Assembly: GCF_000317125.1 (NCBI RefSeq)
Contig: NC_019695.1
Location: 422,336 to 486,335, forward strand
Source of the DNA: Chroococcidiopsis thermalis PCC 7203
Lineage (GTDB): Bacteria; Cyanobacteriota; Cyanobacteriia; Cyanobacteriales; Chroococcidiopsidaceae
DNA length: 64,000 nucleotides
Direction: 5' to 3'
Position 1 is the first letter of the stretch. Every line of letters begins with the position of its first letter. Made by a program: the position numbers and the translations under genes. Under the pieces are notes generated by a model. The model searched no databases, had not been told where the DNA came from, and saw only the letters and a list, made by a program, of their open reading frames with translations. This document shows positions 1 through 64,000 of the stretch, piece by piece.

Positions 1-369
1 AAATGGATGGGCGATCTGACGGGACATTCTGGATGGGTGCGATCGATTGTTTTTAGTAAAGATGGACGCACCATCGTCTCTGGCAGCGAAGATGGCACGA
101 TTAAGATGTGGCATGATAGTAAGCTAACTCACACGCTTGAAGGTCATACCAGCCGTGTCAGCGGTGTTGCTTTAAGTCCGTTGGGGAAAATTATTGTCAG
201 TGGTAGTGGCGATAAAACGCTCAAAGTTTGGCAATCTGAAAATGGTAAGTTTGTCAAAACTATCGGCAGCCATGATGATGCTATTTGGTCAATTGCTCTG
301 AGTCCTGACGAACAGGCGATCGCTTCTGGTAGTGCTGACAGCACTGTAAAAATTTGGCAATGTCACTAA
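1..369 (+). CDS. WD40 repeat protein, C-terminal part (cut by window edge)
   Basis: The frame is open to the left edge, so only the last ~120 residues are visible and the ATG at 7 is probably internal. Three WD40 blades can be read, each with a GH dipeptide, an SG.S.D turn and a closing [KV]-[IV]-W (IKMW, LKVW, VKIW), and the gene stops directly after the last blade. WD40 proteins are beta-propeller scaffolds. Cyanobacterial members often have N-terminal kinase, NTPase or effector domains, but whatever lies upstream here is outside the window, so no specific role can be given. Confidence 0.9.
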   Translation, partial: KWMGDLTGHSGWVRSIVFSKDGRTIVSGSEDGTIKMWHDSKLTHTLEGHTSRVSGVALSPLGKIIVSGSGDKTLKVWQSENGKFVKTIGSHDDAIWSIALSPDEQAIASGSADSTVKIWQCH

Positions 370-427
370 ACTAAGAGTTATGGAGACGCGACACGTTGTG
401 TCTCTGCAACGTTTTTCCGTGCTATCC

Positions 428-682
428 ATGCCCAAAAAGCAAAAATTCCCTTATCTCGTTGGTTCCAAATGGACTTCCCAGCAAAAAATGTTCGGCTGGA
501 GGCACTTTCAAGTGGTCAATCGCAAAAATCAAGGCAAGTGGGTGTTTGCGGAAATGGTCGCCGCCTGCGATCCTGAAGCCAGGTTTTGGATCAATGCGAA
601 TTTGCTAAAGGATCGTTCCCAGTGGCTGGCTGGCTGGCAATCTCTACAAGAGATGGCAGAATTAGCTGCTACAGTTGATTGA
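428..682 (+). CDS. Small Trp-rich protein, TIGR02450-like
   Basis: An 84-residue basic protein with five or six tryptophans (SKWTS, GWRHFQV, GKWVF, RFWIN, SQWLAGW), matching my memory of the small Trp-rich family TIGR02450 of cyanobacteria and marine bacteria. I chose the ATG at 428 (MPKKQKFPYLVGSKW) over the in-frame ATG at 380, because family members begin there and because residues from 380 are encoded by a palindromic repeat-like stretch (gagac...gtctc) rather than protein-like sequence. Function unknown; no membrane segment or signal peptide. Confidence 0.75.
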   Translation: MPKKQKFPYLVGSKWTSQQKMFGWRHFQVVNRKNQGKWVFAEMVAACDPEARFWINANLLKDRSQWLAGWQSLQEMAELAATVD

Positions 683-732
683 TATTTTTTGTTTCGACGC
701 AAAGATTTTGGGTAAACCTGTTGTAGATCCGC

Positions 733-801
733 GTGGGGTGGGGGCGGGTTTATAGATATTTTGTGTTGAGGTATGAATATTTTTGGTGAACCCGCCACTA
801 C
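733..801. repeat. RAYT-associated repeat element, copy 1 (type B)
   Basis: Ends are gtggggtgggggcgggttt and ggtgaacccgccactac, an imperfect inverted pair around an AT-rich middle with an aatattt-like core. It abuts the 3' end of the transposase gene. Positions 727-752 match the reverse complement of about 1107-1132 (inside the transposase gene) with about one mismatch, so the two are inverted copies of one element. Confidence 0.7.
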
Positions 802-1397
802 GATCGTTGCGAATTTTGATACAATTTGTCTTGCTGCCAGGATAACGGGTTATCCATAATATATTTTCTGATATTTTGTAATGCTATGTCGTCTCGAATA
901 ATATGTTCGTAGTAATTTCGCTGCCATACAGGAACACCAGTTGTACGCCGTAACTGATTAATCCGCGTAGCTGAAGCAGTTTTGAATCCTTGAATAATTT
1001 CCGGTAAGCCGCAGTATTTAGCAGATTTCGATTTGGCATCATCACCGTATACTGTAGGGGCGGGTTCACCAGCAATATTTGTATTCCCCACACAAAGGCT
1101 TTCCAAACCCGCCCCCACCCCATGCGGATCTAGCAACCAAATAATTCCATGTACGTGATTCGGCATGGTAACAAAAGCATCCAGTTGGATGTCAGAATAA
1201 CGCCTCATCAAATCGAACCAATTATATTGAATAACTTCGCCATATCGATTTGAACGCATTTTTTTATCTATAATTTCACCAAATAAACATACTTTTTGCC
1301 ACGCACAAATAGTGATAAAGTATGCACCTGGTTGAGTATAGTCGTATCCCTTGAGGCGAATTGAACGGCGATGATGTTTTTGCGGATCGTATTTCAT
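798..1397 (-). CDS. RAYT: REP-associated tyrosine transposase (IS200-like Y1 family)
   Basis: A 199-residue Y1_Tnp single-strand transposase. The N-terminus has the RAYT pattern RRS.RLKGYDYTQPGAYFIT; the HUH motif is PNHVHG (His81, His83); the catalytic tyrosine is Tyr162 or Tyr163 in QRNYYEHIIRD. Family enzymes cut and move REP palindromes as single-stranded DNA. The gene lies between two copies of a GGGGCGGGTTCACC-type element (733-801 and 1423-1492). Residues about 92-115, between the HUH half and the tyrosine helix, are encoded by a third copy (1054-1124). The frame stays open through it, so the enzyme may still fold with a surface loop, or may be in early decay. No IS-style terminal repeats beyond these were seen. 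Confidence 0.9.
   Translation of the reverse strand: MKYDPQKHHRRSIRLKGYDYTQPGAYFITICAWQKVCLFGEIIDKKMRSNRYGEVIQYNWFDLMRRYSDIQLDAFVTMPNHVHGIIWLLDPHGVGAGLESLCVGNTNIAGEPAPTVYGDDAKSKSAKYCGLPEIIQGFKTASATRINQLRRTTGVPVWQRNYYEHIIRDDIALQNIRKYIMDNPLSWQQDKLYQNSQRS
1054..1124. repeat. RAYT-associated repeat element inside the transposase frame
   Basis: gtaggggcgggttcacc at the left and aaacccgcccccaccc at the right flank an AT-rich centre. It is inverted relative to the copy at 733-801 and is translated in frame as residues about 92-115 of the transposase. Confidence 0.75.
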
Positions 1398-1422
1398 AAT
1401 GCCTTGTAAGGGGAGATTTCGT

Positions 1423-1492
1423 AGGATGGGGCTGGTTTAGTAATATTTTTGTTTATATACAAATATTTTTAGTGAACCCGCCCCTACAAGAT
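1423..1492. repeat. RAYT-associated repeat element, copy 3
   Basis: Lies 5' of the transposase gene. The right end gtgaacccgcccctac is well conserved, the left end gtaggatggggctggttt is degenerate, and the centre contains the inverted pair aatatttttg...caaatattttt. With the copies at 733-801 and 1054-1124 it places the transposase inside a cluster of its probable substrates. Confidence 0.65.
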
Positions 1493-1499
1493 TCAAATA

Positions 1500-2689
1500 T
1501 TAAATTCCGCAAATCTGAGCGCGAGAAAATAATTGTTGCCACCACTCTTTTGTATATTGTTGGCTGCCATTATAAATCGTATTGAACGTCACCAGAAACA
1601 GACCCACAAATCCACTAATAAAATACGAACTTGAAAAACCTAAAATAGTAATGACAAATAGAGTAAATAAGAATAATAAAATCATCGAGGCTATAACTGA
1701 GAGAAAAGAGTAACGTCTACCAGGTAGCGCAGTTGGAAGATGTCCCGCTGGAGCATCTAGAGTAAAATTAAAGTCACTGTATGCAATCCAAGTTTTAACA
1801 AAACTACTATCATACTTCACTCGCCATCCAACGCGATCGCCAAATGCACGCCAGACATTACTGTCAGATTTACTTGTACCTCCAATACTTTGCCAAATTT
1901 GCTTTTTGACTCTAAAGCCAAAGTGACCGTTACTATATACCATCCAGAGTTGGTCGATGATATGAAGATGAGTAGATGGAAAATTTTTAATATCTTGCCC
2001 GCTAAGAAAAGCTTGTTTTTCTCTGCCAACTATTTGCAGCATTATAGATAGAGTTTCTTTGTCTGCTTCCTGCCAATTTCCTATTAAAAGTAATTCTTGT
2101 AGCCTTCGATAGCTAAATTTTCTAGCACGATCGGATTCTGATATTTTTAAATTTAAAAGAAGTTGTATTGTGTTATGATAACTCTCTACATCGTTCGCTC
2201 TTAAATATAAGCCAGCAGCTTGCTTGAAATCATAAAAAGCCTTTTGTTTATCCCTAAGCTTTGAATATGCGATACCCCGAAATTTGAAAGCCGCACTGTA
2301 ATTGGGATTAGACCTGATTGCCAGATTAAAATCATCAATTGATTCTTGATATTGTCCTCTTCTTGCCTTATCCATTCCCTGTTCAAAACAAGTTTCAGTC
2401 TAATAAGAATTAGATTGGCGAGTTTTCTGCGAGTCCGACCGCTCATCTGTAGAACTAGCAGAACTAGAGGAATGAGTATTCGCTGAAGCACTAAATGTAG
2501 AAGACTTCAGCACTTCGTAGGCTTCATTAATTTTCTTCAATTCCTCTTGCGCCTTTTCTTGTAGGCGAGGATTGTGGGAAAAGCGATCGGGAAAACCATA
2601 GCTAAGTCCCGATAAGCCTGCTTGACTTGCTCCAAAGTTACCCCTGGTTGAAGCCCAAGGATTTCGTAACACCGATTAATATGATTCAT
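1500..2689 (-). pseudogene. Broken J-domain / TPR / GUN4 / two-TM protein
   Basis: Three pieces can be read as one ancestral gene. From ATG 2689: MNHINRCYEILGLQPG followed by TLEQVKQAYRDLAMV, the first two helices of a J domain. The frame is then lost near 2590-2600, and PDRFSHN resumes in another frame (to 2400), consistent with loss of four bases that removes the Trp-His of a WHPDRF motif. That second piece ends at TAG 2400-2402, yet the same frame continues through ETCFEQG into a TPR, a GUN4 domain (RRLQELLLIGNWQEAD; LDAPAGHLP) and two membrane helices, ending at 1500. GUN4 domains bind Mg-protoporphyrin. The 3' part (ATG 2375, 291 aa) could still be translated alone; the full protein cannot be made without recoding. 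Confidence 0.75.
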
Positions 2690-2805
2690 AGAAGGACAGC
2701 ATAGGTAGCTCTCTACTTAAGCTTTCCCAAAATTTGGACGATGTGATTCGCTATACTCCAAAATGAGAGTAGAAGCATTCTTAGCCACTTGTTGGAATCC
2801 TGTTT

Positions 2806-3450
2806 ATGACATCCTATGCAACCTCCTCGGCTAAAGCCGAAATGAGCGAATTGCGGCGACTCAAGGGTATACTGCCCCCAGAACTGCAAAGTTGGGTAAC
2901 TGTCGAAGGAACGACGGAAGTTAACCCACCCCTGATTCGGAGTGAAGAAATTGGCAGCGATCAGGTGGAAATTCAAATCGATCTGATTAAGTGGGATGCG
3001 CTGGCGATCGATCAGCGGAATCTGCTATTTTGGCACGAAGTGGCGCGAATTCAAAATGACACCATTCCCAAAGATGGTTGGGAAATGGCAGCGCTGGCAA
3101 TTGGTTTGGGTGGCGCGGTAGGCGAACTTTGGGTACAGGATGGTTTGTTATTGTTGCTAGCAGTGGCGCTGTGCGGCGTGTCGGGATATCGGCTGTATCA
3201 AAAGAATAATGGCGAAAAGCAGGTCAAAGAGGCAATAGAGGCAGACGAAAAGGCGATCGCCTTGGCAACTCGTTTCGGTTATACTCTGCCCAATGCATAC
3301 AAGAGTCTTGGTAGTGCTTTAAAAACTTTAATCGAGCAAGCACCAGGCAAGCGGCAAAAAGCGAAATATGAAGGTCGCTTGCAGGCACTCAAGCGTAGTG
3401 CTAACAAGGCAAAAGCCAAAACGAAAGCCGCATCAGATGACATTATGTAA
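2806..3450 (+). CDS. DUF3318 family membrane protein
   Basis: 214 residues. The N-terminal half has the cyanobacterial DUF3318 pattern (LRRLKGILPPELQSWV ... LIKWDALAIDQRNLLFWHEVARIQ). Two hydrophobic stretches follow at about 102-112 and 117-135, then a charged C-terminal tail rich in Lys and Ala that probably forms helices. HEVARIQ resembles an HEV.. helix, but no full zinc-protease HExxH is present. Function unknown; found across cyanobacteria to my knowledge. A perfect palindrome immediately follows the stop and may end the transcript. Confidence 0.8.
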   Translation: MTSYATSSAKAEMSELRRLKGILPPELQSWVTVEGTTEVNPPLIRSEEIGSDQVEIQIDLIKWDALAIDQRNLLFWHEVARIQNDTIPKDGWEMAALAIGLGGAVGELWVQDGLLLLLAVALCGVSGYRLYQKNNGEKQVKEAIEADEKAIALATRFGYTLPNAYKSLGSALKTLIEQAPGKRQKAKYEGRLQALKRSANKAKAKTKAASDDIM

Positions 3451-3484
3451 TTGTAGGGGCGCACAGCTGTGCGCCCCTACAATT
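3449..3484. repeat. Perfect 36-nt palindrome, type A (GTAGGGGCGCACAG half-site)
   Basis: A perfect inverted repeat centred between 3466 and 3467, located exactly between the convergent DUF3318 and queE genes and overlapping the queE stop. It belongs to a dispersed family also at 9024, 13507, 27601, 30345, 33753, 40610 and 53844. As RNA it would form a GC-rich hairpin flanked by A/T and could work as a bidirectional terminator. Confidence 0.9.
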
Positions 3485-4259
3485 ACAATTGGTTCAGCAT
3501 CTTATGAGTTTGGGGAATAACGCGGACTTGTTTGAGTTCTCGTTTCATCATGGCTTGCCAATGCAATACTTGTGCTGGAGTGGGTGCTTGGATGGGAATG
3601 CCTCCGAACTGCTGGGATGGTGTAAGTGGGGTAGCGGGTTGTAGAAATACAGGAATTTCTGGGTTGACGGATGCAACTAGTTTAGCTGCCTTGGCTAAGT
3701 CTCCGAGATCGGTTTGACTGGAAACGATCGCTTTAATAAATACCTCTATGTCTGCTTGGTGACAAGCTTGCAAAAATTCTGCGTGTTCGTTCCAGCGATC
3801 TTCGCCACTGACGCTGGGTAGTTTAATATCCATGCCCACCGAGTCAAGGTAAGGTAGGATGAGTTGCAGTTGTTGCGGACGATGACCTCCCGTTTCGAGA
3901 TAAATGGGTAGTCCAGTGGCACGACGTACGAGGGGTAAGAATTCTACTAGAAAAGGTGCGTGTAGTAATGGTTCGCCTCCTGTAAGGCTGATGCTATCGT
4001 GTAAGCCTGGGGAGTTTTGCCGTTCTATCCAAGTTAATAGAGTATTGAGCGGTACGGGGTTAGGGTGGGTTTCAAAGTCTCGCAGTCCAGGCGATCGCTC
4101 GACGCGACATGTTGATGGTACGCTCCAGGTATGGGCGCTATCGCAAAAATGGCAACGTAGATCGCATAGCGCGAACCGGATGAAGATTTGGCGCGTGCCG
4201 ACGTTTAATCCTTCGCCTTGAATGGCGGAGAAGATTTCGATGAGACGGGCGGTTGTCAT
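3483..4259 (-). CDS. queE: 7-carboxy-7-deazaguanine synthase QueE
   Basis: A radical-SAM enzyme of queuosine/7-deazaguanine biosynthesis that converts 6-carboxytetrahydropterin to CDG. The family's CxxxCxxC cluster motif is at Cys32, Cys36, Cys39 (LCDLRCHFCDSAHTW), preceded by the substrate-loop signature EIFSAIQGEGLNVG, with the SAM-binding GGEPLLH near residue 94. At 258 aa it is slightly longer than many bacterial QueE (210-240). No other que gene is adjacent, as is common in cyanobacteria. The ATG at 4259 gives the canonical N-terminus. Confidence 0.93.
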   Translation of the reverse strand: MTTARLIEIFSAIQGEGLNVGTRQIFIRFALCDLRCHFCDSAHTWSVPSTCRVERSPGLRDFETHPNPVPLNTLLTWIERQNSPGLHDSISLTGGEPLLHAPFLVEFLPLVRRATGLPIYLETGGHRPQQLQLILPYLDSVGMDIKLPSVSGEDRWNEHAEFLQACHQADIEVFIKAIVSSQTDLGDLAKAAKLVASVNPEIPVFLQPATPLTPSQQFGGIPIQAPTPAQVLHWQAMMKRELKQVRVIPQTHKMLNQL

Positions 4260-4465
4260 GGGTCAGAATGGGGCAGTAGCGTAAAAGTTAAAGTTTTAAA
4301 TTAGGTCGCGCAAAGACGAGCCAGCACCGTGCGGGGGTGCCTCCCGTTGAGGTGACTGGCGTAGCAAAGGCGCAAAGGTACAAAGATAGATTTTCGTTCT
4401 CGCTCCTAATTAATGGGCTTCGCTACAATGAGATTGGGAATTGAGTCGAGATTAACTCTCTTATT

Positions 4466-5101
4466 GTGCTAAATCTCAACCATAGCTCGGAGTACATTAC
4501 GGTCAAGCGCGAACGGGTTTTAAGCTGGCTGTCAGAACACGTACCGCAGTCCCGCATCGACCATATTCTTAGGGTAGAGCAGATGGCGGTGGAGTTGGCT
4601 GAGCATCACCGTCAAAATGTGGAGAAGGCGGCGATGTCGGGGCTAATGCACGACTTGGCAAAATATTTTAAGCCCGCTAAGCTGCTGGAAATGGCGCGTG
4701 TTGAGGGGTTAGAGATCGATCCCGTGATGGAATTACATCCTCATTTGTTACATGCCGATGTCAGCGCGATCGTTGCTAGAGATACTTTTGGGGTGCAAGA
4801 TGAAGAAGTATTGCAGGCGATCGCCAATCATACTTTGGGCAGACCAGAAATGACGGAATTGAGCTGTATCGTGTTTTTAGCGGATAGCATTGAGCCAGGT
4901 AGAGGCGATACCCCTGAGTTACAAGCTTTACGACAGATGAGTTATCAAAATTTATCTCAAGCTGTTTGGCGTACCTGCGATTATTCTTTAAAATTTTTAA
5001 TAGAGACTCATTGTTTAATTCATCCACGCACGATCGCGACTCGAAATTGGTTTCTTAACTGGGTAAAAAGCAAGCACCACTCTCCGCACATGCTTAAATG
5101 A
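4466..5101 (+). CDS. yqeK: HD-domain Ap4A hydrolase-like protein YqeK
   Basis: 211 residues with a YqeK-type HD fold: His33 (IDHILRVEQMA), HD pair His62-Asp63 in GLMHDLAKYFKP, a central HPHLLHADVSA, and NHTLGRPEMTELSCIVFLADSIEPGR near the end. Characterised YqeK proteins are symmetrical diadenosine tetraphosphatases with an Fe/Mn site. The start used is GTG 4466, since no better ATG lies upstream of the conserved part. It precedes rsfS by about 110 nt; the yqeK-rsfS order is conserved in many bacteria, which supports both calls. Confidence 0.9.
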   Translation: MLNLNHSSEYITVKRERVLSWLSEHVPQSRIDHILRVEQMAVELAEHHRQNVEKAAMSGLMHDLAKYFKPAKLLEMARVEGLEIDPVMELHPHLLHADVSAIVARDTFGVQDEEVLQAIANHTLGRPEMTELSCIVFLADSIEPGRGDTPELQALRQMSYQNLSQAVWRTCDYSLKFLIETHCLIHPRTIATRNWFLNWVKSKHHSPHMLK

Positions 5102-5213
5102 AGAAATAGTTTCGCTCTGTCTGAAGTTGTACATTTGACAATTATTATGAGCATAGTTGCTCTTTTGTTTTAGATAATTGATTTGTCAAACATAGCTCGC
5201 AAAATGAGGTTTA

Positions 5214-5666
5214 ATGTCTGAATATACCCAAGCAAATTCAATCTCTCAGTCCGCTTTTCTGAACTCTAGTAAAGTCAGTGCTACTCATGCCGATGAGAGT
5301 CGGGAATTAGCCTTGGCAATTGCGGAGGCTGCTGCCGATCGCAAAGCAGGCGATATTGTCCTGTTGCATGTCGCTGATGTTTCTTACTTAGCCGATTACT
5401 TCGCAATTGTCACAGGATATTCTAGGGTACAGGTAAGGGCGATCGCAGATGCAATTGAGGATAAAGTTGTCAAAGAATGGCATAGAAAGCTACTGCGGAC
5501 GGAAGGCAAGAATGAAGGGACTTGGGTGTTACAAGACTATGGCGATGTCTTGGTTCATATTATGATGCCCAGCGAACGAGAGTTTTATAATCTAGAAGCA
5601 TTCTGGGGTCATGCCGAACGGATCGATTTTCCAACCGCCAGCGGCGATGGGAGAACAACAAAATGA
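5214..5666 (+). CDS. rsfS: Ribosomal silencing factor RsfS
   Basis: 150 residues. RsfS binds uL14 and blocks joining of the ribosomal subunits under starvation. Family blocks seen: [21 protein letters not shown], then [31 protein letters not shown] and [12 protein letters not shown]. The first ~25 residues are a non-conserved extension usual in cyanobacteria. The stop overlaps the next gene (ATGA-type), indicating co-transcription with the CGLD27 gene. Confidence 0.93.
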
Positions 5667-6163
5667 TGGAATCACCTGTTTCTGTCTGTCCAGTTCCTGA
5701 CGAACAACAACCGCTCAATGAATACGAACAGCTCAAATCATCCGGTTTTTTTCGGACTGCCACTTTAGAATTACGGCAGTATGTTGGCAAACTACTGTGG
5801 GTTTGGGGGTGGTCGTGGATAGTGGCGGGACCGATTGCCGCTGCTAGTTTTCCACCCATCAAACACGCAACCCAATTCTTGCTATGCGGCACGCTGGGCG
5901 CGAGTCTGGGGGTAATTTTAGCAGTTGCCCGGATGTACCTCGGTTGGTCTTACGTGCGCGATCGCCTGATGAATCAGACGATCTTTTATGAGGAAACAGG
6001 TTGGTACGACGGTCAAAACTGGACGAAACCACTAGAAATTCTGACCCGCGATCGGCTCATTGTCAGCTACCAAGTTAAACCAATCCTACAAAGACTCCGC
6101 CGCACTTTTGCTTGGCTGGGTCTATTTCTCCTGTCTGGGGGCTTAATCTGGTATTTTTTATAA
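5663..6163 (+). CDS. CGLD27 family (DUF1230) membrane protein
   Basis: 166 residues of the green-lineage/cyanobacterial family CGLD27 (DUF1230): [20 protein letters not shown] at the start, two hydrophobic segments near 45-90, a conserved [26 protein letters not shown] loop (given here only as positions about 112-137) and a final helix to the C-terminus. In algae the family is linked to plastid function, possibly stress or iron response; the molecular role is unknown. It overlaps rsfS by four bases. Confidence 0.88.
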
Positions 6164-6170
6164 ATCGATA

Positions 6171-6200
6171 ATGGGTAATAGGTAATAGGTAATGGGAAGT
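6171..6200. repeat. Short tandem heptamer repeat (STRR-like)
   Basis: Units of TAATGGG/TAATAGG repeated about three times between CGLD27 and the asparaginase gene, followed by AAAGTCAAAAGT tandem units. Such heptamer runs are typical of cyanobacterial intergenic DNA and have no known function. Confidence 0.6.
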
Positions 6201-6314
6201 CAAAAGTCAAAAGTTAAAAGTCAAAATTTGCCTCTTACCTCTCGCCTCTTGCCTAACTCACCAACTACCAATCACCAATTATCAAATTACCAAAAAGGTG
6301 ATACATTCTAACCC

Positions 6315-7268
6315 ATGACAAGGGGAAAAAGAACTCAAGCCGCAGAACTGGAAGTCCGGTTGCTGCGGGAAGGGATCGTCGAATCGATCCATCACGTCCA
6401 AGCAGTTGTCTGTGACAACCGAGGACGGGTGCTATCTGTGGCTGGCAATGCGGAAACAGCAACTTTCGTGCGTTCTGCTCTCAAGCCATTTCAAGCACTA
6501 GGCGTAACAACAACAGGCACTTTAGAACGCTACAATCTCACAGATCGAGATTTAGCGATTATTTGTAGTTCGCATAAAGCTGCGATCGCCCAAGTGCGAC
6601 AAGTCTTTAATATTCTTTGGCGAGCAGATATCGATCCCTCGGCATTGCAATGTCCCACGCCTGCGGGTAAGCGCAGCCCCCTAGAATACAATTGTTCTGG
6701 CAAACATGCGGGAATGTTAGCCGTGTGTCAGCAACGCCGTTGGGCGCTCAATAGCTATCTCCAACGCAACCACCCCGTACAGCAGTTAATTCTGACTAAA
6801 GTAGCTGAAATGCTGCGGATGCCTGCTGAGGAATTTATCTGCGCTCACGATGATTGTGGTGCGCCTACCTATTTTATGCAGTTGGGACAAATGGCAGCTT
6901 TATACGCTCAGCTTGCTTCTGGTAGCAGCTTGGATCTGGAACGGATCGTGCGTGCTATGACCTATCATCCCACCTTGATTGCAGGGGAAGGAGAATTCGA
7001 CACGGAAATAATGCGTCTGACGCAAGGGGAACTCGTTAGTAAGGCGGGTGCAGAAGGCGTGCAGTGTATTGGTAGAGTCGGCGAGGGAATGGGGTTGGCA
7101 ATCAAGGCGATCGACGGTTCTAAACGCGCTAAACACGCTGTAGCGATTCACTTGCTCAAGCAAATGGGTTGGCTCAGTCCCTCAGCCGCAGAAACCCTAG
7201 CTGAAAGCTTTATGGAGTTTGGTAAATTCAAGCGCCTAGAGGTTTTAGGAGAATTGTCGCTGTTATAG
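6315..7268 (+). CDS. Asparaginase (L-asparaginase II family, PF06089 type)
   Basis: 317 residues of the asparaginase family typified by Rhizobium AnsA, unrelated to the E. coli enzyme. Family blocks: LLREGIVESIHHVQAVV, SALKPFQAL, ICSSHKAA, CPTPAGKRSPLEYNCSGKHAGM, HDDCGAPTYF, MTYHPTLIAGEGEFDTEIM and KAGAEGVQCIG. It hydrolyses asparagine to aspartate and ammonia, apparently in the cytosol, as no signal peptide is present. ATG 6315 was taken because conserved residues start within ten codons. It is the opposite reaction to asnB further right (11.3-13.4 kb), though the two are not linked. Confidence 0.9.
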   Translation: MTRGKRTQAAELEVRLLREGIVESIHHVQAVVCDNRGRVLSVAGNAETATFVRSALKPFQALGVTTTGTLERYNLTDRDLAIICSSHKAAIAQVRQVFNILWRADIDPSALQCPTPAGKRSPLEYNCSGKHAGMLAVCQQRRWALNSYLQRNHPVQQLILTKVAEMLRMPAEEFICAHDDCGAPTYFMQLGQMAALYAQLASGSSLDLERIVRAMTYHPTLIAGEGEFDTEIMRLTQGELVSKAGAEGVQCIGRVGEGMGLAIKAIDGSKRAKHAVAIHLLKQMGWLSPSAAETLAESFMEFGKFKRLEVLGELSLL

Positions 7269-7309
7269 TTGCAAATTACCAAAACTTATGGTTATACTAG
7301 AAAAGTTGA

Positions 7310-7386
<77 letters not shown>

Positions 7387-7401
7387 ATTTCAAAAATAAA
7401 G

Positions 7402-7435
7402 CCCTGCACTGTAAAAAGTTGCAGGGTTTTGTTTT
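7402..7435 (+). terminator. Rho-independent terminator after the initiator tRNA
   Basis: Stem CCCTGCA / TGCAGGG with a 12-base loop followed by TTTTGTTTT, starting 15 nt after the tRNA CCA. Confidence 0.85.
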
Positions 7436-7565
7436 AGGTCAAGTATCGCAGGTAACAAGTCGCTTGCCGTCAACCGATCGCAAAGTATAGTAAACTCCGC
7501 ACGTCCAGAGCCATCTAGAGTGCTATTTTAATGTGGGAAATCATTAGACTAGAGATGTTGCGAGT

Positions 7566-8999
7566 GTGGCTGGTATGTTGCAGCGTCCAATTTTAATCGG
7601 TGGTGTTGGTTTAGCCTTTGCGCTGTGGTTTTTGCAAGGGTGGCGAGAATCTTTAGCGCATCTGGGTGAGTTTAGCTTGATGGGTGCGATCGCCATCATC
7701 CTGTGTTTATGGTTATTTGGGAAATATCGCCCCAAACAGCAGGTGCAAGAATTACCCGTCAATCGCGAAACGGTAGAAAAAGCGATCGCGCAAGTACAAG
7801 TAGTAGTAGATCGACTGGAAACAGAAAATCACCCTACTCCAGAACTGCGGGAAAAAATTGCCCAGTTAGAAGCGCAGATCGATCGGCAAGAAATTAATTT
7901 AGCGATTACTGGTGGTAAATCTGTCGGGAAGACGACTTTGTTACAAGTTCTAGAAACACAGCCACAACAACGAAAGCTGTGTTTGAGCGAGACAGCAGCT
8001 TTATTTAGCGAAGTTGAAACTAAAACTGATATAGAAGCTTTGCAAAGAGCGATCGCATCCGATCTGATCTTATTTGTCACAGCGGCAGATTTAACCGATT
8101 CAGAATATCAAACTTTACAACAACTATTGGCAGCCCATCAGCGCCTAGTTTTGGTATTTAATAAACAAGACCAATATCTCCCAGACGATCGCGCTGTTAT
8201 TTTATACTCGCTCCAGCAAAAGATGCAGCCGATGCTAGCAGCAGAAGATGTTGTCGCGATCGCATCTGCACCCAATCCGTTAAAAGTGCGCCAGCATCAA
8301 ACTGATGGTGCGGTAGAGGAATGGTTGGAACAGCGTTTACCTGAAGTTTCTGCTTTAACACAACGTCTAGAATATATTCTCCAGCAAGAAGCGCAGCAGT
8401 TGGTATGGGCAACTACTAAACGCCAAGCTGAAGAATTGAAAGTAGAAGGCAAAGTCATTTTAGATGGAATCAGACGCGATCGCGCCCTCCCTGTTGTAGA
8501 ACAATACCAATGGATCGCCGCCGCCGCCGCTTTTGCTAACCCAGTTCCAGCTTTAGATTTACTCGCAACAGCAGCAATTAACGCTCAGTTGGTGATGGAA
8601 TTAGGCGCAGTCTACCAGCAAAAATTCTCGCTGGAGCAAGCCCAAAATGTAGCAGGAACGATGGGTAGTTTGATGTTGAAGTTGGGTTTGGTGGAACTTT
8701 CTACTAAAGCCATTAGCACTGTTTTAAAAACTAATGCTGTCACTTTTGTAGCGGGTGGAGCCGTGCAAGGAGTCAGCGCCGCTTATTTAACTCGCTTAGC
8801 TGGGTATAGTTTGATCGAATATTTCCAACAACAGGAAGAGGCGATCGATTCAGCGTCAGGGTTGAATTTAGATAAGTTGGGACAGACTTTACAAAATGTG
8901 TTTCAACAAAATCAGCAAGTTGCTTTCTTGCAAGGGTTTGTTAAACAGGGATTGGGAAGGTTGTTGCCAGCTCCTCAACCGCAGTTGAATCAATCTTGA
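7566..8999 (+). CDS. GTPase-like membrane protein with DUF697-type C-terminus
   Basis: 477 residues. Two membrane helices near 5-25 and 35-50, a coiled-coil-like stretch to about 110, then a P-loop (GGKSVGKTTLLQ) and the G4-type NKQD. A proper DxxG (G3) motif is not evident; LILFVTAADLTDSEYQ takes that place. The C-terminal third is Ala/Leu-rich (AAAAAFANPVPALDLLATAAINAQLVMEL), as in DUF697/YcjF proteins, which insert in membranes. Family members are conserved in cyanobacteria with no settled function. GTG 7566 is used; ATG 7575 is equally possible. Confidence 0.8.
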   Translation: MAGMLQRPILIGGVGLAFALWFLQGWRESLAHLGEFSLMGAIAIILCLWLFGKYRPKQQVQELPVNRETVEKAIAQVQVVVDRLETENHPTPELREKIAQLEAQIDRQEINLAITGGKSVGKTTLLQVLETQPQQRKLCLSETAALFSEVETKTDIEALQRAIASDLILFVTAADLTDSEYQTLQQLLAAHQRLVLVFNKQDQYLPDDRAVILYSLQQKMQPMLAAEDVVAIASAPNPLKVRQHQTDGAVEEWLEQRLPEVSALTQRLEYILQQEAQQLVWATTKRQAEELKVEGKVILDGIRRDRALPVVEQYQWIAAAAAFANPVPALDLLATAAINAQLVMELGAVYQQKFSLEQAQNVAGTMGSLMLKLGLVELSTKAISTVLKTNAVTFVAGGAVQGVSAAYLTRLAGYSLIEYFQQQEEAIDSASGLNLDKLGQTLQNVFQQNQQVAFLQGFVKQGLGRLLPAPQPQLNQS

Positions 9000-9023
9000 T
9001 TTGTTCGATGTAATACGCAATCC

Positions 9024-9051
9024 GTAGGGGCGCACAGCTGTGCGCCCCTAC
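9024..9051. repeat. Perfect 28-nt palindrome, type A
   Basis: GTAGGGGCGCACAG and its exact complement, between the convergent GTPase-like and propeller genes, so it is placed where a two-way terminator would be. Confidence 0.9.
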
Positions 9052-9054
9052 ATG

Positions 9055-10392
9055 TTAATTGACTCGACGAAAAATATAGGCAGAGTCAGTCCCAATGCTA
9101 CCAGCAGAAAGTATAACTCGTTCACCTGAAATATCAACTCTTTTTCCATATGTGCGTGCCACTTCCTTGTAGTCCTGGGGTAAAAGCTTGACTGGCTGCG
9201 ACCACCAACCTATGCGACTGTTACGCTCAAACACATAGACAGCTTTTTCAACGCGATGTGGCTGAAACCAGTTGGGACTGGCTTTATGTTCTAAAGATAC
9301 GCCAACCACAATTGAATTGCCATCAATGCCCACACTGCCACCAAAGCCATACTGATGAAACGGTAATACGTCATTTGGCACTAACCTAGCCTGTTTTGAC
9401 CATTTTCCAGTGGCAGGATTGCGCTCATACACGAAAGCTGCACCCCTATCGCTACTTTCTCCTGGTAAGCCAACCACAGCTGTATTGCTAGAGAGAGCAA
9501 CAGTTCTTCTGGTGCTAGTATTCTCATTTTTGAATGGGACTAATTGAGCTTGCAATGACCAGCTGCCTGTAGTCGAATTCCGTACAAATACAAATGCAGC
9601 AACAGTAGAGTTGCTAGTTATTGTCTTGCTCGGAGTACCCCCGCTGACTATAATCGTATCGCCATCAATCGCCACTGCTTCACCAAAGCCATAGGTTGGG
9701 GTATCCGGTGTAAGTTCAGCTTCATAAGACCAACTGCCAGTGCTGGGATGGCGGTGGAAAACGTGAGTTCGTCCTCCTATCCCTACAACCGCTGTATCTC
9801 CGCTCAGTGCTACAGATTTAATGGAATACGTGGCTTTGAGGGAATAGGGCAGTGCCAGATGAGATTGTTGCAAAGACCAACTATCCCTAGAGCGAGTAAA
9901 GATGTATAGCGGCAAATACTGTAGAACTTCATTTAGAGCTTCTCCTCTAAATGCGTCTGCCGCAACTAGAATAGTGTCTCCATCAATGGCAACCTCAGAA
10001 CCAAACTCATGATATCCGTCTGCTTGGTTTTTTGGCATCAAGAGTTTGGCACTCAAGGAGCATCTGCTCCCCGAACAGCGATAGACGTAGGCAGCGCCTT
10101 CATTTGTCCATCCCATGACTTTTCCGGTTGCACCACTACGGGAAACCTCAGCAGAGATCCTGCCAGCGTTATTTAAGTCAGTGGGCGTACCATAGTAAGG
10201 AAGCCCAACAACGGCAGTATCGCCGTCAATGGCTACAGCCTGAGCAAATTCGTATTCGCCAGCAGAGTTATCAGAAACCCACTTGGCTTGTTCCACCCAT
10301 TGAGAACCCTTCGATAGAGATGGGGCAGCAAGCGCGATTGTCGCAGCAATTAGAGCTAGTGCTCCCAGAACATAAAAATATAATTTCGGCAT
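9055..10392 (-). CDS. Secreted FG-GAP-like beta-propeller protein
   Basis: About 445 residues with a signal peptide (MPKLYFYVLGALALIAATIALA) and roughly seven repeats built on [VS]AIDGDTAVVG followed by an aromatic AxVFxR strand, e.g. AVAIDGDTAVVGLP, EVAIDGDTILVAA, VALSGDTAVVGIG. This is the FG-GAP/integrin-alpha-like repeat found in extracellular bacterial proteins. The AIDGD turns may bind calcium. ATG 10392 gives a standard signal peptide; the ATG at 10410 is in frame. No neighbour suggests a partner. Confidence 0.8.
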   Translation of the reverse strand: MPKLYFYVLGALALIAATIALAAPSLSKGSQWVEQAKWVSDNSAGEYEFAQAVAIDGDTAVVGLPYYGTPTDLNNAGRISAEVSRSGATGKVMGWTNEGAAYVYRCSGSRCSLSAKLLMPKNQADGYHEFGSEVAIDGDTILVAADAFRGEALNEVLQYLPLYIFTRSRDSWSLQQSHLALPYSLKATYSIKSVALSGDTAVVGIGGRTHVFHRHPSTGSWSYEAELTPDTPTYGFGEAVAIDGDTIIVSGGTPSKTITSNSTVAAFVFVRNSTTGSWSLQAQLVPFKNENTSTRRTVALSSNTAVVGLPGESSDRGAAFVYERNPATGKWSKQARLVPNDVLPFHQYGFGGSVGIDGNSIVVGVSLEHKASPNWFQPHRVEKAVYVFERNSRIGWWSQPVKLLPQDYKEVARTYGKRVDISGERVILSAGSIGTDSAYIFRRVN

Positions 10393-10630
10393 AATTAGCA
10401 TTAACAACATATAGGTGTATTAGTCTCTTGGAGCCAATATAGCCTGAAACCTTACGTGTTAATACGCTAATATCAGTAGTAAAACATACACAATTTTTGG
10501 AGATCTCAGTCGTGCATTTTGACGAATTTGTTTACTAGCTGGTGTTGGGTGCTGGGCTTGCCAACCTAATTCACTATTTATGGCGGGCGATCGCAAGATA
10601 CAATAGGTTGGATTTGCTTCAGGCACTTGC

Positions 10631-11077
10631 ATGACAAAAATATATTTAGATACCAGTGCCTATAACCGCCCATTCGACGATCGCACTCAGCCCAAAATTT
10701 TTCTCGAATCGCAAGCTGTCACCATCATTCTGCAAATGGTTGAGGCAACAATAGTAGAGTTAGTCAGTTCCTCAGTCTTGGACTATGAGAATAGTCGCAA
10801 TCCATATCCTATTAGACAGGAAGCCATGAATCGTTATCTCCAAATGGCAAGATTTAGACAAGAAGTGAATGAAGCAATCTGCCAGAGAGCTGAGCAATTA
10901 GAGGAGAATGGACTTAAGGCTATTGACGCATTACATATTGCGTGTGCTGAGGTAGCTGATAGTGACTATTTCATTACCTGTGACAAGCGGCTTATCAATC
11001 GGTGTTCGGGATTGATAATGAAAGTAGTAAATCCAGTTGATTTTGTGTTGGAGACAAATAACAATGATCCAAGTTAA
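10631..11077 (+). CDS. PIN-domain protein, probable toxin ribonuclease
   Basis: 148 residues. PIN-domain acidic positions can be seen: Asp7 in IYLDTSAYNRPFD, a Glu in TIVELVSSS, and AIDALHIACAEVADSDYFITCDKRL. PIN proteins are metal-dependent RNases, commonly toxins of type II modules. Its 3' end overlaps a 71-codon gene by 14 nt. No typical VapB/AbrB/CopG antitoxin lies upstream, so if this is a toxin-antitoxin pair the order is toxin first. Confidence 0.85.
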   Translation: MTKIYLDTSAYNRPFDDRTQPKIFLESQAVTIILQMVEATIVELVSSSVLDYENSRNPYPIRQEAMNRYLQMARFRQEVNEAICQRAEQLEENGLKAIDALHIACAEVADSDYFITCDKRLINRCSGLIMKVVNPVDFVLETNNNDPS

Positions 11078-11279
11078 GAGCGAACAACAAGTTTTGCACG
11101 AAGGATTACAGATTCTCTTTTCTAAGATGAAGCCATCTGAGGTGTCTCGGTTTTGGGCAGCTTGCAATATTGGCAGCGGCAATTATCTTAAACTCAAGGA
11201 TGAGCTTTTTGCAGAAGAATCAGTAGCAAGTTTGTACGATAAGATTCTAGAATTTCAGAAATCAAAAAATGTCGAATGA
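11064..11279 (+). CDS. 71-aa protein overlapping the PIN gene, possible antitoxin
   Basis: ATG 11064 lies within the end of the PIN gene (MIQVKSEQQVLHEGLQILFS). The protein is acidic, helical and soluble, with the blocks KMKPSEVSRFWAACNIGSGNYLKLKDELF and ESVASLYDKILEFQ. I remember this small gene following the same PIN family in other cyanobacteria, which suggests a conserved pair. No DNA-binding motif is recognised, so the antitoxin role is inferred only from overlap. Confidence 0.65.
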   Translation: MIQVKSEQQVLHEGLQILFSKMKPSEVSRFWAACNIGSGNYLKLKDELFAEESVASLYDKILEFQKSKNVE

Positions 11280-11322
11280 GATTCGAGTTATTGGTAAATT
11301 CGCCCCTACAGACAATGTTCGC

Positions 11323-13359
11323 TTAAGCATTTGTTAGCGTTGGTTGCTGCACTTGCCAACCCAATTCCCTAGCGCGATCGCGGGCTTGTTTTGGTACGTC
11401 TGTTGCTACAAAATGTTGGTGGAGCATTTGCACGCTCAGCATGTGGTTGATAATTGCATCTAGTTTTGTCCGTTCTGAATCGGATGTGTTGCTGTCCGCA
11501 TGTTGTTGTAAAACTTGTTGCACGGCTGCATTATCTAATAACCCAGCAGCTTCGATCGCCTGCTTGGATAAATAATCATCAGCTAGCGATCGCATGGCTT
11601 TTTGCTTGGCTACATCAGTATGCGCTGGAGGAGCCATGAATGCAAACTTTTGTCGTTCGTAAAGGGCTTTGGGTAACAATCCGCGCATGGCTTCGCGCAA
11701 GACGAATTTATCTTTTCGCCCTCGAAAACGCAATAAAGGGGGTAACGTCACGGCAAACTCTACTAAATGATGGTCGAGGAATGGCGGACGCGCTTCCATT
11801 GAGTTTGCCATATCAACGCGATCGCCTGCCCAACCTAAAACTTGCGACTCAAATTGAGTTTTTATCCATATATACTGCACTTTGTCAAGGGGATGACGAC
11901 CTTGAATTTGACTGCGATCGAGGACAGAAGCGATCGCGGTTCCTGGGGAATAATCGCGGGTTGCAGCGCGACGATCTGAGTGCATTAAGCCAGGGACAGA
12001 ATGAGCCGCAGTTAACCACGACTGAAGACAGCTAGGCGTAAACCCAATCGCGTCTGTCAGCGCCGGATCGTCTAGGGGTTTTTCTGCCAGTAAATTACCT
12101 TTGAATATGCGATTGCTTGCTTGTAACCAATCCTCTAAATCCGCTCTTTCTGCGGGAGATGCATCTTGCATTCCATGCAAAATCATATCGAGTCGTAGTT
12201 GGGGATAGCCAGCAAACAATTCGTCCGAACCTTCTCCCGTTAAAACAACGCGATAGCCTGCATTGTGGACGTGTTCGCTCAGCAGCATCTTGGCAATCGT
12301 AAACGTATTGTAGATACTGCGTTCGGTGTGCCAAATTGCACGGGCAAAATGCTCGTAGAGTTGTCCCCCTTGTACCGTGACGATATCTTGGTCGGCTCCT
12401 ACAGCCTGCGCCATTTCTTGCGAAATCGCCGTTTCCTCATAATCGCGATCGTCAAAACCAACTGTAAAAGCTTTTACAGGCGACTGTTGACAAGCGGCGG
12501 CGACTCCCAAAATCGTACAAGAATCAATTCCACCGGAAAGATAGCAAGCTACAGGTACGTCGGCTTCTAGTTTTAATTGAATTGATTCGATAAAATAGCG
12601 ACGCAATTCTTCGATATAGAAATCATCAGGTTGCGAAGAGGTGCGATCGCTCAACAAAGGGAAATTTAAATCCCAATAAGTCTTAGTCTGCACCCGTAAC
12701 TGTCCGTTTTGTCGTTCTACAATTACCATGTGTCCTGGTTGGACGGCGTGAACTCCCTCAAACGCACTTGTACCAGGAACCATCAGTTGCATTAATTGGT
12801 GATACAAACCTTGGGAAGAAATCTGGCGCTGTACGTCAGGATGTGCAAAGACAACTTTAATTTCCGAACCAAAGACAAAACTTTCTGGTGTCTGCGCCCA
12901 GTATAAAGGTTTCACCCCAAAGCGATCGCGTACCAATGTCAATCGATCTGCTGCTTTTTCGTAAAATGCAAAAGCAAACTCGCCGCGCAGATGGGGTAAT
13001 GCACCTTCTAATCCGTATCTGTCTGCTAAATGTAATGTTAATTCTGTATCGCTCTTGGTGGCAAAGCGATAACCGCGTGAAGTGAGGTCGGAACGCAGGC
13101 GCTTATAATCGTAAAACTCGCCATTGTGGACGATTGTATGCTGACCGTCAGCCGAGACAAATGGCTGTCGTCCTCGTTCGGGATTGAGATCGATGATAGC
13201 AAGACGAGCATGGGCAAAGCCAACGCCGCGATTGTCTACCACTTTCCAACCGCATCCATCGGGACCGCGATGACTTTGGATTGCTGCCATCGCTACCAAG
13301 ACGTTTGGATCGACCGGACGGGACGGATCGCGATTCATTACGCCACCAATGCCACACAT
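11323..13359 (-). CDS. asnB: Asparagine synthetase (glutamine-hydrolysing)
   Basis: 678 residues. Starting at ATG 13359 puts the nucleophile at Cys2 (MCGIGGVMNRD), required for the class II amidotransferase domain; the upstream in-frame start at 13389 would bury it. The glutaminase half has RGPDGCG and HNGEFYDY; the synthetase half has the ATP-pyrophosphatase loop YLSGGIDSC at about 275 and GEGSDELFAGYP. It makes Asn from Asp, Gln and ATP. It is longer than E. coli AsnB (554 aa) and belongs to the longer clade often found in amidation or exopolysaccharide contexts, though nothing here supports such a use. Confidence 0.9.
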   Translation of the reverse strand: MCGIGGVMNRDPSRPVDPNVLVAMAAIQSHRGPDGCGWKVVDNRGVGFAHARLAIIDLNPERGRQPFVSADGQHTIVHNGEFYDYKRLRSDLTSRGYRFATKSDTELTLHLADRYGLEGALPHLRGEFAFAFYEKAADRLTLVRDRFGVKPLYWAQTPESFVFGSEIKVVFAHPDVQRQISSQGLYHQLMQLMVPGTSAFEGVHAVQPGHMVIVERQNGQLRVQTKTYWDLNFPLLSDRTSSQPDDFYIEELRRYFIESIQLKLEADVPVACYLSGGIDSCTILGVAAACQQSPVKAFTVGFDDRDYEETAISQEMAQAVGADQDIVTVQGGQLYEHFARAIWHTERSIYNTFTIAKMLLSEHVHNAGYRVVLTGEGSDELFAGYPQLRLDMILHGMQDASPAERADLEDWLQASNRIFKGNLLAEKPLDDPALTDAIGFTPSCLQSWLTAAHSVPGLMHSDRRAATRDYSPGTAIASVLDRSQIQGRHPLDKVQYIWIKTQFESQVLGWAGDRVDMANSMEARPPFLDHHLVEFAVTLPPLLRFRGRKDKFVLREAMRGLLPKALYERQKFAFMAPPAHTDVAKQKAMRSLADDYLSKQAIEAAGLLDNAAVQQVLQQHADSNTSDSERTKLDAIINHMLSVQMLHQHFVATDVPKQARDRARELGWQVQQPTLTNA

Positions 13360-13463
13360 GGCTTGTCTCCTGTACTCCGTATACTGCACTCAAATCTGTC
13401 TTGGGAGACTATCTTAAGTTTCGAGTGACAGCCTGTAATGTATCTTAGGGAACAGGAATGGGA

Positions 13464-13490
13464 ATTGGTAGTTGGTAGTTGGTAGTTGGT
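13464..13490. repeat. STRR heptamer run TAGTTGG
   Basis: About four tandem units of GGTAGTT between the convergently oriented palindrome and asnB. Confidence 0.7.
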
Positions 13491-13506
13491 ATTTCTACTA
13501 CTCACT

Positions 13507-13534
13507 GTACGGGCGCACAGCTGTGCGCCCGTAC
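13507..13534. repeat. 28-nt palindrome, type A variant with compensated bases
   Basis: GTACGGGCGCACAG and exact complement. Relative to the usual GTAGGGGC half-site, the fourth base is changed on both arms, preserving pairing. This points to conservation of the hairpin rather than the primary sequence. Confidence 0.9.
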
Positions 13535-13540
13535 CACTAC

Positions 13541-14557
13541 TCACTCGACTAAATAACAAGCAACGTAATGTCCGCCGCCTGCATCTCTAAATTCTGGTTC
13601 CTGTTGACTGCATATATCTACAGCGATGGGACAACGGGTGTGAAAGCGACAGCCAGAAGGCGGGTTTGTGGGACTGGGAACGTCGCCTTGGAGGACAATG
13701 CGATCGCGTTTTGCTTCAATTTGCGGATCGGGAATTGGGATAGCTGAGAGTAAGGCTTGAGTATACGGGTGTAAAGGTTTTTCGTAAAGGGCAACGCGAT
13801 CGGCAAGTTCGACAATTTTACCTAGATACATCACGGCAATGCGATCGGATATATGCCGGACAACGCTTAGATCGTGGGCAATAAATCAATAAGTCAGTCC
13901 TAATTCTGCTTGTAGGGATTGCATTAGGTTGACGATTTGGGCTTGAATGGAAACATCAAGCGCCGCGATCGGTTCGTCGCAAACAATAAAGTCGGGACGC
14001 ACGGCTAATGCACGGGCGATGACAATTCGCTGGCGTTGTCCGCCGGAAAATTCATGTGGGTAGCAATGGATAAATTCTGGAGTTAAGCCAACCATTTCTA
14101 ATAAATGGTTGACTTGCTGTTGTTTGTCTCTACCTTGAGCTAAACCAAAAATTTCTAGTGGTTCGCTAACAATATCACCTACTGTCATGCGAGGATTGAG
14201 GGATGCATAGGAATATTGAAAAATCATTTGCATCCACTGTCGGATTTGTCGCAACTGTTCGCCTGTAAGCTTGGTTAGTTCTGTATCTTCAAAGTAAACT
14301 TGTCCGTGAGTAGGAGGAATTAGCTGTAAAATTGCTCTGCCAGTCGTGCTTTTGCCGCAGCCAGATTCTCCTACAAGTCCTAAAGTTTCTCCTCGTTTCA
14401 TATCAAAACTCAAACCATCTACAGCTTTAACCCAGCCGACTTGCTTTTGGAGAATAATACCTTTGTGGATTGGAAAATAAACCTGTAAATCGCGAATTTT
14501 GAGTAGCGTCGCGCTTTTTCTATCAGTTTGATTTGCACTGGTTTGAGATTGCACCAT
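13541..14557 (-). pseudogene. Oligopeptide ABC transporter ATPase (OppF/DppF type) with in-frame TGA
   Basis: Read through, this is a full-length OppF-type ATPase of about 338 codons. Walker A is GESGCGKST, the signature FSGGQRQRI, Walker B IVCDEPIAALD; after the stop come [28 protein letters not shown] (positions 13810-13885) and the Cys-rich [11 protein letters not shown] tail. TGA 13886-13888 stands where family members have a Leu before FIAHDL, so one base change (TTA to TGA) explains it. The Q-loop is also odd: FQYSYASLNP instead of FQDPYASLNP. Truncation before the switch His should abolish ATPase function. Its partner genes are also broken (16660-17049). Confidence 0.88.
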
Positions 14558-14620
14558 CGGTTTTTCCTGCGGTGGATAAACAACTATAGCAATCCAAATT
14601 GATTTGTGAACGTTTCCTAT

Positions 14621-14648
14621 GTAGAGACGTTACATGTAACGTCTCTAC
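14621..14648. repeat. Perfect 28-nt palindrome, type C (GTAGAGACGTTACA half-site)
   Basis: GTAGAGACGTTACA followed by its exact complement. A second perfect copy is at 28841-28868, with degenerate copies at 18148-18172, 33811-33838 and 38107-38130. Confidence 0.9.
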
Positions 14649-14669
14649 ATGAGCAATCGATTTCACGAT

Positions 14670-15443
14670 TTATCTAGGATTGCTATATTTCATCGTTTTG
14701 ACTGGTAGAAATTCGATTTCTAATGCCAAATTAACTGCTTTTTGGCAATGCAAAGCAGTGGTATCAAACAAGGGTAAATCGGGGAAATCTTCTGGTTCAA
14801 CCAGTAATGAGATTTCAGTGCAACCTAAAACCATTACCTGAGCGCCGCGATCGCCTAAATCCTGCATAATTTCGATGTAGATTTGGCGCGATTCATCTTG
14901 AATGCTGCGATGAACCAGCTCGTCAAAGATAATGGTATCGATAATTTGACATTGGCGATCGCTCGGTGCGATTAATTCAATACCATGTAATTTGAAGCGA
15001 TCGCGATAAAAATCTGCTTGCATGACAGGTTTAGTACCCAGTATGCCAACTTTTGTGATGCCCTGCTGTCTAATTTCAGCAGCAGTAACATCAACAATAT
15101 GAATTAAGGGGATCTCAATGGCTGCTTCAATTTGTGGCGCAACTCGATGTAGAGTGTTCGTAGCCATGACGATAAAATCAGCACCAGCTTGTTCTAGCTT
15201 AAGTGCTTTGTCAACAAGATAATTTGCGGCATCATCCCATTGTTCGCGTCGCACAAACGCTTCAATATTGGCAAAATTTACGCTGCATATGAGCAATTCA
15301 GCCGCATTCCAACCACCGCGCACTTGATTAATTCCAGCATTGATTAGGCGATAATATTCAGCTGTTGCCTGACTGCTCATTCCACCCAAGATACCAATCG
15401 TTTTCATCGGAATGACTGCGTGTGGCTGCTGTGCGTGACTCAT
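14670..15443 (-). CDS. Aspartate/glutamate racemase family protein (YgeA/RacX-like)
   Basis: 257 residues; the conserved part begins at MKTIGILGGMSSQATAEYYRLIN, so ATG 15407 is an alternative start. Racemases of this fold use two cysteines. The second is present (VMVLGCTEISLL) but the first, expected in the CTNT block, is Ala here (IVMATNTLHRV). It could be a one-sided enzyme, a different lyase/isomerase or a non-catalytic binder. It follows the flavin monooxygenase by 12 nt and lies between two remnants of a peptide ABC transporter, suggesting that it once served metabolism of imported peptides or D-amino acids. Confidence 0.82.
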   Translation of the reverse strand: MSHAQQPHAVIPMKTIGILGGMSSQATAEYYRLINAGINQVRGGWNAAELLICSVNFANIEAFVRREQWDDAANYLVDKALKLEQAGADFIVMATNTLHRVAPQIEAAIEIPLIHIVDVTAAEIRQQGITKVGILGTKPVMQADFYRDRFKLHGIELIAPSDRQCQIIDTIIFDELVHRSIQDESRQIYIEIMQDLGDRGAQVMVLGCTEISLLVEPEDFPDLPLFDTTALHCQKAVNLALEIEFLPVKTMKYSNPR

Positions 15444-15455
15444 GATTGCACCATC

Positions 15456-16655
15456 TTAAACAGTTAACTTTACTGGCGTTACTCCTTGGCGCAACTGGCG
15501 CTGTCGAGCAATCCAAGACTGACGAATAGGGTAGCGCAACAATGGAGCTAGCGAGCTAGCGCCCCATCGTATGAATGCGCTTTTCTCTAGTAAATCAGCC
15601 TGAGCCGCTTCTTGAGCTTGAAGTTGCTGCACGCGAATAATTTCCGGCTCCCGCTCGGCTTGAATTTTTGGCAATGCTGCATCAATTGCCGTATGTTCTG
15701 CTGCTTCTTGCAACAACCCAACTAAATGATTTGCCGCAACAATGATATCCCGCAAAGCCATATTGATACCTTGAGCGCGGATTGGTGACATGGGATGAGC
15801 GGCATCGCCTAACAAGAGTAAACCTGGTGTATACCAGTGCGAACAGCGACCAACTACAACAGATAATAGAACGGGGCGATCGATAGTTTTGGCGTTTTGG
15901 CGAAAATGCTCTGCCAACCAAGGCGGTGACACAGATGCAAGTATCTCAGACCAATCATCAACTTGCTTCCAGTTTACAGAATCGCGATCGCGCAGCGCCC
16001 AGCCCAACTGTAAATTTCCTTCTGAAGAACGAAACAAACCAAATGCATGATGACCTTGAAGGATCGAATAAAAGATATTCTCCGACTCAAAATGCGGACT
16101 ATCTGCTAATTTAAACCAAAGAATATCGAAACTTTGAGACTTTTGCTCTAAAGACAAATTGGCTCGTTGCCGCACAATAGAATTGCGACCATCAGCAGCA
16201 ACCACTAAATCGGCATAAATTTCGCCGCTTCCTAGCTTCACGCCAGAAACCCGTCCATCTCTCCACAATAAATCTTGCACGGGAGCATTTTGCACGAACT
16301 CAAAATTAGCATAAGTGCTTGCCTCATCGATTAGTGCTTCGAGTAGGGCTGGCTGTGAAACGAGAGTACAGGGCTTACCACCCGATTCTATTGGTTCGTC
16401 AACGCGAAACAGCGATCGCCCCTCAATTAAAAATTCCCAAGCATCTAACGTTTGATGCGGAATCCGCTCTAGCATAGGTGATAATCCCATCTGTGCCAAA
16501 GCATCTAACCCGCTAGGCATCAATCCTTCACCGCGAAAAGCGCGGCGGAAGTTACGAGATGCTTCAACCAGCTTGACCGTAATGCCGCGTTTTACAAGCA
16601 GTAGCGCCAGCGTTGCGCCAGTAGGTCCAGCCCCGACAATTACAACTTGGCTCAT
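15456..16655 (-). CDS. FAD-dependent aromatic-type monooxygenase (PHBH fold)
   Basis: 399 residues. FAD-binding GxGxxG in VVIVGAGPTGATLALLL, then the DG motif VVAADGRNSIVR and the second FAD motif LLLGDAAHPMSPIRAQGINMA. This is the class A flavoprotein hydroxylase family (NADH/NADPH, O2). ATG 16655 was chosen; the TTG at 16667 is inside the preceding remnant. There is no C-terminal thioredoxin-like extension. The substrate is unknown; location between opp remnants and the racemase suggests a peptide or amino-acid derived compound, by context only. Confidence 0.85.
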   Translation of the reverse strand: MSQVVIVGAGPTGATLALLLVKRGITVKLVEASRNFRRAFRGEGLMPSGLDALAQMGLSPMLERIPHQTLDAWEFLIEGRSLFRVDEPIESGGKPCTLVSQPALLEALIDEASTYANFEFVQNAPVQDLLWRDGRVSGVKLGSGEIYADLVVAADGRNSIVRQRANLSLEQKSQSFDILWFKLADSPHFESENIFYSILQGHHAFGLFRSSEGNLQLGWALRDRDSVNWKQVDDWSEILASVSPPWLAEHFRQNAKTIDRPVLLSVVVGRCSHWYTPGLLLLGDAAHPMSPIRAQGINMALRDIIVAANHLVGLLQEAAEHTAIDAALPKIQAEREPEIIRVQQLQAQEAAQADLLEKSAFIRWGASSLAPLLRYPIRQSWIARQRQLRQGVTPVKLTV

Positions 16656-16659
16656 TTTA

Positions 16660-17049
16660 TTAGTCAATTACAGCCTCTAAAGCCGGATCTTCATCATGAC
16701 ATTGGGCGATCGCAAATTGACAGCGAGGTGCAAACGGACAGCCTTTGGGATAATTTATCAAATTGGGTGGCAATCCTTCAATTGCTTTCAGGCGCGTCTG
16801 ACGTTGTGCGCCCAGTCGGAGAATACTTTGTAGTAACCCAATCGTGTAAGAATGGCGGGGATTTTGATAAACAATCCGAGTTGTCGTGGTGCGATGGGGA
16901 TCGAGGGAATCAGCATCACCATACCGCGCCCAAATTAGAGTTCCTCCTGTTTTAGCTGCTGGAGTCGCAGTGGTTGAATCTGAATTTGCAGCATTCTGTG
17001 TCGATTGATTACTCGTACAAGCAGTCAATAATAGAAGAGTACAAATCAA
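16660..17049 (-). pseudogene. Chimeric fossil: lipoprotein SBP N-terminus fused to OppD C-terminus
   Basis: One open frame joins two unrelated protein ends. Residues 1-57 are the start of a peptide-binding lipoprotein: lipobox LLTAC (Cys11), a Ser/Thr linker, then GGTLIWARYGDADSLDPHRT. Residues from about 60 are the tail of an OppD-type ATPase: PRHSYTIGLLQSILRL, LKAIEGLPPNLI, CPFAPRCQFA. The junction is near 16865-16880. An in-frame deletion must have removed most of the binding protein, the permeases and the ATPase core. No ATG exists in frame; TTG 17049 is the only start. Not expected to be functional. Confidence 0.88.
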
Positions 17050-17313
17050 CTTAAATAACGAGCATTACGCCAGTTCTTTTACTTTGAAAAGAGCTTGCAA
17101 TAGCATATTGCTCTGTCTTCACAAATCAAAAATAGCTAATCTCAGCCGTATATTATACGTGCAAGATTACGGCAAAAAATAAATGCAGACTATTCTAAAT
17201 TGCGTCAAGATTGATTGAAATCTCTAGCTAGATGCTTGCGGAATTTTCCATATTTTGCGTCTAGGCTATTTTTAGCAAAGAAATTAGCAACGAAAGTTGA
17301 GTTTTAAACGCTG

Positions 17314-17907
17314 TCAACTCAAAAACAACTCCTTAATCCCCGTACTACCAATCTCAATTGCCAAAGCTGCCAATAAAAATCCTAGAAGCTGAGTAATAAT
17401 CACCTCACCTTCTGCACCAATCCATTTATCTACGAATGCTGACTGACGCACGATTAACCACGTCACGAACATTGCGGCAACAACTCCTATCACCACGCTA
17501 ATATGAGCGTTGGGAGAATCAGACATTAATAACATCACAGTTGTAATCGTTCCTGGTCCCGCCAAAAGTGGTAAGGCAAGGGGGGTAATCGCTACATCCC
17601 TTTGCTGGTCTACCGTTGGCGTGTCTATGTCTCCATCGAGCATTTTCAACGCAATCAACAGCAGCAATAATCCGCCAGCTACCCGCAGGGAACCCAGACT
17701 AATCTCCAAGTATCTTAAAATCCATTGACCACCAAAGGCAAACGCCAGCAATACCCCGGTTGCAACCAAACTCGCCCGATCTATCACGCTATTTCTTTGC
17801 TCTGGTTCCATCCCTTTAGTTAAGATCAGAAACACGGGTGCATTGCCCAAAGCATCCGCTAGCACGAATACAGCTACAAAAGTTTTAATAAATACAGAAA
17901 TATCCAC
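17314..17907 (-). CDS. marC: MarC family (UPF0056) integral membrane protein
   Basis: 197 residues, six predicted helices in two inverted halves. Conserved MarC patterns: FVLADALGNAPVFLILT and PLALPLLAGPGTITTVMLLM. Despite the name, MarC is not required for multidrug resistance in E. coli, and its transported substrate is unknown. Transcribed away from the phosphoketolase cluster. Confidence 0.92.
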   Translation of the reverse strand: MDISVFIKTFVAVFVLADALGNAPVFLILTKGMEPEQRNSVIDRASLVATGVLLAFAFGGQWILRYLEISLGSLRVAGGLLLLLIALKMLDGDIDTPTVDQQRDVAITPLALPLLAGPGTITTVMLLMSDSPNAHISVVIGVVAAMFVTWLIVRQSAFVDKWIGAEGEVIITQLLGFLLAALAIEIGSTGIKELFLS

Positions 17908-18362
17908 ATCAGTTATCAGTTAACAGCTATCAGTTATCAGTGTACAGACTTTACTTGTGACTTATATACAACAACCAATTATCGAGGTGTCGATCGCATT
18001 CGTTGCCAGTACAACATTTTTTGAGTTTCGGCAGGAATTTTAACACTTTCATCGCCATTGAAGATAATTTTTCAGAACTCTTTTGAAAACGTTTGAAGTA
18101 GCGATCGCTAAATAGTCACCGAATGCCGATCGCTGATAACTGATAACAGACGTTCCATGTAACGTCTCTACACTGATAACTGAATTAATAAAAGCTTAAG
18201 AAGGGTAACATCTTTTTGTTTGGCTCTATACTGAAAAAATCAGAGCAATTCACTATTTTGAAAGTTAGAGCGATCGCGATCGTCCTTTAGAGAGAAAACA
18301 AACTATTCTGAAATTGAAAGAATTTAGTAGAAAACCTTGAAATAATAGGGTAACAATTCATC
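17908..18362. other. 455-nt intergenic region, marC / phosphoketolase divergent
   Basis: Contains an AGTTATCAG/AACAGCTATCAG tandem run just upstream of marC (17911-17942), a degenerate type C repeat at 18148-18172 (CGTTCCATGTAACGTCTCTAC), HIP1 sites and an AT-rich final 150 nt likely to hold the phosphoketolase promoter. I see no small gene here. Confidence 0.5.
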
Positions 18363-20849
18363 ATGGTTCAAGCACCCGCTCCTACAGCACAAAAAGGTTC
18401 ATTGACTGCTGACGAGCTGCAAAAGATGAATGCTTACTGGCGTGCAGCTAACTATCTTTCAGTCGGACAAATCTATCTTCTAGACAATCCACTCCTGAAA
18501 GAACCGCTGAAGCTAGAACACATTAAACCACGATTGTTGGGACATTGGGGAACGACACCAGGCTTAAACTTCATCTACGTTCACCTCAATCGCGTTATCA
18601 AAAAATATGACCTCAGCACGATTTATATTGCTGGTCCCGGTCATGGTGGACCTGGTTTGGTTGCCAACACTTATTTAGAAGGGACGTATAGCGAATATTA
18701 CCCCAATGTCTCTCAAGATACTGAGGGAATGAAGCAACTCTTCAAACAATTTTCCTTCCCTTACGGTATTCCCAGCCACGTTGCACCTGAAACCCCTGGT
18801 TCGATCCATGAAGGGGGTGAATTAGGTTACGCTGTTTCCCATGCATACGGTGCTGCATTTGACAACCCCGATTTAATTGTGGCGTGTGTCGTGGGTGATG
18901 GCGAAGCGGAAACGGGTGCTTTAGCTACGAGTTGGCATAGTAATAAATTCCTCAATCCCGTCCGAGATGGTGCGGTGTTACCGATTTTGCACCTGAATGG
19001 ATACAAAATCGCCAATCCTACAGTGTTGGCGCGGATGAGTCATCAAGAGTTGGAAAGCTTGTTCGTCGGCTACGGTTACAAACCCTATTTCGTCGAGGGT
19101 GACGATCCCGCTACCATGCACCAACTGATGGCGGCGACGATGGATCGGGTGGTAGAGGACATTAAAGCGATTCAACACGAAGCACGGACGAAAGGTTTTA
19201 CGGATCGCCCCCAATATCCGATGATAATTTTGCGATCGCCCAAAGGATGGACGGGACCGAAAGAAGTGGATGGGAAGAAAACAGAAAATTCCTGGCGATC
19301 GCACCAAGTCCCATTTTCCGAAATGTCTAGCAAGCCAGAACACGTACAATTGCTAGAACAGTGGATGAAGAGTTATAAACCCGAAGAACTCTTCGATGCA
19401 GAAGGTAGGTTATTCCCAGAATTAGCCGCACTCGCACCCACCGGACAACAGCGCATGGGAGACAATCCCCACGCTAACGGCGGAATTTTATTGCGAGATC
19501 TGAAAATGCCAGATTTCCGCCACTATGCAGTGGAGGTAAAAAATCCAGGTACGACAACATCTGAAGCCACTCGCGTTTTGGGTAAGTTTCTGGCGGATAT
19601 TCTGAGATTTAACGAAAAAAGCCAGAATTTCCGAATTTTTGGTCCCGACGAAACCGCATCTAACCGCTTGGGTGAAGTTTTCAAAACGACAGACCGGACG
19701 TGGACGGCAGATATTTTACCGGAAGACGAACAACTATCGCCTGACGGTAGGGTAATGGAAATATTGAGCGAACATACCTGTCAGGGATGGTTAGAAGGAT
19801 ATTTGCTAACCGGACGGCATGGAATATTTTCCTGCTACGAAGCATTTATCCACATCATCGATTCGATGTTTAACCAACATGCCAAGTGGTTGAAAACAAC
19901 CCGTCACATTACCTGGCGCAGACCTGTAGCCTCCCTCAATTACCTCTTGACTTCCCACGTCTGGCGACAAGATCACAACGGCTTTTCGCACCAAGACCCA
20001 GGTTTTATCGATCACGTCATGAATAAAAAGGCTGAGGTGATTCGGGTGTATTTACCCCCCGATGCTAATACTTTACTCTCAGTTGGCGATCACTGCCTGC
20101 GATCGCGTCATTACGTCAACGTCATCGTCGCCGGAAAACAGCCAGCCTTGCAATATCTCGACATGGATGCAGCAGTCAAGCACTGTACCAAAGGAGTTGG
20201 AATTTGGGAATGGGCGAGTAACGACAAAGATAGCGAACCCGATGTAGTCATGGCGTGTGCGGGGGATATTCCCACCCTAGAAACTTTAGCAGCAGTAGAC
20301 ATGATGCGGCTGCACTTCCCCGATTTGAAAGTCAGGGTGGTGAATGTGGTGGATTTGATGACAATGCAACCTAACACCGAACACCCCCACGGTTTGACAG
20401 ATAAAGACTTTGACAGCATCTTTACCACCGATAAGCCGATTATTTTTGCTTTCCACGGCTATCCCTGGCTGATCCACCGCCTCACCTATCGCCGCACCAA
20501 CCACCGCAACCTACACGTTCGCGGCTACAAGGAAGAGGGAACGACAACCACGCCATTTGATATGGTTGTCCTTAACGACTTAGACCGTTTCCATTTAGTC
20601 ATGGATGCGATCGATCGCGTGCCTAAATTGGGATCTAAAGCAGCATATGTCAAGCAAATGCTCAAAGACAAACTGATCGAACACAGACATTACGTCTCCA
20701 CATATGGCGAAGACATGGCGGAAATTCGCCAATGGGTATGGCAATATTACAGCGGTTCTCCTGCTGAGAAAGGGGCGATCGATACCCAACAAGATAATGC
20801 TAGTTCAACTCCGTCTTTAGAAGGAGAAGAAGGCGCGGCGAGGAAGTGA
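18363..20849 (+). CDS. xpk: Xylulose-5-P/fructose-6-P phosphoketolase
   Basis: 828 residues. A ThDP enzyme that splits xylulose-5-P (or fructose-6-P) with phosphate into acetyl-phosphate plus glyceraldehyde-3-P (or erythrose-4-P). Seen: GPGHGGPG at 91-98, the ThDP/Mg motif [16 protein letters not shown] near 178, [29 protein letters not shown], and a C-terminal transketolase-like domain. It is full length; the last ~25 residues are low-complexity. It begins a five-gene cluster ending with acetate kinase, which would turn its acetyl-phosphate into ATP and acetate. Confidence 0.95.
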
Positions 20850-21030
20850 AGAGAGCTGGGGGAACTGGGGGAGCCCAGGAGGCTGAGGGAGAAAAATTAC
20901 TTCTGACTCCTGGCTCCTAATTTTTGACTTTTAAATTTTGACTTTTGACTTCCCTTGTAATCATTTTGACTTTTGTAGTAGTAAAAATCGGGCAAGGTTA
21001 ATAGCAGGAGACAGTTAACAGGAATTGAAT

Positions 21031-23580
21031 ATGCAAATCCAAGAACCCCAACTGCAAGGTCAAGACACGGGGATGCAATGCGAAGACGATCGCACGGGGA
21101 TTGGGGTTGAAACCCTGAAGCGAGCGTTTTTAGACAACTTATTCTACGTCCAAGGCAAGTTTCCTGCCCTTGCCACGAAACACGACTACTACATGGCACT
21201 TGCCTATACAGTACGCGATCGCCTCCTGCAACGTTGGGTCAATACAGCCGCAATCTACACCCAGGAAGGGTCGCGTACAGTTGCCTATCTCTCGGCTGAG
21301 TTTCTGATGGGTCCGCATTTGGGTAATAACCTAATCAATTTGGGCATTTACAACCAAGTGCAGCAAGCCATGACCGAGTTAAAACTCGATCTGAAAGAAT
21401 TACTAGCAAAAGAAGAGGAACCAGGTTTAGGTAATGGGGGTTTGGGTCGGTTAGCTGCTTGTTACCTCGATTCCTTGGCAAGCTTGGAAATTCCTACCCT
21501 TGGCTATGGTATCCGCTACGAATTTGGCATTTTCGACCAACTGATCCGTAACGGCTGGCAAGTTGAGAAAACTGATAAATGGCTGCGCTATGGCAACCCT
21601 TGGGAAATTGCTCGTCCAGAATGGGCTGTTTCGGTGAAATTTGGCGGACGCACCGAAGCACATAAAAATGCGCAAGGACGCTATCGGGTACGCTGGATTC
21701 CCCACAAAGTTGTCCTGGGCATACCCTACGATACGCCGATTTTGGGTTACAAGGTCAACACGGCTAATACCTTGCGGTTGTGGAAAGCCGAAGCACCAGA
21801 ATCTTTTGATTTTGAAGCCTTTAATCGCGGGAATTATTACGGTGCGGTGGATCAAAAAGTTACCTCGGAAAACTTAACCAAGGTACTTTATCCCAACGAT
21901 GAAACTTACGAAGGTAAGCAACTACGTTTAGAACAGCAGTATTTCTTTGTTTCCTGCGCCTTGCAAGATATGCTGCGAATCATGTTACGGCAGAAATTGC
22001 CCTTAGAACAGTTCCACGAAAAATTCGCCGTTCAACTCAACGATACCCATCCCGCGATCGCAGTTGCCGAATTGATGCGATTGTTGTTAGACGAACACGA
22101 AATGGACTGGGAACCCGCTTGGGAAATTACCCAAAAAACTTTTGGTTACACCAACCATACGTTACTACCAGAAGCTTTAGAAAAGTGGTCGCTGAAGTTA
22201 TTTAGCAGCCTTCTTCCCCGTCATTTAGAAATCATTTATGAAATTAATTGGCGCTTTTTAGAACAGGTACGGCATAAATTTGGTACGGATGAAGGACGGA
22301 TCGGACGGCTATCGTTGATTGACGAAAACGATGGTAAATTCGTCCGTATGGCACACCTCGCCTGCGTTGGTAGCCACAAAATTAACGGAGTCGCAGCACT
22401 CCACAGCGAATTGCTACAAAAAACCACGCTGTTAGACTTTTACGAGTTTTTCCCTGAAAAATTCACCAACATCACAAATGGCGTAACTCCCCGTCGTTGG
22501 ATTGTCTTGAGTAACCCCAAACTGACAAATCTGATTACCAGTTGTATCGGAGATAATTGGATCAAACATTTAGAAGACGTACAACGAATAGAAACCTACG
22601 CTGAAGATCCAGGGTTTCAGCAAGAATGGCAGCAGATCAAGCGGGAAAATAAAGTTAACGTCGCTGAAATTTTACTCGATCGCACGGGTGTTAAAGTCGA
22701 TCCCGACTCGCTATTTGACATCCAAGTCAAGCGCATTCACCAATACAAGCGCCAACACCTGAATATATTGCACGCAATTACGCTTTACAACCAAATCAAA
22801 CAAAATCCCAATCTAGACATTACCCCCCGTACCTTAATTTTTGCTGGCAAAGCCGCTCCTGGTTATTACATCGCCAAGTTGATAATTAAACTGATCAACT
22901 CCGTGGCTGAAGTGGTCAACAAAGATCGAGATATTGGCGATCGCTTGAAAGTTGTCTTTTTACCAGATTACAACGTCAAAAATAGCCAACCCATCTATCC
23001 CGCTGCCGACCTTTCCGAACAAATTTCCACCGCAGGTAAAGAAGCATCCGGCACGGGTAACATGAAGTTTGCCATGAATGGGGCATTGACAATCGGCACT
23101 CTCGACGGCGCGAACATCGAGATCCGCAATGCTGTGGGGGCAGAAAATTTCTTTCTGTTTGGCTTGACAACAGAGGACGTTGGTGCTTTAAGATTAACCG
23201 GATATCGTCCTAGAGAGTATTACGAACAAAACCCGCAATTGAAACAAGCAATCGACCAAATCGCCTCTGGATACTTTTCTCACGGCGATCGCAGCTTATT
23301 CAAACCGCTAGTAGACTTGTTACTTGACAAAGACCCCTTCATGTTAATGGCAGATTACCAACCGTACATCGATTGCCAACAGCAAGTATCTCAGACATAC
23401 CGCGATCGCGATCGGTGGTTGCAAATGTCAATTTTAAATACAGCCCGCATGGGTAAATTCTCCTCAGACCGTGCCATCCGCGAGTACTGCCAGCAGATCT
23501 GGAAAGTGCAACCCGTTCCGGTACAATTGGCAGCAGAAAAAACTGGCGATGGTTGGTTTGGGACAGTGACTAGTGACTAG
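21031..23580 (+). CDS. glgP: Glycogen phosphorylase
   Basis: 849 residues, PLP-dependent, releasing glucose-1-P from glycogen. Blocks: AEFLMGPHLGNNLINLG, GLGNGGLGRLAACYLDSLA, QLNDTHPAIAVAELMR, DIQVKRIHQYKRQHLN and the PLP lysine Lys679 in EASGTGNMKFAMNGA. ATG 21031 was preferred to TTG 21025. Located between phosphoketolase and GAPDH, it would feed the cluster with hexose phosphate in the dark. The 180-nt gap to phosphoketolase holds a low-complexity repeat tract. Confidence 0.96.
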   Translation: MQIQEPQLQGQDTGMQCEDDRTGIGVETLKRAFLDNLFYVQGKFPALATKHDYYMALAYTVRDRLLQRWVNTAAIYTQEGSRTVAYLSAEFLMGPHLGNNLINLGIYNQVQQAMTELKLDLKELLAKEEEPGLGNGGLGRLAACYLDSLASLEIPTLGYGIRYEFGIFDQLIRNGWQVEKTDKWLRYGNPWEIARPEWAVSVKFGGRTEAHKNAQGRYRVRWIPHKVVLGIPYDTPILGYKVNTANTLRLWKAEAPESFDFEAFNRGNYYGAVDQKVTSENLTKVLYPNDETYEGKQLRLEQQYFFVSCALQDMLRIMLRQKLPLEQFHEKFAVQLNDTHPAIAVAELMRLLLDEHEMDWEPAWEITQKTFGYTNHTLLPEALEKWSLKLFSSLLPRHLEIIYEINWRFLEQVRHKFGTDEGRIGRLSLIDENDGKFVRMAHLACVGSHKINGVAALHSELLQKTTLLDFYEFFPEKFTNITNGVTPRRWIVLSNPKLTNLITSCIGDNWIKHLEDVQRIETYAEDPGFQQEWQQIKRENKVNVAEILLDRTGVKVDPDSLFDIQVKRIHQYKRQHLNILHAITLYNQIKQNPNLDITPRTLIFAGKAAPGYYIAKLIIKLINSVAEVVNKDRDIGDRLKVVFLPDYNVKNSQPIYPAADLSEQISTAGKEASGTGNMKFAMNGALTIGTLDGANIEIRNAVGAENFFLFGLTTEDVGALRLTGYRPREYYEQNPQLKQAIDQIASGYFSHGDRSLFKPLVDLLLDKDPFMLMADYQPYIDCQQQVSQTYRDRDRWLQMSILNTARMGKFSSDRAIREYCQQIWKVQPVPVQLAAEKTGDGWFGTVTSD

Positions 23581-23620
23581 TGGCTAGTGACTAGAAAAGA
23601 GTCCAGCCTCTAGCCACTAG

Positions 23621-24706
<1,086 letters not shown>

Positions 24707-24708
24707 CG

Positions 24709-24769
24709 GTAGTTGGTAGTTGGTAGTTGTCATTACCAACTACCCATTACCAATTACCCATTACCAATC
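24709..24769. repeat. STRR tract in gap1-mutase spacer
   Basis: TAGTTGG units followed by CAATTACC/CATTACC units in the opposite sense; the two halves could fold back on each other. It is translated if the upstream start of the next gene is wrongly used. Confidence 0.65.
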
Positions 24770-24774
24770 AAAAC

Positions 24775-25413
24775 ATGAGTCTCAAACTCTACTTGCTGCG
24801 ACACGGAGAAACAGAATACAGCCGCACGGGAGGTTTTTGTGGCGAGCTTGACCCAGAACTGACCCCAGAAGGGATGTTGATGGCAAAGGCGTTTGCCGAA
24901 ACTTATCGTTCTCTGCCTTGGACGGCGGTTTATGTCAGTCCGATGAAACGCACGATCGCAACTGCAAAACCTCTATGTGATGCGATCGCGATGGATATGC
25001 AATTGCGCGACGGATTGAAGGAGATTCGCTACGGCAAATGGGAAGGACAAACGCTGGAATTTGTCAAGCAACATTACGAAGAAGATTACGTCCGATGGTT
25101 GACGGAACCAGCTTGGAATCCGCCGACTGAAGGTGAAACTGGTGTCCAAATTGCCAGCCGTGCTATGCCTGTTATTTCTGAAATTGAAGCTAAATGTCCT
25201 ACGGGCAATGTTTTGATCGTCTCTCACAAAGCCACGATTAGGATTATTCTTTGCAGTTTATTGGGGATCGATGTCGGACGTTATCGCGATCGCATTACTG
25301 CTTTAGCTGCTTCTGTTAGTATTGTCAAATTTGACGTACACGGTCCTTTATTGGAAGTGTTGGGCGATCGCTATCATCTAGATGCAGAATTACGTAATTT
25401 ACCAGGAACGTAA
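24775..25413 (+). CDS. Histidine phosphatase / phosphoglycerate-mutase family protein
   Basis: 212 residues from MSLKLYLLRHGETEYSR; the in-frame ATG at 24727 would translate STRR repeat sequence. RHG motif with phospho-acceptor His10, ELDPELTPEGMLMA, YVSPMKRTIATA, EIRYGKWEG and the second catalytic His in VLIVSHKATIRIIL. The family includes cofactor-dependent mutases and sugar or nucleotide phosphatases; the sequence alone does not decide. Context with gap1 makes a 3-phosphoglycerate or sugar phosphate substrate plausible. Confidence 0.88.
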   Translation: MSLKLYLLRHGETEYSRTGGFCGELDPELTPEGMLMAKAFAETYRSLPWTAVYVSPMKRTIATAKPLCDAIAMDMQLRDGLKEIRYGKWEGQTLEFVKQHYEEDYVRWLTEPAWNPPTEGETGVQIASRAMPVISEIEAKCPTGNVLIVSHKATIRIILCSLLGIDVGRYRDRITALAASVSIVKFDVHGPLLEVLGDRYHLDAELRNLPGT

Positions 25414-25570
25414 TAATCGACAAATATATCTATAAATATTTCATTTTTGCTCTGGGTATTTTCCCTAAACTAAGATTTGAAACATTCGCGATCGCTCTTT
25501 CTCTTCAATTTTGCGCGCTTGAGTAAGTCCGAGGTCAAAATTCACTCACAATTAAATCCAAATAGAGCTT

Positions 25571-26266
25571 ATGCAAACTATTTATGTCGATGGAACTTAC
25601 CTTGAAAATAATCCATCTTATGGTGTTGAAGATTCCCCTTGGAAAGCCCAGCAAATTCTGAGTATAATTCAGAAAAATCAGTTAAATCCTCGTTCTATTT
25701 GTGAAATTGGCTGTGGGGCTGGAGAGATTTTAAGACAACTACAGTTATCCTTACCAGATCATGTCAGATTTCAAGGATATGATATCTCACCTCAAGCAAT
25801 CCAACTCTCTCGACAGCGCCAAAATCAAAATTTATCTTTTGCCTGTGAGGATATAACTAAAATAGAGATCGATCCTTTCGATATTTTACTCTGTATCGAC
25901 GTGTTCGAGCATGTAGAAGACTATTTAAATTTTTTAAGACAGTTAAAACCCAAATCTAAATATAAAATTTTTCATATTCCTCTCGACATGTCAGCTCAAT
26001 TTGTTCTGCGAGCCGAACCGATTTTGTGGATGCGAGAAAACGTCGGTCATATACACTACTTTATGAAAGATACAGCTCTTTTGGCTTTGAAAGACGCTGG
26101 CTACAAAATTTTAGATTATTGCTACACCGCCGAGCATGTCGATCGCCCGAAATCCTTTAAAGCGAGATCGCTAAGTCTACCGCGAAAAATTTTACATGCG
26201 ATCGCCCCAGATGTTACAGTACGGCTACTAGGAGGATACTCGCTATTAGTCCTAGCAGAATCTTAG
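25571..26266 (+). CDS. Class I SAM-dependent methyltransferase
   Basis: 231 residues. Motif I ICEIGCGAGEIL at about 43-54, acidic motif QGYDISPQAIQLSR, motif II DILLCIDVFEHVEDYL, matching Methyltransf_11/23-type enzymes. The C-terminus has a hydrophobic end (VRLLGGYSLLVLAES). Substrate unknown. It sits between the mutase-like gene and ackA with a 157-nt 5' gap, so it is perhaps separately transcribed. Confidence 0.85.
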   Translation: MQTIYVDGTYLENNPSYGVEDSPWKAQQILSIIQKNQLNPRSICEIGCGAGEILRQLQLSLPDHVRFQGYDISPQAIQLSRQRQNQNLSFACEDITKIEIDPFDILLCIDVFEHVEDYLNFLRQLKPKSKYKIFHIPLDMSAQFVLRAEPILWMRENVGHIHYFMKDTALLALKDAGYKILDYCYTAEHVDRPKSFKARSLSLPRKILHAIAPDVTVRLLGGYSLLVLAES

Positions 26267-26383
26267 AGCTATATACATCTTTAGACACTCAACAAATTGC
26301 TGCCGAAAATCTAGAATCCGAGTGAAATTTAAGTCGGAAGACCGATCGCTGTTAACTGATAACTGTTAACTGATAACTGACTG

Positions 26384-27604
26384 ATGAAAATCCTTGTACT
26401 CAACGCCGGATCGAGCAGCCAAAAAAGTTGTCTCTACGAAATTACGGGAGATGGGATTCTAGAGCAACCAGTTGAGCCATTGTGGGAAGCCACCATAGAC
26501 TGGACGGGAAAATCGGCAGTCGGCTTACTCAAGGTAAAAACCTCTCATGGAGCATCGATAAAAACAGAAATTCCTGTCAAAGAACGACAGCAGGCGATCG
26601 CCCAAATGCTCGATACTTTAATGCAAGGCGAGACACAGGTGATTTCCGATTTAGCTGAAATCCAACTCGTCGGACACCGTGTCGTTCACGGCGGACAGCA
26701 TTACTCTCAGCCAACTCGCATCACTCCCGAGGTGAAAGCAGCAATAAAAGAACTAGCAAACCTTGCACCCGCACACAATCCCGTCAATTTAGAGGGGATT
26801 GAGGCGATCGAGCAGACTTTACCACAAGTACCGCAAGTAGCAGTATTCGATACTGCTTTTCACAGTTCCATTCCCCCTGGTGCAGTCGTTTACCCCATCC
26901 CTTACGAGTTGTCCGAACAAGGAATTCGCCGTTACGGTTTCCACGGAATCAGTCACGAATACGTATCTCGTCGCGCCGCATATTTGTTAGACAGAGATCT
27001 TAGTTCCCTCAAACTGATTACCTGTCATTTAGGTAACGGTTGTTCTTTAGCAGCAATCCGCGATGGGAGCTGCATCAATACGACAATGGGATTTACACCC
27101 TTAGAGGGATTGATGATGGGGACGCGATCGGGTTCTATCGATCCCAGCATTCTCCTCTATCTATTGCGACAGGGTTACAGTACCGAGCAGTTAGACGAGA
27201 TGCTCAATAAACAATCGGGACTGAAAGGCGTTTCTGGTATAAGTGGGGATATGCGCCAAATCAGCCAAGCGATCGCCGAGGGAAACGATCGCGCCAAATT
27301 AGCATTTGACATTTATATTCATCGCCTGCGATCGCACATCGGTTCGATGCTAGCTTCCTTGTCAGGAACGGATGCACTTGTCTTCACTGCTGGGGTGGGA
27401 GAAAATCACCCTCTAACTCGTACAGCCACCTGTGAAGCTTTTGAATTTCTGGGATTGAAACTCGATCCCAGTAAAAATCAAGCTTCCCCCAAGGATGCAG
27501 ACATCGCCACCTCTGATTCAAAGATCCGCGTTTTAGTCGTCCAAACCCAAGAAGATTGGGCGATCGCTCAATCTTGCTGGAATCTGTTGAATCGAGAGTC
27601 GTAG
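26384..27604 (+). CDS. ackA: Acetate kinase
   Basis: 406 residues. Makes ATP and acetate from acetyl-phosphate. Family blocks: MKILVLNAGSSSQK, VGHRVVHGG, PAHNPVN, VAVFDTAFHSSIP, RRYGFHGISHEYV, CHLGNGCSLAAI, TPLEGLMMGTRSGSIDP and FTAGVGENHP. Its presence 5.5 kb downstream of phosphoketolase closes the acetyl-phosphate branch. The 5' spacer carries TAACTGTTAACTGATAACTG repeats. Confidence 0.96.
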   Translation: MKILVLNAGSSSQKSCLYEITGDGILEQPVEPLWEATIDWTGKSAVGLLKVKTSHGASIKTEIPVKERQQAIAQMLDTLMQGETQVISDLAEIQLVGHRVVHGGQHYSQPTRITPEVKAAIKELANLAPAHNPVNLEGIEAIEQTLPQVPQVAVFDTAFHSSIPPGAVVYPIPYELSEQGIRRYGFHGISHEYVSRRAAYLLDRDLSSLKLITCHLGNGCSLAAIRDGSCINTTMGFTPLEGLMMGTRSGSIDPSILLYLLRQGYSTEQLDEMLNKQSGLKGVSGISGDMRQISQAIAEGNDRAKLAFDIYIHRLRSHIGSMLASLSGTDALVFTAGVGENHPLTRTATCEAFEFLGLKLDPSKNQASPKDADIATSDSKIRVLVVQTQEDWAIAQSCWNLLNRES

Positions 27605-27628
27605 GGGCGCACAGCAGTGCGCCCCTAC
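27601..27628. repeat. Palindrome, type A, immediately after ackA
   Basis: GTAGGGGCGCAC paired with GTGCGCCCCTAC around an AGCA centre; begins at the ackA stop (GTCGTAG) and likely terminates it. Confidence 0.85.
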
Positions 27629-27688
27629 AGGAGTCGCCAGTCGCAAATATTCCACGCACCACGCACCACTTTCTTACCAACTACCTAT

Positions 27689-27973
27689 CTACTGCATCTT
27701 CTCGATATAGTCCAACACCATCTCATAATTAGCCATTCTGCCTTGGGAGAGGAAGAGTTCTGCGGCAGCACGAAAATCTGACAACGCACCCATGCGATCG
27801 CCTAAATTTAGCCTCATAAAGCCGCGATTGCCAAAAGCTCTAGCATTCTCAGGATTTATCGATACCGCTTCGTCGTAGCTTTGAATTGCTCCTACATAAT
27901 CTCCACCATCAGCCCTAGCTGCTGCTTGCTTCATGAAGTCTTCAGCAGTCATCGCTTCTTCAACAACTTTCAT
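27689..27973 (-). CDS. Small TPR protein
   Basis: 94 residues consisting essentially of two TPR units (DGGDYVGAIQSYDEAVSINPENARAFGNRG and NLGDRMGALSDFRAAAELFL; helices at about 20-52 and 54-76) plus a capping helix. It would be a cytoplasmic protein-interaction adaptor. Partner unknown. The TPR part resembles that of the broken GUN4 gene (DFKQAAGLYL), suggesting a shared cyanobacterial TPR subfamily. Confidence 0.75.
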   Translation of the reverse strand: MKVVEEAMTAEDFMKQAAARADGGDYVGAIQSYDEAVSINPENARAFGNRGFMRLNLGDRMGALSDFRAAAELFLSQGRMANYEMVLDYIEKMQ

Positions 27974-28299
27974 GTTTATTCCTCGCAGGTTTGCAGCTAA
28001 AAAATTTCTTTGCTATGTTGAAGAATTTACAACAAGGTGACGCAAAAAATTAAGTAGCTAGAAACAAAAATCTATCATTCTAACTCAAAGAAAGTTTGTT
28101 CTTCTCGATACAATTTCTTTAAATTTGAACGGAAAGTGACTTATTCTCAACGATCGCCAAGCTCAATTGAAGACGATCGCTTCATTTCTTTGCCATCAAA
28201 AGCCAAATAACATAATGTTAGTTAATTAATAGTAATAAATCTTAAATAAAAAGTAGGGTGAGCATTGCCCACCCTACTAGGAAAATCTGCTAAGTCAAA
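27974..28299. other. 326-nt intergenic region with a terminator-like palindrome
   Basis: AT-rich, with a GC-rich hairpin at 28253-28277 (GTAGGGTG ... CACCCTAC), a further repeat type (D) placed just after the 3' end of the DUF4149-like gene. The rest probably includes the promoter of the TPR gene. No convincing ORF. Confidence 0.5.
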
Positions 28300-28809
28300 T
28301 TAGTTAACTTCAGCTTTTTGGCGGAAGCACCAAACTAACAACGTACCACCAACTGAAAGTTTCACAGCTTCTAGCAGCCAGTAACCAGCGTGCAATTGAT
28401 TCATCACAGAAGGAATTTCCTGAACGGACTCAAATACATTCAGCGGCATTCCTACAGCACACATATTGGGAGTGAGAAAATAAGTATTAATCAGGGCGAT
28501 CGCTAGCAACAGCGAAGATAAAATTGCGGCTTTCCAAGCCAAATTAGCATGATATAATTGCGATTTGCCGAGTGCTAAAACCCCTGTCAATACCAAGGCA
28601 GCAGAAAGTAATTCAATCCGATTAAAATTCCAAAACATGAAATAGCCTGCTGATGTAAATCCAGGTTGAGTCATCATCCCAGATACATATAAACTAGGCA
28701 TAATTACCCAGTCTAAAAGCAAGCTACCACCAAGCCAAAGCCCCAAAGTCAAGATGACAACAGTATGCCAAATGGGTCGCTTCAATTGAGTGGTTGATGC
28801 AACAGTCAT
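28300..28809 (-). CDS. Four-helix membrane protein (DUF4149-like)
   Basis: 169 residues with four hydrophobic helices (about 14-35, 60-82, 90-112, 143-160). WHTVVILTLGLWLGGSLLLDWVI at the start and a conserved-looking FNRIELLSAALVL and HAGYWLLEAVKL recall the DUF4149-like cyanobacterial membrane proteins. No function known. Confidence 0.7.
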   Translation of the reverse strand: MTVASTTQLKRPIWHTVVILTLGLWLGGSLLLDWVIMPSLYVSGMMTQPGFTSAGYFMFWNFNRIELLSAALVLTGVLALGKSQLYHANLAWKAAILSSLLLAIALINTYFLTPNMCAVGMPLNVFESVQEIPSVMNQLHAGYWLLEAVKLSVGGTLLVWCFRQKAEVN

Positions 28810-28840
28810 ATCAAATCCCCTAATTGAATGATTTATCGGT

Positions 28841-28868
28841 GTAGAGACGTTACATGTAACGTCTCTAC
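28841..28868. repeat. Perfect 28-nt palindrome, type C
   Basis: Identical to 14621-14648: GTAGAGACGTTACA and exact complement. Confidence 0.92.
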
Positions 28869-29126
28869 AAAGTTATCAGTGACTAGCAACCAGCTACCAA
28901 TTACCAATTACCAATTACCAATTGCCGATTACCTTTAGCTTAACTAATTGATAGGTACTCAAATATAAATTATGTTTGAATTCTAAGTTGAGAATTAATA
29001 AGAAGAAATTGTTTTTCATTTTTAAAATAAGAAATATTACAATAAAGTTGATAGTTGGTAATGGGTGATGGGTAATGGGTAACGAGTAATTGGTTGTTCA
29101 CCCTCAGCTCTCTTCTCGCGACTTCT

Positions 29127-29194
29127 GTACGAGCGGGTTTTGAACGTGGATTTATTGCCATAACTCGTAAATCTGTTGCTAAACCCGCCCCTAC
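29127..29194. repeat. Type B repeat element (RAYT-associated family)
   Basis: Left end GTACGAGCGGGTTTTG and right end CTAAACCCGCCCCTAC around an AT-rich centre, like the copies at 733-1492 near the transposase. Confidence 0.6.
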
Positions 29195-29220
29195 GACTCC
29201 CCGATCTACAGGTAGATAGT

Positions 29221-29793
29221 ATGGTGAGACAAATTATCAGATTGTTGGGAACTGCGATCGCAGTAGGTTTGGGTTTAGGTGGAGTAATTCCCTCAACCGT
29301 ACAAGCCGTGCAGCTAGGAGACGGTTCAGTTGCTTTCGTACAACCGCCAGATCTACTGGAAGCAACAACCACTTTTGATAGCGTCAGCGTCTGGGGCGCA
29401 ACTTACTACTTCACGATCGCCATTCCCAAAGCAGCAAGCGAACCCTTACAACGGGTAACGATTCATCAAAAGGAAGGCGCAGACAATATTCGCTATAGGC
29501 TCGATGATACCCGCGCATTTGTTGGCACGCGCCGCGATCGCGGTGACAAAATTAAATTAGGCGAAGTCACCCACGATCGAGAAACGCGAACGGTGACAGT
29601 CAATTTCGATCCGCCAATTCCCCCAGGTAGAGCCATTACAATCGGGCTCAGACCGAGAGCGAATCCCACAACTTCTGGAGTTTATCTATTTGGTGTCACC
29701 GCTTTTCCGCCAGGGGAAAAAGTCCGCAGTCAATTCATGGGCTTCGGTCGGTTACATTTCTACAACAACGGTGGGAGTAGAGACATTTTTTGA
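29221..29793 (+). CDS. DUF2808 secreted protein
   Basis: 190 residues with a signal peptide (MVRQIIRLLGTAIAVGLG...STVQAVQ). The mature part has the DUF2808 pattern: FVQPPDLLEATTTFDSVSVW, YYFTIAIPKAASEPLQRVTI, TRAFVGTRRDRG and GVYLFGVTAFPPGE. These are periplasmic or surface beta-rich proteins of cyanobacteria with unknown role. ATG 29221 places the signal peptide correctly; the in-frame start at 29176 translates repeat DNA. Confidence 0.88.
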   Translation: MVRQIIRLLGTAIAVGLGLGGVIPSTVQAVQLGDGSVAFVQPPDLLEATTTFDSVSVWGATYYFTIAIPKAASEPLQRVTIHQKEGADNIRYRLDDTRAFVGTRRDRGDKIKLGEVTHDRETRTVTVNFDPPIPPGRAITIGLRPRANPTTSGVYLFGVTAFPPGEKVRSQFMGFGRLHFYNNGGSRDIF

Positions 29794-29914
29794 ATCAGTT
29801 ATCAGTTATCAGCGAAGAGTGGTAGTTGGTAATTGGTAATTGGTAGTTGTTTTCTTTCTCAGCTCAAGAGTAACTCCCTCCATTTTGACTTCTGACTTTT
29901 GACTTTTGACTTTT

Positions 29915-30724
29915 CTAATGCCGATGATGGTAGCGGCTGAAGTTGGGACCGTAAGTTGCTAGTAAGTTTTGTGGAGATAGGGCAATTTCGGGCGTACCCG
30001 TGCAAATTAGGCTTTGGTTGAGACAGAGAACGCGATCGCAGTGATGGTTGACCATATCTAAATCGTGAGAGATCTGCAATACCGTCCAATTTTCCTGTTG
30101 TTTGAGTTCGTTTAATAAGTTGTAAAAATCGGCTGCACCTTGCGCGTCTACACCTGCAAAAGCTTCATCCAAGATTAATAGCTGCCGTGGCATTACTAAA
30201 CAATACGCTAGCAGCACCCGTTTTAATTCACCTCCACTGAGGCTACCAATTGCCTGTCGGCGCAGATGGTAGCCGTTAACTCGTTTTAATGCTCGGTCGA
30301 TCGCCTCTTTTTTTCTCTCCGGTCGAGGATGCATTGAATTTATTATAGGGACGCATAGCTGTGCGCCCCTACCCTGTTGTCTCTCCACGTATCCCAACCC
30401 AACTAATTCGCTGACAGAAATCGGAAAACTGCGATCGAAGATAAAATTTTGTGGCATGTAGCCGATCTGATGGCACAATCTCCCCAAGCGTCCTATGGGG
30501 CGATCGAAAATTTCAATTTTGCCCGCAGCATAGGGAATTATTCCCAATAATGCTTGTACGAGGGTGCTTTTCCCCGCGCCGTTGGGACCGACAATCGCTG
30601 TATCCGTCCCTGAAATCAGTTCAAAGGAAACATCGCGGACGGCGAGATAGTTTCCTTGGTAAACTGTTAAGTCTTCTACCTTCAGAATCGGATATTTGTT
30701 ACTAGTTATTGCTGAATGATTCAC
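29915..30724 (-). CDS. Zinc/manganese-type ABC transporter ATPase with a repeat-encoded insertion
   Basis: 269 residues. Walker A VGPNGAGKST (46-54), signature LSGGELKRVLLAY, Walker B LLILDEAFAGVD and switch His in ISHDLDMV; the C-terminus HHRH is His-rich. It forms an operon with the binding lipoprotein gene 6 nt upstream. Residues about 118-127 (GRGAQLCVPI) and flanking ones are encoded by a type A palindrome at 30345-30372, inserted in frame in the helical subdomain before the signature. The permease gene usually following is absent; the next gene is DUF2808 on the other strand. Confidence 0.88.
   Translation of the reverse strand: MNHSAITSNKYPILKVEDLTVYQGNYLAVRDVSFELISGTDTAIVGPNGAGKSTLVQALLGIIPYAAGKIEIFDRPIGRLGRLCHQIGYMPQNFIFDRSFPISVSELVGLGYVERQQGRGAQLCVPIINSMHPRPERKKEAIDRALKRVNGYHLRRQAIGSLSGGELKRVLLAYCLVMPRQLLILDEAFAGVDAQGAADFYNLLNELKQQENWTVLQISHDLDMVNHHCDRVLCLNQSLICTGTPEIALSPQNLLATYGPNFSRYHHRH
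30345..30372. repeat. Type A palindrome inside an ABC ATPase coding region
   Basis: ATAGGGACGCATAGC and TGTGCGCCCCTAC arms; diverged from the perfect copies on the left arm but clearly the same element. No frameshift results. Confidence 0.8.
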
Positions 30725-30730
30725 AATTAG

Positions 30731-31723
30731 TTACTGACAACCCGCTTCCAACGATTTGAGGTTGGCTTTCATTGCCGTGAAATAATATTGAGGATTTGTC
30801 TCTCCTGTCTCCAGAGGATCGAGAGGTCTGAAAGTCAGGTTTAAATCTTGCGAAAGATTTTTTAGCAACCTGTTATCTGTCCCTGGTTCGCCAAACACCG
30901 CTTTGACGTTGTATTTTTTCACCGCCGCGATCGCCCTTTGAATATCCTGGGGCGATAATTGGTCTTCGGGAATTTCTACTACTGCTACTTGTTTGAGTTT
31001 GTAACGTTGTGCCAAATAAGGATAGGCATCGTGGAAGGTGACAAACGTGCAGTTAGGATATTTTTGTAACCTTTGCCTAAACTCGCGATCGAGTGCCTGC
31101 AACTGTTGGATGTAGTTGGCGGCGTTAGTGGTGTAAGTCGCTTTATTTTGCGGATCGGCAGCAATTAAGCCATCTCGAATGTTATTGACTTGTTTTTGCG
31201 CCAAGACGGGATCGAGCCAGACATGGGGATTACCCTCAGCGTGTTCGTGTCCGTGTCCGTGTTCTTCTTCTGAAGTGGTTTCTTCCACTGGGGAGATTTC
31301 TGTTACAGGTTTTATTCCTTGACTTGCTTCGACTTGTTTCAACTTGGAGTTACCCGCATTTTTTACCGTATCTTCCAGAAATTCCTCCAAGCCCAAACCG
31401 TTTTTGACTAAAACATCAGCCGTGGCGATCGCCTGCACGTTAGCTGGTGTTGCTTGGTATTCGTGGACTTCCGTACCAGGCGGGACTAAAATTTCTACTT
31501 GCGCCGCCTCTCCTGCTACTGCTTTGGTAAACCAGTACATCGGTAAAAATGTCGTCACTACCTTTGACCGATCCGACGGCGAAGCAACTGTCTCAACTTG
31601 AGGCGCAGGTGGCGGCGAACTCGCTTGGTTATTGCAGCCTGTAACAATTGATGACAGTAGGAGTGACATCAAGGGTAGGCTGAGTTGCCATCCAGCCCAA
31701 TATCTCAAGTAGCAGCGGCTCAC
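30731..31723 (-). CDS. znuA: Zinc-binding lipoprotein of an ABC importer (ZnuA-like)
   Basis: 330 residues, cluster A-I metal-binding protein. Lipobox LLLSSIVTGC with Cys30, FLPMYWFTKAVAG, PPGTEVHEYQATPANVQ (metal His), a His-rich acidic loop EEEHGHGHEHAEGNPH typical of zinc-specific members, WLDP, TFHDAYPYLAQRYKL and FGEPGTDNRLL. It would deliver Zn2+ to the transporter in the plasma membrane. It is the first gene of a two-gene unit, and a Zur-like palindrome lies about 65-80 nt upstream. Confidence 0.9.
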   Translation of the reverse strand: MSRCYLRYWAGWQLSLPLMSLLLSSIVTGCNNQASSPPPAPQVETVASPSDRSKVVTTFLPMYWFTKAVAGEAAQVEILVPPGTEVHEYQATPANVQAIATADVLVKNGLGLEEFLEDTVKNAGNSKLKQVEASQGIKPVTEISPVEETTSEEEHGHGHEHAEGNPHVWLDPVLAQKQVNNIRDGLIAADPQNKATYTTNAANYIQQLQALDREFRQRLQKYPNCTFVTFHDAYPYLAQRYKLKQVAVVEIPEDQLSPQDIQRAIAAVKKYNVKAVFGEPGTDNRLLKNLSQDLNLTFRPLDPLETGETNPQYYFTAMKANLKSLEAGCQ

Positions 31724-32045
31724 AATTTTTCTCCTGGCATTGGTTAAAGGGTTGCGTTTGAACCAGAAGTCTATTTTACAACTACAATGAGAATCAATAT
31801 CACCTTCTTATGTACCGATCTCAGTAGCGAGTCGCTGTTGAGTATAAATTGTGGTTCACCAGCAATTACGAACAGTGTTAGCATCCCCCCTAAGATAGAA
31901 AATTCAAATAAAAAATTGTTGAAAAAATGCAGCCAAAGTAGCTGGTTTTCTGTCAAACTATTGAGAAAAAGTTGCAGACTTTCGTTTTCAGCCGTTGTCA
32001 TGACTGCAATGAGAGAGCAACATCTTGGTGTGAGGAAAGTAAATC
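31724..32045. other. 322-nt divergent control region between znuA and the porin gene
   Basis: Holds the Zur-like palindrome at 31788-31802 and a long AT-rich stretch. ORFs on both strands exist here (e.g. 31771-32001 minus), but they have no recognisable family, no ribosome binding site and overlap each other, so I left them out. Confidence 0.5.
31788..31802. promoter_or_regulatory. Zur-like operator
   Basis: TGAGAATCAATATCA, a 15-bp imperfect palindrome that differs by one base in each arm from the cyanobacterial Zur consensus TGATAAT-N-ATTATCA as I remember it. It lies between the zinc-binding protein gene and the divergent porin gene, where a zinc repressor could control both. Fur sites are similar, so iron control cannot be excluded. 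Confidence 0.5.
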
Positions 32046-33671
32046 ATGAATAAAAGCTTGTGGCGATCGCTTTTGGCTAGTCCGGTAGTTTTTGCAACTA
32101 TATTAGCTTGCAGCCCGTGGTTCCCTGCCGCAGCGAATCCAAAGACTAGCAATACTATGGCGCAGGTGACTTCAGTTTCCCAGTTATCAGACGTGCAACC
32201 AACTGACTGGGCTTTTCAGGCATTGCAATCTTTGGTTGAGCGTTACGGTTGTATCGCAGGTTATCCTGATGGTACGTATCGCGGTAATCGAGCCTTAACG
32301 AGATACGAGTTCGCGGCGGGATTAAATGCTTGTTTGGATCGAGTCAACGAGTTGATTGCTACGGCAACAACAGACTTAGTGACCAAAGAAGACTTGGCTA
32401 CCCTACAAAAGTTACAAGAAGAGTTTGGCACAGAACTTGCTACCTTGCGCGGTCGAGTTGATAGCTTAGAAGCAGCAACCGCCGAATTAGAAGCAAATCA
32501 GTTTTCTACCACCACCAAACTAAGTGGGGTTGTTGTTGCCGCAGTCTCGGATGTTTTCGGTGGTGACAATGCCGAAACTGGTGAGGAAGTGGAAGACAAT
32601 ACTATCTTTACAGACAGAGCCAGACTAGAATTCAGTACTAGTTTTACCGGAAAAGATTTACTGTACACGCTCATCTCGGCGGGCAACTTTAGGGGATACG
32701 CTGGGATTACAGGCACGGCAGAAGGAGATTTAGCTTTCACCCGCGCCCAAGATGAAGAAGAACCGGATAACGATGTTGGTCTAGAAACTCTAGAATACAC
32801 TTTCCCCCTTGGTGAGAGTACAGAAGTTACCCTAGCTGCGGCTGGTGCGGCGTTCTATGATTTTACTGATACAGTAACGCTATTCGATGGAGATGGTGAT
32901 TCAGGGGCATTGTCTCTGTATGGCACGCGCAACCCCATCTACAACTTAGGTGATGGTGCGGGCTTAGGCATTAAACATCAATTAGGCGATCTCTTCGAGA
33001 TCAGTTTAGGATACTTGGCAGCCGAAGGAAACGATCCAGCTGATAGTAGTGGCTTATTTAATGGTCCTTATGCGGCGATCGGACAAGTCTTATTTAAGCC
33101 AAGCGATCGCTTAAAGTTAGGTTTGACTTACGTTCATTCCTACCGTGCTGACGATACAGGTACGGGTAGCAGAAATGCCACCTTTAATCAGTTCGATGCC
33201 GATTACTTTGCTAGCAGACAAATCATCGGACAAGGCGACGACGCACCAGATGTGCCGACTTCTAGCAATGCCTACGGCGTACAGCTATCTTGGCAATTAA
33301 GCGATGGCATTGTCGTTGGTGGTTGGGCTGGCTACACGAGAACGACTTTGCTTTCTACAGTGAATGGCGCATTCGATCGCGGCGGTTTAGAAATCTGGAA
33401 CTACGCCGTTACTTTAGGCTTTCCAGATTTCGGCAAAGAGGGCAGTCTCCTGGGTTTTGTCTTTGGTATGGAACCAAAAGTGGAAGATTCTACTGTTGCT
33501 GAAGTTGCGGAGGACGAAGATACTTCCTTCCATATTGAAGGATTCTATCAATATCAACTCACGGATAACATTGCCATTACTCCAGGCGTAATTTGGATTA
33601 CTGCACCTGGATTTAATAACGACAACGATGATGCCATCATCGGCGCGCTGCGGACGACATTTAGTTTTTAG
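32046..33671 (+). CDS. SLH-domain porin of the OprB / iron uptake porin family
   Basis: 541 residues. Signal peptide (MNKSLWRSLLASPVVFATILAC), one SLH domain (QLSDVQPTDWAFQALQSLVE, YRGNRALTRYEFAAGLNACL), a short coiled coil (about 115-148, LQKLQEEFGTELATLRGRVD) and an OprB-type outer-membrane beta-barrel ending in TFSF, the C-terminal Phe needed for barrel assembly. Cyanobacterial members link peptidoglycan and outer membrane and pass ions or small solutes. Divergence from znuA with a shared Zur-like site suggests a role in metal uptake. Confidence 0.9.
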   Translation: MNKSLWRSLLASPVVFATILACSPWFPAAANPKTSNTMAQVTSVSQLSDVQPTDWAFQALQSLVERYGCIAGYPDGTYRGNRALTRYEFAAGLNACLDRVNELIATATTDLVTKEDLATLQKLQEEFGTELATLRGRVDSLEAATAELEANQFSTTTKLSGVVVAAVSDVFGGDNAETGEEVEDNTIFTDRARLEFSTSFTGKDLLYTLISAGNFRGYAGITGTAEGDLAFTRAQDEEEPDNDVGLETLEYTFPLGESTEVTLAAAGAAFYDFTDTVTLFDGDGDSGALSLYGTRNPIYNLGDGAGLGIKHQLGDLFEISLGYLAAEGNDPADSSGLFNGPYAAIGQVLFKPSDRLKLGLTYVHSYRADDTGTGSRNATFNQFDADYFASRQIIGQGDDAPDVPTSSNAYGVQLSWQLSDGIVVGGWAGYTRTTLLSTVNGAFDRGGLEIWNYAVTLGFPDFGKEGSLLGFVFGMEPKVEDSTVAEVAEDEDTSFHIEGFYQYQLTDNIAITPGVIWITAPGFNNDNDDAIIGALRTTFSF

Positions 33672-33676
33672 GTAAG

Positions 33677-33736
33677 GTAGGGGCGGGTTCACCAATAATC
33701 TCTGTAAACGCACGAAGAACTAAATAAACCTGCCCT
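33677..33736. repeat. Type B element after the porin gene
   Basis: Left end GTAGGGGCGGGTTCACC is intact; the right end (AAACCTGCCCT) is degenerate. Confidence 0.55.
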
Positions 33737-33752
33737 GAAAAGATTGACGGTA

Positions 33753-33780
33753 GTAGGGGCGCACAGCTGTGCGCCCCTAC
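33753..33780. repeat. Perfect 28-nt palindrome, type A
   Basis: GTAGGGGCGCACAG and its complement, between the convergent porin and hemB genes, likely a shared terminator. Confidence 0.9.
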
Positions 33781-33810
33781 AAATGTGTTGCAAACGTTCG
33801 ATCGCAAAAT

Positions 33811-33838
33811 GTAGAGACGTTACATGTCATTCCTCTAC
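33811..33838. repeat. Type C palindrome, degenerate right arm
   Basis: GTAGAGACGTTACATG then TCATTCCTCTAC, directly preceding the end of hemB. Confidence 0.75.
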
Positions 33839-33846
33839 ATTTTTAT

Positions 33847-34827
33847 TTAATCTAGCCAACGCACAGCATCTTTCGCGTGATATGTCAAGATCATATCCGA
33901 CCCCGCCCGTTTAAAACTTGTCAGAGTCTCCATAACGACCCGCTGTTCGTCGATCCAGCCATTGAGGGCAGCGGCTTTCACCATCGAATACTCGCCAGAG
34001 ACATTGTAGGCGGCTACAGGTAAATTGGTCGCTTCCTTCACCCGCCAGATAATGTCCATGTATGCCAAAGCAGGCTTCACCATCAGCATATCTGCCCCTT
34101 CAGCAATATCGAGTTCGACTTCTTTAATCGCTTCACGGGCGTTTCCTGGGTCCATTTGATACGTGCGGCGATCGCCAAATTGGGGTGTAGAATCGGCAGC
34201 ATCGCGGAAGGGTCCGTAATAAGCTGAAGCGTACTTCGCCGCATAAGATAAAATCGGCGTATCTTGGAATCCTGCTGCATCTAAACCTTCGCGGATCGCT
34301 TGCACGAATCCGTCCATCATTCCCGAAGGTGCGATAATATCAGCTCCAGCTTTAGCTTGAGAGACTGCTGTTTTCTTGAGTAATTCCAAGGTAGGATCGT
34401 TCAAAACCTGTCCCATCAGATCGCCTGTTTGCAAATAGCCACAGTGACCGTGACTGGTATACTCGCACAAGCAGGTGTCGGCAATCACAATTAAATCTGG
34501 TACTGCTTCTTTGACAGCAGTTGCAGCTTTCTGGACGATCCCGCAATCGTGCCAAGCTCCAGTTGCATCGGTATCTTTATCTTCAGGAATGCCAAATAGA
34601 ATAATCGACGGGATACCCAGATCGTAAACTTCTTTGGCTTCCTCCACAATTTTGTCTACAGATAACTGGTAGACTCCTGGCATCGATTTGACTTCTTTGG
34701 CAAATGCTTCACCAGGAACGGCAAATAGAGGATAAATTAAATCGTTTTTAGATAAAACCGTTTCCCGCACCATCCGGCGCAGTTGGGGATGAGTTCTTAA
34801 GCGGCGAGGGCGATGAATTGGAAACAT
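33847..34827 (-). CDS. hemB: Porphobilinogen synthase (delta-aminolevulinate dehydratase)
   Basis: 326 residues. Joins two 5-aminolevulinate molecules into porphobilinogen for chlorophyll, heme and bilins. The zinc cysteines Cys119, Cys121 and Cys129 are all present ([15 protein letters not shown]), so this is the Zn-dependent type rather than the Mg-only plant type. Schiff-base lysines are Lys198 ([17 protein letters not shown]) and Lys251 ([14 protein letters not shown]). It is 2 kb from the zinc importer genes but convergent with the porin, so linkage by regulation is only a possibility. Confidence 0.95.
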
Positions 34828-34950
34828 GACGTTGTATTATGACAGCTTGAGAAGATGTAGCGCTCAGATCTTGAAGTATATTACGCCGCGATCGCCCTAC
34901 TGACAGAATGAGTAACTGTTGTTAAAAATATTAAGGATATTAAACGAACT

Positions 34951-35919
34951 CTATGCGATCGCAGGTTGTTTCAATCTATTAGAAGCGATCGCGCTACTCA
35001 TTTTTTGCACCACATCTCGACAGCGCCAATAACTAGCATGAGCATCGCCACCATTAATTAACAAAGATACAGGAGTTTGACGAAAAGGCAGCATCAGCAA
35101 ATCGGTAAGATCGGTATCTCTGGTAATGACATCTTCAATTTCAACTAAACCGCTACCTACCACCTCCTGCATCACCTCTTTCAGCGTCCAAGCAAACGGA
35201 TCGCTGGGGTGAATGAAATTGTACCAAGGTAAAGGCTGCTGTCTGCGCTCTCGATACAAGGTTTGCAGTAGCTCTTGTAAATTCTTGGCAATATCGTAAG
35301 TATCACCGAGTCCCGTCGTCGCATCAGGTACGAGATCGATCAGATTGAATAAAGCAATGGGAGAACCCAGCGTGTGAATGCTAGCAAGGCGGATACCTCG
35401 TTCGCGTTCCGGTGCTACACCAAAAATTCGCTGTCGGATCGTGCGGACGCGATCGCCACCTGGTACATTAGGAAGATCCCAACGTCCTGCAAACAGAATA
35501 TCGAATAAAATTACCGTCCCCCAACTATGACCCACTATATGCAAGCGATCGTCTAGCTGGGGTTGTGAAGGTAAATTCGCTTCTATTTGCCGTGCCAATT
35601 CCTCAACAACTTTAGCACCAACATGACGGTTGATATATAATGTTGCATCCCCAATAAACTGCATCAGTTGTGTGGAGCGGAAATTGCGAAACCACAGACG
35701 CTTCCACTGGCTAGAGGCGCGGAACTTATCCAGACGTTTTTGTTGTTCGTCAAATAGAGTGTCACCCCAGTAAAGCGGAATATATTTAGGATTGAGCGTC
35801 GGTGCATGGGACGCGATCGCCCGATCGAGCAATTTAATCAAATCGTTGGCATAGCTTGGCTGTGCCTGCTGTTCGCGAGTGTTAACGCCATGAATGAACA
35901 GAATATAGTCAGTAGCCAT
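34951..35919 (-). CDS. Alpha/beta hydrolase-like protein with GHSWG motif
   Basis: 322 residues. ILFIHGVNTRE near the start and the nucleophile elbow IVGHSWGTVILFDIL with a Ser, a serine esterase/lipase hallmark; a candidate acid is in HPSDPFAW and a late His in GGDAHASYW. No signal peptide. It resembles poorly characterised bacterial hydrolases of the PGAP1-like or DUF-type group. Substrate unknown. Stands alone between hemB and DUF4870, all on the minus strand with separate promoters likely. Confidence 0.75.
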   Translation of the reverse strand: MATDYILFIHGVNTREQQAQPSYANDLIKLLDRAIASHAPTLNPKYIPLYWGDTLFDEQQKRLDKFRASSQWKRLWFRNFRSTQLMQFIGDATLYINRHVGAKVVEELARQIEANLPSQPQLDDRLHIVGHSWGTVILFDILFAGRWDLPNVPGGDRVRTIRQRIFGVAPERERGIRLASIHTLGSPIALFNLIDLVPDATTGLGDTYDIAKNLQELLQTLYRERRQQPLPWYNFIHPSDPFAWTLKEVMQEVVGSGLVEIEDVITRDTDLTDLLMLPFRQTPVSLLINGGDAHASYWRCRDVVQKMSSAIASNRLKQPAIA

Positions 35920-36019
35920 TGACGCACCTATGACTTATAGCTCTCTGACTATTGCTTCAGGTGCTATGCGGCAAATTTAGGAAAAGAAAGATTTTTGGCA
36001 ATTCATCTTTGTCAGAAAT

Positions 36020-36361
36020 TTATAACAACCGCACGATAAAAGGGTAGCGGAAAGACTCGTCAGGATGACTCAAGACTTTGACGATCGCCAGAATAGTTAA
36101 TCCCCAATGAATTAAAAATCCCAGTCCAGCTAAAGGAAATAATAAACCAAAGCTGATCGTCACCAGCACGCCAATAACTAATGCCCAAAACCAGACATTT
36201 AAGTGAAAATTAATCGCTTCTTTGGCGTTTTCCTTGACGATTGGATCGTCGGAGACAAATAAAACCGCGATGGGGATACCAACAGATACCAGAGTGGTAC
36301 TGAAAAAGATTGCTCCGTGGCTAATCGCCGATAGCAGTTTCCGCTTGTCAGGGTCGTACAT
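36020..36361 (-). CDS. DUF4870 membrane protein
   Basis: 113 residues with three or four hydrophobic helices. Family pattern: ISHGAIFFSTTLVSVGIPIA, an IVKENAKEAINFHLNVW core and a PLAGLGFLIHWGLTILAIV helix pair. Related to Tic20-like small membrane proteins in my memory, but the role is unknown. Confidence 0.85.
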   Translation of the reverse strand: MYDPDKRKLLSAISHGAIFFSTTLVSVGIPIAVLFVSDDPIVKENAKEAINFHLNVWFWALVIGVLVTISFGLLFPLAGLGFLIHWGLTILAIVKVLSHPDESFRYPFIVRLL

Positions 36362-36465
36362 ACAAACACATTCCTCAGTTGCAGATTGTTATCCTAAATA
36401 AAGGTAAATTAGATTCTGCTAGACTCTGGTTTTTACTTCCTGTTACATCCTACAGCTAAGCTTCA

Positions 36466-38106
36466 ATGATCTCCAACGACCTACAAGCAGATTTACAAAC
36501 AGAGGTGGAGCGGCGACGCAATTTCGCCATCATCTCCCACCCAGACGCAGGTAAAACTACACTAACAGAAAAGTTATTGCTGTACGGGGGAGCAATTCAC
36601 GAAGCAGGAGCCGTCAAAGCGCGACGAGCGCAGCGCAAGGCAACTTCTGACTGGATGGCAATGGAGCAGCAGCGGGGAATTTCTATCACCTCAACAGTCT
36701 TGCAGTTTGAATATCACAACGCTCAGATCAACTTGCTAGATACGCCAGGACACCAAGACTTTAGCGAAGACACCTATCGTACCCTGGCAGCAGCAGATAA
36801 TGCGGTGATGTTGATCGACGCTGCGAAAGGTTTGGAACCGCAGACGCGCAAATTATTTGAAGTCTGTAAACTGCGATCGCTTCCCATTTTTACATTTGTG
36901 AATAAACTCGACCGTCCTGGGAGAGAACCACTATCGCTGTTGGATGAAATTGAGAAAGAATTAGGGTTGCAGACTTATGCGGTCAACTATCCTATTGGTA
37001 TGGGCGATCGCTTTAAGGGTGTATACGACCGTCGCACGCAGCAGATCCACTTATTTGAACGGACGGCTCACGGTAGCAAAGCGGCGGCGGATACGATCGT
37101 TAATTTGGGCGATCCGCGCATCGAGCAGTTGTTGGAACAAGACCTTTACTACCAACTGAAAGAGGATATAGAACTTTTAGAAGAAGCGGGATCGGAACTA
37201 GATTTAGATCTCGTCCACCAAGGCAAAATGACTCCGGTATTCTTTGGTAGCGCCATGACAAATTTTGGCGTGGAGTTGTTTTTAAATGCCTTCTTGGACT
37301 ACGCCCTCAAACCCTATGCCCGTGTTAGCAGTATGGGTGAAATCGCTCCTTCCTATCCAGAATTTTCGGGTTTCGTGTTCAAACTTCAGGCAAATATGGA
37401 CCCGAAACACCGCGATCGCGTGGCGTTTATTCGCGTCTGTACGGGTAAATTTGAAAAAGATATGACGGTAAACCATGCCCGCACTGGTAAAACGATCCGT
37501 TTGTCAAGACCCCAAAAATTATTTGCTCAAGACCGCGAATCGATTGATGTAGCCTATCCCGGTGATGTGATTGGTTTAAATAATCCAGGCATGTTTGCGA
37601 TCGGCGACACGATTTATACAGGACAAAAGCTAGAGTACGAAGGTATTCCTTCTTTCTCTCCCGAACTGTATGCCGTGATGAGAAACCCCAACCCTTCTAA
37701 ATTTAAGCAATTTCAAAAAGGCGTGTCCGAGTTGCGAGAAGAAGGCGCAGTCCAGATTATGTATTCAGTGGATGAATCCAAGCGCGACCCAATTTTAGCA
37801 GCAGTAGGACAATTACAATTTGAAGTGGTACAGTTCCGCTTGCAAAACGAATATGGAGTTGAGACGCTACTAGACTTATTGCCTTACACTGTCACTCGTT
37901 GGGTAGTTGATGGTTGGGAAGCTTTAGAAAAAGTAGGGCGGATCTTTAACACCATGACGGTGAAAGATTCCCTCAATCGTCCCGTGTTGTTATTTCGTAA
38001 CGAGTGGAATTGCCAGCAACTCGAAGCAGACCACCCAGATTTGAAATTAAGTAAAATTGCGCCCTTAACTTCTGTGAGTGCAAGCGATCGCAACGGAGAA
38101 TTGTAG
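36466..38106 (+). CDS. prfC: Peptide chain release factor 3
   Basis: 546 residues; RF3 GTPase that recycles RF1/RF2 from the ribosome. G1 [15 protein letters not shown], effector [15 protein letters not shown]3 [10 protein letters not shown]4 NKLDR; domain II with [10 protein letters not shown], and [19 protein letters not shown] in the C-terminal domain. Length is normal for the family (about 530). Monocistronic with its own leader. Confidence 0.95.
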
Positions 38107-38159
38107 AAACTTTACATGTAACGTCTCGACTGCATAGCGATCGCACCTGCTCCGTATAG

Positions 38160-38185
38160 AAAGATTGTTATCCAATTCAATCTTT
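38160..38185 (+). promoter_or_regulatory. Hairpin in the leader of the 45-aa gene
   Basis: AAAGATTG and CAATCTTT flank a 10-nt loop, ending 6 nt before the AGGAG. It could be a terminator for prfC or a structure that controls translation of the small gene. Confidence 0.5.
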
Positions 38186-38202
38186 CTAACAGGAGTTTAT
38201 TT

Positions 38203-38340
38203 ATGAAAGCGATCGCAACTTCCCAAACCGCAGTTCAACCAACCCAACGACAATTCAATCCTACTCAACAAAAAGGTAAATTAGTCGCTCAATGGTTTCC
38301 CATTGATGGCAAATTAGTTTGTAAATGGTGCAAAATTTAA
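38203..38340 (+). CDS. 45-aa basic protein with a C-terminal CxxC
   Basis: Reads MKAIATSQTAVQPTQRQFN, then a basic core with QWFPIDGKLVCKWCKI at the C-terminus. AGGAG at 38191-38195 is ideally spaced (7 nt) from ATG 38203. The CKWC pair four residues from the end could bind metal or be redox active, and WFPIDGKLVCKW looks like a conserved block. Codon use is like the neighbours. It is absent from typical ORF listings because of its length. Family unknown to me; function unknown. Confidence 0.65.
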   Translation: MKAIATSQTAVQPTQRQFNPTQQKGKLVAQWFPIDGKLVCKWCKI

Positions 38341-38359
38341 CAATTACAACTTTCTGCTT

Positions 38360-38392
<33 letters not shown>

Positions 38393-39385
38393 TTACGTCC
38401 ATGCTCGAAAGAAGGTATTATCCTCCCAAATAGCAGCAGTGCGTTGCTCGATCGCCGCTAATTCCTGTTTAGATAAAGGTTGAAAAGCTTGAGCCACACG
38501 AACATTATTTTCTAATTGAGCGATCGTTTCTGCTGCCACAACACAACAATGCACTCCTGGTTGAGACATAGCATATCCTAATGCTTGATTCATCCCATCT
38601 AACCCACCAGGTTTAAATAAGCGACCGTAAGCCGGAACTTTCATGGCAATTACACCAACATTTTTCTCCCTTGCAACTGGTAGAACCACAGGAAGAAAGG
38701 GACGTGGATGGTGTTTATCTGCTGCGTTGACGGGAATTAGAGTCGCGTCAAATGAATAGCGGCGCAAACCTTCAGCAATAATATTAGGATCGTGGTGCCC
38801 GGTAATTCCCGCAAAGCGAATGAGTTTTTGGGCTTTTGCTTCTTCGACAGCTTGAATTGCTCCATTTTTGCCGAAAATAGTCTCTAAATCTTCAGTAAAA
38901 GAGACATGATGCATTTGCCATAAATCTAATCGATCTGTATTGAGACGTTTGAGCGATCGCTCCAATTCACGCCATGCACCATCTCGATCTCTAGCATCTG
39001 TTTTACTAGCAAGAAATATATTTTTTCGGTAAGATGGCAAGACTTTACCAAAATAATCTTCACTCGGACCGTAATTTGCCGCAGTATCAAAATAACGAAT
39101 ACCTAATGCGATCGCTTTTTCAATTATTGCGACTGCATCCCCTTCTTTTCCCTGCCAAGATAGAGGCGTTTGTCCTGCTCCGCCTAAGCCGAAAATTGGA
39201 ACTTTAACCTCTGTGCGTCCCAGTACCCTTTCTGGCATCTTTCCCGTCGATTTAGCCGCTGTATTTTGTGCCGTAGACTGAGCGCTATCAGTTTGATTTT
39301 GTTGTAGCGCCGTGCTACCAATAATTCCACCTGCTACAGCCGCACCAGTAAGCAAAAAATTGCGCCGAGTGGTCTTATCTGTCAT
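38393..39385 (-). CDS. Tat-exported aldo/keto reductase family protein
   Basis: 330 residues. Twin-arginine signal (TTRRNFLLTGAAVAGGIIG) followed by a Gln/Thr/Ala linker and an AKR barrel: FDTAANYGPSEDYFGKVL contains the Asp and Tyr of the tetrad, FLASKTDARD the Lys, LWQMHHVS the His. Prokaryotic AKRs reduce aldehydes with NAD(P)H; a Tat signal suggests folding with a cofactor before export, or that the signal is only retained in this family. Substrate unknown. Confidence 0.88.
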   Translation of the reverse strand: MTDKTTRRNFLLTGAAVAGGIIGSTALQQNQTDSAQSTAQNTAAKSTGKMPERVLGRTEVKVPIFGLGGAGQTPLSWQGKEGDAVAIIEKAIALGIRYFDTAANYGPSEDYFGKVLPSYRKNIFLASKTDARDRDGAWRELERSLKRLNTDRLDLWQMHHVSFTEDLETIFGKNGAIQAVEEAKAQKLIRFAGITGHHDPNIIAEGLRRYSFDATLIPVNAADKHHPRPFLPVVLPVAREKNVGVIAMKVPAYGRLFKPGGLDGMNQALGYAMSQPGVHCCVVAAETIAQLENNVRVAQAFQPLSKQELAAIEQRTAAIWEDNTFFRAWT

Positions 39386-39499
39386 TATTAGCTCCTTAAA
39401 TTTTCAGCAAGACACTGAGGGCAACGAATATCTCTTCGTATGGTAGCAAAGTAAAACTTCTAAAAATGGCACAATCAAAATAGATAAAATTTGACTGGA

Positions 39500-40561
39500 A
39501 TGCCACCTTCTCCGATTTATACCCAGCAACCCTGGACAGAAACCTACAGCGAAATTATTGATGTTCGTTCCCCGAGCGAATATGCAGAAGATCGCATCCC
39601 TGGTGCTATTAATCTTCCAGTACTAGATGATACCGAACGTGCTGAAGTGGGGACGATTTATAAACAAATCAATCCTTTCAAGGCGCGTAAAATTGGTGCA
39701 GCACTAGTAGCTAAAAATATTTCTCAGCATCTCCAACAGCATTTTGCAGATAAAGGCAAAGATTACCGTCCGTTAGTCTATTGCTGGCGCGGCGGACAAC
39801 GTTCTAATAGTATGGCTGCGGTACTAGCACAAATTGGTTGGCGAGTTACCGTCTTGGAAGGTGGGTATAAAACTTATCGCGCCTACGTGCGGCAACAGTT
39901 AGAGCAACTCCCAACTCAATTTACCTATAAAGTTTTATGCGGTTTTACAGGTAGCGGTAAAACGCTGATTTTACGTAGGTTACAACAGCGCGGCATCCAG
40001 GTTTTAGATTTAGAGGCGATCGCCAACCATCGCGGTTCTTTACTCGGTGAAGAATGGCAACTACAACCGACTCCTCAACCCTCACAGAAGTACTTTGAAT
40101 CATTGCTCTTACAGCAATTACATAAATTCAATCGCGATCGAGTTGTATGGATAGAATCAGAAAGTAACAAAATTGGAAAAATTTATTTACCTCTACCTCT
40201 ATGGCAAAAAATGAAGCAATCTCAGTGTATAGAAATTCAGCTACCTATAGATAGTAGAGTTGCATTTCTTTTAAGAGAATACCCATATTTAGAAACTCAC
40301 TCTGAGTTCTTAAAAACTAAACTAGAAAAATTAAAGTCTAGATATGGAAAACAAAAATTAAACTATTGGTTTCAGTTGATCGATGCTGGAAAAAGAGAAG
40401 ATATCGTTAAAGAATTACTCCTTTTTCACTACGATCCAACCTATTCTTGCTCTATACAAAGAGACTATGCCAATGTAGAAAAGTCTTTGTTTATGTCAGA
40501 TGTATCCGATATCAATATTGAGCATGTTCTAAATAAGTTGCTCTCACTGTCTGAAGACTAA
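39500..40561 (+). CDS. mnmH: tRNA 2-selenouridine synthase (SelU/MnmH)
   Basis: 353 residues from MPPSPIYTQQPW; TTG 39491 is an alternative. N-terminal rhodanese domain with IIDVRSPSEYAEDRIPGA and active Cys95 in PLVYCWRGGQRSNS, then a P-loop domain (LCGFTGSGKTLILRRL). The enzyme geranylates and then selenates the wobble 2-thiouridine of some tRNAs, needing selenophosphate from SelD. No selD is in the window. The 3' third is markedly more AT-rich than the 5' part. Confidence 0.92.
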   Translation: MPPSPIYTQQPWTETYSEIIDVRSPSEYAEDRIPGAINLPVLDDTERAEVGTIYKQINPFKARKIGAALVAKNISQHLQQHFADKGKDYRPLVYCWRGGQRSNSMAAVLAQIGWRVTVLEGGYKTYRAYVRQQLEQLPTQFTYKVLCGFTGSGKTLILRRLQQRGIQVLDLEAIANHRGSLLGEEWQLQPTPQPSQKYFESLLLQQLHKFNRDRVVWIESESNKIGKIYLPLPLWQKMKQSQCIEIQLPIDSRVAFLLREYPYLETHSEFLKTKLEKLKSRYGKQKLNYWFQLIDAGKREDIVKELLLFHYDPTYSCSIQRDYANVEKSLFMSDVSDINIEHVLNKLLSLSED

Positions 40562-40609
40562 TCTTTTTACTCCATTTCATAGCAATTCTCGATTGCGTGC
40601 GTGACATTT

Positions 40610-40638
40610 GTAGGGGCGCTTTCTCTGTGCGCCCCTAC
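40610..40638. repeat. Type A palindrome with enlarged loop
   Basis: GTAGGGGCGC and GTGCGCCCCTAC arms around TTTCTCT. Confidence 0.75.
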
Positions 40639-40679
40639 AGATCTGTGGTTTACTCAAGACTAGTGCCTTCAGCACTGAT

Positions 40680-40708
40680 AAAAAAACCCCTCACCGGAGT
40701 GAGAGGCT
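40680..40708 (-). terminator. Terminator of the giant repeat-protein gene
   Basis: On the minus strand, CCTCTCACTCCGGTGAGG followed by GGTTTTTTT, 20 nt past the stop at 40728. Confidence 0.85.
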
Positions 40709-40727
40709 CAACCATAACCTAAGCTAT

Positions 40728-43700
40728 TTAAATCGCCACAGCGATCGCACCTGCTAAAGCAGCAAAGAATGCCGAAACTGTTGCCGTACCAAACAACCAC
40801 CAAGCAGCTGAAGCCGCCGCCTTGCGCGTCTCTTCCGCTTGCTTTTCTGCCTGTTCTTTTACTTGCTCCAATCGCTTCTGTGCTTCGTGCTGAATGCGTT
40901 CTGCTCTTTGCAGCACGTTGTTACGCGCCGACTCAATTCGATCGATAATTCGATTCGCATCCGCCTCCGAAATATCCTCGCGGGAACTCAAAATCGCTAC
41001 ATAAGTATCTCGATTAAACGAAGATAGCCGTCCGCGCAAAGCATCAAACCCAGCTTGCGGGTCGTCAAATAACTTGCGCATATCCCTCTGAATGCTGTCG
41101 TAATTCAACTCTGGGCGATCGAGCGAATTGAGATAGCTGCGAATGCGCTCGAATACGCTGTCGATCGCATCTTGAATCCGCCGTTGAATGGCTCGTACCT
41201 GATCGACAAAATTATCGCGTACAGCTAATACCTGATCGACAGTTCTAGCTGCTTCCGCATCGGACATATCACCCCGCATCTTCAACAAGTCAATTAACGT
41301 CTCGCGATCGAAGTGAGACAAGCGATCGCTCAAACTCTCAATTCCCACTTTCGGATCGCGTAACAACAAAGACAAATCCCGCTTAATGCCTTCTGGATTG
41401 AGTTCGTCTTTACCTGTATGACGTAAATACTCTTCCAAATAAGTTTGGAAACTCTGAACTCTTTGTTGCGTGCGAGTTGCCAGACGACGGGGCGCTTTGA
41501 TAATATCCCGAATCGAAGTTTGCATTTGATCGACAATTTGGTTGACTTGCTCCTCGCTCAAATCGCGCCGCTGGCTCAATAACTTCACCAGGGTTTCTCG
41601 ATCTACGTGAGACAAGCGCCTTCTGAGGGCTGCCGATCCCTCTTTCGGATTGGCAAACAAGCGCTGAAAGTCGCGCTGAATTCCTTCTGGATTCAACTCT
41701 TCTCTACCAGTGTTGCGCAGGTAATCGGCGATCGCATTCGTCACCGAGTCGTATTGTTCCTTCGCTTTACCCACCAAAACTTGCGGTGCAACCCGCACGT
41801 TGTGCCAAGACCCCTCAACTTGGTTAATAACTTGGTTGATCTGTTCTTCGCTCAAGTCTTGGCGCTGATTTAACAGTTGTACCAGGGTTTCGCGATCGAA
41901 GCGAGACAACCGCGCCCTTAGTGCTGCCATCCCCGCTTGCGGATCTTCTAGTAAAGTCTTCAGTTCAGCCTCAATTGCATAGGGATTCAATTCATCTCTG
42001 CCAGTGTTACGCAGGTAAGATTCCAAGTTCAGCCACAGGGTTTCAGCTTGATATTTTGCCTGGTCTGCCAGTCCTTTAGACTCAACTAAGACTTTTTCGC
42101 GCTGTGCCTCCAACCGATCTAAAATTGGCTCTATCTCTTCTGGGGTAATATCGTTACGTTGCAATAGGACTTGTCGCAACGAGTCCCGATCCCACCTAGC
42201 TAGACGCAAACCAAGAGTTTCGTAATCGACATCCGAGTCTTCTAATAACGGTTTGAAGTTACGCTCAATTCCTTCTGTAGTTAAGTCTGCTTTACTCGTT
42301 GTCAGTAGATAACTCTCTACACGGTGCTGGAGTTCTTGGACGGCTTCCCTTTCTTCAATACCTCTTACTGTGGTCAAGACATCTTGACGAATCAGTTCCA
42401 AGCGATCGGCTATAGTTTGAATTTGAGCTTGGGTCAGCATTCCCTTTTGTTGCAACAATCGGGCAAAATCGTTGCGAGAAAGTTGCTCGATCTGTTGCCG
42501 GACTGCTCGTGGATCGGCTGCTGGATCGTAGAGAACGTCGCGGAATTCCCGATCCATCCTGTCTTGACTTAATTGCCAAGTATAAGTGTTGAGCAGGTAG
42601 TTTTCTACATCCGCCCTAATGGTCGTGTAGGGAACTTCAGCAGATTTCATTCCTGTTTGAGTGGCAACCTTGTCTACTCCCTCGGTGACTTTATCTCTAG
42701 CCGTGAGGAGCGATCGCAAGATCTTCTCCACATCTAAATCTGATAGATCGGCACGTCCCATCACCATTCCCATCAGGGTGTTGATTCCCGTTTGCAGCGT
42801 TTGCTGTACTGGACCTGCGGTGGCTTTGTCGGCTTGGTCTGCTTGTCTTTGGTCGGCTTGCTTAGACGATCGCATTTCTTCTGTGAGTCGATCGATCTTG
42901 GCGTTCAACTCGTCCGTCCTAGTTTGTCCCGGCTGCACGGACTTGAGGTATTCGATCAACTCATCCATGCGATCGCGTTTGGGTTGTTGGTTCGCCACCA
43001 CCTCCCGCCAGACGCTTTCTAACTGATCGGCAATTTTATTGACTTCACGTTTTGATAAATCGGTACGGCTGCTGACGAGATCGATAAACTTTTGGCGATC
43101 GATATTCCGCAAGTCATCGGTTCCGGCAAGATCTGCCAGTTGCGGATCGCGTAAAATTGTCTCAAATTCTCTTCTAATCTTTGTCGTGTCCATCTCTGGC
43201 GGACGCAGCATGTCTATATAATCTTCCAGGTTCTCGCGAATTGTCGTCGGGTCGATCGCGCTACCTAGTTCTCGCCGCACCGCCGCAGCTGCCGCTTCTG
43301 CTGTCTGTACGACTTGCTGATTGACAGCTTTTGCTCCCATAGCAGCAGTAGCCGTTCCCATAATTGCTTGAAAACCCGAGGTTGCCGTATTCACGACAGA
43401 ACCAACCAAGGAACCGACTGTGGTGGAACTAACCCACACCAGTAGTAAAAAGTAAGCTCCCCAAATCACTAGACCGAGAACTGCTCCCAGTCCTACATCT
43501 ACGCTCAGCAGGCTTAAACTAACGGCAAGAAAGCTAGCGATGAATAGAGCAATGCTGACAGTTATTAACGTCCAAATACCTACTGCCGTACCAATTTTAC
43601 GGATCGTTCCCCCCACACTCCCAGATTCGCTGCTACCTGAATCTGAGTCTGATTGCCGTCCTAAATAGGAAATCCCAGCAGCCACAGAGAGGTTTGTTAA

Positions 43701-43880
43701 TACAAGTTGTACGGCAAAGGCAAGAATCACTCCTGATATTAAAGCAACAAAAAATCTCGGACCCGAAAATACAAACGCTGCCTCTGCTGGTGTCGTCACA
43801 CCCCCATCTGGTGGAGTTAACTGTGCCAGCCAGGAGAAAGGTTTATATAGTCCCAGTAAAATTTCTGGATTCTGAAACAT
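40728..43880 (-). CDS. Giant membrane protein with seven ~100-aa helical repeats
   Basis: 1050 residues from ATG 43880, preceded by AAGGA. The N-terminal ~190 residues have three or four membrane helices. Then come seven repeats of about 95-105 residues, each with a YL.NTG..ELNPEGI.RD helix, an L[LF].DP..G..ALR.RLS.[FV]DR[ED]TLV.LL...R.D[LI]SE.. core and a final long helix. The last four are closest to each other. A basic coiled region (EQAEKQAEETRKAAASAAW) and a C-terminal membrane helix close the protein. I do not recognise a named domain; it looks like a membrane-tethered helical rod. Monocistronic. Confidence 0.85.
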   Translation of the reverse strand: MFQNPEILLGLYKPFSWLAQLTPPDGGVTTPAEAAFVFSGPRFFVALISGVILAFAVQLVLTNLSVAAGISYLGRQSDSDSGSSESGSVGGTIRKIGTAVGIWTLITVSIALFIASFLAVSLSLLSVDVGLGAVLGLVIWGAYFLLLVWVSSTTVGSLVGSVVNTATSGFQAIMGTATAAMGAKAVNQQVVQTAEAAAAAVRRELGSAIDPTTIRENLEDYIDMLRPPEMDTTKIRREFETILRDPQLADLAGTDDLRNIDRQKFIDLVSSRTDLSKREVNKIADQLESVWREVVANQQPKRDRMDELIEYLKSVQPGQTRTDELNAKIDRLTEEMRSSKQADQRQADQADKATAGPVQQTLQTGINTLMGMVMGRADLSDLDVEKILRSLLTARDKVTEGVDKVATQTGMKSAEVPYTTIRADVENYLLNTYTWQLSQDRMDREFRDVLYDPAADPRAVRQQIEQLSRNDFARLLQQKGMLTQAQIQTIADRLELIRQDVLTTVRGIEEREAVQELQHRVESYLLTTSKADLTTEGIERNFKPLLEDSDVDYETLGLRLARWDRDSLRQVLLQRNDITPEEIEPILDRLEAQREKVLVESKGLADQAKYQAETLWLNLESYLRNTGRDELNPYAIEAELKTLLEDPQAGMAALRARLSRFDRETLVQLLNQRQDLSEEQINQVINQVEGSWHNVRVAPQVLVGKAKEQYDSVTNAIADYLRNTGREELNPEGIQRDFQRLFANPKEGSAALRRRLSHVDRETLVKLLSQRRDLSEEQVNQIVDQMQTSIRDIIKAPRRLATRTQQRVQSFQTYLEEYLRHTGKDELNPEGIKRDLSLLLRDPKVGIESLSDRLSHFDRETLIDLLKMRGDMSDAEAARTVDQVLAVRDNFVDQVRAIQRRIQDAIDSVFERIRSYLNSLDRPELNYDSIQRDMRKLFDDPQAGFDALRGRLSSFNRDTYVAILSSREDISEADANRIIDRIESARNNVLQRAERIQHEAQKRLEQVKEQAEKQAEETRKAAASAAWWLFGTATVSAFFAALAGAIAVAI

Positions 43881-44296
43881 GGTTTTTCCTTCTTTTGTGC
43901 TGTGCTGAGCGTCTAAATACAATGTGAGGAGGAAATATAGGAGCTAAAAATACTATTTAACCCCGTAGCTTAAAAATGCTGCATTTAACAGCGTCAAACA
44001 TCCACCCCAAGTCTGAAAGCTCTGCCTGTAGTGGGATGAATTCAGATTTACTTCTGAGGCGAGTAAATGTATTCAGTAGCGTTTATGTACGTCAAGATAC
44101 TAATTACAAGTTGTTAACAATACCAAGCGATCGCTTCATCGCGATTTACACCGTCTATTGATAGAATTCCTCCTGAAAAATTCACTTTATATTAGTCCTA
44201 GAGAAGTGCTGCTAGTTTGTACCTCTAGACAGAAAGCAAGAATTAAATTCCCCTTTAAATTAAAGATATGTGAAGCGGCTTTATTAGGAGCAAAAA
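43881..44296. other. 416-nt intergenic region before the Hlip gene
   Basis: Divergent promoter region. A 61-codon ORF at 43976-44161 has no ribosome binding site or family and was not accepted. No repeat of the families above is present; the last 100 nt are AT-rich and contain the Hlip promoter and TTAGGAGC ribosome site. Confidence 0.5.
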
Positions 44297-44509
44297 ATGG
44301 AAACTCGTGAAACTCGTCCAGCTACAGATGTACCACCAGTTGCTAAAGCGTACAATGGCGTAGACAGAAACGCATTCATCTTTGGGTTGAATCCTCAAGC
44401 CGAGCTATGGAACGGACGTTTGGCAATGATTGGATTTCTCGCCTATTTGATTTGGGACTTAGCAGGCTTTAGCGTTCTGCGCGACGTACTACATCTCATC
44501 GGTTACTAG
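44297..44509 (+). CDS. hli: High-light-inducible (Hlip/SCP) chlorophyll-binding protein
   Basis: 70 residues, one membrane helix. The chlorophyll-binding signature is complete: AELWNGRLAMIGFLAYLIW (Glu, Asn-Gly-Arg, Ala-Met, Gly-Phe). Hlips pair in thylakoids and photoprotect newly made chlorophyll and photosystem II. Good ribosome site TTAGGAGC 8 nt upstream. Expected to be induced by high light, though no specific operator was recognised. Confidence 0.95.
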   Translation: METRETRPATDVPPVAKAYNGVDRNAFIFGLNPQAELWNGRLAMIGFLAYLIWDLAGFSVLRDVLHLIGY

Positions 44510-44516
44510 ATTTCTC

Positions 44517-44541
44517 AAACCTCCCTTTTTCAGGGGGGTTT
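44517..44541 (+). terminator. Hairpin after the Hlip gene
   Basis: AAACCTCCC and GGGGGGTTT arms with a 7-nt loop, 8 nt after the stop; only a short U run follows. Confidence 0.65.
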
Positions 44542-44637
44542 CGCTCTACAAATCTTACCTTTTTTCAAAGATTCAATCTAACAGTCTCTCTTGAAACGTA
44601 TTTAGGAGAGACTGTTATGCTTTTTACAAAACTTGTT

Positions 44638-45738
44638 TTACAACACTTTCGGTAAGCGAAACCAGAACTGCGCTCCCCCTTGAGAATTGGTTTTATAGCC
44701 GATACTTCCACCCCACTGCTCTACTGTAATTCTACAGAAATATAGCCCTAAGCCAATTCTTCCCGGTCTATTTTTGCCTTGGGAAAACTTTTGAAATAAA
44801 GTTGTAGCGATTTCTGGTTCTATGCCAGAACCCATATCGTCAACTGCGATCGTCATGAAATCTCCCTCTTCTGCGATCCCAATTGTCACCGCAGAGTTTG
44901 GTGGACTGTGCCTGTAGGCGTTTTCTACCAAGTTCGTTATCGTTCGCTCCAGACGTGACTTTTCTCCTACAACTTTCCATTCTCTGGTTTTATCAACATC
45001 GATTTGTAGCCGTAAATCGATCTGATTGAGAAAGAAAACTGGTGATAAAGCATTCACAACTTCTAAAACGCAAGCTAGCGCATCTGGTGCTTGTTGTGGA
45101 TCGTTTCCCACCCCTTCCAAAATCTCAATTTCAGCTGCAAAAGCATCTAAAATTTCTCGAATTAATGTCTCTTGTTTTTGACACTGCTTTTTACCAATAT
45201 TTAAGTATTCTTGCGCTTTAGAATTAAGGTTTTGGAGTGAGAGTAGCTCGAAACAATACTTGATTCCCGTTAACTGTCCGGCTAGATCGTGAACGATACA
45301 ATGAATTAATACTTCTTTTTTTTGAATTTCTTTTAACAAATTGTAGTAATTTAAACTGTTTTCTCTGGCTTTTTGGAGTAAAAACTGATGCTCTTTATAA
45401 TTAGAAGCAATTAATAATATTTTTTTCTCATTTAGACAAACTGCTGAAGCCTCTAAATAAAATTCTTGTCCTGATAAGTCCGTTTCCGTCCACAGTCCAG
45501 ATTTAATTCTTCCCGATTGATGTTTCTGCCAAAAGGCTTCTGCGTCGATCAAAAAATTATCGAGTACGGGAAATTTATGTCCCGGCATCAACTGTTGTTG
45601 TAAGTCAGTATCTCCATAAAATTGTACGAACCAGATAGGTGCAGTACCGATGAGCTTGAATGAATCATACTCCAATCGTTCTAGAACAACGACATTTAGT
45701 GCCGCAAATAGCTCATCTATGATGCTTTCCTCGCTCAT
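44638..45738 (-). CDS. Soluble histidine kinase, last gene of the OmpA-GTPase operon
   Basis: 366 residues. A PAS-like N-terminal part (about 1-110; APIWFVQFYG, FYLEASAVCL) leads to a DHp helix with His150 in HCIVHDLAGQLTGIKYCFELL, and a complete HATPase domain: N-box LVENAYRHSPP, G1 VDDMGSGIEP, G2 GRIGLGLYFCRI. No membrane segment and no receiver domain. The start overlaps the stop of the cyclase-like gene by 4 nt. A response regulator is not in the window, so the phosphate target is unknown. It may read the state of the GTPase or cyclase-like partner. Confidence 0.9.
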   Translation of the reverse strand: MSEESIIDELFAALNVVVLERLEYDSFKLIGTAPIWFVQFYGDTDLQQQLMPGHKFPVLDNFLIDAEAFWQKHQSGRIKSGLWTETDLSGQEFYLEASAVCLNEKKILLIASNYKEHQFLLQKARENSLNYYNLLKEIQKKEVLIHCIVHDLAGQLTGIKYCFELLSLQNLNSKAQEYLNIGKKQCQKQETLIREILDAFAAEIEILEGVGNDPQQAPDALACVLEVVNALSPVFFLNQIDLRLQIDVDKTREWKVVGEKSRLERTITNLVENAYRHSPPNSAVTIGIAEEGDFMTIAVDDMGSGIEPEIATTLFQKFSQGKNRPGRIGLGLYFCRITVEQWGGSIGYKTNSQGGAQFWFRLPKVL

Positions 45739-46754
45739 GCTACTAAAAACGTAAAGATAGGGATTGGTTCGCTAGCAATGTCTTTAGATATAGTATGACT
45801 TCTCCTGAAGCGAGTTTGCATCTCACCGATGCGATCGTATGTGTTGCGATCGATCGCGATCGCGTTAGGAGTTGCTTGAAATCCTAGCTGTTCTACAATT
45901 GCCATGCGATCGCCAACAGCAATCAAAGTTTTTTGATTCTGACTACCAGTAATACCCACAATCAGGGAACCAGAAACAATACTGATGCCGACACTAAATG
46001 CAATGCATTTATCGACTTGCCGCACCTGACTCATCTCTCGTACTATTTCTACAACTCGGATCGCTGCTTCAATCGCACGCACCGCAGGCGAACCAGTCAC
46101 TGGAAGTATGCCAAACAAACTTGTCACAGCATCCCCAAAACCTTTACTTACTATCCCACCTCGATCTAGTAACGGTTGCACGATCGTGGAAATATATGAG
46201 TTGAGAGTGGCGATCGCTTCTGCTGGTGGGTAATCTTCAATCGAGGAGTTGAGGCTGCAAATCTTAGCTAATAAAACAGTCACATCTCGGCGATCGCCTT
46301 TCTCTAATACCGCTACTAATTCCTCAGATAAGTTGGCTGCAACGCGATCGTGTAGGCTTTGTTCTAACAAGCGAGAGTGATGTTGGCGAATTAAACTCAA
46401 ATCGTTGCCTTGTTGCTGAAGGATGCTGTATTGATGTTCGTATCGACTTGCATCCAGTAATAGTATCCAGTCACCTTCATCTGTAGAGAAAATGTGAACC
46501 TCGGCAGCAACTCCCGACTCCATTTTTATGCAAGGTAAGATAATTGGCAAGTTCCGAAAGGGTAGCAATCCCGCTAAAAATAAAATCTTTTTTTCAACAA
46601 TTTCTCCTCGTTCGAGATGATGCAATCCATACAATGATAATTGACCTCCCCAGCTCACTAAACAGCCATCCTGCACTAAAAAGTAAGCCGGACAACGACT
46701 TTCAAAAATTGACTCTTGAAAGTACTTGGCTATGGATCTAGGGAGGTGAGACAT
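45735..46754 (-). CDS. Cyclase-homology (class III) protein lacking a metal Asp
   Basis: 339 residues. N-terminal about 100 residues are PAS-like; a short coiled coil (about 115-150) leads into a class III nucleotide cyclase domain (about 155-335). The first metal-binding Asp of the VTVLFAD.. strand is Lys164 here (VTVLLAKICSL), whereas the second is kept as Asp208 (KGFGDAVTSLFG). VGISIVSGSLIVGITGS and AVGDRMAIVEQL match the rest of the fold. Loss of the metal Asp predicts an inactive cyclase used for binding or signalling. It overlaps the GTPase gene by 17 nt and the kinase gene by 4 nt. Confidence 0.88.
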   Translation of the reverse strand: MSHLPRSIAKYFQESIFESRCPAYFLVQDGCLVSWGGQLSLYGLHHLERGEIVEKKILFLAGLLPFRNLPIILPCIKMESGVAAEVHIFSTDEGDWILLLDASRYEHQYSILQQQGNDLSLIRQHHSRLLEQSLHDRVAANLSEELVAVLEKGDRRDVTVLLAKICSLNSSIEDYPPAEAIATLNSYISTIVQPLLDRGGIVSKGFGDAVTSLFGILPVTGSPAVRAIEAAIRVVEIVREMSQVRQVDKCIAFSVGISIVSGSLIVGITGSQNQKTLIAVGDRMAIVEQLGFQATPNAIAIDRNTYDRIGEMQTRFRRSHTISKDIASEPIPIFTFLVA

Positions 46755-47253
46755 CCATTGCCTCCAGCATTTGTTGTGTGAGTTTGGCGAAGGCTTCTTC
46801 TACCCCTGTAGCCGTTTTAGCACTAGTCTCGATCGCCGTCCAGTTTTTCTGTATAAGACTATCCACTACTGAATCCTCTATTTCCCAATCACCTGTTAAA
46901 TCTGATTTATTCAATACCAATATAAAAGGAACTTTACCAATAGTTTCTTCTACCCTTTGTTGTAAAGATAAGGCTTTATCTAAAGTATAACGACGGGTTC
47001 CATCCACGACTAAAAAATAACCAGATGCACCTCTTAAATAAGACATTTGCAATTTCTGAAACTCGTCTTCGCCGTGGATATCCCACAAAATTAGATTGAC
47101 CTCTCTATCGCCAATTTTAACTAGTTTCTTATCAATTTTCACTCCTACGGTAGAATGGTATACTTCTGAGTAAATACTTTTAACGAATTGCGCTACTAAA
47201 CTCGTTTTTCCCGTAGCAAACGCACCGACCATACATATTTTTTTTTGAATCAT
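46738..47253 (-). CDS. Rab/Ras-like small GTPase
   Basis: 171 residues, a free-standing small G protein. G1 VGAFATGKTS (10-18), G2 region SEVYHSTVGVKI with Thr35, G3 LWDIHGEDEFQ (Asp58; the catalytic Gln position is Glu62), G4 NKSDL (115-118), G5 ETSAK. Eukaryotic-style Rab organisation without C-terminal prenylation Cys. Bacterial relatives (MglA, Rup) work with Roadblock-type partners. Its upstream gene (21 nt away) encodes an OmpA protein with what looks like such a domain, and its downstream genes overlap it, so it is probably the switch of a signalling unit. Confidence 0.92.
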   Translation of the reverse strand: MIQKKICMVGAFATGKTSLVAQFVKSIYSEVYHSTVGVKIDKKLVKIGDREVNLILWDIHGEDEFQKLQMSYLRGASGYFLVVDGTRRYTLDKALSLQQRVEETIGKVPFILVLNKSDLTGDWEIEDSVVDSLIQKNWTAIETSAKTATGVEEAFAKLTQQMLEAMDVSPP

Positions 47254-47274
47254 ATCTCAAACAGCAAATTTTTT

Positions 47275-49182
47275 CTAGGGTGCATCCGTTAAAAATACCT
47301 TAAAAGAAACGCGACGATTCATTTCTCGATTGTTTTGGCTAGCTTTTTGTTGCCAAGGTTCTTGCGCTCCCACGCCAATTGTCGTTAAATCAGAAGCTCT
47401 GATTCCTTGCGAAACCAAGGTTGATAAAATTTGCTTTGCTCTAGCTTGACTGAGAGACATATTATGCTCGGTCGAACCATCGCTATCTGCGTGTCCTTTA
47501 ATTTCAATGCGTACATCCTTATTCACAATTGGAGCTATCTTTGTGAGTTTTTGAATAGCTGCAACGACCTTTTCTAATTTCTGTTGCTGATTTGGTAAAA
47601 GCTGCGGGCGATCGTTAACAAATAAGAGAATTTCTCGTTCTAATTCAGTTTTAGTTTTGAGCAATTCTTGAAGTTCAGTTTCAGTCAGATGCTCTGTCTG
47701 TAACTGCGTCACTCCAGGGAGATTAGGCGCAACTTTTTTTGCTTGCGCAATCCACTGTCGCGGTGCAATACCAGTCATATAAAGAACGCCATTGCGATCG
47801 ACTTTCAAACTCGTGGTTTTTGGTGGCTGTAATAATTTTTCCGCTCTTTTCGTAACAAATTGCGGCTCTAGAGAGATGTAAGGTTGCCAACGACTGACAA
47901 CATTTTTAGGATCGATCTCTGCATCTGAGATTAATTGAATGGGGTCAGCAGCCAACGGATCGCGCAATCCCGATATATAGTATTTGCCAAAATGACTATC
48001 AGCACTGACGACAACTATTCCTGCTTGCAAGTTTAATGTATTTAAATATGCCTGCCACTTTTGTCGGGCTTGAAAAGACATAAAACTCCACCATCCCAGC
48101 GTACACAAGAGTCCGCCGATCAATAATAATAAAAGCGGTGAAGGTTTATCTGAAGTTGTTTGATACTGGGATTGAAGGCAATTTTCTAAATAAGATTTAC
48201 TGGCTTCAAATGGAGTATCGTCGCCGCGAAAATTCAAAAGTGGCTGGTAAAATTTCTTATGAATTGTTTCTAGGGTGGCTTGAAAGTTTTCTCTTAATTC
48301 TTTGGGTGCATTACCGCGAATTATGCCTGCTAAAATTGCTTGGGGACCTTGCTCGATCCAAATCGTCAATTCGCCAAATTCTAGTGCGTCTAACCGATCT
48401 TGTTGCTTAACCTTAAACGAATCTTGCACGAAATCTTGAATTGCTTTTAACATAGCTGCAACCAGATCTGCATCTTGTGTAGCAGTCGGATCTACTGCCA
48501 AGCTATGTAACAACAGTCCAGTCTGACGATGAATCAAAAAAACTTCTTCTACCCGATAAACTAGCGTTCGCAGCAAGACAACTTCGGCAAAAGACTTACC
48601 AGTTTGCATTGCTTCTAAGCGCCAGCGAAAACTCCTTGGGGTTAAGCTATGATCGAGTGCTTGATTAAAGGTGGCAACAAAAGTTTTCAGTGCTGCCATT
48701 GCAGCTTTGCGGCTAGCAGGTCCGATGATGGGAAACAAAGCATCGGACAGCGTATTCAAGTCTCTTCTAACAGAGGTTTGAATTGCTTGTTCTACAGTTG
48801 GGACGGCGGCTTGAGTCAGTTGGTCGTCCTGTAATGACCTGAGAATAATCGCCTCTGGCAAAACCCGACTCACATCTTCGACTCGGAGTTGCGATTTATC
48901 GAGTTTTGCTTGGAGTTCGGGACCGAAAAGTAAATCCCGTAATTCGGCGATCGCTTCCTCTTCGGTAGTAAAATTCTTGTGGGGCGGTGGTTGCGATCGC
49001 GCTGTTGGTGTCTGTGGCTGTTGCTCCAATACTATCTGACGCAGTTGAGCTAAGACTTCTACTTCAGCAGCAGTGAGATGGGTGTCTTGCGATCGATCCA
49101 ACAGACTCTCTAGCTCAGTCAGTGCCTCAGCTTCAGAGCTTGAAGTTCTGTCAGTAGATTGGCGACGAGAAGAGTCAGTCAT
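47275..49182 (-). CDS. OmpA-family protein with cytoplasmic longin/Roadblock-like domain
   Basis: 635 residues. N-terminal 345 residues are cytoplasmic and helical; about 205-320 read like a longin/Roadblock fold (VFLIHRQTGLLLHSL, DLVAAMLKAIQDFVQDSF, LTIWIEQGPQAILAGIIRG). One membrane helix at about 349-368 (PLLLLLIGGLLCTLGWWSFM). The periplasmic part has a BON-like repeat region (LKVDRNGVLYMTGIAP) and a C-terminal OmpA/MotB domain with RIEIKGHADSDGSTEHNMSLSQARA and NRRVSFKVFL, which binds peptidoglycan. It thus joins cell wall and cytoplasm. First gene of the operon with the GTPase, cyclase-like protein and kinase. Confidence 0.87.
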   Translation of the reverse strand: MTDSSRRQSTDRTSSSEAEALTELESLLDRSQDTHLTAAEVEVLAQLRQIVLEQQPQTPTARSQPPPHKNFTTEEEAIAELRDLLFGPELQAKLDKSQLRVEDVSRVLPEAIILRSLQDDQLTQAAVPTVEQAIQTSVRRDLNTLSDALFPIIGPASRKAAMAALKTFVATFNQALDHSLTPRSFRWRLEAMQTGKSFAEVVLLRTLVYRVEEVFLIHRQTGLLLHSLAVDPTATQDADLVAAMLKAIQDFVQDSFKVKQQDRLDALEFGELTIWIEQGPQAILAGIIRGNAPKELRENFQATLETIHKKFYQPLLNFRGDDTPFEASKSYLENCLQSQYQTTSDKPSPLLLLLIGGLLCTLGWWSFMSFQARQKWQAYLNTLNLQAGIVVVSADSHFGKYYISGLRDPLAADPIQLISDAEIDPKNVVSRWQPYISLEPQFVTKRAEKLLQPPKTTSLKVDRNGVLYMTGIAPRQWIAQAKKVAPNLPGVTQLQTEHLTETELQELLKTKTELEREILLFVNDRPQLLPNQQQKLEKVVAAIQKLTKIAPIVNKDVRIEIKGHADSDGSTEHNMSLSQARAKQILSTLVSQGIRASDLTTIGVGAQEPWQQKASQNNREMNRRVSFKVFLTDAP

Positions 49183-49305
49183 TTGCCGAGCGTTTCCTAA
49201 TATCCCCCATACTCACATTGAATTGTATAGCCACCTGTAGTCAAGAGGACATGAAACACCGACAAATCTTATACAACTATTTAAAGCAAGTATTAAAGGA
49301 GTCAT

Positions 49306-49632
49306 ATGATTTTAACCACAGCCAGCTTAGTTGGCGACAAGCGCGTCGTCCAGCATCTCGGTATTGTCAGTGGCGAAGCGATTCTAGGGGCAAATATTTT
49401 TCGCGATTTCTTTGCCGGCATTCGGGATATTGTCGGTGGTCGCTCGGCAGGTTACGAGCGATCGCTCAGAGAAGCGAAAGATACTGCTATGCGCGAGATG
49501 ATTCAGCAGGCTGAAGCTCTCGGTGCTAATGCGGTAATTGGCATCGATATCGATTACGAAACCATTGGTGTTGGCAATGGCGGTAGTATGTTGATGGTAG
49601 CAGTCAGCGGTACTGCTGTCGTGTGCCAGTAA
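49306..49632 (+). CDS. YbjQ family (UPF0145) protein
   Basis: 108 residues. Conserved pattern: [38 protein letters not shown], then [20 protein letters not shown] and DYETIG, here cited as positions about 14-51, 63-82 and 84-89. YbjQ/UPF0145 proteins form pentameric rings of unknown function, sometimes called heavy-metal-binding, without solid evidence. Confidence 0.9.
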
Positions 49633-49656
49633 TCATGTCGATCCCTCTACTTCAAA

Positions 49657-49729
49657 TGGAGCTAAGCGGATTCGAACCGCTGACCCCCTCAATGCCATTG
49701 AGGTGCTCTACCAACTGAGCTATAACCCC
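49657..49729 (-). tRNA. tRNA-Ala (GGC)
   Basis: 73 nt with no encoded CCA. Acceptor GGGGTTA / TAGCTCC with one G-U pair, D-arm AGCTCAGTTGGTAGAGC, anticodon loop ATGGCAT giving GGC, T-arm GCGGTTCGAATCCGC, discriminator A. Reads GCC and GCU codons. Confidence 0.93.
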
Positions 49730-49802
49730 GCACAAATGCGTTTTTTATTATGCCTTAAATCTCTCTTTGCTGTCAATGCGCACTATTCAATCATTTTAAG
49801 CA

Positions 49803-49994
49803 TTAATATCCGCGTGCTAAGTAGCTCATGCAGTTTCCCATTAAAAAGTAGACAACTAACATGGCTGCGGCACTAGCTGCCACTAACACCCCTGCCAGCA
49901 TCATCGAAAATTCCTTCTTCGCAAACGCCTCTTCCATCAGGTGCAGCGACCAAGCTACTAAAGCTACGTCAAAAATGAGAATAACTGTCAGCAT
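49803..49994 (-). CDS. 63-aa two-helix membrane protein
   Basis: Two hydrophobic helices (MLTVILIFDVALVAWSLHLM and about 29-50, LAGVLVAASAAAMLVVYFLM) joined by a charged EEAFAKKEF loop. Family not recognised; the length, start and lack of overlap with anything else make it likely real. The 5' 120 nt before hisF hold only AT-rich sequence. Confidence 0.65.
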   Translation of the reverse strand: MLTVILIFDVALVAWSLHLMEEAFAKKEFSMMLAGVLVAASAAAMLVVYFLMGNCMSYLARGY

Positions 49995-50115
49995 TTTTTA
50001 AGATATTTTAAAACATATTTCATATATCTTAACTAATTCTCAGGAACCTGGTCTTAATTAGAGGTTAAGTTTTTCTTGCTACAGAAATTTGGCAAATTTA
50101 TAATACCAATTAGAT

Positions 50116-50886
50116 CTAATTAAGACGTATGGGGCAGTTGCGATCGCTCAAATAAGATTTGATTTGTCCTACACTCAGTTGACCGTAATGCAGCAACGAA
50201 GCTAACAAAGCAGCTTCAGCTCTCCCCTCAGTCAAAGCAGTGTAGATATGCTCGCAGTTCCCCGCACCACCAGAGGCGATAACTGGGATTTCTACAGATG
50301 AGGCGATCGCGCCTGTTAATTCTATGTCATACCCTGCTTGAGTGCCATCGGCATCCATACTCGTTACCAACAACTCCCCAGCACCCCGTTGGGCGACTTC
50401 CTGCGCCCATTGCAGAGCATCTATGCCAGTGTTCTCCCGCCCACCACGAACGTAAACGTCCCAGCCAGGATTATTGACATCCTGCCGTCGCCGTGCATCA
50501 ATAGCCACTACTATACACTGATTGCCAAAGCGATCGCTGGCACGATTAATTAGGTCTGGGTCTTTAACTGCGGCGGAGTTGATGCTAACCTTATCTGCTC
50601 CCGCTCTTAACAAATTTTTAATTTGTTCTAAGGATTGGATGCCCCCGCCGACAGTGAGAGGAATAAACACTTGCTCGGCAGTGCGATAAACTACATCAAA
50701 AATAATGTCACGGTCTTCGTGGGTCGCAGTAATATCCAGAAATACCAACTCATCCGCCCCAGCTTCGTTATAAACTTTAGCCAACTCCACCGGATCGCCT
50801 GCATCTTGGAGATTGACAAAGTTTACCCCCTTCACAACCCGCCCCGCCTTCACATCCAAGCAAGGCAAAATTCTTTTAGCTAACAT
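50116..50886 (-). CDS. hisF: Imidazole glycerol phosphate synthase subunit HisF
   Basis: 256 residues from [20 protein letters not shown], with catalytic Asp11. The other acid is in VVAIDARR, and GGIQS / [10 protein letters not shown] are the phosphate loops of the (beta/alpha)8 barrel. It makes IGP and AICAR from PRFAR and ammonia supplied by HisH. The ATG at 50886 is canonical; the annotated extension MERRT is not conserved. No other his gene adjacent. Confidence 0.95.
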
Positions 50887-51000
50887 AGTTCGCCTTTCCA
50901 ATGACTCCAGAGATTATACATATATAAATGGTGATGGGTAATTGGTCATTGGTAATTAGTGGTTGTTGGTTGATAGTAGACGTTACACTGACCAATGACT

Positions 51001-51031
51001 AGTTATCAGTTATCAGTTATCAGTTATCAGT
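51001..51031. repeat. STRR heptamer run AGTTATC
   Basis: Four and a half exact units of AGTTATC. The sequence from 50930 to 51148 as a whole is low-complexity: TTGGTAA-type units, this run, CTCAGCTCCCTCAGC tandems and CTAGCCTCTAGCC tandems, up to the ruvB start. Confidence 0.9.
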
Positions 51032-51150
51032 GAAGAAAGGAGTCAGGAGTTGATTAATCTCCTCAGCTCCCTCAGCAACCTTGCGCTTCCTCAGCTCCCT
51101 CAGCTCTCTTCTTCCCCTAGCCTCTAGCCCCTAGCCTCTAGCTCCTAGTT

Positions 51151-52266
51151 ATGGCAATTATCTCCTCTAAACAACCGTCAGAACCTTCTAAGCCTGCAAA
51201 AAAGCAACAGAAGAAACCTCAACCTCAGCCTGTCATAGAGGATTTGTTGCAACCGCAGGCAACTGTGGAGGAACAAGGCAAACAAGAACAAAGCTTGCGC
51301 CCCCATACCTTTGCCGATTACATCGGGCAGAAAGACTTAAAGGAGGTGCTATCAATTGCGATTCAAGCCGCTAAAGCAAGAGGAGAAACTCTAGATCATT
51401 TATTGTTATATGGTCCGCCTGGATTGGGTAAAACTACGATGGCGCTAATTTTGGCGGGAGAAATGGGAGTAGACTGCAAGATTACTAGCGCCCCAGCTTT
51501 AGAAAGACCTAGAGATATTATGGGTCTGCTGGTGAGTCTCAAACCAGGAGATATTCTATTTATTGATGAGATTCATCGCCTGTCGCGGATGGCAGAGGAA
51601 ATTTTGTATCCGGCGATGGAAGATTATCGTCTGGATATTACGATCGGTAAAGGAGCAAGTGCCAAGACTCGCAGTATTACGCTACCTAAATATACTTTGG
51701 TAGGAGCGACAACCCGCGCTGGGGCGCTATCTTCGCCATTACGCGATCGCTTCGGTTCGGTGCAGCGGTTGCGGTTCTACGAACCAGAGGAGTTACGTAA
51801 AATTGTCTTGCGGACGGCTGAGTTATTGCAAACACCAATTAGCGATGACGGGGCGTTGGAACTTGCCAAGCGATCGCGAGGTACGCCACGTATTGCCAAC
51901 CGCCTGCTAAAACGAGTGCGAGACTATGCCGAAGTCAAGGCAGCAGGTACAATTACGCAAAATGTAGCCGCAACAGCTCTAGAATTATATCAGGTAGACC
52001 CTTGCGGTCTAGATTGGACAGACCGAAAAATGCTTAGCGTGACGATCGAACAATTTAATGGTGGACCCGTGGGTATAGAAACCCTAGCGGCGGCGACGGG
52101 CGAAGACATCCAAACAATTGAGGAAGTCTACGAACCTTATCTGATGCAAATTGGTTACTTACAACGGACTCCTAGAGGTCGCGTCGCCACTCCTGCGGCG
52201 TACAAGCATTTAGGTTTGAAACTACCCAACGAACAACTATCGTTACTGTCGCGGTCAGATTTATGA
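51151..52266 (+). CDS. ruvB: Holliday junction helicase RuvB
   Basis: 371 residues. Non-conserved Pro/Gln/Lys-rich first ~45 residues, then [19 protein letters not shown], Walker [14 protein letters not shown], Walker [13 protein letters not shown], sensor 1 [20 protein letters not shown], arginine finger and winged helix ([19 protein letters not shown]). Drives branch migration with RuvA. It overlaps the following TPR gene by 4 nt. Confidence 0.96.
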
Positions 52267-53135
52267 TTTACAACCCCAGTTGGACGCGCTTCAATACGGA
52301 CAAGATTGAATTTGTCAGTGCCAATCTGCGCGTCTGCGTACTGACACTTTTACTCAGTGCGCTATTCATAGTAGGGTGGGTAGAACCAGCTGTTGCCCAA
52401 TCACCACCGCCAAATCTGAGTGCAGAACAGTTACAAAATCTAGAGAAATTAGCGAACGAGGCTTTTACTCTGACTGAAAAAGGTAACTTTCCCCAAGCTG
52501 AAACTTATTGGACGCAAATTATCGAAGAATTTCCCACCAATGCGGCAGCTTGGAGTAACAGAGGCAATTCTAGAGTTAGTCAAAATAAATTAAATGAAGC
52601 GATCGCCGATTATAACAAAGCAATCGAACTTGCCCCAGGCGTGACCGATCCTTTCTTAAATCGGGGTGCGGCTTTGGAAGGTTTGGGAAAATGGGAAGAT
52701 GCGATCGTCGATTATAATCATATTTTAGAAATCGATCCTAACGATGCAATGGCATATAACAATCGCGGGAATGCTGAAGCAGGTTTGGGAAAATGGGAAA
52801 AGGCGATCGTCGATTACAAAAAATCTGCCGATACTGCCCCTAATTTTGCTTTTGCCCGTGCCAATTATGCCCTAGCTTTATATCAAGATGGTCAAAAAGA
52901 TAAAGCCCTGCGCGAACTGCGAAATATAATTCGCAAATATCCTCAATTTGCCGATGTTCGTGCTGCTTTGACTGCTGTACTTTGGGAACAGGGAAATAAG
53001 GGAGAAGCAGAAAGTAACTGGGTTGCTGCTGTAGGCTTAGACCCTCGTTATAAAGACATTAACTGGGTCACAAAGATTCGCCGTTGGCCCCCCACTATGG
53101 TTGCAGCTTTAGAAAAGTTTCAACAGCTTAAGTAA
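52263..53135 (+). CDS. Exported TPR protein
   Basis: 290 residues. An internal signal sequence ([23 protein letters not shown], about 25-47) is followed by four or five TPR units, three almost canonical ([61 protein letters not shown]). Conserved downstream of ruvB in some cyanobacteria as far as I remember. Probably periplasmic or lumenal scaffold; partner unknown. Confidence 0.85.
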
Positions 53136-53354
53136 TAATATAGGTTGTCTTTTTCTTGAACTGCTTTTTGTTTATGTCTAAAAGCTTTAGAGACTATATA
53201 CTTCTTGAAGTGTGCAACAAAAACTAAAGCTTTACCTGAGTTTGCACGATAGCAGCCTTTAGCACGTAAATAATGACATGACTCTAATTGCTCGAAAATT
53301 TAGCTAATTTGTTAAAATCACACGTAGAGGCTCGATATTCAAAAAACAGAGTTT

Positions 53355-53609
53355 ATGTCAATTGTCATTTCTCTGAGTCCAGAAGTAGAAGCGCAACTGC
53401 GGGAAAAAGCAGCACAACAAGGACAAGATGTAAGTATTGTTGCGGCTGAATTGATAACTGACATTTTAAAGTGGGAGTTGCAAGACTCTGAGGAAGCTAT
53501 TGCAGGTATTCAGCGTGGATTAGATGATTTTGAAGCGGGACGTTCCCGTTCGTTTCAAGAATTTGCTGAGGAACAGCGCCTTAAATACAACCTGTCAACT
53601 GATTTGTGA
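53355..53609 (+). CDS. CopG/ParD-like antitoxin
   Basis: 84 residues. MSIVISLSPEVEAQLREKAAQQGQDVSIVAAELI is a ribbon-helix-helix-type N-terminus (here positions 1-34), followed by an acidic toxin-binding tail (EAIAGIQRGLDDFEAGR.RSFQEFAEEQR) typical of RHH antitoxins. It overlaps by 4 nt the remnant of its ParE/RelE toxin, so it is now an orphan and could regulate or neutralise other toxins. Confidence 0.8.
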   Translation: MSIVISLSPEVEAQLREKAAQQGQDVSIVAAELITDILKWELQDSEEAIAGIQRGLDDFEAGRSRSFQEFAEEQRLKYNLSTDL

Positions 53610-53836
53610 GTTATCGTATCGAAATTTCTAGTGTGGCAGAGGGAGAAGTAGATAGTGCATTTCTACGAATATCTCAAATAGCATCATTATTTTAGTCAAG
53701 AAATTCGTCAACTTATCTACGGTAAAGGTCGTAATTCGTACCGTATTCTTTTCACTATTATTGAGAATAATGAAGTGGCTACAGTTCGCATTCTCCACAT
53801 CCGACATGCTGCACAACAGACTTTAGGAGAAGGTTA
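53606..53836 (+). pseudogene. ParE/RelE toxin remnant with internal deletion
   Basis: GTG 53606 overlaps the antitoxin stop. Frame one gives VSYRIEISSVAEGEVDSAFL and RISQIASLF, then TAG. One base out of frame, SQEIRQLIYGKGRNSYRILF and VRILHIRHAAQQTL (to TAA 53836) are the C-terminal half of the same toxin family. About 30-40 central codons expected between the two halves are missing. The protein cannot be made; the locus is a dead toxin with a live antitoxin. Confidence 0.82.
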
Positions 53837-53843
53837 AAAATAT

Positions 53844-53870
53844 ATAAGGGCGCACAGATGTACGCCCCTA
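53844..53870. repeat. Type A palindrome, degenerate
   Basis: AAGGGCGCACAGATGTACGC plus CCCTAC; the arms match imperfectly. It lies just past the broken toxin. Confidence 0.65.
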
Positions 53871-53892
53871 CGAATGTATTGTAGATCGATGC

Positions 53893-55593
53893 TTATCCTA
53901 CAGGTAAAGAAGGGCGATCGCTCATTAAAGCTTTAGTACTCGATTCACCCGCACGTTGGATCTGGCGCGTCATGCGAATCGTACAGAGAGTGACTGCACT
54001 CCACTGTCCTAATAGCGCCAAAAAGATAGTTGTATTGCTGGCTTTTTCTAACGCAAACCAAGCAAAAGGTGTAAACAACCACAAACCAGGAATTTGGTAT
54101 GGCGAGATTGATAGAACGGTGAGAATGGCTGTAGGTAATAGAATGACTGTACCCAAAGCCCCAGCAATCCACAAACCTTGCTTTTGCGCCCGCATAAATG
54201 TTAAAAGTTGGGCGATCGCAGCACAGAGCAGTAACAAATTACCACCAATAACCATACTCAAGAAAGCAGGCTGTTTGTCAATCGGTTGTAAGACAAAGGT
54301 AATCCAAAGAGTTAAAGTCGTAGCAGCAATAGCTAAGTTTAGTGCGATCGCGACTATAGCTGGGCTTTTTTCTCCCCACGTCAAATCTTTGACTAGCAAA
54401 GAACTCAAGAACTTTTGACGATTGCTAACTCTCTCCCGTCGATATCTTGCCCAATCTTGCAAGGTTTGACGCTGCGGCGTGAGAGTTACAATCAAACAGA
54501 TAAACAATACCAAGTTGTAGACAAGCAATTCTTGAAAGTTATGCCCGAGATTGGTTGAATATCGATATTTAGGTGTTGTAGCAGCAAATGCAACTAAGAT
54601 CGTCTCCAAACTTGCCACCATCAAGTAACTTTGACTCTTACTAAAAATGGTTTTACTAGGATTATGGAACCGACGCTGCAAAGCTTGCCAAATCCAGTAC
54701 GTCCCAACCCCAAAGTTGAGAACTGCCAAACCCAATGTTGCCCACAACGCATCGCCTATAGGCAGATAGAATAGTTCTAAATCTGCCGTGCTAAGCAGCG
54801 ACAAACTATAGTTTTCTAGTTCAGTTGCCTTAGCGATTTGCTCAAAAATCAAAAATGGTGAAAACAAATTTAGCCAGTCTAACGGTGTATGAAGTACAGG
54901 TTTGGCAGTGGCAATAAATAGACACACAAATGCTGCACCGCTACCTAACCAAGCTTGAAATCCACCTAGCCAAGCACTCACTAAACCAAATAGTAAAGCA
55001 GCACTGAAAAAGAAAATACAGCTAGCAACTACTAGTCCGTAAAAGCTGAAAATTAAACTTAGAGGAACGTGCGCCCCAATCCCGGCGATTAAATGCAGTG
55101 GTACAGCCAGACCCACCACAATATACAGCAAACTTGGTACACCCAATAGTTTGCCAATTAAAATACTTTTAGCTGATTGAGGGCTGAGGCGAATAAAATT
55201 GAGCGTGTCTCGACGTTCTTCATTAGCTAAGTCACTAATCAGCGTGTAAGTGCCTGCTAAAATGAGGGCAAAAACACCAAACTTACTGACAGTGTAAAAT
55301 ACATCCCACCACCACATCTGCCAATTAATCAAAAGATTTCCCGCAGCATCTGTGAGACATTCAGGTATGGAATATTCCCACTGGTCGCCAGTACATAAAG
55401 GATGACGAGTTGGCATTGACCAACCTTGACTAGCAGATGGTAATTTTGCTTGAAATATGCGAAATAAGAAAAACTGTCCCAGTAAAGAAATAACTGTCGA
55501 AATAACTAAATTGCGCGGTTTAAATCTCCCTTTAATCTCCCGCAACAACTGAGGGTTTTTATCCCCCAATTTGTCTATCCAACTTAATCTCAT
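53893..55593 (-). CDS. ABC-2 type exporter permease
   Basis: 566 residues with about 11-12 hydrophobic segments. The start SWIDKLGDKNPQLLREIKGR is typical of ABC-2 permeases of the cyanobacterial heterologous pair; NEERRDTLNFIRLSPQSAKSI is the conserved coupling region. It is encoded 148 nt downstream of an ATPase gene on the same strand. Exported substrate unknown. A STRR tract separates the two genes. Confidence 0.82.
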   Translation of the reverse strand: MRLSWIDKLGDKNPQLLREIKGRFKPRNLVISTVISLLGQFFLFRIFQAKLPSASQGWSMPTRHPLCTGDQWEYSIPECLTDAAGNLLINWQMWWWDVFYTVSKFGVFALILAGTYTLISDLANEERRDTLNFIRLSPQSAKSILIGKLLGVPSLLYIVVGLAVPLHLIAGIGAHVPLSLIFSFYGLVVASCIFFFSAALLFGLVSAWLGGFQAWLGSGAAFVCLFIATAKPVLHTPLDWLNLFSPFLIFEQIAKATELENYSLSLLSTADLELFYLPIGDALWATLGLAVLNFGVGTYWIWQALQRRFHNPSKTIFSKSQSYLMVASLETILVAFAATTPKYRYSTNLGHNFQELLVYNLVLFICLIVTLTPQRQTLQDWARYRRERVSNRQKFLSSLLVKDLTWGEKSPAIVAIALNLAIAATTLTLWITFVLQPIDKQPAFLSMVIGGNLLLLCAAIAQLLTFMRAQKQGLWIAGALGTVILLPTAILTVLSISPYQIPGLWLFTPFAWFALEKASNTTIFLALLGQWSAVTLCTIRMTRQIQRAGESSTKALMSDRPSLPVG

Positions 55594-55612
55594 AAGAATA
55601 AATCTCCCGTTC

Positions 55613-55658
55613 TGGTAATTGGTAATTGGTAATTGGTAGTTGGTAATTGGTAGTTGGT
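55613..55658. repeat. STRR heptamer run GGTAATT
   Basis: About six units of GGTAATT/GGTAGTT between the ABC permease and ATPase genes. Confidence 0.9.
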
Positions 55659-55741
55659 CCTTTATTAGCTGTCACTTCTGAGTTTTAGCTTTTGACTTTT
55701 GACTTACCCCTAACCCCTAACCCCTAACTCCTAACCCATAG

Positions 55742-56689
55742 TTAAGACGCTTGCTGGTGTCCTAGTTTGAGGAAAATTGTTTCTAAGTCTTCCTGAGTAC
55801 AATGAAATTCAGATAAAGGAACGCCAGCTGCAATTAGCGATCGCAATAAATCCGCACAGTCTTCCTGATTTCCAGTAAAATCTATCTGCACCCGTCCTCC
55901 TGGTAACACCTCCCATCCCGCTACGAGGGCGTGATTATTCAATTCTGCTGTTAATCTGTCGATTTCTCCCAAGGTTGTTAAGAAAATTTGCTGGCGAGCC
56001 AGCCGTTGGTATAACTGACTTAATGTTGTACTCTCCACTAGAAAGCCCAACTCCATAATTCCCACAGAAGTGCATAACTCTGCTAAGTCGCTTAAAACGT
56101 GGGATGAAATCAAAATGGTCATTCCCGCTTCTTGCAATACCCTAATAATTTCCCGAAATTGCCTTCGGGCGATTGGGTCAAGTCCCGAAACGGGTTCGTC
56201 TAATAGTAATACAATCGGTTCGTGGATGATTGTTCTTGCCAAGCTCAGGCGTTGCTTCATCCCCCGCGACAGGGTAGCAATTAAGCTGCGACGTTTTTGA
56301 CTCAATTGGACGAGTTCTAAGACTTCTCGCAAGCGTTGACTGCGGCGCGGTTCTTTCAACTTGTACAGCCGCGCAAAATAGTCTAGGTAGTCCCAAACGG
56401 TGAGATCGTCGTAGAGGGGAAAATCGTCGGGTAAATAACCCAGGCGTTGTTTGAGAGTAGAATTGTCGCGATCGCCTACCAAGCGATCGCCATTGATGTA
56501 TATTTCTCCCTTAGTTGGTTCCTCGGCTGCTGCTAACATCCGAATTAGCGTTGTTTTACCTGCACCGTTCGGTCCAATTAAGCCGTAGACTTCCCCAGCC
56601 TGAACTTGTAAATCGACGTCGTTCACCGCAATGTGGCGATCGAATTGTTTCGTCAGCCCACAAGTGCGAATTGCCAGTTCGTTGAGCAT
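55742..56689 (-). CDS. ABC-2 exporter ATPase
   Basis: 315 residues. Walker A GPNGAGKTTLIRML, signature LSRGMKQRLSLART, Walker B VLLLDEPVSGLDP, switch ISSHVLSDLAEL. The C-terminal ~90 residues after the ATPase core are the usual CcmA/DrrA-like extension. Pairs with the permease downstream. The start ATG 56689 is canonical. Confidence 0.93.
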   Translation of the reverse strand: MLNELAIRTCGLTKQFDRHIAVNDVDLQVQAGEVYGLIGPNGAGKTTLIRMLAAAEEPTKGEIYINGDRLVGDRDNSTLKQRLGYLPDDFPLYDDLTVWDYLDYFARLYKLKEPRRSQRLREVLELVQLSQKRRSLIATLSRGMKQRLSLARTIIHEPIVLLLDEPVSGLDPIARRQFREIIRVLQEAGMTILISSHVLSDLAELCTSVGIMELGFLVESTTLSQLYQRLARQQIFLTTLGEIDRLTAELNNHALVAGWEVLPGGRVQIDFTGNQEDCADLLRSLIAAGVPLSEFHCTQEDLETIFLKLGHQQAS

Positions 56690-57042
56690 GGGTGCTAAGT
56701 TTGGGAGACAAAAGGGTGAGTCAGCGTCATGAACGCAACTTCACTATCGGATAGCTTAGCTTGCTTGGATCTATTTTGTCAGTAGGGTTAAATGCCGATT
56801 GTGACAAAAAAAGTCGGAAGTCGTAGGGGCGGTTTTTTTGCAGATCCCTGAAACAACAAATAATTATTCTGATAAACCCGCCCGTATAGAAGTCGAAAGT
56901 CGCAGGGTGCTGGAATTTTACATATCTAGTACAACTGCTGTATCGGATTTATCGCAGATTGCAAGAAATAGATTAACTCAGAATTTTTCATGCGACGAGA
57001 TTCGATATTCAACAAACTTTTTCAACAATCTCCTACTTTGCT
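56690..57042. other. 353-nt region with a type B element and antitoxin debris
   Basis: A GGGGCGG-type element at 56823-56888 (GTAGGGGCGGTTTTTTTGC ... AACCCGCCCGTATAG). The frame of the downstream 44-codon ORF is partly open to the left (QQTFSTISYFA), suggesting the 5' part of a DUF433 gene has decayed here. Confidence 0.5.
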
Positions 57043-57177
57043 ATGGCATTTTACTACGACCATCGAGAAGAAATCGATCTGCGGATCGCTGAAGCAGAAG
57101 CTATAGCAAAAGCAGAACGAAGTAAAAATCCTTCGCTGTTGCAAGCAAAGCTTGATGCGGCGAGAAATTATGTCTGA
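57043..57177 (+). pseudogene. DUF433-type antitoxin remnant (44 codons)
   Basis: MAFYYDHREEIDLRIAEAEA then AIAKAERSKNPSLLQAKL. AYYYDHREEID is the end of DUF433 antitoxins as I remember them, preceded in those by a winged-HTH that is missing here. The frame continues left only for a few codons. The stop overlaps the next remnant by 8 nt. Confidence 0.6.
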
Positions 57178-57214
57178 GTGCATTTGGTTCCATCTGGATG
57201 AAAATGTCGCTTGA
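57170..57214 (+). pseudogene. DUF5615 (PIN-like) toxin start, truncated after 14 codons
   Basis: MSECIWFHLDENVA then TGA. The pattern FHLDENV is the beginning of DUF5615/Mut7-C-like PIN proteins (LDEN holds a catalytic Asp), which normally follow DUF433 antitoxins with exactly such an overlap. The rest of the gene is not recognisable downstream. Confidence 0.6.
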
Positions 57215-57325
57215 TTTACTACCAACCGATCGAGCCAATAATTGTAAAAGGTTCACCCCTTTGAAGTCTTAATCTTCCATCGTCGCATCAACTTCATGCT
57301 ATTGAGATTGGGATGCTATTTGTGC

Positions 57326-57745
57326 TCAGGTCAATCTTTCAGTCGATCTCATCAATTGTGTATCGAGTTCTGAATACTGAGAAAACAAGCTGTCAATACT
57401 GGCTAGCTTCGCTTTATAAACTAGTGCTGTAGCAATAATTAAACGATCGAAGGGGTCTTTGTGAACAGGCGATCGGCTAACAGCTTGGTAAGCGATTTCG
57501 GCAGTCAGTGGAAACAAGGTAATACCTGTTGGTTCCAAAGCATCCTCAAGCCAGCGATCGACGCTACAAGGCAATTCTAGCCGCCTCCTTTGCTGTGCTA
57601 AAGCGACCTCATAGCAGGATACAGGTGAAACACCTACTTGGTCAGCAGTTTCGATCGCCTCTCGCCAGTGAGATGGAAATAGCTCGAATTCCTGGGTGAC
57701 AAACCAAATCCAAATATGAGTATCTAGAACAATTACTTGAGACAT
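57326..57745 (-). CDS. VapC-type PIN-domain toxin
   Basis: 139 residues. PIN acidic residues: Asp8 in IVLDTHIWIWF, Glu46 in SCYEVALAQQR, Asp and Asp in HKDPFDRLIIATAL and a late ASIDSLFSQY. Metal-dependent RNase, probably cutting tRNA or rRNA as characterised VapCs do. It overlaps its antitoxin gene by 13 nt. Confidence 0.9.
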   Translation of the reverse strand: MSQVIVLDTHIWIWFVTQEFELFPSHWREAIETADQVGVSPVSCYEVALAQQRRRLELPCSVDRWLEDALEPTGITLFPLTAEIAYQAVSRSPVHKDPFDRLIIATALVYKAKLASIDSLFSQYSELDTQLMRSTERLT

Positions 57746-57954
57746 TCCCAGTCTTGTTCTTCAATCACAGGACTAATCAAATCACCCAAGGTTTTACCTT
57801 TACCTGCGATTGAAGCAGGAGGAGTCCGACGCTTTACTGATGGCGTGGTATCTTCTAAAATCGTCACAATTACACGGGCAGATGATGGTTTCGGCTCGTC
57901 TGTTAACCATTTTAGTTGACCATTTTCAATCATCGCTACGTAACTTTTAAGCAT
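57733..57954 (-). CDS. VapB-like antitoxin
   Basis: 73 residues. MLKSYVAMIENGQLKWLTDEPKPSSARVIV has the PHD/AbrB-like MIENGQLKWL beginning used by antitoxins of this PIN subfamily, and the tail ends in the acidic SPVIEEQDWECLK thought to block the toxin. Overlaps the VapC start. Confidence 0.82.
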   Translation of the reverse strand: MLKSYVAMIENGQLKWLTDEPKPSSARVIVTILEDTTPSVKRRTPPASIAGKGKTLGDLISPVIEEQDWECLK

Positions 57955-58259
57955 TGTTATGTCAATATCTTACAAAAATTATTTTATGACCTTACGATTG
58001 AGTCTACTGACTTTATGAACTATGCTTAATATGCAAACTATCTGGTAGTTTTTCTGGTAGCGATCGCCAACGAAAAGTCAAAAGTTAAAAGTCAAAAGTC
58101 AAAACGTCTTCGATTCGCAATGGCGATCGCTGTTTGAGCGAAGCAGAAGCGGAACGGCAACGGGCAGAACACTAGCCCAACGACTGCGGCAGCTAGGAGA
58201 GGAGTTGTAGGGGCGATCGGCTAGATCGAGCTAGTTGAATTTGTTGTTTAGGTGTGAAG
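57955..58259. other. 305-nt region containing gene debris
   Basis: AT-rich first part, AAAAGTCAAAAGT tandem units near 58073-58105, HIP1 sites, then the Uma2-like remnant listed separately. Nothing else seen. Confidence 0.5.
58137..58210 (+). pseudogene. Uma2-family nuclease C-terminal remnant, frameshifted
   Basis: SEAEAERQRAE in one frame and LAQRLRQLGEEL-stop in another join across one lost or gained base near 58171. This is the usual C-terminal tail of Uma2-type endonuclease-like proteins of cyanobacteria (AEAERQRAE..AQRLR.LG). The body of the gene is absent. Confidence 0.5.
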
Positions 58260-59252
58260 TTAAGGTTTCTTAACTAAGTACTTCTCGATATCATCCAATA
58301 CGGCATGAGATGCAAAAAAATCAAAGCCGTACCAAGTATGGAAATCAACAAGATACACTCGATCGCGTTGAACAGCTTTAATCTTTGACCATAGGGGTTT
58401 GCGTTGAAAATACTCAAGGGTAGAGCGATCGTTTTCTCTGTATGTTCCAATAAAAAGAACATCGCTATCAATTTCGGCTAAACTTTCCTCAGAAATTGGT
58501 AATGCTAGCTGATTAGACAATTTAGGAGACAATAACCCAATATCGTTCAATATTGTGCCAGAAAAAGAATTTTTAAGATTAAGATATCATCCATTACTAA
58601 CATGGACAAATGATGCATGAAATGGCTGACTGTAGTTTTTTTGTGGAGCGTCGTGCAAAGTCCCTAATGCCTGTTTCAGTTTTTCCACTCTTTGGTAGTA
58701 GCCTTTCAAGAGTTTGTCAGCTACTTCTGCTTTCCCAAAAACCTTTGCAGTTTCTTTCAAGTGTTGTTTCCAATCTCGTGAAATTTCTGCCCAGGGAACT
58801 AATACAGTAGGAGCAATTTGTGACAGTTGCTTGTAGATTCCTCGCATTGAAGGATCGGAAACACTAATAATAAAGTCGGGCTTAATCAGCAGAATTTTCT
58901 CTAAATTGGGCTGACTAGAAAAACTATGTAAAGCAATGCCTTCGATTTTCTCTGCTAAGTGCGGAGTAGGTTCTAAGATACCCTCTCTAGGAGACCATAT
59001 TCCTGCGGCGATCGGCTCGATCCCTAAAGCAACGGTGTTAGCAAGACTCAGAACATCTAAAGCAAAAATTCGTTGAGGATTGAGCGGAACGCAGGTTTCT
59101 CCCATTGGATGTTGTACAATGCGACAATTTTCTGCTGAAGATGTTGGAGATGTGGCATCTTGGTAGCTACTTTGACTACAGGCGCAAATCAGCACAAATG
59201 TCACAATTCCCAAACATAGTAGATAGGTAAGATGGTATAGAAACCTCTTCAT
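58260..59252 (-). pseudogene. Ferric-siderophore-binding lipoprotein with in-frame TGA
   Basis: Read through, about 330 codons of a FecB/FhuD-like periplasmic protein: lipobox LICAC (Cys25), PQRIFALDVLSLANTVALGIEP, NLEKILLIKPDFIISVSDP, PTVLVPWAEISRDWKQ and, after TGA 58587-58589, YLNLKNSFSGTILNDIGLL and WYGFDFFASHAVLDDIEKYL. The TGA falls at codon 222, in the hinge region, in the same frame as the remainder; one base change from CGA would explain it. It is 12 nt after the TonB receptor, in the same unit. Confidence 0.85.
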
Positions 59253-59264
59253 GAAAACCCTAAC

Positions 59265-61838
59265 TCAAAACTCCCAGGAAATTGTTCCTTGCACGGTGAA
59301 CGGCACACCAGGATGAACGCGCAAGTCATTGAAAGCACTTTCAAAATAATCAATGTCGAAGAGGTTGTTGAAATTGAGGGCAGCACGGAATACGTTTCGC
59401 TTGTAGAAGATGGCAGCATTTGTGATTAAGTAGCTAGGGACTTCAAATGTATTCTCTCTATCTCCGGCGCGATCGCCCACATAAAAAAGTCCCAATCCAA
59501 ACCCCAAACCTTGCAAATTCCCCCGTTGAATTTCATAAGTTGTCCACAAGCTGGCAGCATGAGGAGTTGTTTGTTCTACACGGTTGCCGATTGAAATGAC
59601 GTTATCTTCTGTGACTTCGGCATCATTGTGAGCATAACTGGCAAAAATATTCCACCCAGGTAAAATTTCACCTGCAAGATTAAGTTCGACGCCTCGGCTG
59701 CGCTGTTCCCCTGTTTGAACCTCGAAGCCTATATTATCGGGATCTTCGGTTGTAACGTTCGATTGGGTGATGTTATACAACGCCAATGTAGTCGAAAGCC
59801 TGTCGTTTAAATCTGCTTTAACTCCGATTTCAAACTGAGTCCCTCTAGTCGGCTCAAATTCGCTACCATCAAAGGCTTGACCGATGGATGGCTCGAACGA
59901 GCGACTGTAGTTAGCGTAGAGGGAAATAGGCGGAATTGGCTGATATAAAATACCCAAACGGGGACTAAAAGCATCTCCCGATTGATTTGTTTCTGTATCG
60001 GCGATCGAGTCTGTGTCAGTTTGCTCAAAGATATCGAATCGACCGCCTAAGAGTAGCTTTAAATTGTTTGCGATCGTCACCTGGTCTTGCAATATTAAAC
60101 CAAGTTCTTCTGTCTCGTTCTTGTTATCATATTCAGACCCAGGTATGACTGCTCCAGGTGGTTGTCCGTAAATTGGATCGAATAGATCGAGGGGAGCGAT
60201 TTCTCTACTTTGACCGCGAAACTCGCCACTTATTCTACCCAAATCCAAGCTAAACAATAACTGATGTTGGATTGAACCCGTTGCGAAATTACCAACAACA
60301 TCGGTCGAAAGCCTATAATCGCTCTGCTCAGAACGTTCATAGAAATATTCTCTTTCCAATGTCCGATTATCAGGTAAAAGCGCAGTAGGGAAAGTTCCTG
60401 CATCATCACCGAAGTAACCAGAAAAGTATCTAGTATATTGAAAAGCATTTCTGAACGACCAATTCCGATTAAATTTATGCTCTAATGTGTATCCAATTCT
60501 GGTACTTTCAGCATCAAGAGTACCTTCATTGACGTTGCGATCGCGGGGTATTTCTCCATTAGGATTAGAACGTATAGTTCCAATTAAGGGCAATCCAAAA
60601 GTAATGGAGTCAAATTTGACATCTGCGTAGCGACCTTCAAGGGTTAATTTTGTATTTTCTGTGAACGCAAAACTCACTGCCGGAGCAATTACTAGACTTG
60701 TGGTTTTGGTCAAGTCAGTGAAAAAGCCTTGATCTCGGTAAGACGCATTCAATCGATACAGGACATTCTTAGATTCGTCTAATGGTCCAGATAAATCCAC
60801 TTCACCACGATAAAAATCAAAATTACCAATAGTTGCCTCGACGAAGTAGTAAGGATCGCGCAGTGGCTGTTTTGTCACCAAGTTGACTGTACCCCCTGGC
60901 GCTGATGAACCAAATAAAATCGAGTTGGGACCCAGAAGGACTTCGATTCTGTCATATCCTGTCAGGTCAGAGCCAATGCTAGAAGAATTTAATGAGTCCT
61001 TGAAACCATTCACCGTTAATGAGGGAAAAAATCCCCGAACTTGCAACCGCAATGAGTCAAAGTTAGTAGGTGCTGAGTTACGGACGCTTGGGGCATTGAG
61101 GAGCGCACTAGTAAGGTCGGCGCGTTGGTCGCGTAGCACTTCTTGGGGAATGACTTGAATCGACTGGGGAATCTCCCGCAAGGGTGTGTCGGTTCGAGTT
61201 GCAGTTGATGTATTAGGTACGTTGTACCCTGTTTCTTGTTCCCCTGTAACAACAATTTCTTTTTCCTCGTCTTCCCCTACCACTGGTTTATCAGTTTCGC
61301 CCGACGGTGCTTGAGGTTTTTGTCCCTGTGGTGTAGAAGATGCTGCACTGGCAACGCCGAAAATTAAACCCTCCGTCGGACTGTCATACAACTGAATTGC
61401 TGGTAAACCCGTCGCACCTGTCACTGTCACCCGAATATTGTTACCAGCAGTCTGAGTTACGCTGACACGAGTAATCCCACTAGCTGGGTTATCTTGACGA
61501 AACTCTTGTTTCTGGGGTAGAGCTAATACGGCATCGGGAATGTTAGCAATATATGACTTTCCTAAAGCGATCGCCCTTGGCTGGAGTGCTTTACCTTGCG
61601 GAGTCTCTAATATTACCTCAATTCCAGTTTCAGTAGGGTTGAGTCTCACACCCGTGACTTGAATCGGAGACTGGGCGAGTTGTCGATCCCCCCAACCCCC
61701 CTTGATAAGGGGGGCATGAGATTTCGCGTTTTCCCCTTTTGCTTCGTTGCCTATCTCCTCTGCTCCAGCAGGCGGGACAACTAACCATAAAACCACACTA
61801 GCCATCAACAGCGATCGCCACAGATGATTTGACATCAC
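59265..61838 (-). CDS. AMIN-domain TonB-dependent siderophore receptor
   Basis: 857 residues. Signal peptide, an AMIN domain (about 50-150; QVTGVRLNPTETGIEVILET, GITRVSVTQTAGNNIRVTV), a linker with the TonB-box-like EIVVTGEQE, a plug (IPQSIQVIPQEVLRDQRAD, YDRIEVLLGPNSILFGSSAPGGTVNLVTK) and a barrel ending in GTISWEF with the terminal Phe. The AMIN extension is a cyanobacterial peculiarity and may tether the receptor to peptidoglycan or TonB. It imports ferric siderophores across the outer membrane. Likely controlled by the AraC gene upstream. Confidence 0.93.
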   Translation of the reverse strand: MMSNHLWRSLLMASVVLWLVVPPAGAEEIGNEAKGENAKSHAPLIKGGWGDRQLAQSPIQVTGVRLNPTETGIEVILETPQGKALQPRAIALGKSYIANIPDAVLALPQKQEFRQDNPASGITRVSVTQTAGNNIRVTVTGATGLPAIQLYDSPTEGLIFGVASAASSTPQGQKPQAPSGETDKPVVGEDEEKEIVVTGEQETGYNVPNTSTATRTDTPLREIPQSIQVIPQEVLRDQRADLTSALLNAPSVRNSAPTNFDSLRLQVRGFFPSLTVNGFKDSLNSSSIGSDLTGYDRIEVLLGPNSILFGSSAPGGTVNLVTKQPLRDPYYFVEATIGNFDFYRGEVDLSGPLDESKNVLYRLNASYRDQGFFTDLTKTTSLVIAPAVSFAFTENTKLTLEGRYADVKFDSITFGLPLIGTIRSNPNGEIPRDRNVNEGTLDAESTRIGYTLEHKFNRNWSFRNAFQYTRYFSGYFGDDAGTFPTALLPDNRTLEREYFYERSEQSDYRLSTDVVGNFATGSIQHQLLFSLDLGRISGEFRGQSREIAPLDLFDPIYGQPPGAVIPGSEYDNKNETEELGLILQDQVTIANNLKLLLGGRFDIFEQTDTDSIADTETNQSGDAFSPRLGILYQPIPPISLYANYSRSFEPSIGQAFDGSEFEPTRGTQFEIGVKADLNDRLSTTLALYNITQSNVTTEDPDNIGFEVQTGEQRSRGVELNLAGEILPGWNIFASYAHNDAEVTEDNVISIGNRVEQTTPHAASLWTTYEIQRGNLQGLGFGLGLFYVGDRAGDRENTFEVPSYLITNAAIFYKRNVFRAALNFNNLFDIDYFESAFNDLRVHPGVPFTVQGTISWEF

Positions 61839-61941
61839 ACCACACTAAAATTTAGGAATCTTTTGCAATAGTAAGAGAGTACCGAAGTTAGCGCGATCGC
61901 AAAAGATACATTGGTGGGATAGCGGGAACTTTTTTGGTGGG

Positions 61942-62931
61942 CTATACGGAGCATTTATGTCGCATGAGAAACTCTCTAGGGCTAACTCCAAACTGCTTGC
62001 GGAAAGCAGCAGCAAAGTGGTGGCGATCGCTAAATCCCACCGCTTTCATCACTTCTGATACTGCCATTTGTCCTGTTGTTAGCAATTGACGCGCCTGCTC
62101 TAGTCGATATTTATGTAAATAGGCAAACACAGTCGTACCAAAAACCTGCCGAAATCCGCGCTTGAGCGTGTATTCATTCAGCTGTGCCTGCCTCGCTAAA
62201 TCTGGTAGGGAAGGCGGCTGGTGTAGGTTTTGTAACAGCAGCGTTCTGGCGTAGTGAATCCGCTCCAAAGTTCCTGCATTTAGTGGCTTAATAGTCCGTT
62301 CTCCCTGCTGAATTTCGCTTTCTTGCCCCAAAACTAGACTGACTAACTCTAGTGCTTTGCTCTCCAGATACATTCGCTTCATAATTCCCTGAAACGGACA
62401 CTGCAAGATTTGCCACATTACGCTTTCCATTGAGGGGGTAATCTTAGCAACGCGGGTGTAGCGTTCTCGCTCATTAGGTCTAATGAGTTGCTGAAGTCCC
62501 ACAGGCAATTGTCCGTTGGAATTACCAACGAACGATCGCAGCGTTTCGGGCTGCATGTAAACCGTCACCTCCAAAGCCTTTTGCTTTGGACCAACGTTCG
62601 ATTCTTTCGGCGCAAGTCCGCTACCGTAAAGCGCAAATTCTCTGTCATCAACGATTGTCTGTTTATCCTCATGCTGTCCAGACAGATGACAATGAAATTT
62701 TAATCGGCTTGGGAGTTCGGGGCAATGGAGAATCAGGCGATCGCACAAGCGAAAATTTGTAATTTCTAACCCTAACCCTTCACGTAGCTCGATCCACCGC
62801 ATGTATCCATATCCGACTAGTTGAGGAAGTTGCCAAGTAACATCTAACGGGTCGAAAGGATCGTATTGGACAGTTTCGTTTACTTCTTGTTGCAGATCTT
62901 CCCATGCTTGCAGCGAGATGGTGATGGTCAT
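61942..62931 (-). CDS. AraC family regulator (PchR-like)
   Basis: 329 residues. The C-terminal about 100 residues hold two HTHs (LNEYTLKRGFRQVFGTTVF and GFSDRHHFAAAFRKQFGVSPREFL). The N-terminal part has the PchR-type pattern with LRLHCPELPSRLKFHCHLSGQHE (about 87-109) and QPETLRSFVG. PchR/YbtA-type proteins sense internalised ferric siderophore and activate receptor genes, which fits the TonB receptor 103 nt downstream. Confidence 0.9.
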   Translation of the reverse strand: MTITISLQAWEDLQQEVNETVQYDPFDPLDVTWQLPQLVGYGYMRWIELREGLGLEITNFRLCDRLILHCPELPSRLKFHCHLSGQHEDKQTIVDDREFALYGSGLAPKESNVGPKQKALEVTVYMQPETLRSFVGNSNGQLPVGLQQLIRPNERERYTRVAKITPSMESVMWQILQCPFQGIMKRMYLESKALELVSLVLGQESEIQQGERTIKPLNAGTLERIHYARTLLLQNLHQPPSLPDLARQAQLNEYTLKRGFRQVFGTTVFAYLHKYRLEQARQLLTTGQMAVSEVMKAVGFSDRHHFAAAFRKQFGVSPREFLMRHKCSV

Positions 62932-62974
62932 TATGTTGCTTGAGCAAGTGATATTTGCAAATCAATAGCAGATT

Positions 62975-62989
62975 TTTCTTAATAAGAAA
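62975..62989. promoter_or_regulatory. 15-bp palindrome upstream of the AraC gene
   Basis: TTTCTTA-A-TAAGAAA, perfect, about 44 nt upstream of the AraC gene start (62931). It could be an operator for iron control or autoregulation, but does not match the Fur consensus well. Confidence 0.35.
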
Positions 62990-63103
62990 CTTTATTATTT
63001 AATGAGTCAGAATAGCAAGTGGAGCAGAGTATAATCCAGAATTTGCGCTCCGTTTCCCTGCTACGATAGTTAACCCGATAAGTCTTTATCCAAATCACCC
63101 AAT

Positions 63104-64000
63104 ATGTCACAGCAGCAATACCGAATCGCGCTTTTACCTGGGGATGGCATTGGTCCCGAAATCATCCAAGTAGCGGTAGAGGTGCTAAAGCTGGTGGGAG
63201 AACAACTAAATATTGGATTTACGTTTCAAGAAGCCTTAATTGGTGGTGCAGCCATTGACGCTACAGGCGAACCCTTACCAGAGAAAACATTGGAGATTTG
63301 TCGTCACAGCGATGCGGTATTATTAGCCGCGATCGGCGGTTACAAATGGGATAACTTACCGCGCCACCAGCGCCCTGAAACGGGGTTATTAGGACTGCGA
63401 TCGGGTTTAGGTCTATTTGCCAATTTGCGCCCCGCCAAGATTCTGCCACAGCTAATTGATGCCTCTTCCCTGAAACGAGAAGTCGTAGAAGGGGTAGATA
63501 TTATGGTGGTGCGAGAACTGACAGGGGGAATTTACTTCGGACAACCCAAGGGCATTTTTTCCAGCGAAACAGGAGAAAAGCGGGGAGTCAATACGATGGC
63601 TTACGCCGAGTCAGAAATCGATCGCATTGGACGAGTTGCATTTGAAACAGCTCAAAAACGCAGGAACAAACTCTGTTCTGTCGATAAAGCGAACGTGTTG
63701 GAAGTTTCTCAACTGTGGCGCGATCGCATCACTGCCCTTGCCTCAGAATATCCCGATGTCGAACTCACCCACATGTATGTCGATAACGCTGCCATGCAGC
63801 TAGTTCGCAACCCGAAACAATTCGACACAATAGTTACAGGCAACCTTTTCGGTGATATTCTCTCAGACGAAGCAGCTATGCTGACAGGTAGTATCGGGAT
63901 GTTACCCTCCGCTAGTCTAGGTGCTAGTGGTGCAGGAGTTTACGAACCCGTCCACGGTTCCGCCCCCGACATTGCCGGACAAGACAAAGCAAATCCTCTA
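63104..64000 (+). CDS. leuB: 3-isopropylmalate dehydrogenase (partial, right edge)
   Basis: 299 codons are visible and the frame is open at the edge; the complete enzyme is about 360. [102 protein letters not shown] and [18 protein letters not shown] are all family blocks. Oxidative decarboxylation of 3-isopropylmalate in leucine synthesis, NAD-dependent. ATG 63104 ([15 protein letters not shown]) chosen. Confidence 0.96.

Follow-up and report, generated by a model that had tools for sequence, protein, structure and literature searches.

How might a wall-binding OmpA protein, a Rab-like small GTPase, a degenerate cyclase and a histidine kinase, encoded side by side in a cyanobacterium, act as one signalling system? 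The operon in question lies in a 64,000-nucleotide stretch of Chroococcidiopsis thermalis PCC 7203 (contig NC_019695.1, positions 422,336 to 486,335), referred to here as the window, and its four genes are all read from the minus strand. In order they encode the OmpA protein (47275-49182; 635 aa), the Rup (Rab/Ras-like) small GTPase (46738-47253; 171 aa; Ras, E 5e-32), a cyclase-like protein (45735-46754; 339 aa) and the kinase (44638-45738; 366 aa). The OmpA protein and GTPase genes are separated by a 21-nt spacer, while the GTPase and cyclase-like genes overlap by 17 nt and the cyclase-like and kinase genes by 4 nt. These distances, re-measured, bear out the single transcription unit proposed in an earlier note on this DNA. 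All four parts that it listed were found, but it overlooked a fifth, a coiled-coil protein, as well as the domains carrying an invariant Gln. Scans for promoter-like sites (15, compared with a mean of 11.5, sd 3.3) and terminator-like sites (9, compared with a mean of 5.1, sd 2.4) were uninformative. A downstream 1064-aa membrane protein (40728-43922) was rejected as a part of the operon, with matches in 35 of 194 genomes of the phylum, several of them without Rup; among 95 related (type A) loci, 26 have its gene behind the operon in the same orientation.

The cluster type has been known since 2014, when Wuichet & Sogaard-Andersen described the gene neighbourhoods of Group 1 Rup GTPases (PMC4316618), and the statement of the earlier note that it knew of no described system of this composition is thereby superseded. 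Judged from sequence, the identity of this operon as a Group 1 Rup system is well supported because its composition and the missing Gln of its GTPase match the 2014 description (PMC4316618). Common to both are a GTPase without the G3 Gln and a protein combining an unknown domain, a transmembrane helix and an OmpA domain. Matched by description are an output module (kinase or GGDEF-EAL) with an invariant N-terminal Gln, here Gln122 and Gln114, and a coiled-coil protein in the neighbourhood, whose candidate counterpart here is present in the genome but unlinked. The operon differs from that description in the longin fold predicted for the unknown domain, in having two Gln-domain proteins, one of which carries a degenerate class III cyclase, and in the outputs of its relatives, which extend to sigma-54 activators, HD domains and SpoIIE domains. 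In a search of literature that included few subscription papers, the 2014 paper was the one match on this type of cluster, and none was seen to name a longin domain in it; the predicted longin fold, like part of the wiring, appears to be new. The 2014 paper reported that Rup GTPases were still uncharacterised and that those of Group 1 have neither a catalytic Gln nor a known GAP (PMC4316618). The predicted longin domain and two subtypes of Gln-bearing N-domain now provide specific candidates for the partner and GAP roles, which could be tested with four small soluble proteins. We propose a Group 1 Rup signalling module that would work by the mechanism set out below, an explanation that, taken whole, we consider evenly poised between right and wrong; gene content and order, co-occurrence, the invariant residues and a domain fusion are observed and the folds are predicted, while binding among the parts, GAP action and the direction of signalling are what we infer.

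The histidine kinase core looks intact, and this would suit an ordinary two-component sensor whose neighbours are co-transcribed by chance and whose function is unrelated to the GTPase. Such an explanation is already contradicted by the co-occurrence of the genes and seems to us very improbable. Longin-OmpA is present in the same 25 of 194 genomes as Rup (E<1e-20; Fisher P 5e-32), and the coiled-coil gene occurs in all 25 of these genomes with longin-OmpA and a strong Rup match. The N-domains of the cyclase-like protein (C-type) and of the kinase (H-type) were each found in 5 of the 194 genomes, all among the six that carry a type A operon, and in one of them (G230) the H-type gene is present yet unlinked. 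The gene order also recurs across phyla, which rules out that the four genes are adjacent only in this strain, a finding that would have refuted the earlier note. Among 83 type A loci (picked by their OmpA protein, with more than 3.5 kb available downstream, and with at least three genomes counted twice), 74 have the GTPase gene on the same strand no more than 150 nt away, and this number rises to 77 at a distance of up to 4.5 kb, leaving six with no GTPase in that range; six loci have no N-domain at all. Within the stretches fetched, the GTPase is missing from 2 of 25 type B loci. Moreover, the N-domain stays constant while the outputs behind it change, with HATPase_c (33), EAL (4), GGDEF (4), sigma-54 activator (4), HD_5 (2) and SpoIIE (1) domains seen among the 44 scanned.

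The fifth part, the coiled-coil gene, sits directly upstream in 84 of the 87 type A loci that have room for it, and the genus of the window accounts for two of the three exceptions. In this genome it is unlinked, at 5.65 Mb compared with 0.47 Mb for the operon on the 6.3-Mb contig. Its product and the OmpA protein have in common the motif LRDLLFGPE (OmpA-protein residues 81-89; 48916-48942, minus strand), which a pattern search found in none of 25 type B OmpA proteins. A comparison of the coiled-coil family with the N-terminal 160 residues of the OmpA protein gave P 7e-4, and a weaker P 0.024 when only residues 70-194 were used. In the proposed module this would be a putative docking motif, with the coiled-coil partner probably competing with, or joining, the OmpA protein on one site.

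The OmpA protein (minus strand throughout) consists of a helical N-terminal region, a longin-like domain, one transmembrane helix, a BON-like stretch recognised by eye only, and a C-terminal OmpA domain of the peptidoglycan-binding kind (residues 521-623; 47314-47622; Pfam PF00691, E 3e-17). By hydropathy the protein has a single hydrophobic segment (about residues 350-368; 48079-48135), in agreement with the single membrane helix suggested earlier. The predicted longin/Roadblock-like domain covers residues 207-340 (48163-48564; AlphaFold2, Foldseek and VIA-align). The earlier note had placed a fold of this class at about residues 205-320 and had asked for a structure prediction of this cytoplasmic part; the model does contain a longin-like fold, which is supported as a prediction with a core at residues 209-333. 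Its topology is that of a longin, b-b-a-b-b-b-a-a, and in VIA-align the best structural matches are longin proteins, among them Sec22b (Z 13.4), which rank above MglB (Z 11.1). Chain A of 9rs9, a Rab23-Fuzzy-Inturned entry, gave Z 13.3; we take this chain to be Fuzzy, by its length. Confidence in the model is modest (mean pLDDT 68.6, pTM 0.50, with helix alpha-1 and strand 3 at about 51-64), and several Foldseek superpositions have an rmsd above 10 A.

Sequence profiles do not prove homology of this domain to longin or Roadblock proteins. The domain has no Pfam match, and the profile of residues 70-340 retrieved no longin among PDB sequences, only one phage tail protein (E 0.08). In hhalign, a combined profile of types A and B aligned in register with Robl_LC7 at P 0.006 with a probability of 6%, and type A alone at P 0.07, compared with P 0.04 to 0.56 for unrelated controls; the comparison set held 25 stretches, at least one of which (L202) was in the wrong reading frame.

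With its C-terminal domain held in the cell wall and a single crossing of the inner membrane, the OmpA protein would present the longin-like domain to the cytoplasm. There this domain in all likelihood binds the Rup GTPase and determines either the location or the nucleotide state of the GTPase. The protein could conceivably be a mere wall-linked landmark that senses nothing and places the GTPase and its effectors at a site in the cell, as in the polarity of motility machines, with the kinase switched by the local GTPase concentration. This would accord with the role of MglA as a polarity regulator (PMC9481161), and with the conservation seen at the eight loci outside the genus whose alignments exceed 70 residues for both parts: there the cytoplasmic half (46-61% identity) is more conserved than the OmpA domain (27-45%). 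However, one transmembrane link joins the wall domain to the longin domain and simpler landmarks are possible, a weak argument, and we regard a pure landmark as rather unlikely.

The GTPase itself has no catalytic Gln of its own: Glu62 (47068-47070) occupies the position of Ras Gln61, and the 87 type A GTPases have E (81), D (3), T (1), A (1) or a gap (1) at this G3 residue and Gln in none, compared with Gln in 6 of 22 type B GTPases. A Ras-like GTPase with a Roadblock/longin-class partner and a two-component link is also found in MglA-MglB(-RomR) of Myxococcus and in the actinobacterial conservon (CvnA-D; PMC4316618). MglB and CvnB are separate Roadblock proteins, whereas the partner here would be one domain of an OmpA protein anchored in the wall; a further difference is the Gln-bearing N-domain of the kinase. 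A Roadblock partner encoded elsewhere was ruled out, as the genome of the window has no match to Robl_LC7 (PF03259) at E 0.001.

The longin-like domain is then the sole candidate found of this fold class, and it might act as the GAP, as MglB does for MglA, with the N-domains reading the GTP state and their Gln being structural, for example in a helix-dimer contact. In favour of this, the structural matches include MglB, which according to the 2014 paper speeds up the GTPase reaction of MglA (PMC4316618). Nevertheless, longin proteins outrank MglB among these matches, and MglB is described there as positioning MglA's own Gln (PMC4316618), whereas the type A GTPase lacks one and the operon has an invariant Gln elsewhere. 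A longin-type GAP is improbable in our judgement.

The best solved relative of the GTPase is Rab23 (E 2e-23), and eukaryotic Rab proteins with longin GEFs (TRAPP, Mon1-Ccz1, Fuzzy-Inturned) likewise pair a Rab-like GTPase with a longin-fold partner, predicted here. They differ from this system in that the switch-1 basic residue is absent here and homology of the longin domain is not supported by sequence. Tri-longin Rab GEFs use Lys or Arg after the switch-1 Tyr (PMC12383261). A GEF of the tri-longin kind is unlikely here because the residue after this conserved Tyr is mostly H, Q or L in type A (H 41, Q 34, L 8, M 2, Y 1, gap 1; n=87) and L in all 22 of type B; its mechanism was rejected on this non-conservation. 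A dedicated longin-fold partner bears on the origin of the Rab-longin pairing because Group 1 Rup was placed very near Rab/Ras/Rho/Ran in the 2014 analysis (PMC4316618). In its fullest form the operon would be a complete bacterial Rab-longin switch at the cell wall, with a longin-fold membrane partner, exchangeable effectors and paired N-domains giving the missing Gln in trans. We put only a small likelihood on this form; if true, bacteria would possess an equivalent of the Rab-longin pairing known from membrane traffic in eukaryotes, perhaps with a shared ancestry, and a "Gln finger" contributed jointly by two proteins would link the reading of the GTPase by its effectors to GTP hydrolysis.

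The candidates for that finger are the N-domains of the last two proteins. The C-type domain (46359-46754, minus strand), PAS-like in the model, has the invariant Gln114 (46413-46415), and the H-type domain of the kinase (45319-45738, minus strand) has Gln122 (45373-45375). This Gln is present in all 68 C-type domains, in 76 of the 79 H-type domains (two gaps, one Arg) and in all 17 type B domains. A profile comparison of C-type with H-type gave no link (probability 2.6%); their kinship is argued from the register of the Gln and from a protein with an HD domain (L179, a Delongbacteria contig) in which both are fused. The strand-helix order of the N-domain model fits PAS, in a part that the structure search barely covered. 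A stand-alone N-domain (L105) has no Pfam match. A strong hhalign match between type B N-domains and a canonical PAS domain was discarded as an artefact, as the two input stretches overlapped.

Behind the C-type domain lies a class III cyclase-like domain (45738-46307, minus strand; Guanylate_cyc E 3e-4, with 20.7 bits under the 21.9 cut-off) that is decayed here and often absent in relatives. Its model matches the class III cyclase fold (Z 23.6), and Lys164 (46263-46265) does stand at the position of the first metal Asp, as previously noted; Asp208 is retained and the transition-state Asn/Arg positions are altered. The kinase core (44647-45297, minus strand) has a clear HATPase_c (E 8e-22) and a weak HisKA (E 8e-4, under its cut-off), and it retains H, N and G boxes. 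In the proposed mechanism both proteins would be soluble effectors that read the GTPase through their Gln N-domains. The cyclase-like protein would now serve as a regulatory subunit without catalysis of its own, and the true output would come from the histidine kinase. Their N-domains would probably pair on one GTPase, and the Gln might supply what GTP hydrolysis lacks, in which case effector binding would also end the signal. Hydropathy also flags stretches in the cyclase-like protein (from residues 58 and 250) and in the kinase (from residue 220); we take these to be buried, and the one from residue 250 falls in a strand of the model.

The operon (minus strand, 44638-49182) is a variant of a described kind, and what is new in it is the predicted longin domain of its OmpA protein, two subtypes of N-domain, a decayed cyclase and a putative docking motif. 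A check of the window's open reading frames confirmed the earlier note in full: the four genes lie at the stated coordinates, with a spacer of 21 nt and overlaps of 17 and 4 nt. Domain searches recovered OmpA, Ras, sub-threshold class III cyclase and histidine kinase domains in their products. On the strength of psaA/psaB-like genes recognized by eye in the genome, the host was treated as cyanobacterial. Group 1 Rup GTPases, described in 2014, have a G3 motif without Gln; their neighbor genes encode a coiled-coil protein, a protein whose unknown domain is often followed by a transmembrane helix and an OmpA domain, and a GGDEF/EAL or kinase output protein with an invariant Gln in its N-terminal region, and the authors proposed in-trans supply of a Gln (Wuichet and Sogaard-Andersen, 2014; PMC4316618). 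The window's operon fits this description; thus the claim of the earlier note that no system of such composition had been described is wrong, and its interpretation as a whole is partly supported.

The longin/Roadblock-like fold that had been suspected in the OmpA protein is borne out as a prediction by AlphaFold2, Foldseek and VIA-align. The AlphaFold2 model of residues 70-340 (58 alignment rows; mean pLDDT 68.6, pTM 0.50) comprises a helical part followed by strands and helices in longin order. Block pLDDT is ~77-89 for strands 1, 2, 4, and 5 and the last helices, and just ~51-64 for helix alpha-1 and strand 3; despite its low pLDDT, helix alpha-1 is one of the most conserved elements (0.85 in the window-like type A, 0.73 in type A and the divergent type B together). 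Foldseek returned four matches to the longin model at E 0.001 or better, and the 50 matches listed (E 3e-4 to 4e-3) are mostly entries containing longin or Roadblock subunits, from adaptor complexes, TRAPP, Ragulator, MglB, and SNAREs, with an rmsd >10 A in some. VIA-align Z scores are 13.4 for Sec22b (121 aligned, 2.7 A), 13.3 for chain A of the Rab23-Fuzzy-Inturned entry, 13.1 for a TRAPP subcomplex chain, 11.4 for an archaeal Roadblock protein, and 11.1 for MglB. Because sequence comparison was inconclusive, we assign the domain to the longin fold class as a prediction and leave homology aside.

In the best-supported mechanism, the OmpA protein would be a wall-anchored longin platform for a GTPase without its own Gln, with paired Gln-domain proteins as the putative effectors. 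Among solved structures, those scoring highest against the GTPase are Rabs, led by Rab23. Tri-longin Rab GEFs rely on a basic switch-1 residue (PMC12383261) that is not conserved in the aligned type A and type B GTPases; the longin domain, if an exchange factor, must therefore act by another mechanism. Alternatively, it may serve as an anchor or a GAP.

Searching genome contigs with a profile built on OmpA residues 100-335 yielded at least 504 relatives, of which the best 80 were kept (55 labelled as cyanobacterial, 25 not). The latter, all 25 metagenome-assembled and with possibly wrong taxon labels, include Acidobacteria, Nitrospirota, Deltaproteobacteria/Desulfobacterales, Chromatiales, Ghiorsea, Dehalococcoidia, Latescibacterota, Coatesbacteria, Delongbacteria, and others. 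With 15 additional loci these form the type A set of 95, in which at least three genomes occur twice (locus pairs L094/L113, L095/L130, L097/L152). The OmpA frame was recovered in 93 (none from L172 or L178). Of the 83 loci with >3.5 kb downstream, 74 have the GTPase no more than 150 nt away and 77 have it within 4.5 kb; a protein with the N-domain of the cyclase-like protein (C-type) or of the kinase (H-type) follows in 77, both in 53. A coiled-coil gene stands immediately upstream in 84 of the 87 loci with >1 kb upstream, the exceptions being L061 and L062, from the window's genus, and L101. Type B, which has 22-28% identity to the window's domain, is found in further members of the phylum, and the GTPase is absent from the fetched stretch in 2/25 of its loci (L082, L085). 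The gene at 40728-43922, downstream of the window's operon, encodes a protein of 1064 aa in which helical units repeat and several segments are hydrophobic; a homologue is downstream in 26/95 type A loci and is found also in genomes without Rup.

In its predicted structure, the cyclase-like protein has a PAS-like domain followed by a long helix and a cyclase domain of class III fold (cyclase Z 23.6). Its Gln114, on the helix behind the first domain, is invariant in 68/68 C-type sequences, and Gln122 of the kinase is kept in 76/79 H-type sequences (two gaps, one Arg). The same Gln is present in the N-domain of type B outputs (17/17); 4/21 GTPase-adjacent type B genes belong to other families. 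These sets were collected with profiles built from the window's domains, and the duplicate genomes are included. Comparison of the C-type and H-type profiles was unconvincing (probability 2.6%), that of type B with the joint type A profile gave a probability of 71% (P 4e-5), and the distance from Gln to the last strand, counted by hand, is equal in all three. A single protein at a Delongbacteria locus (L179) combines C-domain, H-domain, PAS, and HD, and this one fusion suggests that C- and H-domains act together. Output domains in 44 members scanned (42 of 75 listed H-type proteins, the H-type gene of locus L162 and the C-type carrier L158) were HATPase_c (33), EAL (4), GGDEF (4), sigma-54 activator (4), HD_5 (2), receiver (2), and SpoIIE (1).

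Lys164 of the cyclase-like protein does occupy the first metal Asp position of class III cyclases, as had been noted. This Asp is lost in 8 of 12 full-length cyclase rows, the window's among them; both metal Asp are kept in L161, L166, and L176, and L155 has Glu at the first. The 83 type A loci hold 60 C-type genes, 18 with a recognizable cyclase domain and 36 encoding 100-149 aa, the N-domain alone. What is retained is thus the N-domain, which suggests that the window's cyclase-like protein is regulatory. The relatives L166:7274-8311 (Guanylate_cyc E 6e-24) and L176:6225-7256 carry both metal Asp, and the locus survey found no H-type output gene near them; the output there may be a cyclic nucleotide.

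A nine-residue LRxLLxGxE-like pattern occurs in 93/105 coiled-coil proteins, in 57/118 OmpA proteins (none of the 25 type B ones among them) and in just 1/1262 other frames of the same loci. Searched with a profile of this pattern, the window's genome gives E 7e-13 for the coiled-coil gene and E 4e-9 for the OmpA gene, which is itself a profile row; the next-best matches have E 0.05 and 0.9. When the two families were compared without preselecting the motif, the same place aligned, though the support was modest (P 7e-4, or P 0.02 for a shorter OmpA stretch). We infer from these patterns a putative docking site common to both proteins.

In a draw of 194 genomes from the phylum, the longin-OmpA profile matches 25, and the 25 with a GTPase at E <1e-20 in a same-size draw are the same, judged from the handles among the matches listed. 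Thirty more genomes have weaker GTPase matches, many within long frames (strongest E 3e-15, in G150), and these were taken as other GTPases. The coiled-coil gene is present in 25/25 longin-OmpA genomes (E 6e-24 or better), and its profile also matches 13 others, among them G003 (E 1e-31, stop-broken) and G104 (E 7e-16); the remaining eleven all have E >1e-7. In G003, from the window's family, profile searches gave no longin-OmpA or Rup match, and the coiled-coil gene, broken by several stops, adjoins a homologue of the 1064-aa gene (G003:C45:19956-24866), as if the operon had vanished from between them. C-type and H-type N-domains occur in five genomes each, all among the six with a type A operon. 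Co-occurrence rests on more than adjacency, since one H-type kinase (G230:C1:4313661-4314080) lies >3 Mb from its own operon (0.73 Mb), and the coiled-coil gene of the window's genome (L189:6795-7403; G000:C1:5651794-5652402) is at 5.65 Mb on a 6.3-Mb contig with the operon at 0.47 Mb. The latter gene is near psaA/psaB-like genes, recognized by eye.
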